37,913 nucleotides of DNA, taken from NCBI GenBank assembly GCA_947627495.1, contig CANQWH010000006.1, positions 1-37,913 of the forward strand, in the 5' to 3' direction. Origin of the DNA: an uncultured Clostridia bacterium (GTDB lineage Bacteria; Bacillota; Clostridia; TANB77; CAG-508). Below, piece after piece: positions 1 to 37,913 of this stretch. Position 1 is the stretch's first letter. Every line of letters starts with the position of its first letter. A program made the translations under genes and the position numbers. Under the pieces are notes generated by a model, which saw nothing but the letters and a program-made list of their open reading frames with translations, had not been told where the DNA came from and ran no database searches.

Positions 1-278
1 TTATTTCTTTGCCAAAAATATTACTAATTATATACATATTCTATATAATTTTAAGTCTTCATATTGCTTGGTACTTTCTTATAATACTACTTTTTTATTT
101 ACTTGTCAACACTTTTTTTAAAAATATTTTAAATATTTTCATGGCGGTAATAGTTTCATATATTCAAGTTGAATAGTTGCAGTATTTTTGAATATATTAT
201 TAATAGTTTAATATATAATTTAAGAGCAAACTATAACTTGTTTTTATAATAATTTATCTAGAAAGGGAAATGATTTTT

Positions 279-515
279 ATGAACAATAAAGGTTTAGATT
301 TTAAACATAAAGAAGTTATTAATATCGTTGATGGAAAAAGACTAGGTTTTGTTCAAGATGTTACTGCAAATTTAGAGACTGGAATTATAACCTCTATTAT
401 TGTTCCTGGTAATAATAAACTTTTTAATGTTTTTGCATCTAATGACATAGTTATTCCATGGCAGGATATTAAATGTATTGGAGATGATGTAATTTTAGTT
501 GAGGTAAAGTCATAG
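279..515 (+). CDS. PRC-barrel protein, YlmC/YmxH sporulation family
   Basis: Short ORF (EVINIVDGKRLGFVQDVTANLETGIITSIIVPG...IPWQDIKCIGDDVILVEV) fits the YlmC/YmxH PRC-barrel pattern. The ORF track starts at 270; the ATG at 279 (MNNKG) follows GAAAGGGAAATG at better spacing. Confidence 0.8.
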   Translation: MNNKGLDFKHKEVINIVDGKRLGFVQDVTANLETGIITSIIVPGNNKLFNVFASNDIVIPWQDIKCIGDDVILVEVKS

Positions 516-613
516 TTTTTAATTGTATTTTAACTCGATTTATGCTATAATTTGAGTTGTGAAGTACATAATATGAAAAGTATTTAATTTGTACTAGAAA
601 GGAAGTAATATAT

Positions 614-1513
614 ATGTTTGAAGATATTAAAAAAAATAAAATTAAATCTGGAATAATTGTCAGTGGTTTTATTCTTATTATTACATTAATTATATATTAT
701 ATTTGTATGGCATTAGACCTTGGTGGACCAATTGCTATAATTTTTGCAATGGGATTTTCAATTGCAATGAGCTTTGCTTCTTATTATAATTGTGATAAAA
801 TTATCCTATCTGTTACTAAGGCAAGACCTGCCACATTAGAAGAAGATAGAAAAATAGTTCATATATTAGATGCACTTATGATATCTTCTGGACTTTCTCA
901 TCGACCTACTTTATATGTAGTAGAAGATGCTCAGCCTAATGCTTTTGCAACAGGTCGTAATCCTGAACATTCTATTATTTGTGTAACTACCGGTCTTTTA
1001 GATAAATTAGAATATTATGAATTAGAAGGGGTTATTGCACATGAGATGGGGCATATAAGAAATTATGATATTTTGCTTACTTCTATTGTTACTGTTATGG
1101 TTGGCTTCTTAGTTATGGTTTCTGATTTATTCTCTCGTTCTTTATTCTGGGGAGGTTCAAGAGACAATGATGATGATAATAAAGGAAATGCAATTTTAAT
1201 GATAATCGGTTTAATTCTCTTAATTGTTTCACCTATCTTAGGAGAAATTATGAGATTAGCACTTTCACGAAATAGAGAATACCTTGCAGATGCAACTGCT
1301 GCTGAAATTACTAGAAATCCTCAAGGTTTAATATCTGCTTTAAAGAAATTAGATAGTGATGATAATGAGTTAAAAACAGCTAATAATGCAACTGCGAATT
1401 TATTTATAGTAAGTCCTTTTAAGAGTAAAAAAAACGGAAGAAAAAAAGCAGGACTATTTGATACACATCCAAGCATTGATGATAGAATTGCGGCTCTTGA
1501 AAATATTAAATAA
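614..1513 (+). CDS. htpX: HtpX-like M48 zinc metalloprotease
   Basis: HEMGHIRNYD zinc motif, N-terminal TM helices, PNAFATGRNPEHSIICVTTGLL and C-terminal THPSIDDRIAALE are typical of HtpX. Confidence 0.93.
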   Translation: MFEDIKKNKIKSGIIVSGFILIITLIIYYICMALDLGGPIAIIFAMGFSIAMSFASYYNCDKIILSVTKARPATLEEDRKIVHILDALMISSGLSHRPTLYVVEDAQPNAFATGRNPEHSIICVTTGLLDKLEYYELEGVIAHEMGHIRNYDILLTSIVTVMVGFLVMVSDLFSRSLFWGGSRDNDDDNKGNAILMIIGLILLIVSPILGEIMRLALSRNREYLADATAAEITRNPQGLISALKKLDSDDNELKTANNATANLFIVSPFKSKKNGRKKAGLFDTHPSIDDRIAALENIK

Positions 1514-1526
1514 TTTAAGATAAACT

Positions 1527-1563
1527 GAAAACTCACTTACAAAAATACTGTAAGTGAGTTTTA
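1527..1563. terminator. Bidirectional intrinsic terminator between htpX and RNHCP gene
   Basis: Perfect stem AAACTCACTTAC / GTAAGTGAGTTT flanked by A and T runs, between convergent genes. Confidence 0.8.
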
Positions 1564-1600
1564 TTGTAAAAGGACAAGGTTTCCAGGTACCACCAATGTT

Positions 1601-1942
1601 TTATTCTCCATTATATGAATTATTTACACTTAAACTTATAATTAAATCTATGTTATCATCTTTAGCAGCTTTATTCTTCCTAATTGCTCCACATTTTTTA
1701 CATTTATATATTATTACATATCCTTTCTTTGGGCTTATCTCCACTCCTATTGGTTTTAATAAACCATGACATGTTTCTTGTCTGTCTCCTGGATTTACAT
1801 CTACATGTTTAGAATATAAACATGTATTGCAATGATTTCTACAAGAATATCCTAGTTTTGGTACTTTATGTCCACAATTTTCACAAATAAATTCTTCATC
1901 AATTTCTGTAAATAGACTATCCATTATTCTAACTCCATTCAC
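1601..1942 (-). CDS. RNHCP domain-containing protein
   Basis: CENCGHKVP...RNHCNTCLYSKHVDVNPGDRQETCHGLLKPIG...YKCKKCG matches the RNHCP family signature. Confidence 0.85.
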   Translation of the reverse strand: MNGVRIMDSLFTEIDEEFICENCGHKVPKLGYSCRNHCNTCLYSKHVDVNPGDRQETCHGLLKPIGVEISPKKGYVIIYKCKKCGAIRKNKAAKDDNIDLIISLSVNNSYNGE

Positions 1943-1956
1943 AATATTTTTATAAT

Positions 1957-3597
1957 CTATTCTTTAAATATACTACCACCAATGAATTCTCTTAAGAGTG
2001 ATTGTGATGGTACATCTTCATCTGGTATATCATTAAAATATGAAAGCATTGCATATAATCGTCTAGCCTCTGAATACAATGGTAATTTTTGATCTATTTC
2101 TTTTAATAATGGCATTACATATTTCTTTAAAACACTTAATTCATATACAAGTGATGAATTGAACATCACATCTGCTTCTTCTTGAAACTTAAATATATTA
2201 TTTACTTCGCCCCTATTTACAGATGGCCACATTTCTAATGTATGCTCTGCACCATATCCTCTAAATTTTTTATCCCTTACAATTCTTCTAATTAACCTTG
2301 TATCTGTTGTTGATATTCTATTATAGTAGTCTATATTTAAAACTGTTAATGCACTAATATATATTTTATATTTCTGTTCTTTTGGAATAAGATATGTAAG
2401 TTCATCATTTAAACAATGTATACCTTCCATTATTAAAACTTCATCCTTTGCAAGTTTCATTTTGTTTCCCTTATATTCTTTATGACCTGTATGGAAGTTA
2501 AATATTGGTGCATCTATTTCTTCTCCATTTAAAAGTTTTATTAAATTGCTGTTTAATAATTTTGTGTCTATAGCATTTATATTTTCGAAATCGTAATTTC
2601 CCTGCTCATCTAATGGAGTGTTTTCTCTTTCTACAAAATAGTTATCTACTGATATTGTTACTGGTTTTATTCCATTTAACCTTAGTTGAATTTCTAATCT
2701 TTTAGCAAATGTTGTTTTTCCTGAAGATGATGGTCCTGCAATTGAAACTAATTTTATATTCTTATTTTGAGTAATATTATCTGCAATTGCAGCAATCTTT
2801 TTCTCATGTAAAGCCTCATCTAATAATATATATTCTTTTATTTTGCCTTCTTCTACAATTTTATTAAGTTTATATAAAGTGTTTACATTCAAAACTTTAT
2901 GAACATCTTCATAATCTTCTAGTGTTGCAAATAATTTGGGAGTTTCCTTAAATTCAATTAATCTGTCTGGATTTTCACGATTTGGATATCTAATTAAAAA
3001 ACCATTTTTATATTTTTGAATTTTATAATTCGTAGCAAATCCTGTTGATATAGGTAATACACCATAAAAATAGTTATAATAATCCTCACAATAATATAAT
3101 GTTACAACTTCTTTTTCTTTTAAATCTATTTGCAATCTTCCTTTTAAAGTTTTCTCTCTTTCATAAAATTTCTCTGCTTCTTGTTTATCCATAATTCGTC
3201 TTTCTATGGGTAAATTCTGTTTTATAATTTCTTTTACTCTGTTATCTACATTTTGTATAACTTCATCAGTTATTTCTAAATTATCTACATTACAAAACAT
3301 AGAATTATATAATTGATAATTTACTGTTATTAGTGAACCTGGATATACTTCACTAAATGCCTTACTAATTATATAAACAAGACCTCTCTTATATATTCTT
3401 ATTCCATCTTTATCTTTTAGATTTATCAATTGTAATTTCCCATTTGCTTTTATTTTATAATTTAAACTTTTTACTTCATTATTAAATTTACATGCAATAG
3501 CATTATATTCTTCTCTTTCAATTTCACTCTTTAATAATTCTTTAACTGTTGTTCCCTCTTTTACATCTATTATAATATTATTATAATCAATTTGCAT
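1957..3597 (-). CDS. Nucleoside (uridine) kinase with N-terminal TGS/ThrRS-like region
   Basis: GPSSSGKTTFAKRL P-loop, SVDNYFVERENTPLDEQGNYDFE, and threonyl-tRNA-synthetase-like N-terminal half. Confidence 0.85.
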   Translation of the reverse strand: MQIDYNNIIIDVKEGTTVKELLKSEIEREEYNAIACKFNNEVKSLNYKIKANGKLQLINLKDKDGIRIYKRGLVYIISKAFSEVYPGSLITVNYQLYNSMFCNVDNLEITDEVIQNVDNRVKEIIKQNLPIERRIMDKQEAEKFYEREKTLKGRLQIDLKEKEVVTLYYCEDYYNYFYGVLPISTGFATNYKIQKYKNGFLIRYPNRENPDRLIEFKETPKLFATLEDYEDVHKVLNVNTLYKLNKIVEEGKIKEYILLDEALHEKKIAAIADNITQNKNIKLVSIAGPSSSGKTTFAKRLEIQLRLNGIKPVTISVDNYFVERENTPLDEQGNYDFENINAIDTKLLNSNLIKLLNGEEIDAPIFNFHTGHKEYKGNKMKLAKDEVLIMEGIHCLNDELTYLIPKEQKYKIYISALTVLNIDYYNRISTTDTRLIRRIVRDKKFRGYGAEHTLEMWPSVNRGEVNNIFKFQEEADVMFNSSLVYELSVLKKYVMPLLKEIDQKLPLYSEARRLYAMLSYFNDIPDEDVPSQSLLREFIGGSIFKE

Positions 3598-3647
3598 CTT
3601 TCATCACATCTTTCTTAGTCAAAAATTAATTTGAAAAATAACGTTTA

Positions 3648-4694
3648 TTATAATTCTTTTTCTTTATCTCCATCTTTGCTTACCATCTTTAATATTTCTT
3701 CATAATCACCATTATAGGTTCCATATATTATCCAATCTTCAACTACATTTATGACTTCAATTTCCTCATCATCTTTTTGTATTGTTGTTTTTTCAGTTCC
3801 ATTATATTTTATACTTTTTATTGAATAATCGCTATAATCAGGAGTTGTAGTATAATATATACAGTCTTCTTGCATACTAATGCTATATATATTATTATCT
3901 AATTTGCATATTTTTTCTTGTTTCGTTCCTTTTTTATTCATTTTATACAATGAATATTCATAATTATAGTCTTTATCTCTTTCAGAGACAATATAATATA
4001 TCTTTCCGCCTTTTACTAATAATTTTTCAAATGACTCATTATCTTCTTCTATTTTAGCTATTTTTTCTGTTTCTTCTCCATTTGTCTTCATTTTTGCTAT
4101 ATATTCTGAAGAATCTGTTGCATATATGTAATAAATCCAATTACCATCTACTTGATAATAGCTAATGTTTTTATCGGAAATCTTAGTTCTTTCTGTTCCA
4201 TTAGTTCTTACTCTATATAAATTACTATTTTTTGGATAGTATATCCATTTTTCTGTTACAGTAATATAATAATCATCTTCTATATCTCTTGCTAAAATTT
4301 CTTTATCCTTACCGTTTTTCTTCATTCTTACCAAATTATATTGATCATCATCTTCCTCTACACAATAAATGTAATTATCTATTATATTTAATTGGAAAAA
4401 ATTTCCGTCTGCAACCTTTTCTATTTTTTTACCACTATTTTTAACTCTGCATATTCCAACAGGCTCACTATCATCTATTTCTATATAATATATCCAGTTA
4501 CCATCTTGAACTGCTATACCATATGAATCACTATTGCCTATTGTATTTCCCATTTTATCTCCTTTTAAAGATGAAGCAATTACCAAAATTGCAATTACTA
4601 TAATTAATGCTGCAATTATTTTTTTACATAATGATTTGTTTGAATTAAAAAATTGTTTAATAAAATTAATACATTTTAAAAATTTTTCTTTCAT
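3648..4694 (-). CDS. DUF5050-like membrane-anchored beta-propeller-type protein
   Basis: N-terminal TM followed by repeated DGNWIYYI...RVKxNGxxxEKI units. Confidence 0.7.
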   Translation of the reverse strand: MKEKFLKCINFIKQFFNSNKSLCKKIIAALIIVIAILVIASSLKGDKMGNTIGNSDSYGIAVQDGNWIYYIEIDDSEPVGICRVKNSGKKIEKVADGNFFQLNIIDNYIYCVEEDDDQYNLVRMKKNGKDKEILARDIEDDYYITVTEKWIYYPKNSNLYRVRTNGTERTKISDKNISYYQVDGNWIYYIYATDSSEYIAKMKTNGEETEKIAKIEEDNESFEKLLVKGGKIYYIVSERDKDYNYEYSLYKMNKKGTKQEKICKLDNNIYSISMQEDCIYYTTTPDYSDYSIKSIKYNGTEKTTIQKDDEEIEVINVVEDWIIYGTYNGDYEEILKMVSKDGDKEKEL

Positions 4695-4730
4695 TTATTT
4701 CCCTCCATAAAATATTTCAATATTATTACT

Positions 4731-5345
4731 TTATTTAGCAGTATTATCTAGCATGTTTAACACTAGAACATATAATACAGATATTACACAACCAATAAAT
4801 ATAAATATAACTATATCTTTTATATGATTTATATTATATGGTCTACTACTTGGATTTGCTGTTTCAAAAATTTGTGTACTATCTAAATTATAAAATTCAA
4901 CAATTTTTTCGCAAAAGACTTTTGCTGTTTCATTTGCAATATCAGCCGCATATTTTGGATTTTTATTTTTTACTGTAATATCTATCAAGTCTGAGTCCTT
5001 AACAGCTTGTACTGATATTTTACCTTTTATGCCACTAACATTTATATTAGTATTGTTAAGATTTTTTACTACTTCATCTAATATAAAATCTCTTTTTATT
5101 AATTCTTCACATGTTGCCACTAATCTTGCGTTTGATACTTCATTTGATTGTATAACATTTCCATCTGCAGTACCTGTTATAACACTTTGAATTAATATAA
5201 TTGAAGCAGTTGATTTGTATTCAGGTTTTACTACTAAATACGAATATAATGCTCCTATTACTGTAAAAGCTAAAATTATTAATAATATATGTATTTTTTT
5301 ATCCCAAAATTTTGCTAATAGTTCTCTTAAGTCTAATTCTTCCAT
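4731..5345 (-). CDS. Wzz/YveK-type chain-length determinant protein
   Basis: DLRELLAKFWDKKIHILLIILAFTVIGALYSYLVVKPEYKSTASIIL and C-terminal TM; Wzz domain organisation. Confidence 0.8.
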   Translation of the reverse strand: MEELDLRELLAKFWDKKIHILLIILAFTVIGALYSYLVVKPEYKSTASIILIQSVITGTADGNVIQSNEVSNARLVATCEELIKRDFILDEVVKNLNNTNINVSGIKGKISVQAVKDSDLIDITVKNKNPKYAADIANETAKVFCEKIVEFYNLDSTQIFETANPSSRPYNINHIKDIVIFIFIGCVISVLYVLVLNMLDNTAK

Positions 5346-5525
5346 TATTTTTTACATTCCCCCTAACATAAAAACAGTCTAAACTAATACATTTAGAAAA
5401 AATTACCATTTTATAAGAAATTTTAATTTTTTCTAAAAAACAATACTAAATATTGTTTTTTTCTTCTTTTTTTCGCACTTTAAATATATTATACCTTTTT
5501 ATTTTGCTTTTTGCAACAAAAAATT

Positions 5526-5972
5526 CTATCTTTCTAAAATATCTGTATAATATATTTCACCTTCATATATTGTTCCTTTTAAATAGTAAACTTTATGAGA
5601 CTTTTCATTAATTATATATATATCTTTATTGCTTAAATTTCCATATCCATAATTTAATGTAAGATTAGATAGTTTATTTTTATCAATTACATAATATACA
5701 TCATCATCTCGTGCATTCTTTTGTTCTCCTATTATTGCTTGTACATTTTCCACGGTGTCACCTACTGGTATATCTCCATTTTTATTATAATATGTCATTA
5801 TTTTACTTTCTAATAATTCTATATCTGCACACATATAATTATAATCTCTTATATCTGAACCTATATCTATATTAGTTATTACAATTCCAGATAATATTGC
5901 CATAATTACCAAAAGTGAGATAACTGATATAAGTGTTACACCTCTTGCATTCTTTATAATTTTCTTCATCAT
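5526..5972 (-). CDS. Type IV pilin-like / pseudopilin-like protein
   Basis: KKIIKNARGVTLISVISLLVIMAILSGIVI prepilin-like N terminus (G^VTLI) followed by a soluble domain. Confidence 0.55.
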   Translation of the reverse strand: MMKKIIKNARGVTLISVISLLVIMAILSGIVITNIDIGSDIRDYNYMCADIELLESKIMTYYNKNGDIPVGDTVENVQAIIGEQKNARDDDVYYVIDKNKLSNLTLNYGYGNLSNKDIYIINEKSHKVYYLKGTIYEGEIYYTDILER

Positions 5973-6043
5973 TTGTATTCCTCCTCAACTATCTATTACT
6001 TTTATTTTTACACTTAATTTGTAAAATGTCAAGTATTTTTCAT

Positions 6044-6658
6044 CTATTTGTTTATTATTGTATATATTCGTTTTTTTAGAATATATTTATTATTTTCTTT
6101 AATTACAATTATCCATAAATATGCTACTATAAGTACTAAACCTATGTTATGATAAATTAGTATTAATACACTTGATAAAACTGTTATTAGTATCATTAAA
6201 ATATTTGATATTTTGTTTATTATCTTCTCTGCTATTTCCCCTGTACTTTTCATCTTTATTAATGCCTTTAATATTCTTCCACCATCTAATGGGTATATTG
6301 GTAAAAGATTAAATATGGCTAAAATTATATTACAATTTATTATTATATCTTTCACATTTACATCTATGGAGCTAAAAAATAATGCAATTAGTATATTAAT
6401 TAATGGACCTGCCATTGCTATAATTATTTTATTTTTTTCTGTGTTCTCAAAGCTTTCAAATATTATGCCTATTCCAAATGGTTGAATTTCTAATGTTTTA
6501 GGCTTAAGTTTTAATAAAATTCCTGTAAGCATATGTGCTAATTCATGAATTAGTGCAAATAACATTAACCAAGCGTAAATCTCTATTTGCTTCGCAATAA
6601 CAAGAATGATTATTATTGCAAATATTTGAATATTTATTTTTATTCTCAATTTTCTCAA
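6044..6658 (-). CDS. M50 intramembrane metalloprotease, SpoIVFB-like
   Basis: HELAHMLTG zinc motif, NLLPIYPLDGGRIL C-terminal motif, multiple TM segments; directly downstream of an M23 membrane protein. Confidence 0.85.
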   Translation of the reverse strand: MRKLRIKINIQIFAIIIILVIAKQIEIYAWLMLFALIHELAHMLTGILLKLKPKTLEIQPFGIGIIFESFENTEKNKIIIAMAGPLINILIALFFSSIDVNVKDIIINCNIILAIFNLLPIYPLDGGRILKALIKMKSTGEIAEKIINKISNILMILITVLSSVLILIYHNIGLVLIVAYLWIIVIKENNKYILKKRIYTIINK

Positions 6659-6661
6659 CCC

Positions 6662-7615
6662 CTAAAATTGTAATATTAAGTCTGGATCTACGTATTGATT
6701 ATTTCTTCTTATTTCAAAATGTAAATGAGGTCCTGTTACATTTCCAGTTGCTCCTACTTCTGCAATTTGTTGACCTTGAGTTATTGTATCGCCTTGATTT
6801 ACATATATCTTACTGCAATGTGCATATAGTGTGCTTACTTCACCATTTGTTATTTTTACATGATTTCCATAATCGCCTTGTGAAGATACCAATTCAACTG
6901 TTCCTTCCATTGCAGCTGTTATTACTGTACCTGTAACTCTTGCTATATCAATGCCTGTATGATACTTTGGTACTGTGGCTACACTTGGATTTCTTAATCC
7001 AAACCTTGATGTTATTTCCCCTTCTAAAGGCTTCACAATAGAGTAATTAGCTTTTATGTATTCTGCATCTATTTGCATCTGGTTTACACTACTACTTTCC
7101 TCTGTTATATTTTCTTCTACTGATGTTTCGTTTGTTTGTGTATTTTCTGTAGCAGAAAGCGTTTCTTGTATTAATCCTGTATCTTGAACTTGTTCTATAT
7201 TTTCTGCATTTTCTTGTACTTCCTGATTTTCATTGCTATTTATATCTGCTTCATTTTCCTTATTTTCTTCGTTTAAAATATTATTAGTATTTTTTCCCTT
7301 TGTTTCAGTTTTACTATTTATATATGCATTTATGTTTTTATATAATTCTTGAATGTTTATATCATATTCTAATACATCAGATATTTTATACATTATATCT
7401 TGAGATAATAAGTCAGGACTACTTTTTAATGCATAAAATGAAATATATAAAATTACACATATTATAAATTGCGTTATTAACTTTCTTGTTAATCTATTAT
7501 TATTCCCATCTTCAACATTTACAGTTGCACTTGTTCTATTTTGTGCTTGTATTTTTCTTGCATATATCTCTTCAGCTCTTCTAATTCTTTCATCTTGACT
7601 TAGAACTCTTTCCAT
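6662..7615 (-). CDS. Membrane-anchored M23/LytM peptidase-like protein, positional SpoIVFA candidate
   Basis: C-terminal FGLRNPSVATVPKYHTGIDIA...GPHLHFEIRRNNQYVDPDLIL LytM domain, single N-terminal TM. ATG at 7615 is preferred over the track's GTG at 7624, because AGAGGTG would be its SD. Confidence 0.85.
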   Translation of the reverse strand: MERVLSQDERIRRAEEIYARKIQAQNRTSATVNVEDGNNNRLTRKLITQFIICVILYISFYALKSSPDLLSQDIMYKISDVLEYDINIQELYKNINAYINSKTETKGKNTNNILNEENKENEADINSNENQEVQENAENIEQVQDTGLIQETLSATENTQTNETSVEENITEESSSVNQMQIDAEYIKANYSIVKPLEGEITSRFGLRNPSVATVPKYHTGIDIARVTGTVITAAMEGTVELVSSQGDYGNHVKITNGEVSTLYAHCSKIYVNQGDTITQGQQIAEVGATGNVTGPHLHFEIRRNNQYVDPDLILQF

Positions 7616-7618
7616 AAA

Positions 7619-7676
7619 AAACACCTCTTATTTCGTAAATACATTTTTTAAAATATATTCTTGAAATAAGAGGTTT
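7619..7676 (-). terminator. Terminator-like hairpin overlapping SD/start of the M23 gene
   Basis: Minus strand CCTCTTATTTC ... GAAATAAGAGG then TGTTTTTTATG. Confidence 0.6.
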
Positions 7677-7723
7677 AGAACTACTGTATAGCTATTGCAA
7701 ACATATCAAATAGTTCATTTTAT

Positions 7724-8062
7724 TTAAATTATTTGTAAGATTATATTTATTACCAAAATAACACCTAAAATTACATTTATTTTTTTCATTCTTTTATATT
7801 TGTTTTCTATTTGTTTCATAGAATGACTTTTTATTTGTTTTTCATCTTCTACTTTTGATAAATAGTTGCTTATTATCATTTCCGCTTCTTTTACTATATA
7901 ATCTTTTGAATTTTGTTTTTCTGCTTTACTATTGCCCTGCTTATCTATATGCTCTAGTGACTTTATCTTCTTATTACTTTTTAGGATTACAAACGCCTCA
8001 TCTACTAAATTAGATGGTAAGTCCTTAAGTACTATAATATTTTTCACTTGATTTAGATTCAT
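7724..8062 (-). CDS. Hypothetical protein with C-terminal TM anchor
   Basis: ORF with GGAGG SD; Lys-rich middle and hydrophobic C terminus. Confidence 0.6.
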   Translation of the reverse strand: MNLNQVKNIIVLKDLPSNLVDEAFVILKSNKKIKSLEHIDKQGNSKAEKQNSKDYIVKEAEMIISNYLSKVEDEKQIKSHSMKQIENKYKRMKKINVILGVILVINIILQII

Positions 8063-8122
8063 ATGTGCCTCCTAAAATTAATTTAATATAATTTTTTCCA
8101 TTTTTTCTAGTTTTATACAAGC

Positions 8123-8365
8123 TTATTTAGGAGGTGCTATTATTATTTTTATTTCATTTGTTTTGCTATATTTCTTTATTATACTTTCTGAAAATCCAGC
8201 AACCTCATTTGTCATAATTATTGTTCTATAATCGTTATTTATTAACTCCTTTATTTTCTCATCTGTCTTTTCCAAATCATCTATTTTGTGTACCTCCGCT
8301 CCAAAGTTTTCCAATATTCTAAAACTCCTTGTATCATTAGAACCTTTAAGTAAAGTTATCTTCAT
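8123..8365 (-). CDS. Small hypothetical alpha/beta protein
   Basis: ORF with AGGTGA SD and ATG at 8365; no family confidently recognised. Confidence 0.6.
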   Translation of the reverse strand: MKITLLKGSNDTRSFRILENFGAEVHKIDDLEKTDEKIKELINNDYRTIIMTNEVAGFSESIIKKYSKTNEIKIIIAPPK

Positions 8366-8438
8366 AAAAAAATCACCTATATTTATTTTGATAATAATAT
8401 AGGTAATTTATTCTAAATTATAAAAATTTATTTTACTT

Positions 8439-10622
8439 TTAAATTTTAACAAGTTTTGCAACTAAAATCGTCATATCATCCTTAGAAATTCCATATCCAT
8501 TATCTATTGATTCTTGTAAAATAATATCTGCAATTTTTTGTACATCTTCTGTCTTCATATTTTCTAATAATTCTTTTAACCATAATTCTTTATTTTTATA
8601 TTGTGTATTTGATTCTAATATTCCATCACTACACATTATAATTATATCATTTTCCTTTAAGTCTTTATCATATACAACTAAGTCTATTTTATCCAGTACC
8701 CCTGCTGGAAATGATACTGCTTTTACTATTTCAACATTATTGTTTGATTTTATAAAAGTAGGACATGCTCCATTCTTCACAAATTCTATATTTCCATTAC
8801 TTAAATCTATTATAGAAATATCTATTGTAGCATATGTCTCATCATTTGAATTTAAATTTACTGCTGAATTTATTAAACCTATTGAAATATCTTTATCAAA
8901 CCCACTTGTTAAAAGTCTTTTAAGCATCTGTATAACTATTGTACTACTTTTTTTGGCTTTTTCTCCAGACCCCATTCCATCACTTATTGCCATCATGTAT
9001 TTTCCATCATTTAATTTTGTTCTTATATTGCTGTCGCCAGAAACCTCACTATTTTTTTTAGTAGCTTGTGCTGTTCCCATAACTAATTTATATTTTTGTT
9101 CCATTTTCTCTTCTTTTTCTTGTGATTTTATATCATCTGCTAATGATGAAATAACCTTTGAAACTCCACCTAGCTGATTTGCTAAAACTTTTTTATTATT
9201 TGCTTCTTTATGTTTCCAAATTGTATTTAATTTATTTATTCTATATGTGCTATTCAAAACTTTTACTATTTGTTCTAATGCTTCTTCGGCACTATCTTTT
9301 ACTAGTTTATAATTGTTTACTGTTTCTAATATGTTAACTAATTCATCACTATTTATTTCTTCTTTTTCCTCTAAAATATTATATACATTACCTAGTATTT
9401 CATCATCATTTAATAAAATATCATCATATAATAGGTTGTCCTCTATATCTTCTAAATTATTTAAAACTTCTTCTTTAAAACTTTTTTTACTCTCATCTTC
9501 AATTTTTTCATCTAATGTATCTTTAGCTGAATCATTATAACTTCTCGCCATTTGAAGTATTGTTTCTGAAACACTATTTAATTTATTAGCAGTCTTTTTC
9601 TTTTCTTCTATTACTCCAGCTGTTGTTGGAAGACATTTAGTCTGATTTATAATTTCAGTTATATCTATATGAACCTCTTTTGGAATTACAAGTAATCCTA
9701 AAGATGCAATTAATATTTCTCTAATTGTTATTATTGGTACAGTATTGCCATTTGCAACATATGTTAAAATAGCATTTCCTGCACAGAAACCTATTATTAC
9801 TCCTATTTTACCTAGCTTGTTTAATATTCCAGCAATCATTCCTGAAATTGCATAAGATGCAACTAATACAGGGCTAGTAGAATTTATTATACCAAGCACC
9901 ATTCCTATTGTAATGCCAGCAGTTCCACCAACTAACATTCCATTTTTCCAACCTAAGAATAATACAATCATTATACTGAATATGTTTGTTAAGGATAAAC
10001 CAAATACATGCAATTTACTAAATGCACATAAAGCAATTGAAACTATTAAACTGGCTCCCATTACTTCTTCTATTGAAAACGCTTTTTTTATCCCAAATTG
10101 TCTTATTACAATTATTGAATTTGAAAAAATTTTATAGAAAATATATGTAATTATTCCTAGCATTATACTTGATATTAAATCATACACTAAAAAAATTGTA
10201 AAAAACATTTTACTGGCTTGTACCAAAAATGCTGAAATTGCAATATAAATTCCCAATTTTTGCTGTTCATTTTTATTTGGTTCTTGTATTCTTGGTCTGA
10301 ATGTTAAAACCATTGCTATGAATAAAAGAGAACTTATTAGAAATGAAAGTAATCCATTTAATCCAAATCCTATAAAAGTTCCTATTGTCACTGCAATATA
10401 TAAAATTCCTACTGGGACCCTATTACTACAAACCGCTGCAAATATAGCTAGTCCAAATGGTGCTATTTCTTTATTAAAGCCAACCATTGAAACTAAAAAC
10501 GATATGGCATATAAAACTATATCGTTTATCGAAAACAGATTTTTTATTTGTATTTTCCTTTTTTCTTTATTTTCTTGTTTTTCTACACTATCCTCAATAA
10601 CATTTTGAAACATTTTTTTCAT
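8439..10622 (-). CDS. spoIIE: Stage II sporulation protein E (PP2C phosphatase)
   Basis: Multi-TM N terminus and C-terminal PP2C domain (ISDGMGSGEKAKKSS, IIMCSDGILES, ISKDDMTILVAKL). Confidence 0.93.
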   Translation of the reverse strand: MKKMFQNVIEDSVEKQENKEKRKIQIKNLFSINDIVLYAISFLVSMVGFNKEIAPFGLAIFAAVCSNRVPVGILYIAVTIGTFIGFGLNGLLSFLISSLLFIAMVLTFRPRIQEPNKNEQQKLGIYIAISAFLVQASKMFFTIFLVYDLISSIMLGIITYIFYKIFSNSIIVIRQFGIKKAFSIEEVMGASLIVSIALCAFSKLHVFGLSLTNIFSIMIVLFLGWKNGMLVGGTAGITIGMVLGIINSTSPVLVASYAISGMIAGILNKLGKIGVIIGFCAGNAILTYVANGNTVPIITIREILIASLGLLVIPKEVHIDITEIINQTKCLPTTAGVIEEKKKTANKLNSVSETILQMARSYNDSAKDTLDEKIEDESKKSFKEEVLNNLEDIEDNLLYDDILLNDDEILGNVYNILEEKEEINSDELVNILETVNNYKLVKDSAEEALEQIVKVLNSTYRINKLNTIWKHKEANNKKVLANQLGGVSKVISSLADDIKSQEKEEKMEQKYKLVMGTAQATKKNSEVSGDSNIRTKLNDGKYMMAISDGMGSGEKAKKSSTIVIQMLKRLLTSGFDKDISIGLINSAVNLNSNDETYATIDISIIDLSNGNIEFVKNGACPTFIKSNNNVEIVKAVSFPAGVLDKIDLVVYDKDLKENDIIIMCSDGILESNTQYKNKELWLKELLENMKTEDVQKIADIILQESIDNGYGISKDDMTILVAKLVKI

Positions 10623-10721
10623 CCTCTCTTATATGTGTTGCTATTATTTATTATAGTACTTCTTTTATAATTTTTTTGTCAAATTTAGTATGTTATTAAA
10701 AAAAGTTTTTTACAATATTCA

Positions 10722-10760
10722 ACAAAATGGGTGGTAAAATTTATCCCACCCATTTTTATT
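10722..10760 (-). terminator. Intrinsic terminator downstream of the DHH/GdpP-like gene
   Basis: AAAATGGGTGG / CCACCCATTTTT stem. Confidence 0.7.
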
Positions 10761-10769
10761 TTTCCTTTG

Positions 10770-12773
10770 TTATACATTATTTTCAGTGAAATATTCATTA
10801 ATTCGTATAATTAGTTCTGTTTTTGCTTCTTCCATTGTAAGTCCCTCTAATTGAGCTCCTGCAAGAGTTATATGTCCTCCGCCTCCTAATTTTTCAAGTA
10901 TTACTTGAACATTTATATCTCCAATTGAACGTCCACTTATACAAATTTTATCTCCCATATGTCCTAGAACAAATGATGCAGTTATATCACTTATTGTTAA
11001 TAATTCATCTGCTGCTTTTGCACAAATTAAGTTAGCATTTTTATCCTTTTCATCATATATAGATATTCCTATTGTACCATTTACAACTTCTGCATTCTTT
11101 ACTATATCTGCTATTACTGTATAGCTTTCCAAATCACTTTGAAACCATTTTTTTACTTTTATTATATCTATACCATATTTTCTTAAATATGCTGCTGCTT
11201 CAAATGTTCTTACACCTGTTTTAAATGTAAAATTCTTTGTATCCATCATGATTCCTGCATATAAGCTCTCCGCTTCTATTTGTTCCAATGTAACTTCTGT
11301 ATTTGCATATTCAACTATCTCTGTAACTAATTCTGCTGCTGAAGATGCATATGCTTCATGAAATGTTAATATTGCATTTTCTATAAAATCTTCTGATTTT
11401 CTATGATGGTCTATTACAACTATTTTTTCTGTTTTTTCTAATAATTCTGGAACTTCTACATAGCTTCTTTTATGTGTATCTACTACTATTAATACCGTAT
11501 TTGGTAAAATTACACTAATTGCTTGATTTTTATCTATTATAACATCATTGTATCCTTGTTGTTTTAGTGTATTAATAAAATTTTCTAATGATAAACCATA
11601 TGTATTGTTTACAATATATGCATCTTTTCCCAAAGTTTTAGCTAACCTATATATTCCCAAACTTGAACCTATTGAATCTATATCTCCATTTAAATGCCCC
11701 ATTACCATTACATTATCTGCTTTTTGTATCAATTCTTCTAACGCATGTGATACAACTCTTGCCTTTACTTTAGTTCTCTTTTCTACTTCCTGAGTTTTAC
11801 CTCCAAAGAAACTATATTTTCCTTCTTTTCTAATTACCGCTTGGTCTCCACCTCTACCAAGTGCGATATCCATAGCTACCATTGCGGATTCATATTTTTC
11901 GTAATCAGTTTCTCCTTCATTAGAAATAGCTATACTTAATGTTATTGGCATTCCTTCATCTGTTTCTATTTCTTTCATTTCATCTAATATAGTAAATTTA
12001 TTGTTTTCCATTTCTGCTAGATACTGTTGTTCAAAAACAAATACATAAGTATCCCTTTCTTTTTTTATCATTACACCACCAGATAAACTAGCCCACTCAT
12101 ATAATTTTTTTTCAATTTCTGCTAATATCTGTGGTTTTCTTTCTTCTGATAATCTTTGTATTATTTCTTCATAGTTATCTATCATAACTATTCCCATACA
12201 GGTAATTGCATTATTATATTTTTGCATTAATTCAATTTGTTCTGTATGATTAATAAAATATAAAATTATCATGTATTTTGCTTCTTTTTTTCTTTCTTTT
12301 TTTCTAATTTTTACATAGTCTCCTATTACATGATAAATATTATCGCCAATTGTAACTTGCTTATCTACTTTTAAATTTCCATTTTGAATTTCTAGTTTTA
12401 TTTCTTTAGCTAAATCATCTATATATGCATTTATTCCAACATTTGCAAATTCTTTGTTAAACGTTGAACTCCTATATATTACATTTCCATTTGTTTCTAA
12501 TATTAATAATGGGAATGGTGAATTTATTAATGTGTTTTTTGCAGCTGAATCAACAGAAAGAGTTAATTCATTTATATAACTTGAAAGTTCACCCTTTCTT
12601 TTGTTATACACCCATATAGTGTATGCTATTATGCCTATATATAGTATAATTGATGGAATTATTAATATTACATTGCTTATGCAAATTACTATAAGTAATA
12701 AAGCAATTATTACTAGATATATTTTTGTCTTGGACTCTACGTTTTCTAATGCTTTTATATTATAATTAGACAT
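10770..12773 (-). CDS. gdpP: GdpP-like cyclic-di-AMP phosphodiesterase (TM-PAS-degenerate GGDEF-DHH-DHHA1)
   Basis: GHLNGDIDSIGSSLG, VVDTHKRSYVE, VIDHHRKSEDF, GGGGHITLAGAQL DHH/DHHA1 motifs; two N-terminal TMs. Confidence 0.9.
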   Translation of the reverse strand: MSNYNIKALENVESKTKIYLVIIALLLIVICISNVILIIPSIILYIGIIAYTIWVYNKRKGELSSYINELTLSVDSAAKNTLINSPFPLLILETNGNVIYRSSTFNKEFANVGINAYIDDLAKEIKLEIQNGNLKVDKQVTIGDNIYHVIGDYVKIRKKERKKEAKYMIILYFINHTEQIELMQKYNNAITCMGIVMIDNYEEIIQRLSEERKPQILAEIEKKLYEWASLSGGVMIKKERDTYVFVFEQQYLAEMENNKFTILDEMKEIETDEGMPITLSIAISNEGETDYEKYESAMVAMDIALGRGGDQAVIRKEGKYSFFGGKTQEVEKRTKVKARVVSHALEELIQKADNVMVMGHLNGDIDSIGSSLGIYRLAKTLGKDAYIVNNTYGLSLENFINTLKQQGYNDVIIDKNQAISVILPNTVLIVVDTHKRSYVEVPELLEKTEKIVVIDHHRKSEDFIENAILTFHEAYASSAAELVTEIVEYANTEVTLEQIEAESLYAGIMMDTKNFTFKTGVRTFEAAAYLRKYGIDIIKVKKWFQSDLESYTVIADIVKNAEVVNGTIGISIYDEKDKNANLICAKAADELLTISDITASFVLGHMGDKICISGRSIGDINVQVILEKLGGGGHITLAGAQLEGLTMEEAKTELIIRINEYFTENNV

Positions 12774-12859
12774 AAATTTTTTCTCTCCTTTAAACTCTTT
12801 TTATTTTACTGCAAAAAGCCAATTTTGTCAACTATTTCCAAGACTTTTACCTACTTACA

Positions 12860-13040
12860 GTTATAATTCACGGCCCATTATATGCACAAAGTAGCCAAAC
12901 GCAGGAGTTCTATATTTTTTAAAAATTGAAGACCTCCGAAAAGCATTGAAGGCAATCGCCAGCCTTAAGTTCAATTTATAAAAATATAAAAACTCCTTTA
13001 GAGTTTGGCGGACTTTATAGTACAAGCCGTGAATAGTACC
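12860..13040 (+). repeat. TIR-bearing nested-hairpin repeat, copy A (MITE-like)
   Basis: Left TATAATTCACGGCCCATTATATGCACAAAGTAGCCAAACGCAGGAG, right AACTCCTTTAGAGTTTGGCGGACTTTATAGTACAAGCCGTGAATAGTACC; same ends as copies B and C. Confidence 0.75.
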
Positions 13041-13169
13041 TTCAATAATTAATACTAATATAAATTAAAACTTTTTTTTCATTTTTTTCCATTTTTCTAT
13101 TGAATTTATTTTGTTTTTGATATACTATATTATATAATAATGAATAATATTTACTAAGGAGGATTTTTA

Positions 13170-14141
13170 ATGCCAAGAAAAACTAATGACTTAATAAAAG
13201 AAGAACAAATTCATAAAAAATCTACAGCAAAAAAGACAAAAATTAACGCAAAAAAAACTACGGCTCCAACCAGTTCAATAACTAATAATATTGAAACAAA
13301 CGACAATTCTGTAGATTCAAATTACTCAAAAAAAGATGTTAATAAAAACGCTCTATCTAATAAAAATGCAAATTCAAAAAAATCTTCCAGTTCAAAGGAT
13401 ACTACTGCTAAAAATGATAGTAAGAAATCAACTAATACGAAAAAAAATACTACTAAAAGAACAACCAAAAAAACAAAAGATACAAAAAAAACTAAAAATA
13501 AAATATCAAAAACAACTAACCGTACCAAAAATGTCAATTCAAAAAATACAAAAAGCAAAACATCTAAAACAGTAGATATTATAGAGTATTATGATTTGCC
13601 ATATAGATATAATCAAACTGTTGTTAAAATTTTAGCCCAAACACCTACTACTCTTTTTGTTTACTGGGATATTTCTGATAGTGATAGAGAAAAATATGTA
13701 GAGCAATATGGCAAACATTTCTTTGAAAATACTATCCCTGTGCTCATAGTTCACAATAAAACTATGAACTACTCTTTCGAAATTGAAATTAATGATTTTG
13801 CTAATAGTTGGTATTTTAATGTAAATGATGCAAAATGTGAATATGAAATTGAACTAGGAAGACGTGCAAAACCTGCCACAATTACAATACCAAATAATTA
13901 TATGTATGTTGCTTCTTCTAATACAATTGAAGCACCTAACAATCATATTTTATTTGAGAAAAATCAAAAAACATTATTCTTTAGAAATATAAAAACTAAT
14001 AATACATTTTCTAAAAATGTTTCTCATTTTGAATTTATAAAATATATTGGTAGAATATATAATATTTATGATGTTTATAAAAAAATATATAAGAATGAAG
14101 AATTGCAGGATTTAGAACATAATCCTACCTCAAAATTTTAA
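13170..14141 (+). CDS. DUF4912 protein with long Lys/Thr/Asn-rich low-complexity N terminus
   Basis: LPYRYNQTVVKILAQTPTTLFVYWDISD...YEIELGRR fits DUF4912; SD AAGGAGG. Confidence 0.8.
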   Translation: MPRKTNDLIKEEQIHKKSTAKKTKINAKKTTAPTSSITNNIETNDNSVDSNYSKKDVNKNALSNKNANSKKSSSSKDTTAKNDSKKSTNTKKNTTKRTTKKTKDTKKTKNKISKTTNRTKNVNSKNTKSKTSKTVDIIEYYDLPYRYNQTVVKILAQTPTTLFVYWDISDSDREKYVEQYGKHFFENTIPVLIVHNKTMNYSFEIEINDFANSWYFNVNDAKCEYEIELGRRAKPATITIPNNYMYVASSNTIEAPNNHILFEKNQKTLFFRNIKTNNTFSKNVSHFEFIKYIGRIYNIYDVYKKIYKNEELQDLEHNPTSKF

Positions 14142-14149
14142 CAAATGAT

Positions 14150-14195
14150 TCTAGGGTGAAAAATAAGCTTCATCTTGCTTCTTTTTCACTCTAGA
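14150..14195 (+). terminator. Intrinsic terminator after DUF4912 gene
   Basis: TCTAGGGTGAAAAA ... TTTTTCACTCTAGA. Confidence 0.6.
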
Positions 14196-14223
14196 TTTGT
14201 GTTAGAAAGGACTGATTTTTACA

Positions 14224-15816
14224 ATGGATAATCCAAAGGGATATGTAAGTTTTATCTTACATGCACATCTACCTTTTATACATCACCCTGAAAGTGAAGA
14301 TTATTTGGAAGAAGAATGGCTATTTGAAGCCATTTCTGAAACATACATTCCATTACTTACTAACTTTCAAAAATTAGAGGAAGAAAAAATAGATTTTAGG
14401 ATAACAATGACTCTTACCCCTCCTTTATTAAACATGTTAGATAACAAATTATTACAAAATAGGTACATAAAATATTTGAAAAAACATATTGAACTTTCAA
14501 AAAAAGAGGTTAAAAGGACAGCATATGATGCTAGATTAAATGAACTTTCTAAATACTATTTAAAACGCTATTCTAATGATTTGCACCTTTTTAAAGATGT
14601 ATATAATTGCAATTTAATTGCTCAGTTTAAACATTTCCAAGATATAGGTGTATTAGAAATTATAACTTGTGGAGCAACACATGGTTACTTTCCTATTTTA
14701 TATGTTAATGAGAAAACAATTAGGGCACAAATTGCCGTTGGAGTTGAAACTTATAAAAAATATTTTGGAAAACCTCCAAGAGGAATTTGGCTTCCTGAAT
14801 GTGGTTATGTTCACGAGGCGGACAAATATTTAAAGGAATTTGGAATTGAATATATTATAACTGAAAGCCATGGTATTTTGTATGCTGATCCTACTCCAGT
14901 ATTTGGTACTTTTGCACCAATTGTTTCTCCTGAAGGAATTGTTGCTTTTGGAAGAGACATAGAAAGTTCTAAACAAGTATGGAGTTCTGTATGTGGATAT
15001 CCTGGTGATTTTAACTACCGCGAATTTTATAGAGATATTGGTTATGATGCTGATTACGACTATATTAAACCATACATAGCAAAAAATGGAGCTAGAGTAA
15101 ATACTGGTATAAAATATCATAGAATTACATCTAAAGGTGAATTTAAAGATTATTATAATTTACAATGGGCAAAAGATTCTGCTGAAAAGCAAGCAGGTCA
15201 TTTTTTCGATTCAAGAGTTAAACAAATTAATGAATTATCTAATATAATGTCCCCTACCAAACCAATAATTGTTTGCCCTTATGATGCTGAACTTTATGGA
15301 CATTGGTGGTATGAAGGACCTTATTGGCTATACATTCTATTTAAGAAAATTTATTATGATAAATGTAACTTTAAACTAATAACACCTAGTGAATATATAG
15401 ATAAATTTCCTGAAATGCAAGTTTGCTCTCCTTGTATATCAAGTTGGGGTGCAAATGGTTATAGTGAAGTATGGCTTAATAGTTCAAATGATTATGTTCA
15501 TAGGCACTTACATGTTGCAGGAGATAGGATGGTTGAACTTGCTCATCTATATCCTAATGAGCAGGACAAGCTAAAAAAACAGGCTCTAAACCAATGTGCT
15601 AGAGAATTATTGCTTGCACAAAGCAGTGACTGGCTATTTATAATAACACATGGAACAATGGTTGATTACGCTAAAAAACGTATAAAAGAACATATTGGTC
15701 GATTTACTAAACTATATGAACAACTTAAAAATAATGAAGTTGATGAAAACTTCTTAAATAGCATATACAAGCAAGATTGTATCTTTCCAGAAATTGATTA
15801 TATGATTTATTATTAA
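14224..15816 (+). CDS. Glycoside hydrolase family 57 / DUF1957 (1,4-alpha-glucan branching enzyme-like)
   Basis: GYVSFILHAHLPFIHHPE, GIWLPECGYV, PYDAELYGHWWYEGP, SSDWLFIITHGTMVDYA motifs. Confidence 0.88.
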   Translation: MDNPKGYVSFILHAHLPFIHHPESEDYLEEEWLFEAISETYIPLLTNFQKLEEEKIDFRITMTLTPPLLNMLDNKLLQNRYIKYLKKHIELSKKEVKRTAYDARLNELSKYYLKRYSNDLHLFKDVYNCNLIAQFKHFQDIGVLEIITCGATHGYFPILYVNEKTIRAQIAVGVETYKKYFGKPPRGIWLPECGYVHEADKYLKEFGIEYIITESHGILYADPTPVFGTFAPIVSPEGIVAFGRDIESSKQVWSSVCGYPGDFNYREFYRDIGYDADYDYIKPYIAKNGARVNTGIKYHRITSKGEFKDYYNLQWAKDSAEKQAGHFFDSRVKQINELSNIMSPTKPIIVCPYDAELYGHWWYEGPYWLYILFKKIYYDKCNFKLITPSEYIDKFPEMQVCSPCISSWGANGYSEVWLNSSNDYVHRHLHVAGDRMVELAHLYPNEQDKLKKQALNQCARELLLAQSSDWLFIITHGTMVDYAKKRIKEHIGRFTKLYEQLKNNEVDENFLNSIYKQDCIFPEIDYMIYY

Positions 15817-15823
15817 GTAACAC

Positions 15824-15898
15824 TTTTCCCTCCCATTCATAAAATATGTATATCTAACTTTTTTTAGTAGATACTATTTATGTATGGAGGGAATTTTT
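15824..15898 (+). terminator. Long terminator-like hairpin overlapping SD of ytxC
   Basis: TTTTCCCTCC... pairs with ...GGAGGGAATTTTTTT; U-tract directly precedes TTG. Confidence 0.55.
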
Positions 15899-16756
15899 TT
15901 GTTTAAAAGTATTTGTATTAAAACTAATAACAAAGATATATCTGAATATATACTAAAAGAAGTTGAATATTTTGAACTTGAAGACATTTATGTCTCATGT
16001 TATAACTTTAAGCATTACAATAATATTATTATACATTATACAGGTAATAATACAGAACTATTTTTAAATAAAATTTCTGTTCTTTTATCATATGTTGTTA
16101 TAGACTTCTATGAACCTATTTTAATAAGAAAAATACTTAATTTAAATTATTTCTATTTTTCTAATGAAGAAAAAAAACAAATTTATAATTTATGTTTGAC
16201 AAATATAGATTTTTCAAATTCAATTACAATGCTAAACATTATTTCAAACGCCTTTTACAAATATTTTTTGGATAATAAATATGTTATAATAGATGGATTT
16301 ATTAGTTTTATGCTTAATGATTATATAAAAGAATTAGACTGTATTGTAGATATGTGTGTAAACAAATTTATTATAGATAAAGAATATAATGAATTTATAA
16401 GCCTACTAAAAGTATATATTCAAACAACTGAACCAAATTGTAATATTATTCATCTTATATATAGAAATCAAGAATCAATTCTTCTAGATTCTAATAAGAA
16501 TGTTATAAAATTTAACAATGAAATTATAAAACAAAAATATTTATCAGATATAAGCTTTTCCTCAAATGATCTTGCTCTAAATTCACTACTAACACTACTG
16601 CCAAATAAATTATATATACACATACTAGACAGTGAAGATGATTTTATTACTACTTTAAAATTGATATTTGAAAATAGAGTTATTATATGTACTGACTGTG
16701 ATTTATGTAACATATATAAATTAAATAAAATAAAACAAAAACATCCTATTGTATAA
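15899..16756 (+). CDS. ytxC: YtxC-like sporulation protein
   Basis: Sequence pattern and size fit YtxC. The ORF track starts at 15884 inside the SD (ATGGAGGG); in-frame TTG at 15899 after GGAGGGAATTTTT is a better start. Confidence 0.7.
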   Translation: MFKSICIKTNNKDISEYILKEVEYFELEDIYVSCYNFKHYNNIIIHYTGNNTELFLNKISVLLSYVVIDFYEPILIRKILNLNYFYFSNEEKKQIYNLCLTNIDFSNSITMLNIISNAFYKYFLDNKYVIIDGFISFMLNDYIKELDCIVDMCVNKFIIDKEYNEFISLLKVYIQTTEPNCNIIHLIYRNQESILLDSNKNVIKFNNEIIKQKYLSDISFSSNDLALNSLLTLLPNKLYIHILDSEDDFITTLKLIFENRVIICTDCDLCNIYKLNKIKQKHPIV

Positions 16757-16784
16757 TAAAAAATATTATAACATTTTAATTAAA

Positions 16785-16813
16785 TTGACATTATCTTTCT
16801 CATATGTTATAAG
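16785..16813 (+). promoter_or_regulatory. SigmaA-type promoter for the traX-like gene
   Basis: TTGACA (16785-16790), 17-bp spacer, TATAAG (16808-16813). Confidence 0.6.
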
Positions 16814-16843
16814 TATTATATATTATAAATAGGAGATTTTTTT

Positions 16844-17536
16844 ATGAATGCTTTTGTTTTAAAAATTATTGCTTGTATTACAATGTTTATAGACCACATT
16901 GGATATGCAATTTTTAATGACACTTCATATTTTAATTATATTGGAAGAATTGCTTTCCCTATATTTTCTTTCCAAATTTCAGAAGGATACATTCATACAA
17001 AAAACCTAAAGAAATATTTAATTAGACTATTTATGTTTGCAATTATTTCTCAAATTCCCTATATGTTATTTACTTCAATTATTAATGATAATTGGGGATT
17101 AAATGTTATTTTCACATTGTTTTTTGGACTTATTTCAATTATTGCTTATGACAGATACAACAAATTTGTTGGTATTGTAGCATGTATTTTTCTTGGTATA
17201 ATATCTGAATTTTTACATTTTGATTATGGTTTTTATGGAGTAGCGGTAACACTTCTATTTTATGTGTTTAATACAAATAAAATACTTCTAATAATAAGTT
17301 TTTCTATTGCTACTATTGCTAAATATGGATATTCTATTTTATCATATTATAAATATGGACTTGCGGTTTTTAGAATTGCTTTTAGCTATTACGTGCCTTT
17401 TGTACTTTGTACTTTAGTTCCTCTTATTTTAATTTGTTTATACAATAAAAAGAAAGGGCCAAATTCTAGATATATTTTATATCTATTTTACCCTTTACAT
17501 ATGCTTTTAGTTTATACAATTAGTTTCATTATATAA
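16844..17536 (+). CDS. TraX-family membrane protein
   Basis: MNAFVLKIIACITMFIDHIGYAIF...RIAFPIFSFQISEGYIHTKN TraX pattern; multi-TM. Confidence 0.88.
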   Translation: MNAFVLKIIACITMFIDHIGYAIFNDTSYFNYIGRIAFPIFSFQISEGYIHTKNLKKYLIRLFMFAIISQIPYMLFTSIINDNWGLNVIFTLFFGLISIIAYDRYNKFVGIVACIFLGIISEFLHFDYGFYGVAVTLLFYVFNTNKILLIISFSIATIAKYGYSILSYYKYGLAVFRIAFSYYVPFVLCTLVPLILICLYNKKKGPNSRYILYLFYPLHMLLVYTISFII

Positions 17537-17553
17537 AACTTTTCGTTACATTT

Positions 17554-18498
17554 TTAACTTTTTTGTATAGCAAAGTTTATTCCTCTTGCAACTACATCTT
17601 TCATATTTTCAATTAAATCATCTATTTCTTTTGGTGTTACAATTAAATTATAATCCTTTGGTACTAATGCTTCTCTTATCATCTCATATTTGTCTACATT
17701 TCTTAACTCATTTAGATAATCATTTGACTTTGCATCTTGCTGAAGCTTTTCAATGAATAAATCTATACTATCTGATGCTATTGTTGCAGCTTCTACCACC
17801 ATTGGTACACCTATAGCAATTACTGGGATATTTAAAGTTTTTTCACTTATTTCATTTCTCGCATTTCCAACTCCTGCACCTGGAACTATTCCAGTATCTG
17901 CTATTTGAACAGTACTACTAATTCTTTCTATGCTCTTTGAAGATAAACTATCTATAACTATTAATAGTTTTGGATGTATATTATCAACTATCCCTTTTAT
18001 AATTTCCATTGTTTCTATTCCTGTCGTTCCTAAAACTCCTGGTGCAACTGCAGTTACTGGTCTTGTATCTTTATCTATATATTCTGGTGCATATTTTAAT
18101 AAATGTCTTGTTATATCTATATCTTTTACAACTTTTGGTCCTAATGAGTCTGGTGTTACATATACATTTCCTAAACCAACAACTAAGATGTCCCCTTTTT
18201 CATCTGTATGCTTCTCTATTAAAGCTTTTAACTCTGTTGTTACAATTTCTGATGCTTTTTGAATTTCATCTACACCTGCTATCTTTAATTTTTTTATATC
18301 TACTGTAATATAGTTACCTATTGGTTTTCCAATTGCTTCTGCACCTTTTTCATTTATAATTTTTACCCTTGAAATTTTTATTTTATCATTTACTTCTTGC
18401 TCTTCTGTTTCTATTCCCTCTATCTCATTTTCTATATTATTTGCTTTTCTATAAATATCATTTCTTTCAACAGCTAAGTCTGTATTAAAATTAATCAT
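17554..18498 (-). CDS. gpr: GPR endopeptidase (germination protease)
   Basis: NFNTDLAVERNDIYRK propeptide-like start, VVGLGNVYVTPDSLGPKVV, APGVLGTTGIETMEIIKGIV. Confidence 0.93.
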   Translation of the reverse strand: MINFNTDLAVERNDIYRKANNIENEIEGIETEEQEVNDKIKISRVKIINEKGAEAIGKPIGNYITVDIKKLKIAGVDEIQKASEIVTTELKALIEKHTDEKGDILVVGLGNVYVTPDSLGPKVVKDIDITRHLLKYAPEYIDKDTRPVTAVAPGVLGTTGIETMEIIKGIVDNIHPKLLIVIDSLSSKSIERISSTVQIADTGIVPGAGVGNARNEISEKTLNIPVIAIGVPMVVEAATIASDSIDLFIEKLQQDAKSNDYLNELRNVDKYEMIREALVPKDYNLIVTPKEIDDLIENMKDVVARGINFAIQKS

Positions 18499-18573
18499 AA
18501 ACTAAAACATTCCCCTCTTTTTTATATTTAGTAATAATTAATTTTATTTTTTGCTATTATATTTTTTTTATAC

Positions 18574-18613
18574 AAAAAAATTCCTAAATGTCTTCACATC
18601 TAGGAATTTTTAT
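18574..18613 (-). terminator. Terminator downstream of Cys-rich surface protein 1
   Basis: AAAAATTCCTAGATGTGAAGACATTTAGGAATTTTTTT on the minus strand. Confidence 0.75.
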
Positions 18614-18695
18614 TTATGTATTAACAAGATTTTTTTTATATCTACCTACATTCTCTAATTAGAATTATTGGCCTTAAGTTCTTATCCTCTAACTT

Positions 18696-21209
18696 TTACA
18701 TTTTAAATTTTATTACTGTTCCTGCCCCAATTATTGCAACAACTGAAGTTAATATTATTGCAATATCTCCTCCTTTACCTGTATTTGGAAAATTCTGTTT
18801 ACTTGTAGTATTATCTTGTTTATTATTTGAATTGCCATTATTCCCTGCATTTGATGAATTGTTATTATTGCCACCATTATTATTTTCTTCATTATTGTTG
18901 TTATTATTGCCACCATTATTGTTTTCTGCATTATTGTTGTTATTATTGCCACCATTATTGTTTTCTACATTATTGTTGTTATTATCTCCACCATTATTTG
19001 AATTTTCTTCATTCTCTTTTCTTAAGCATTCTGTACATTGCCCATCTTCAAACTTATGTTGTCCACGTGTTTCTTCAAATACCATTAAACAATTTTCACA
19101 TTCCTGCCAGTGTTCTGTTTCATTTGACTTCCATACTAATTTTGCATGTTTACATTTATAATTGCATATTGTGCAAACTCCATTTTCAAATGTATGTGTT
19201 TCACGTGTTCCAGGAATTTCCATGTTACAATTTCTGCATGCTTTCCAATGTTCTTTAGATATTGCAAGCCATTTTAACTCTAAATGTTCACATGTGTATT
19301 CGCATGTTGTACATACTCCATTTTCAAATGTATGATTTCCTCTTGTTCCTTCTATTTCTTTTCCACACTTTTCACAAGCTTTCCAATGTTCCTTGTCATT
19401 TGACTTCCATACTAATTTTTCATGCTTGCACTCTGGATCTTCTACTTTTTGTTCAAAACCACATTTAGTACATTTTCCATTTTCAAATGCATGCTCTTCT
19501 TTTACAATTTTATTACATACTGGACATGTTGCTGTATGATTTTTTTCATCTAATTTTTCCCAAGTTGTTAATGTATGAGCTGTTCTTGTTCCTTCTATTT
19601 CCATTAAACATGTTTTACATTCTTGCCAATGTTCTTTGTCATCTCTTGCCCATATTCTACTAGAATGTTTACAAGCATATGAACATTTTGTACATACTCC
19701 ATTTTCAAATGTATGATTTTCTCTTGTTCCTTCTATTTCTTTTCCACAATCCTTACATGTTTGCCAATGTTCTCTTTCATCTTTTTGCCATATTTTATTT
19801 GTATGACTACAACTATATGTACATTTTGTACATACTCCATTTTCAAATGTATGATTTTCTCTTGTTCCTTCTATTTCTTTTCCACAATCCTTACATGTTT
19901 GCCAATGTTCTCTTTCATCTTTTTGCCATATTTTATTTGTATGACTACAACTATATGTACATTTTGTACATACTCCATTTTCAAATGTATGATTTTCTCT
20001 TGTTCCCTCTATTTCTTTTCCACAATCCTTACATGTTTGCCAATGTTCTGTCTCATTATGATTCCATACTTTTGTTTCATGAGTACATTCTTTAGCTGCT
20101 CCGCATTTACTACATACATTATTTACATATGTATGACTTTCTTGAAGTATTGTATTACATACAGTACATGTTCCTGTATGTGTTCCATTCTGCCCATCTT
20201 TCCAAACATTTACTGTATGTGCTGTTCTACTTCCTGGGATTTCAATTAAACATATTTTACATACTTTCCAATGCTCTGTATCGTTTCCTTGCCATTCAAA
20301 TTCTGAATGTTTACATTCATAATAACATTCTGTACATACTCCATTTATATATGTATGTTTTTCTTCATCAAATTCTGCACCACATGTGTTACACTCTTTC
20401 CAGTGATAATTTTTATCATTATCTACTGACCATGCTCTATGTTCACATTGTATTCCACAATCTACACATTTTCCATTTCTAAATTCACTGTGATTACATT
20501 TATAACTACATTCTGTACATACTCCATTTATATATGTGTGTCTTGCTTTATCAAATTCTTCTCCACATATTAAACATTCTTCCCAATGATAATCAGAATC
20601 ATTATTCTCTGACAATTTTTTATGAGTACATTCTGTACCACAAAATACACATCTTCCATCTTTAAATGTATCGTGATGACAGTGATAATCACATTTTGTA
20701 CATGTTCCATTGCTATCAAATGTATGTTTCTCTTTGGTAAATTCTTTTCTACAAGCTGAACATGTTCCCCAATGGTATTGTTGGTCAAACTCATAACTAA
20801 TTGATGTATGTTGACATCCTGATGTACTTTGAACACTACCACATTTTGTACATTTTCCATTTACGTAAGTATGTGACTCAGACATCGGTTCGCCACAATA
20901 TACACATCTACCTGTATGCACTGTTCCGAAATTTGACCATGCATCACAATAGTGGTCACATTCTTGTGTTGCATCTACATGACCACATTTTGTGCATTTT
21001 CCATTTAGATAAGTATGTGATTCAGATAGAGGTTCTTCACAATATACACATCTACCTGTATGCACTGTTCCGAAATCTGACCATGCATCACAATAATGGT
21101 TACATCCAGCAGCTTTTGTTTGATTATTTAATATAATTGATACACTTATTATTGATATTAATAAAATTGCAGAAACTATTGTTATTAATAATATTTTTTG
21201 ATTTTTCAT
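18696..21209 (-). CDS. Cys-rich surface protein 1: signal peptide, ~15 CxxC/H/W modules, Asn-rich linker, FPNTG sortase-type anchor
   Basis: Signal-like N terminus MKNQKILLITIVSAILLISIISVSIILNN; repeats CxHxxxxWxxxxxEHWxxCxxCGxEIxGTRxxHTFxNGxCTxC; C terminus FPNTGKGGDIAIILTSVVAIIGAGTVIKFKM; SD AAGGAGG. Confidence 0.88.
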   Translation of the reverse strand: MKNQKILLITIVSAILLISIISVSIILNNQTKAAGCNHYCDAWSDFGTVHTGRCVYCEEPLSESHTYLNGKCTKCGHVDATQECDHYCDAWSNFGTVHTGRCVYCGEPMSESHTYVNGKCTKCGSVQSTSGCQHTSISYEFDQQYHWGTCSACRKEFTKEKHTFDSNGTCTKCDYHCHHDTFKDGRCVFCGTECTHKKLSENNDSDYHWEECLICGEEFDKARHTYINGVCTECSYKCNHSEFRNGKCVDCGIQCEHRAWSVDNDKNYHWKECNTCGAEFDEEKHTYINGVCTECYYECKHSEFEWQGNDTEHWKVCKICLIEIPGSRTAHTVNVWKDGQNGTHTGTCTVCNTILQESHTYVNNVCSKCGAAKECTHETKVWNHNETEHWQTCKDCGKEIEGTRENHTFENGVCTKCTYSCSHTNKIWQKDEREHWQTCKDCGKEIEGTRENHTFENGVCTKCTYSCSHTNKIWQKDEREHWQTCKDCGKEIEGTRENHTFENGVCTKCSYACKHSSRIWARDDKEHWQECKTCLMEIEGTRTAHTLTTWEKLDEKNHTATCPVCNKIVKEEHAFENGKCTKCGFEQKVEDPECKHEKLVWKSNDKEHWKACEKCGKEIEGTRGNHTFENGVCTTCEYTCEHLELKWLAISKEHWKACRNCNMEIPGTRETHTFENGVCTICNYKCKHAKLVWKSNETEHWQECENCLMVFEETRGQHKFEDGQCTECLRKENEENSNNGGDNNNNNVENNNGGNNNNNNAENNNGGNNNNNNEENNNGGNNNNSSNAGNNGNSNNKQDNTTSKQNFPNTGKGGDIAIILTSVVAIIGAGTVIKFKM
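19684..20097 (-). repeat. 138-bp (46-aa) tandem repeats, near-identical, inside Cys-rich protein 1
   Basis: Unit CATTTTGTACATACTCCATTTTCAAATG... starts at 19684, 19822 and 19960 (period 138). Confidence 0.85.
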
Positions 21210-21238
21210 AACAATCCTCCTTTTTTTACACCTTTTTT

Positions 21239-21311
21239 ATTATACAATATTTTACATAATTTTTCAATAGTTTTGTAATATTTCTGTAATGTTTTTGTAA
21301 TATTTTTGTAA
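21239..21311 (-). promoter_or_regulatory. Promoter of Cys-rich protein 1 with 4x 11-bp TTACA direct-repeat array
   Basis: Minus strand: TTACAAAAATA TTACAAAAACA TTACAGAAATA TTACAAAACTA TTGAAA-17-TATAAT. Boxes start at 21311, 21300, 21289, 21278. Confidence 0.7.
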
Positions 21312-21369
21312 TATTTATTGTTACATTGTTACATTATTGTCCATTATTTCATTTAAATTTTTAAACATT

Positions 21370-21414
21370 ACAAAAAAAATCATAATAGCTATTTAATACT
21401 ATTATGATTTTTTC
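21370..21414 (-). terminator. Terminator downstream of Cys-rich surface protein 2
   Basis: AAAAAAATCATAATAG ... CTATTATGATTTTTT stem. Confidence 0.75.
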
Positions 21415-21455
21415 ATTTTATTCTATCTAATTTTAATAAATAATTTTTAAAATAG

Positions 21456-23684
21456 TTAGATATTATTATATTTTTTCATTTTTACTGCTCCAATAATTGT
21501 TAATATACTAAAAATTGATATTGTAAATACAATTGTTTTTTCACCAGTATTAGGTATTTTACCACTTTGAGCACTTTCATCTGATATACCACAGTTTTTA
21601 CAATTTCCATCTACATATGAGTGTTTTCCTCTAGTTCCAGGTATTTCTGCTCCACAGTCCTTACATTCTTGCCAATGTTCATCGTCTTTTGATTTCCAAA
21701 CCCTATTCTTATGTTCACATGTTGGGTCATTTGGATTAGATGGATTGCTTGGGTTACTTGGATTGCTTGGATTGCTTGGGTCACTTGGGTTACTTGGGTT
21801 GCTTGGGTTGCTTGGGTTGCTTGGGTTGCTTGGGTTGCTTGGATTGCTTGGGTTGCTTGGGTTGCTTGGATTGCTTGGGTCACTTGGATTACTTGGGTTA
21901 TCTCCTCCTGTTCCTTCTTTTTTAGCACCACATTCACAGTTACCCTTTGCATCAAAATCATGTTCTTCTTTATTTTTTATGTCCCCGCAGTTTGTACATT
22001 CATCCCAATGATATGTTGAGTCTTTCTTTTTTTCATATGAATGATTACATTGGTAATCACATACTGTACATTTTCCTGATGAAAATGTATGTTTTTCTAC
22101 TTTTTTATCTCCACATTTTGTACATACTCTATAATGATCTGTTTGTGTTGATAGAGATTTATCTAATTGATAATTATGTTCGCATTGCGTATTTTTTACT
22201 GAACCACATTTAGAACATGTATTACTTGCATTGTATTCACAATCTTCTGTTTGACTTTGACCACATTTAGTACATGTACCTGTATGAGTTCCATTTTTAT
22301 TATCTGTCCAAGTTGTTATATTATGTCCTGTTGCTGGAATTGTAGTTTGCTCTTGTAATACTGTATTACATACTGAACAATGGCTTCCTTGAGACTTTCC
22401 TGGTGTTGTACATGTTGCTGCTACTGCTTGGTCTATTACCTCTGTATGTCCCGTTGCTGGAATTGTAGTTTGCTCTTGTAATACTGTATTACATACTGAA
22501 CAATGGCTTCCTTGAGACTTTCCTGGTGTTGTACATGTTGCTGCTACCGCTTGGTCTACTACTGGAGTATGTTCTGTTTTTGGAATTGTTTGAACATTTT
22601 CTGTTGCATTACATCTTGAACATCTATTTCCACTCTCTCCTGTTGTTGTACATGTTGCAGGTATATTATATGGTTTCATATCATGTCCTAATGCTGGAAC
22701 CTCTGTGTCTGTGTATGTTTCACCACACTCATCGCATGTATACTCAGTATATCCTTGTTCTGTACATGTAGGTGGAACCACCCTAGATGTGTAATTGTGT
22801 TCATGTGAACCTGTTCTAGTATAATTGCAAATTTTACATGTATCACCAACATATACATGACGTTCTCTTGCTTCTGTACCACATAGTTCACAAGTTGCAT
22901 AATGGTATAAATCATCCCCTGTTCTTTTTGTCCAATCATCATCATCTATTAAACTATGTTTACATAAATGTCCACAAGTGTCACACATATAATCTCCGTT
23001 ATAATTATGTGATTCAAAAGACTCATGATTACAATAATAACATATTCTGCTATGTACTTCATCATCAATAGTTATCTCTTTAGGTTCTGTACTAGAATGT
23101 GTACATTCATAATCACACAATCTACAAATACCAGAATAAGGATTATAATTATGATTTTCAAGGATTGGAGTATGGCATATACCGCATGTAAAATTGTGTT
23201 TTTGATTATTTCCTACTATCTGTGATACTGAACCGGCCATATGCTTACACTGATATTCACAACCGTTAGTTCTACATTTTCCAGTAGAATTCCAGTCATG
23301 ATCTTCTGCTTCTACTATTGTTGCCTTACAAAGACTGCATACCTCTTTATGTTGTCTTTCATCTATATATTGAGCTTTAGAATAATTTTCACATTTTTCT
23401 ACTCCATATTTTTGTCCACACTTATTACACTGTTTATAATGATATCCTTTTCTTTCTGGATATTGTACTGCTGTATAATCACCATCATGGTCGCATTTAA
23501 TTTCACTATTATTATTATTATTATTATTATTATTATCATTCGTAGCTGCTGCTTCTATATGTATCAATTTATTTGTAAATAGCACTGTTCCTATTAATAT
23601 AACTAAAATAATAACAAGCGTTATAATATTACCATTATTTAATAATTTAGTGTTTTTTGAATATTTTAGGTTTCTCCACCCCAT
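21456..23684 (-). CDS. Cys-rich surface protein 2: signal peptide, Asn tract, mixed CxxC repeats, (NPS)n linker, IPNTG anchor
   Basis: N-terminal TM, NNNNNNNN tract, repeats ATCTTPGKSQGSHCSVCNTVLQEQTTIPATGH, C-terminal module CEHKNRVWKSKDDEHWQECKDCGAEIPGTRGKHSYVDGNCKNCG, IPNTGEKT...KMKKYNNI. Confidence 0.88.
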   Translation of the reverse strand: MGWRNLKYSKNTKLLNNGNIITLVIILVILIGTVLFTNKLIHIEAAATNDNNNNNNNNNSEIKCDHDGDYTAVQYPERKGYHYKQCNKCGQKYGVEKCENYSKAQYIDERQHKEVCSLCKATIVEAEDHDWNSTGKCRTNGCEYQCKHMAGSVSQIVGNNQKHNFTCGICHTPILENHNYNPYSGICRLCDYECTHSSTEPKEITIDDEVHSRICYYCNHESFESHNYNGDYMCDTCGHLCKHSLIDDDDWTKRTGDDLYHYATCELCGTEARERHVYVGDTCKICNYTRTGSHEHNYTSRVVPPTCTEQGYTEYTCDECGETYTDTEVPALGHDMKPYNIPATCTTTGESGNRCSRCNATENVQTIPKTEHTPVVDQAVAATCTTPGKSQGSHCSVCNTVLQEQTTIPATGHTEVIDQAVAATCTTPGKSQGSHCSVCNTVLQEQTTIPATGHNITTWTDNKNGTHTGTCTKCGQSQTEDCEYNASNTCSKCGSVKNTQCEHNYQLDKSLSTQTDHYRVCTKCGDKKVEKHTFSSGKCTVCDYQCNHSYEKKKDSTYHWDECTNCGDIKNKEEHDFDAKGNCECGAKKEGTGGDNPSNPSDPSNPSNPSNPSNPSNPSNPSNPSNPSNPSNPSDPSNPSNPSNPSNPSNPNDPTCEHKNRVWKSKDDEHWQECKDCGAEIPGTRGKHSYVDGNCKNCGISDESAQSGKIPNTGEKTIVFTISIFSILTIIGAVKMKKYNNI
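21730..21900 (-). repeat. 9-bp minisatellite encoding Asn-Pro-Ser / Asp-Pro-Ser linker
   Basis: Plus strand TTGCTTGGG/ATTGCTTGG units repeated; encodes NPSNPSDPSNPS... Confidence 0.9.
22330..22578 (-). repeat. 123-bp direct repeat (41 aa) inside Cys-rich protein 2
   Basis: TTGCTGGAATTGTAGTTTGCTCTTGTAATACTG... starts at 22331 and 22454. Confidence 0.85.
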
Positions 23685-23735
23685 AATATATTTCTTCCTT
23701 TCTTAATTTTAACTCTATAATATACTCTTCTTTTT

Positions 23736-23815
23736 ATAATACACTTTTTTTTTAAAATTTTCAATATTTTTCGCATATGTAATATAAATGTAATGTCCTT
23801 GTAATATATTTGTAA
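23736..23815 (-). promoter_or_regulatory. Promoter of Cys-rich protein 2 with 4x 11-bp TTACA array
   Basis: Minus strand boxes start at 23815, 23804, 23793, 23782; TTGAAA (23764-23759)-17-TATTAT (23741-23736). Confidence 0.7.
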
Positions 23816-23831
23816 TAATAAAAGTTAAACT

Positions 23832-23917
23832 GTTACTATTCACAGCTTATATTAAAAAATCTGCCAAATCTCCTGCGTTTGGTTACTTTGTACATATAAT
23901 TGGCTCTGAATTGTAAC
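23832..23917 (-). repeat. TIR-bearing repeat, compact copy B (no nested insert)
   Basis: GTTACTATTCACAGC... on plus; minus strand reads ACAAAGTAACCAAACGCAGGAGATTTGGCAGATT...GCTGTGAATAGTAAC. Confidence 0.75.
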
Positions 23918-23931
23918 AATAAAATATATAA

Positions 23932-23986
23932 CAATGTACCCAATGGTGAAACACTTTTTTAGTGTCTACTCCATTGGGTACATTTT
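23932..23986 (-). terminator. Terminator downstream of Cys-rich protein 3
   Basis: AATGTACCCAATGG ... CCATTGGGTACATTTT stem. Confidence 0.75.
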
Positions 23987-24193
23987 AAAATATAAGCCTG
24001 TATTAATTTTTATATATCTTTATATTTTTTTAATCCTACAGCACCAACAATAACTACTATTATTAATATTAGATATAGTATTGCAGGTATTTCAGTACCT
24101 GTAAATGGTAAGTTATTATCAGAACTATCTGAATCTTTTATTCCGCAATCTTCGCATTTTCCATCTTTATATGAGTGTTTTTCTCTTGTTCCT

Positions 24194-24626
24194 GGTATTT
24201 CTTTTCCACAATCTGGGCATTCTTGCCAATGCTCATCATCATCATGCTCCCATTTTAGATTTGGATGTGTACAATCATATCCACAATCTGGGCAATGTCC
24301 ATTTTCATCAAATTCATGTGGCTCTCTTGTATTTGGTACTTCTTGTTTACAATCTGGACATTCTTTCCAATGTTCTGTATGATTATGTTTCCATTCTGCA
24401 TCTTTGTGTTTACAGCCATATCCACAGTCTGGGCAACTTCCATCTTCATCTGGTTTATGTGGTTCTCTTGTTCCTGGTATTTCTTTTCCACAATCTGGGC
24501 ATTCTTGCCAATGCTCATCATCATCATGCTCCCATTTTAGATTTGGATGTGTACAATCATATCCACAATCTGGGCAATGTCCATTTTCATCAAATTCATG
24601 TGGTTCTCTTGTATTTGGTACTTCTT
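24194..24626 (-). repeat. 282-bp direct duplication (94 aa) in Cys-rich protein 3
   Basis: GGTATTTCTTTTCCACAATCTGGGCATTCTTGCCAATGCTCATCATCATCATGCTCCC at 24194 and 24476. Confidence 0.85.
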
Positions 24627-25120
24627 CTTTACAATCTGGACATTCTTTCCAGTGTTCTTTATGATTATGTTTCCATTCTGCATTTGGATGTGTGCAATCA
24701 TTTCCGCTATTTCCGTTTTTGTCAGCACCGCAGTCATCACACTTATCATCATCTCCATAATTGTGACTCTTTGTTTCTTTTTCATCACAATTTGGCCTTT
24801 CACATTCTCTACTATGTGTTCCATTTCCATTATCTTCCCAATCGCCCCATTGATGTCCCAATGCTGGTGTTGTGACAGTATTTGTTTCTGTACATCCAGT
24901 ACATTTATACGTTGTACTTCCCGCTTCTTTACATGTTGCTGGTTTTGTATTTATCAATTGAGTAAATGTATGAGTTCCTCTTGATAGTTCTTCTCCACAT
25001 ACTGTACATCTGGTCCAGTGTTCATTTGCATCTGATTTCGTTTCTATATTTGGATGATTACATGTAGTACTACTACTTTTTACATATCCGCATTCACATC
25101 TTCCTGAACTATCAAAACTA

Positions 25121-25540
25121 TGTGTTCCCCTTGTATTTGGAACTTCTGTTACATCACAATCTGGGCATCTCTTCCAGTGATTATTCGCATCATATTCCCA
25201 TCTTGCATTTGTATGTGGACATGCATAGTTACAATTTACATTTGTACATACTCCATTTTTATATGTATGGCGTTCTCTTGAACCTGGTACTTCTATTCCT
25301 CCACAGTCATCACATATTTGCCAATGGTCTCGAGAATCATGCTGCCATCTTACATTTGTATGGTCACCTGTATGACCTGTGCCACTACTTTGTTTTTTAT
25401 ATCCGCAATCTGTACATCTTCCTGAAGTATCAAAATTATGTGTTCCCCTTGTATTTGGAACTTCTGTTACATCACAATCTGGGCATCTCTTCCAGTGATT
25501 ATTCGCATCATATTCCCATCTTGCATTTGTATGTTGGCAT
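25121..25540 (-). repeat. 318-bp spaced direct duplication in Cys-rich protein 3
   Basis: TGTGTTCCCCTTGTATTTGGAACTTCTGTTACATCACAATCTGGGCATCTCTTCCAGTG at 25121 and 25439. Confidence 0.85.
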
Positions 25541-26431
25541 TTATATTTACAATTTTCATTTGTACATACGCCATCTTTAAATGTGTGTTTTTCTTTTGAA
25601 TCTTGATTTACTTTTCCACATTCCACACATTCTTGCCAGTGTTCTGCATTATCATGATTCCATTTTAAATTTGTATGGTCATCTACATGACCTGGGTTGC
25701 TACTTCCGTTCCGTTGCCCCACATCTTGTGCATTCATTATTTACAAAATTATGTTCTTCTGTATCTTTATAACCACAATTTTCTCTTTGGCATGTTCTTG
25801 AACATGTTCCATTTCCATTATCTGTCCATTGTGCACCATTCCAATCATGTCCTAATGCATCGCCATTTTTTTCACTACGTGATGAGTATCCACACTCATC
25901 GCAAGTAGATGTTATAGTTCCTTCACTTGTACATGTTGCTGGTATAGTTATTTCAGTAAAGTGATGTTCTTGTTCATTTAATTTTTCGCCACAATATTTA
26001 CAGGTATTATAATGACCACTACCCCTATTGGGAGTGTTTACTATCCATTCTCCAGGTTCACACAATTCTGCTCTCAATGTAGTGCCACAGTTGTTACAGA
26101 TTATATAATGTGCATCACGATTTTCTAAAGATGAAGCTCCATTCGTGTGACTATAGCTTCTTCCATATGATTCGTCGTGGTTACATTTCATTTTGCATTT
26201 AGTACATTCTCCATTCACCCAATGGTGTGGTGGGCATGTTTCAGTTTCACTATTATTATTGTTGTTATTATCATCTGCTGCAAATGCATTTATATCTAAT
26301 AAATACATACTTCCCACAATTGCTGTTACTAATATTAGTAAAATTATTCCCAGTACAATAAAATCTCCTTTTTTAATTTTACCCATATCTTTTTCCCCCT
26401 CTTTTGATTTTTTTATTTCACCATTATTTTC

Positions 26432-26489
26432 ATTATTGCACTTTTTTTTTTACTTTGCAACATTTTTTTCATATGTTACAAAAATGTAA
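26432..26489 (-). promoter_or_regulatory. Promoter of Cys-rich protein 3 with two proximal 11-bp-spaced boxes
   Basis: Minus strand TTACATTTTTG TAACATATGAAAAAAATG TTGCAA-17-AATAAT; boxes start at 26489 and 26478. A second TTACA pair starts at 26598/26587. Confidence 0.6.
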
Positions 26490-26603
26490 TATTTTCCATA
26501 AATATTGCTTATGTTCTTTATTTTTTTCATTTTATGTTTCCGTAAGTTAATACTTTATTATTATATATATTATTTTTATATTTGTAATATTCTTGTAATA
26601 ATT

Positions 26604-28652
26604 TTATATTTCTATTTTTTTACTAAATTTTTCTTCTATTTGTTTTTTCAGTAATACATTTTTTTCATCTTTTAAATTTTTATCTTCATTTATTATTTTT
26701 AAAGCTAAACTCTGAATATCTTTTAGAATTTCTACATCTTGAAATAAATTTGCAATTTTAAATTCTGGTATGCCATGTTGCCTTGTTCCAAAAAATTCAC
26801 CTGAACCGCGTAATTCTAAATCCTTTTGAGATATTTTAAAACCATCATTTGTTTCTACCATTATTTTCATTCTTTCTCTTGTTTGTTCACTATTTCCCTT
26901 ATATTTTAATATACAATATGATTTATATTTCCCTCTTCCTACTCTTCCTCTTAATTGATGCAATGTTGCAAGCCCAAAGCGTTCCGCATTTTCTATTACC
27001 ATTATTGTACTATTTGGAACATCCACACCAACTTCTATTACTGTTGTAGATATTAATATATCTGTGTTTCCGTTTTTAAATTCTTCCATTATTCTGTCTT
27101 TTTCTTTTTTGTTTAGTTTTCCATGTATATATTCTACTTTATATTCTTTAAATGTTTCATTCTTGTATTTTTCTGCAATTTCTATTACAGATCTTGCATT
27201 TATTTCCTCATTTTCTTCTACTAGTGGGCACACTATGTATGCTTGTCTTCCTTCATTTATTTGAGCTTTTATGAAATTATTCACTCGCTCTTCTTTTGAT
27301 GGTGTTACCGCAAATGTATCTATTTTTTGCCTATTAGGAGGTAGTTCATCTATTATTGATATATCCAAATCTCCATATAAAATTAATGCTAGGGTTCTAG
27401 GTATAGGTGTTGCAGACATAACTAATACATCTGGATTTTCTCCTTTACTATTTATAATTCCTCTTTGTCTTACTCCAAATCTATGCTGTTCATCTGTAAC
27501 TACTAATCCCAATTTATTAAATTCTACATTTTCTTGCAATAATGCATGTGTCCCTATTATTACATCTATGTTTCCTATTTTTAAATTTTCTAAAATCTCT
27601 TCTTTTTTCTTTTTTGGTGTTCCACTAACTAGAAGTTCACATCTTATATTAAATTTTTCTAATATATTTTTAAAATTTTCATAGTGTTGCTTTGCAAGTA
27701 TTGCAGTTGGCACCATAACTGCTACTTGATAACTACTTTTTACGGCTTTATATGTTGCTACCATTGCTACTGCTGTTTTTCCGCTTCCTACATCTCCTTG
27801 TAGAAGTCTATTCATACTTTTTTTACTTTCCATGTCTCTATCAATTTCTTCTAATACTTTATTCTGAGCATTTGTTAACTTAAACGGCAATTCATTTATT
27901 ATTTCATACATTCTTGCATCTTTACTAAATTCAATACCTTTTGTTTCTCTACTATAATTACTTTTCAAATTTAATAATGCAAGTTGCATAATAAGCAATT
28001 CTTCAAATACTAGTCTTTTCCTTGCTTCATTGTATTTTTTAAAACTTTCTGGAAAATGAATCTGCTCAGTAGCTGTATTTATATCCATTATTTTATATTC
28101 ATCTATTAGGTATTTAGGCAAAGTTTCTGGTATATTGCCTTTTACTTCGTTTAAAGCATTCTCTATTATTTTTCTTAATGTGTTTTGTGATAAATTATAT
28201 GTGCTAGAATATATTGGTATAATTTTACCTGTATTTTTGTTTGAGTTTTCATTATCAAATATTGGGTTTGACATATCAATTTGATTAATTCTTCGTTTCA
28301 CTTTTCCAAAAAATTGATATGTTTCTCCTATTTTAAATCTATTTTTTAAGTAATATGCATTAAACCATGTTATAGTGCATGTTGCAGTATCATCTCTTAC
28401 TATTAATTTATATATTGACATATTTTTTCTTATCTTTATCTCTGTCATTTTTGAAACACATTTAGCTTTTATTAAAACTTCTTCTCCATCTACTAAGTCT
28501 TTTATGTATTTTGGTTTTCCTCTATCTTCATAGGTCCTAGGATAGTATGTTATAACATCATTTAATGTATATATGCCTAATTTATTTAGTTGTTTTATTC
28601 TATTTGGTCCTACTCCTTTTATGTATTTTGCATCTTTTAATAAATCTACCAT
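26604..28652 (-). CDS. recG: ATP-dependent DNA helicase RecG
   Basis: LLQGDVGSGKTAVAMVATYKAV, TDEQHRFGVRQR, MSATPIPRTLAL, LRGRVGRG motifs. Confidence 0.95.
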   Translation of the reverse strand: MVDLLKDAKYIKGVGPNRIKQLNKLGIYTLNDVITYYPRTYEDRGKPKYIKDLVDGEEVLIKAKCVSKMTEIKIRKNMSIYKLIVRDDTATCTITWFNAYYLKNRFKIGETYQFFGKVKRRINQIDMSNPIFDNENSNKNTGKIIPIYSSTYNLSQNTLRKIIENALNEVKGNIPETLPKYLIDEYKIMDINTATEQIHFPESFKKYNEARKRLVFEELLIMQLALLNLKSNYSRETKGIEFSKDARMYEIINELPFKLTNAQNKVLEEIDRDMESKKSMNRLLQGDVGSGKTAVAMVATYKAVKSSYQVAVMVPTAILAKQHYENFKNILEKFNIRCELLVSGTPKKKKEEILENLKIGNIDVIIGTHALLQENVEFNKLGLVVTDEQHRFGVRQRGIINSKGENPDVLVMSATPIPRTLALILYGDLDISIIDELPPNRQKIDTFAVTPSKEERVNNFIKAQINEGRQAYIVCPLVEENEEINARSVIEIAEKYKNETFKEYKVEYIHGKLNKKEKDRIMEEFKNGNTDILISTTVIEVGVDVPNSTIMVIENAERFGLATLHQLRGRVGRGKYKSYCILKYKGNSEQTRERMKIMVETNDGFKISQKDLELRGSGEFFGTRQHGIPEFKIANLFQDVEILKDIQSLALKIINEDKNLKDEKNVLLKKQIEEKFSKKIEI

Positions 28653-28675
28653 TTACAGTTCTCCTTTAATAATTG

Positions 28676-30886
28676 CTAATTTCCTAACTTTATTAATTTA
28701 TCTTTTAAACCTGTATTTCTTTTTTTAGTTTCTGTATTTTGTATCATATATTCTATTACATTATTTGAACCTAATATAATTAATAACTTTCTTGCTCTTG
28801 TTATTCCTGTATATAGCAAGTTTCTTGTGAGTAACATTGGTGCTGCTGGTGGAATGCACATTATTACAACATCAAATTCGCTTCCTTGAGATTTATGTAT
28901 TGTTAAACTATAACTATGTTCTATTTGTTCTAGTTCTCCATAGCCATACCATGCTGTTTTTTCATCATCAAATTCTACTTCTATTTGTTTTGTTACATCA
29001 TCAATTTTTGTTACTGTTCCTAGTTCTCCATTAAATATTCCGCTTCCGCTCTCTTTTCCTTTTCTTTCCCAATATATATCGTAGTTGTTTTTTACTTGCA
29101 TTACTCTATCTCCAATTAAGAATGTTCTTGTACCATTTTTTTTCTCTATTTTTGTATTATGGTTTAAAGCATTCTGAAGTTCTTTATTTAACTCTTTTGT
29201 TCCTAATACTCCTTTTTTGGTTGGAGTTAAAACTTGAATATCTTTAAAAAAATCATAGTTTCCAAATTTCTTTAGTCTTCCAGAACATAAAGAAATTACA
29301 TCTCTTTGCATCTTTGCCATTGATGGTTCATTAATATAGAAAAAGTCTTGAAGTTTTTCTTTGTTTTCCTCTTTTGGAAGTGAAATAAAACTCTGACCAT
29401 TATTTACCCTATGTGCATTTGTTATTATTTGGCTTTTGGCCGCTTGCCTAAATATTTCATTTAGTTCTATAGTTTCAATCATACCTGAATTTATTATATC
29501 TTTTAATATATTTCCTGGTCCTACAGAAGGTAGTTGGTTTATATCTCCTACCAAAATTAATTTTGTTCCTAAATATATTCCTTTTAATATGTAGTTCATT
29601 ACAAATACATCTACCATAGACATCTCATCAATAATTATTACATCTGCATCTATTGGTTCTACTTGGTAATCTACCTTTTCTATATCAAGCCCTTCCTCCA
29701 TTTTTCCTATTTCTAATAGTCTATGTATAGTGGTTGCTTCTTCTCCTGTTGCTTCACTCATTCTCTTAGCTGCTCTACCCGTAGGAGCACAGAGTGCAAC
29801 TTTCTTTTTTTCTTGTTTATATAAATCCTTTATGAATTTTATAATGGTTGTCTTTCCTGTTCCTGGACCACCCGTAATAACACATACATTATTATCATTT
29901 ACTAATTTTATTGCTTCTCTTTGTTTTTCTGATAATTTTATATCTATATTTTTTTCTTCTTGTTCAAATTTTTTATCAAAATCTTTTATTCTTTTTACAT
30001 TTTTTGTTTTCTTCAATGCTATTAATTTCTCTGCAATGTTTTTTTCACAAATGCTAAATGTGTTTAAAAATACCCATTCAATATCTTCTATAATTTCTAT
30101 ATATATTTTTTCTTTAGCTTTCAAGTTTATTAAGCTATTTTCTATATCTTTTATCTCTACATCTAATAATTCATTTACATATTTTATTAAATTTTGTTTT
30201 TCTACACATGTATTACCATTATTACTTGCTAGTGCTAAACTGTATCTAATTGCACTTTCTATTCTATTTTGATTATCATTGTCTATTCCTAAATCTAATG
30301 CCATTTTATCTATCTTTTTAAAGTCTATTCCATAAGTTATATCTAATAATAAATAAGGATTTTTTTCTATTTCCTGCATTGCATTTTTCCCAAATGCATC
30401 ATACACTTTCTTACTATTTCCTGCTGATATTCCAAATTTTTCTAGGAACCCTACTATCTCCCAAAGGTCCCATTTTTCTGCAAATTCTTGTGATATTTTT
30501 ATTGCTTTTTCTTCAGAAATTCCTCTTACTTTTGCAAGCTTATCTGGTTCAAATCTTAGAATATGTAACGTTTCTTCTCCAAATTTTTCTGTTATTCTTT
30601 TTGCTGTGGCAGGTCCTACACCTGTTATTATTCCACCTGATAAATATCTCTCCAATGCTTCTAATGTTTCTGGCATTATTTTTTCAAATGTTTCTATTTT
30701 AAATTGTCTCCCATAGTCCTGATGATTTATGAATCTTCCCTCTAATTTTAAACTATCTCCATCATTTATAAAAGGCATATAACCTACCACTACAATTTCT
30801 TCTTTTTCTGTTCTAAAATTTGCTACCATATATCCATTTATCTCATTTTGATAGATTATATCTATTATCTGTCCTTTTATTTCCAA
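28676..30886 (-). CDS. recD2: RecD2-like ATP-dependent helicase
   Basis: ITGGPGTGKTTIIKFI, IIDEMSMVDV, SLTIHKSQGSEFD, N-terminal HhH-like region. Confidence 0.93.
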   Translation of the reverse strand: MEIKGQIIDIIYQNEINGYMVANFRTEKEEIVVVGYMPFINDGDSLKLEGRFINHQDYGRQFKIETFEKIMPETLEALERYLSGGIITGVGPATAKRITEKFGEETLHILRFEPDKLAKVRGISEEKAIKISQEFAEKWDLWEIVGFLEKFGISAGNSKKVYDAFGKNAMQEIEKNPYLLLDITYGIDFKKIDKMALDLGIDNDNQNRIESAIRYSLALASNNGNTCVEKQNLIKYVNELLDVEIKDIENSLINLKAKEKIYIEIIEDIEWVFLNTFSICEKNIAEKLIALKKTKNVKRIKDFDKKFEQEEKNIDIKLSEKQREAIKLVNDNNVCVITGGPGTGKTTIIKFIKDLYKQEKKKVALCAPTGRAAKRMSEATGEEATTIHRLLEIGKMEEGLDIEKVDYQVEPIDADVIIIDEMSMVDVFVMNYILKGIYLGTKLILVGDINQLPSVGPGNILKDIINSGMIETIELNEIFRQAAKSQIITNAHRVNNGQSFISLPKEENKEKLQDFFYINEPSMAKMQRDVISLCSGRLKKFGNYDFFKDIQVLTPTKKGVLGTKELNKELQNALNHNTKIEKKNGTRTFLIGDRVMQVKNNYDIYWERKGKESGSGIFNGELGTVTKIDDVTKQIEVEFDDEKTAWYGYGELEQIEHSYSLTIHKSQGSEFDVVIMCIPPAAPMLLTRNLLYTGITRARKLLIILGSNNVIEYMIQNTETKKRNTGLKDKLIKLGN

Positions 30887-30906
30887 TTTTGTTCTCCTTT
30901 TTGCAC

Positions 30907-31938
30907 TTATATTTCTACAAATTCATGTGCACATGCACGTATTAGCCTATTCATTATTGCTAAGCCTAGACCAGTTTTCTCTACTCCCTCTATTAATATT
31001 AGTTCTGCATTATATTTATCTGCTTTTCTTAATAGTGTGAATATGTTTTGGCTTATTTCTTCTAATGTTTCTCCCATATTTAGTTTATTTTTTATATTAT
31101 ATTTTGCTATGTTTTGGCTTTTACTTAGAATTACTACATTTTTTTCTTGTGCTAGTTCTTTTATTTTCTCTACCATTTTTTCATTATTTTTGCTATATAC
31201 TAATATGCATTTTGTGTTTGGTGCATAATGTTTATATTTTATACCTGGAGACATTACTTTTTCTCCTTCTTTGTATTCTCCAAGTATTTGTTTTTCTATA
31301 TAAACTTCTATTCCTATTTTTTCTATATCTTCTTTTGTTATCTTACCTGGTCTTAATATGTGTACTACATTATCTACTACTCTTATTACTGTTGATTCTA
31401 CACCTATTTCTACTTTTCCACTATCTATTATATATTCTACTTTTCCATCTAGTTCTTCTATTATATCTTCAACTAGAGTTCCACTTGGTTTTCCAGATAT
31501 GTTTGCACTTGGTGCTGCTATTGGGCAGTTTGAATAATCTATTAACTTTCTTGCAATTATATTGCTTGGCATTCTTATTGCAACTGTATCTAGTCCTCCT
31601 GTAATAATGTCTGGTACTATTTTTCTTTTTTTAAAGACTATTGTAAGTGGTCCAGGCCAAAATTTTTCTATTAATTTTTTCTCTATTTCTCCTACATTTT
31701 CTACTAATTTTTCTAGCATTTCTATATTTGAAATATGTGCTATTAATGGATTATCACTTGCTCTGCCTTTTGCAACATATATTTTTTTTACTGCTGTTTC
31801 ATTTAATGCATCTGCTCCTATTCCATATACAGTTTCTGTTGGGAATAGAACTAGTTTTCCTTGTTTTATGGCTTCTGCTGGAGCTTTTAATTCTTCATAA
31901 TTCCTATTTTGTTTAAAATTTATGTATTTTGATTTCAT
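30907..31938 (-). CDS. ywlC: L-threonylcarbamoyladenylate synthase (Sua5/YwlC/TsaC)
   Basis: LVLFPTETVYGIGADA, KGRASDNPLIAHI, APSANISGKPSGT, C-terminal Sua5 domain. Confidence 0.93.
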   Translation of the reverse strand: MKSKYINFKQNRNYEELKAPAEAIKQGKLVLFPTETVYGIGADALNETAVKKIYVAKGRASDNPLIAHISNIEMLEKLVENVGEIEKKLIEKFWPGPLTIVFKKRKIVPDIITGGLDTVAIRMPSNIIARKLIDYSNCPIAAPSANISGKPSGTLVEDIIEELDGKVEYIIDSGKVEIGVESTVIRVVDNVVHILRPGKITKEDIEKIGIEVYIEKQILGEYKEGEKVMSPGIKYKHYAPNTKCILVYSKNNEKMVEKIKELAQEKNVVILSKSQNIAKYNIKNKLNMGETLEEISQNIFTLLRKADKYNAELILIEGVEKTGLGLAIMNRLIRACAHEFVEI

Positions 31939-32005
31939 ATTTTCATTCCTTACTTTTCTTAAATCTATTTAAGTAACTGCAAGATTAATTTTATTCTTAA
32001 ATCTT

Positions 32006-32129
32006 CCAGTGGAAAAAGAAACGAGTATTGCTAGGCAAATCGAAGCAAAAAAACGGAAGCGTACAAAAGTACGTTGAGCACTTTTGTTTGCGATTTAACG
32101 ACGCAAGACGAAGTTTATTTTTTCACTGG
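32006..32129. repeat. ~124-nt multi-stem structured intergenic element
   Basis: Outer stem CCAGTGGAAAAA/TTTTTTCACTGG, AAATCG/CGATTT, GTATTGC/GCAAGAC, apical CGTACAAAAGTACG; unusually GC-rich for the region. Confidence 0.6.
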
Positions 32130-32134
32130 TTTAA

Positions 32135-33190
32135 TTAATCGTCTAAAAAATCCTTATAAGTCTTAGTAATTTTAACTTCAAATTTTCCTGGTCTTATATT
32201 AAAGTTCTGCTTAACTTTTACATCTACATCATACAAATCTTTTAACCTTTGTATGTTTTCTTTTTTATGTCCTATTATATTATTAATATTTTCTGGGTTT
32301 ACTTCTATTTCTATTTCAGCAACTTTTGTGTTTACTTTTTTTATTGCTGTTAAAATTTTATCATACCATATACTATCCTCTACAAGTTGTCCAAATGCTT
32401 CATGATAAGGTCCTGCAACTACTTCACTATTTATGTTTGTAGGATTTGATATTATATCTGTATTTTGTAATCCCATTCTTATTACTGTTATTTTTTTGCT
32501 ATCAAAAAAATAATACAATTCTTTACATCTTTCTACTGCTTGTTCTAATGTTATTGGGTGATATTCTCCTTTTGCAAATTCTGTTTCTAATTCCGTTTTT
32601 TTAATAACTAATACTGGATACAATCTTATCATTTTTGGTTTTAATTTTGCTAAGTCTTTTGCAGTATTTAGTTCATCTATCCATGTACTTTCTGGAAGCC
32701 CTATCATCATCTGATGTCCTAATGTAAAACCGTATCTCCTTATAAGTTTAGATGCATTTTTTACATCTTTAAATGTATGCCCTCTTTTTGCTCTTTTTAA
32801 TATGTAATCATTAGTAGATTGAACTCCTAGTTCTATTGTTTTTACACCATATTTTTTTAATAATTTTAATTTTTCTTTATCTATATAATCTGGTCTTGTA
32901 GATATTCTTATGCCATCTACTTGTTTGTTTTTCACATACTTATATGCAACTTTTAGTAACTTTTCTTGAAGTTCAATATCTATGCCAGTAAAACTTCCTC
33001 CAAAAAATGCTATTTCTGTATATAGTTTTTCTTCTTTAAAACTTTTTAGAAATTCTTGAACAGTGTTTTCTACATCTTCTTCTGTTATTTGTTTCATTTG
33101 ACCACTTATACTTTTTTGGTTACAAAATATGCAGTCATTTGGACATCCCAAATGTGGTACAAATACTGGTATAACATATTGCTTTGACAT
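32135..33190 (-). CDS. Radical SAM protein (Elp3/YhcC-like)
   Basis: CPNDCIFCNQKSISG (CxxxCxxC), FFGGSFTGI, ELGVQSTNDYIL. Confidence 0.88.
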   Translation of the reverse strand: MSKQYVIPVFVPHLGCPNDCIFCNQKSISGQMKQITEEDVENTVQEFLKSFKEEKLYTEIAFFGGSFTGIDIELQEKLLKVAYKYVKNKQVDGIRISTRPDYIDKEKLKLLKKYGVKTIELGVQSTNDYILKRAKRGHTFKDVKNASKLIRRYGFTLGHQMMIGLPESTWIDELNTAKDLAKLKPKMIRLYPVLVIKKTELETEFAKGEYHPITLEQAVERCKELYYFFDSKKITVIRMGLQNTDIISNPTNINSEVVAGPYHEAFGQLVEDSIWYDKILTAIKKVNTKVAEIEIEVNPENINNIIGHKKENIQRLKDLYDVDVKVKQNFNIRPGKFEVKITKTYKDFLDD

Positions 33191-33193
33191 TTT

Positions 33194-33883
33194 TTAATTC
33201 TCCTTTTCTTTTTTATATTTTTGCAATGCGTTTCTTGCTGCCTCCATTTCTGCTTGTTTCTTTGCATTCCCCTTTCCTACTGCTAAATGTTTTCCATTAC
33301 ATCTTACCTCTGCTACAAAAGTTTTATCGTGGTCTGGTCCTTCTTCCTTTATTATTATATATTCTATCTTTACAGTACCATGTTTTTGCAATTCTTCTTG
33401 TAATACTGTTTTATAATCTTTTTGTCCCACATTTTTGCTTGCCTGTTCTATTGCTATTTTTAAATTTTCTATAATAAATTTTTGTGATTCATTAATTCCT
33501 GCATCTATGAATATTGCTGCAATTACGGCCTCAACACTGTCTGCTAAAATTGCTGTTTTTTTGCTTCCACCACTTAATTTTTCACTTTTTCCTAAATATA
33601 GCAATTGGTCAAAATGATATTTTAATGCTATTTCATGCAGGCTTTCTTCACATACTACTGTTGCTCTTACTTTTGTCATTTCTCCTTCTTTTAGTTTTTT
33701 ATAGTTGTTATATAAATAATCACTTACTGTAAATTCTAAAATTGCATCACCTAAAAATTCTAGTTTCTCATTACTTTCTAGTTTGTTTTCATTTGCATAA
33801 GATGTGTGTGTAAATGCTGTTTTTAGTAAATTTATATCTTTAAATTTATAATTTATTTCATTTTCAAAATTTTCTAGTTTCAT
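33194..33883 (-). CDS. rnc: Ribonuclease III
   Basis: NEKLEFLGDAILEF, ADSVEAVIAAIFIDAG, C-terminal dsRBD. Confidence 0.95.
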   Translation of the reverse strand: MKLENFENEINYKFKDINLLKTAFTHTSYANENKLESNEKLEFLGDAILEFTVSDYLYNNYKKLKEGEMTKVRATVVCEESLHEIALKYHFDQLLYLGKSEKLSGGSKKTAILADSVEAVIAAIFIDAGINESQKFIIENLKIAIEQASKNVGQKDYKTVLQEELQKHGTVKIEYIIIKEEGPDHDKTFVAEVRCNGKHLAVGKGNAKKQAEMEAARNALQKYKKEKEN

Positions 33884-33909
33884 TTTATCACTACTTTCTA
33901 TATATCTAT

Positions 33910-34000
33910 TAAAGTTTTACAATTTACAGCTTATTTAATAATAATATAATTTGCAATTTATATTATTATTAAATAAACTGAGGCAGTGAATAGTAACATT
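33910..34000. repeat. TIR-bearing hairpin repeat, copy D (AT-rich core)
   Basis: TTACAATTTACAGC + TTATTTAATAATAATATAA..TTATATTATTATTAAATAA + GGCAGTGAATAGTAAC. Confidence 0.6.
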
Positions 34001-34004
34001 AAAG

Positions 34005-34658
34005 TTAGTCCCTTGATTTTATTAATATTAATATTCCACTTTCTAGTTCTATTGTTGCTGTATCTTCAATTTGCTCATTACTTACTCCCAAGCTTGTTCC
34101 TATTTTTAATGTATAATTATCTAATTCATATTTAAAACCTTTTAATGTTAAACCTGTAACTTCAGTTGTTAATGGTATTAAAGAAATGTATTTATATTTA
34201 TTATCTTTTATTACTTCTGTGTTTTTATCTATTAACTTTATCTCATTATTTTCATTTATTATTTTTATATCTATGTCATTTTTTAATGCACTTTTTAATA
34301 TATGTATATTTGCTATTGTATGGTCTATTCTCGTTCCAATACCACCTATTATATTTATACTTTTGCTGCCTATCTTTTTGGCTAACTCCAATGCAGATTC
34401 AGTATCTGTAAAATCTTTCTCTGGTATTAATTTTTGTATTTCAATATTTGAATTTATATATTTTTTTAATATTTCTGAATTTATAGAATCAAAATCCCCT
34501 ACTATATAAGTTGGTTTTATCCCTAATTCATCTATACTTTCTAGCCCTTTATCTACTGCTATTATTATATCATATTTATTTGTTTTTAAATGATTTTTAA
34601 AAAAATTTTTGTTAATTTTTCCGCCTGTTACAATTAAGGTTTGCATTTTTTTATCCAT
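34005..34658 (-). CDS. thiN: Thiamine diphosphokinase
   Basis: DKGLESIDELGIKPTYIVGDFDSI, PEKDFTDTESALELA, GGIGTRIDHTIANIHIL. Confidence 0.93.
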   Translation of the reverse strand: MDKKMQTLIVTGGKINKNFFKNHLKTNKYDIIIAVDKGLESIDELGIKPTYIVGDFDSINSEILKKYINSNIEIQKLIPEKDFTDTESALELAKKIGSKSINIIGGIGTRIDHTIANIHILKSALKNDIDIKIINENNEIKLIDKNTEVIKDNKYKYISLIPLTTEVTGLTLKGFKYELDNYTLKIGTSLGVSNEQIEDTATIELESGILILIKSRD

Positions 34659-34723
34659 TCCTCTCTTATCTCTAAATATACACCAACTCTTAATAAAATT
34701 TTCTTTACTAAAAATTACAATTT

Positions 34724-34763
34724 AGCCTAAGTATTATATAATTTTTTATATAATACTTAGGCT
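34724..34763 (-). terminator. Terminator downstream of ackA
   Basis: GCCTAAGTATTATATAA...TTATATAATACTTAGGC perfect stem. Confidence 0.75.
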
Positions 34764-34783
34764 CTAAAATTTCTTATTAGAAA

Positions 34784-35986
34784 CTATTTTGTAATTGCTT
34801 CCATTGTTTCTTTTGCTATTTCTAATTCCTCGTTTGTTGGTATTACTATCATTTTTATTTTTGATTCTGGTTTGCTAATAACTCCAGAATATTGTTCATC
34901 ATCATTATGTGATGAATCAAATACTATTCCTAATGGTTCTAAACCTGCTACACATTTATTTACAACATCTGGATTGTGTTCACCTATTCCACCTTCAAAT
35001 ATTATTGCATCTACATGTCCTAATGCTGCCATATATGCACCTATATATTTTTTAACTCTATATGCAAACATATCTATTGCAAGTTCCGCACGTTTGTTTC
35101 CTTCTGAAGCTAATACTTTTAAATCTCTTACATCTCCTGTTACTTGTGATATTCCAAGTAATCCTGATTTTTTGTTTAGAATTGTCATCATTTCACTAAT
35201 TGATAAATTTTCTTTTCTCATTATAAATTCTAAAACTGCTGGGTCTAAATCTCCTGATCTTGTTCCCATTATTAATCCTTCTAATGGTGTTAGTCCCATT
35301 GATGTATCTATACATACTCCACCTTTTATTGCTGCTATACTTGAACCATTTCCTAAATGGCATGATATAATATTTATTTCTTCTTTTTTCTTTCCTAATT
35401 GTTTTGCAGCTTCTTCTGCTATGAATTTATGTGAGCTTCCATGTGCTCCATATCTTTTTATGGCATACTTTTCATAATATTCATAAGGTATTGCATAAAG
35501 TGCTGCATATTCTGGTATTGTTGTATGGAATGCTGTATCAAATACTAATACTTGTGGTGTATTTGGCATTATTTTTGTACATGCATTTATTCCTTGCAAA
35601 TGTGCTGGATTGTGTAATGGTGCATATTCTATTGATGTGTTATATTCTTTCATTACTTCTTCTGTTACTACTGTTGTTTTTGTAAAGTTTGGACCACCAT
35701 GTACTATTCTATGTCCTATTGCATCAATTTCACTTACATCTTTTATTACACCTTTTTCTGGGTCTAATAAATATTTCATAACTAATTCAAAAGCTACTGT
35801 ATGATTTGGTAATTCTACTTCATCTCTAGTTTTCTTACCATCTTTTTTATATTCTATAAAAGGTTTATCTATTGATTTTACCCCTATTCTATCGCATCTT
35901 CCTGATGCTAACACATTATCATTCTTCATATCTATTAATTGATATTTTAATGATGAACTTCCGCAATTTATAACTAATATTTTCAT
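34784..35986 (-). CDS. ackA: Acetate kinase
   Basis: MKILVINCGSSSLKYQLID, HRIVHGG, FDTAFH, GDLDPAVL motifs. Confidence 0.97.
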   Translation of the reverse strand: MKILVINCGSSSLKYQLIDMKNDNVLASGRCDRIGVKSIDKPFIEYKKDGKKTRDEVELPNHTVAFELVMKYLLDPEKGVIKDVSEIDAIGHRIVHGGPNFTKTTVVTEEVMKEYNTSIEYAPLHNPAHLQGINACTKIMPNTPQVLVFDTAFHTTIPEYAALYAIPYEYYEKYAIKRYGAHGSSHKFIAEEAAKQLGKKKEEINIISCHLGNGSSIAAIKGGVCIDTSMGLTPLEGLIMGTRSGDLDPAVLEFIMRKENLSISEMMTILNKKSGLLGISQVTGDVRDLKVLASEGNKRAELAIDMFAYRVKKYIGAYMAALGHVDAIIFEGGIGEHNPDVVNKCVAGLEPLGIVFDSSHNDDEQYSGVISKPESKIKMIVIPTNEELEIAKETMEAITK

Positions 35987-36033
35987 TTAATCTATCTCTC
36001 CTTAATTTTAAATAGTTTTTTGTAAAAAAATTC

Positions 36034-37026
36034 TTATTGAGCTTGAACTGCAGTAATAGCTACAACGCCAACTATATCTTCTGCTTTGCATCCTCTTGAT
36101 AAATCATTTACTGGTTTTGCCATTCCTTGGCACATTGGACCATAAGCTTCTGCCTTTGCTAATCTCTCTACTAATTTATATCCTATATTTCCAGCATTTA
36201 AATCTGGGAATATTATTGTATTTGCTCTTCCTGCTACATTGCTTCCTGGAGCCTTACTATTTCCTACGCTTGGAACTAAGGCTGCATCTAACTGCATTTC
36301 TCCATCTAATACTAATTCTGGAGCTTTTTCTTTTGCAAGCCTTGTAGCTTCTTGTACTTTTTCAACTTCATCAGCTTTTGCACTTCCATATGTTGAATAA
36401 GAAAGCATTGCAATTCTTGGTTCTTTTCCTATTATATTTTTAAAGCTTTCTGCTGTTGAAATTGCAATTTCTGATAATTCTTCACTATTTGGATTTTGAT
36501 TTAGTGCACAATCTGAAAACATAAATACGCCATTTTCCCCATATTCACAATTCGGAACTACCATAACATTAAATGTTGATACTAGTTTTGTTCCTGGTTT
36601 TGTTTTTAAAATTTGAAGTGCTGGTCTTAAAGTATCTGCTGTTGAATGTGCTGCTCCTGATACTAAGCCATCTGCTTCTTCCTTTTTTACCATCATCATT
36701 CCAAAAAATACTGGGTCTAAAATTAATTGTTTTGCTTGCTCCATTGTAATTCCTTTTGCTTTTCTTAATTCATAAAAATATTCTACATATTCTTCATATT
36801 TTTCAGAAGTTGCTGGATTAACAATATTTGCTTTTGATATATCTAAATCATTTTGCTCAGCTATTTTCTTAACTTCTTCTTCATTTCCAATTAATACTAT
36901 TTTTGCAAAACCTTCTTTGCAAATTGTATCTACTGCTTTTAGTGTTCTTATATCTGTTGCTTCTGGTAATACTATAGTTTTTATCTGTTTTCTTGCTCTT
37001 TCTTTGATTTCTTCAATAAAACTCAT
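36034..37026 (-). CDS. pta: Phosphate acetyltransferase
   Basis: KTIVLPEATDIRTLKA, MVKKEEADGLVSGAAHSTADTLRPALQI, SKAPGSNVAGRANTIIFPDLNAGNIGYKL. Confidence 0.96.
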   Translation of the reverse strand: MSFIEEIKERARKQIKTIVLPEATDIRTLKAVDTICKEGFAKIVLIGNEEEVKKIAEQNDLDISKANIVNPATSEKYEEYVEYFYELRKAKGITMEQAKQLILDPVFFGMMMVKKEEADGLVSGAAHSTADTLRPALQILKTKPGTKLVSTFNVMVVPNCEYGENGVFMFSDCALNQNPNSEELSEIAISTAESFKNIIGKEPRIAMLSYSTYGSAKADEVEKVQEATRLAKEKAPELVLDGEMQLDAALVPSVGNSKAPGSNVAGRANTIIFPDLNAGNIGYKLVERLAKAEAYGPMCQGMAKPVNDLSRGCKAEDIVGVVAITAVQAQ

Positions 37027-37142
37027 AAATTTCCTCCATTTCTAACTTTTATATTATATAACAAAATTTAGTAAATTACAATACTTTTGCCATATATTAA
37101 TAAAGTAGGCGTATTAGCTCATTACTATAAAAATTATTGGCT

Positions 37143-37180
37143 AAAAAAAGGTACTATAATCTGTACAATTATAGTATCTC
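37143..37180 (-). terminator. Intrinsic terminator closing the small unit at 37.2-37.4 kb
   Basis: Minus strand GATACTATAATTGTACAGATTATAGTACCTTTTTTT. Confidence 0.7.
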
Positions 37181-37206
37181 TTAACTGTATACAAATTTAT
37201 TTAACT

Positions 37207-37329
37207 TTATACTCCAAGAACTTTTACTGGAAACTTTTTTAAATTTATATTCAATGATTTTTTACCAATGTTTTGTTTTCCTCTATTTTTTATCTTTTGC
37301 CTGTCTACATTATACACGTATTTTTTCAT
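37207..37329 (-). CDS. Candidate 40-aa cationic peptide (or sRNA)
   Basis: Translation MKKYVYNVDRQKIKNRGKQNIGKKSLNINLKKFPVKVLGV; between a promoter (37341-37368) and terminator (37143-37180). No clear SD; near-leaderless. Confidence 0.35.
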   Translation of the reverse strand: MKKYVYNVDRQKIKNRGKQNIGKKSLNINLKKFPVKVLGV

Positions 37330-37340
37330 TTCTTTACTTT

Positions 37341-37420
37341 ATTCTAACATTTTTTATTTTGCTGTAAATTAGTTTTGGTATTTGTAACATAAATTTAATA
37401 TTTTGGTAATAATGTTGTAA
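37341..37420 (-). promoter_or_regulatory. Promoter with 4x 11-bp TTACA-like array, same register as the Cys-rich protein 2 promoter
   Basis: Boxes start at 37420 (TTACA), 37409 (TTACC), 37398 (TTAAA), 37387 (TTACA); TTTACA-16-TAGAAT with TGn extended -10. Confidence 0.65.
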
Positions 37421-37437
37421 CATAAAAAGTTAAAATT

Positions 37438-37630
37438 GTTACTATTCACAGCCTATTATATGTACAAAGTAGCCAAACGCAGGAGTTTCATATTTTTTTC
37501 GAAAGAAAATAATCAAACAGCCTGCTGCTCACGGATTACCCGCGTAGCCATTTTGATTTTTTCTTAAGAAAAAAATATAAAACTCCGATGAGATTTGGCG
37601 GACTTTATAATACAATCTGTAAATAGTAAC
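37438..37630 (+). repeat. TIR-bearing nested-hairpin repeat, copy C
   Basis: GTTACTATTCACAG ... CTGTAAATAGTAAC; conserved CAAAGTAGCCAAACGCAGGAG and GAGATTTGGCGGACTTTATA arms; GC-rich apical sequence unlike copy A. Confidence 0.8.
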
Positions 37631-37682
37631 TATTTTATGTTGCAATTCACAATTTAATTAATATTAATATTTCTTTTATATT

Positions 37683-37913
37683 CTACTTAGCTAATTTCTC
37701 TATCTCTTCTATACTTAGTCCTGTTATCTCTGCTATATCTTCTATGTTTATATTTTTATTTAGCATATTTTTTGCAATTTCTATTTTTTCTTCATTTTTC
37801 CCCATGTCTTTTCCCTGTTCAATTCCATTTTTATACCCATCTTTTCTTGCATATTGTAATGCTGCCTTCTCATCTCTTATTGCTTTTTCTCTTAGCTCTG
37901 CTATTCTTCTTAT
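37683..37913 (-). CDS. C-terminal part of Rpn/PD-(D/E)XK-transposase-family protein (truncated by window edge)
   Basis: Open frame from the window edge: IRRIAELREKAIRDEKAALQYARKDGYKNGIEQGKDMGKNEEKIEIAKNMLNKNINIEDIAEITGLSIEEIEKLAK*, the typical C-terminal tail of this family. Missed by the ORF track (no start). Confidence 0.75.
   Translation of the reverse strand: MRRIAELREKAIRDEKAALQYARKDGYKNGIEQGKDMGKNEEKIEIAKNMLNKNINIEDIAEITGLSIEEIEKLAK

Follow-up and report, generated by a model that had tools for sequence, protein, structure and literature searches.

The minus-strand unit upstream of pta was interpreted as a solo copy of a dispersed module, consisting of a palindrome, a box array and a promoter, which yields no functional product and is either a relic or a landing copy; a probability of about 0.6 was assigned to this reading. 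The unit occupies positions 37143-37421 of the window, i.e., the whole stretch of 37,913 nucleotides that was analysed, and the analysis was based on the sequence of a single assembly of the species. The operator-promoter of the unit is a module that was copied approximately 13 times in the genome, and this dispersal changes how the unit is interpreted.

Architecture and Genomic Context of the Unit

The coordinates of the features are listed in Table 1. An earlier note had described a self-contained minus-strand unit of boxes, promoter, 40-codon frame and terminator; all four elements were located, and the 40 residues of the frame were identical to those it had quoted. The short distance of 11 nt between the -10 element and the ATG, with no Shine-Dalgarno sequence, was likewise confirmed. 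The promoter match taken alone was at chance level (6 found and 6.4 expected), and the promoter was considered credible beyond chance because its -35 and -10 elements are common to the sibling copies. The terminator hairpin is AT-rich, had a folding energy of -11.5 kcal/mol and begins 30 nt past the stop codon of the frame; the terminator scan, whose rule required at least three G-C pairs, overlooked this AT-rich stem.

Table 1. Positions of the features in and around the unit (window coordinates).
Feature	Position	Strand	Remarks
Four-box direct-repeat array	37383..37421	(-)	Exact 11-bp period; GTTACA 37421-37416, ATTACC 37410-37405, ATTAAA 37399-37394, GTTACA 37388-37383; putative response-regulator operator
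Sigma-70-type promoter TTTACA-16-TAGAAT	37341..37368	(-)	-35 TTTACA 37368-37363; -10 TAGAAT 37346-37341; extended -10 (TG) TGTTAGAAT 37349-37341; kept in sibling copies
40-codon ATG frame, including stop	37207..37329	(-)	ATG at 37329; stop TAA 37209-37207; judged no conserved gene
SD-like AGAGGA and in-frame ATT	37267..37284	(-)	AGAGGA 37284-37279; ATT 37269-37267; possible counterpart of a start site
Intrinsic terminator	37143..37176	(-)	Stem 37176-37152; T7 37149-37143
pta	36034..37026	(-)	Pfam PTA_PTB, 1.3e-133
Promoter of pta, TTGTAA-17-TATAAT	37053..37081	(-)	Downstream of the terminator of the unit; kept in congeners
Near-perfect palindrome, ~230 nt	37415..37645	(.)	Inverted repeats; adjoins the array; dispersed repeat

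According to the proposed mechanism, an active regulator would switch the surface genes, the division genes and the promoter of the unit at the same time, and RNA polymerase would yield a transcript of approximately 185-190 nt, ending at the AT-rich terminator ahead of the promoter of pta. A ribosome that reached the stop codon at 37209 would halt approximately 30 nt ahead of the hairpin and would therefore leave termination in force. The 40-codon frame would then be open by chance, within an A-rich leader.

A role of the unit as leader or attenuator of pta was rejected, as the promoter of pta is conserved and located past the terminator of the unit. In the congeners G002, G003 and G005, the unit is absent and pta is preceded by the 3' end of a large surface-protein gene with its own terminator, indicating that the unit is a lineage-specific arrival or remnant. 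On the other side of the unit, positions 37678-37913 (minus strand) carry a gene fragment, truncated where the contig ends, whose sequence is similar to the C-terminal part of Rpn-family nucleases/transposases; it scored 49.4 bits against TIGR01784 (cut-off 52.1).

Dispersal of the Operator-Promoter Module

The segment 37321-37425 recurs approximately 12 more times in the genome with 76-100% identity. In the alignment, the homology among the copies stops approximately 20 nt beyond the -10 element, and the downstream sequence differs. Eight copies (contigs C62, C9, C97, C63 twice, C21, C5 and C96) lead into a short leader ORF with a Shine-Dalgarno sequence, in which M...(S/T)LxAV is followed by (HT)n or (ER)n encoded by an (AC)n or (AG)n tract. 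In six of these eight tract copies, the following gene codes for a pilin-like protein (GITLIALIITIIV); in the other two, on C62 and C9, the contig ended or no following ORF was obtained. Among the remaining copies, the one on C15 stands ahead of a secreted protein, one runs off its contig, and those on C2, on C8 and in the window are devoid of a tract ORF, which the window copy either lost or did not have to begin with. The solo copy on C8 (L051, G000:C8, near 4996) is joined to part of a gene that contains an internal stop and resembles yqeY by eye, and the solo copy on C2 is followed by a gene that by eye is Rpn-like.

Most module copies adjoin a copy of the palindrome, of which dozens of partial or full copies occur in the genome; the palindrome of the window has a fold z of -10. 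Its ends are GTTACWATTYACAGC, and it is scattered in this genus, with another middle in some copies; it may be a mobile element or a terminator. At a loose threshold, Rfam yielded nothing but a miRNA hit in the palindrome, which was ascribed to chance.

An assembly artefact was considered; it could touch the palindrome side only, since 37143-37380 is unique. Upstream of 37380, the sequence shares 93-99% identity with other contigs, and assembly could therefore have affected the link to the palindrome. The link between promoter and body is safe because the sequence there is unique.

Comparison of the Unit with the Tract Cassettes

The main rival to the product-less copy is a collapsed leader-attenuator cassette, in which a former tract, start codon and pilin gene disappeared in situ, so that a remnant of the leader and a permanently active terminator were left. 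The promoter and the order of the elements (promoter, short ORF, terminator) are as in the siblings. Moreover, the SD-like AGAGGA ahead of the in-frame ATT has a location that, judged from the sequence, may be comparable to that of GGAGG..ATG in the siblings, and the frame end K-V-L-G-V-stop recalls K-T-L-G-A-V(HT)n. However, a remnant of the tract motif was sought and rejected (position matrix, p = 0.40; gapped profile, no match), and the body is unlike the sibling bodies or the 3' ends of the pilin genes. A collapsed cassette was regarded as possible at a low probability. It differs from the product-less relic in history and not in present function.

RNA and Coding Potential of the Body

The earlier note had offered a regulatory RNA of ~190 nt as an equal alternative to a peptide, and no positive support for it was obtained. 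A functional small RNA of approximately 185-190 nt, co-regulated with the surface genes, would account for a unit with its own promoter, operator and terminator and with no conserved protein. The fold z of the unit was -1.1 with the terminator, whereas it was -0.19 without it, no better than shuffles, and no stable fold extended beyond the terminator. Furthermore, no Rfam family matched the unit, and a DNA-level search of 39 relatives for the body returned nothing but one 40-nt A-rich match. This match lies in G005 and covers the first part of a 151-aa gene that neighbours a reverse transcriptase; the promoter is present on the same contig, and the match is in frame, with 90% identity and an E value of 6e-8. 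The match was taken as probable chance because it is A-rich, because an unrelated second A-rich match reached 7.5e-7 and because the 151-aa gene was present in 1 of the 26 genomes searched. The small RNA was therefore considered improbable.

The proposal of a gene for a basic 40-residue peptide was not supported. The search of related genomes for relatives of the peptide, which the earlier note had suggested, returned only the peptide itself in 59 genomes; no homologue was found among plasmid proteins, no match among protein families and nothing in phage DNA. The codon score of the frame was -0.225 bits/codon, which is not clearly better than those of the other two frames of the strand (-0.34 and -0.27), and this value lies at about the 5th percentile of real frames (-0.20) and the 95th percentile of wrong frames (-0.20). 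At the place of the ATG, the sibling copies have ATGAAAAAAATGTAG or TTAAGAAAA (TTAAG), with no usable start. The predicted transcription start near 37334 would leave approximately 5 nt before the ATG at 37329, and no Shine-Dalgarno sequence precedes it. Neither conservation nor a coding signal of a small-protein gene was thus observed, and the frame is unlikely to be a gene. The 40 open codons directly behind the promoter are somewhat rare by chance; among composition-matched sequences, 0.4% had an ATG frame of at least 40 codons beginning near the 5' end and 1% had one at any point of the body, both before counting how many spacers could be chosen. This rarity (0.4-1%), together with the clean terminator, makes selection on a product possible. 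Nevertheless, with no homologue, Shine-Dalgarno sequence or codon signal, and with an ATG absent from the sibling promoters, a genuine small basic protein made from an mRNA with almost no leader was deemed highly improbable. The unit is a caution against naming short frames behind copied promoters as new genes. Just as improbable is the reading in which a derivative of the cassettes was retained without its tract and its short regulated transcript or its array acts in trans, e.g., through titration of the response regulator common to them or, in the case of a small RNA, through tuning of the pilin cassettes.

The Box Array as a Putative Operator

The three-box array had 56 matches in the 1.35-Mb genome (at most 2 mismatches), versus 4 for the mirrored control pattern, and the array was present in 24 of the 26 genomes of the order that were searched. 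Arrays in the genome precede ftsA (TIGR01174, above cut-off), sepF (PF04472) and secreted-protein genes, and several of the proteins encoded behind arrays, including those of the window genes near 21300 and 23800, have an N-terminal hydrophobic segment. The suggestion that the unit shares its operator with surface-protein genes was borne out by the window arrays near 21300, 23800 and 26590 and by those elsewhere in the genome. These window arrays, which have the 11-bp spacing too, lie at 21263-21312, 23778-23816 and 26583-26610 (minus strand), ahead of large surface-protein genes.

The consensus of the WalR/VicR (YycF) operator is TGTWAH-N5-TGTWAH (PMC4168254; PMC9210968), and RTTACA with N5 spacing is its reverse complement. 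Both have hexamer direct repeats with 5-bp spacers and an 11-bp period; two of the four boxes of the unit fit the WalR-type half-site exactly, and the other two fit it with one change. The arrays stand ahead of envelope and division genes (ftsA, sepF, surface-protein genes and genes of proteins with an N-terminal hydrophobic segment), as in WalR-type control, and control of ftsAZ by yycFG in Bacillus subtilis is named in the title of Fukuchi (2000), as cited in PMC9210968. Unlike the WalR/VicR operator, the arrays here have three to four boxes. The genome encodes only two OmpR-family regulators; among solved structures, one is closest to DrrD and mycobacterial PhoP, and the other to KdpE. In contrast to the WalR system, these two are at most candidate WalR orthologues. 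Assigning the array to one response regulator was rejected, since arrays also occur in relatives that have no close relative of the better candidate. The array was treated as a putative operator of an OmpR-family response regulator.

Tract Cassettes in Gut Clostridia

The value of the unit is as a pointer to the sibling cassettes, which matter more. The tract motif TTGnnGCTGTA(SA)n was found by pattern scan in 27 of 59 related genomes and was strongly strand-polarised; among the matches listed, it occurred in more than 100 stretches of uncultured Clostridia genomes. The matches listed contained 136 distinct tract sites, 127 of them with a start, and the tract was in one frame from a Shine-Dalgarno ATG at 115 of these 127. 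A pilin-like N terminus lay at most 1.5 kb away at 50 of 93 of the listed sites (background, 5%), and a hairpin with 14 or more pairs and a T tract followed within 250 nt at 65 of the 101 listed sites with enough sequence, where 0.6 were expected. At 47 of these 65 listed sites, a single frame runs into the hairpin and has its stop there, and the two others stop earlier; the control value was 21% when the stretch before the hairpin was resampled. A simpler frame rule that ignored the position of the hairpin gave a weaker result among the matches listed (57% vs 28%). The same tail was also found, in the matches listed, with tract lengths of 8, 9, 10 and 11, in frames 0, 2, 1 and 0, respectively. 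As the tract sites come from related genomes and are not independent, these rates somewhat overstate the evidence. The cassette loci among the matches listed were L042, L043, L045, L048, L281 and approximately 130 more.

These patterns suggest that, across gut Clostridia, the reading frame after the tract determines if a ribosome enters the terminator, and the dinucleotide-tract leaders are candidate phase-variable attenuators that appear widespread in these bacteria. In Streptococcus gallolyticus, the pil1 locus is a phase-variable attenuator in which a leader ORF with a GCAGA repeat is followed by a terminator hairpin and a pilus gene (PMC3894217). The sibling cassettes alone resemble it, with a slippery-repeat leader ORF followed by a hairpin and a pilus-type gene, and with one frame that reaches the hairpin. 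In contrast to pil1, they have an AC or AG dinucleotide as repeat instead of GCAGA and a pilin-like gene as target, in one case accompanied by a diversity-generating retroelement, and they are numerous in uncultured Clostridia. The window unit differs from pil1 in having neither tract nor pilin. A hairpin does follow its short ORF (stem 37176-37152 and T7), whereas no slippery repeat was recovered in that ORF (matrix p = 0.40; no profile match) and no structural gene is read past the terminator, pta having its own conserved promoter. CwpV of Clostridioides difficile is reported to be a phase-variable cell-wall protein whose leader has an intrinsic terminator (PMC2784873); it switches by DNA inversion, unlike the repeat slippage proposed for the sibling cassettes. 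If the interpretation of the cassettes is right, a mechanism demonstrated in a single streptococcus would serve as a major system of surface variation in gut bacteria that are abundant but unstudied, coupled in one case to a diversity-generating retroelement.

In that case, G005, the cassette precedes the target of the retroelement. Its locus (L281, G005:C77, reverse-complement 1111-4839) comprises a tract leader, a pilin-like gene, a template repeat and a reverse transcriptase. Between the 3' end of the pilin-like gene and the downstream template, 21 differences were counted, 20 of which were at template adenines.
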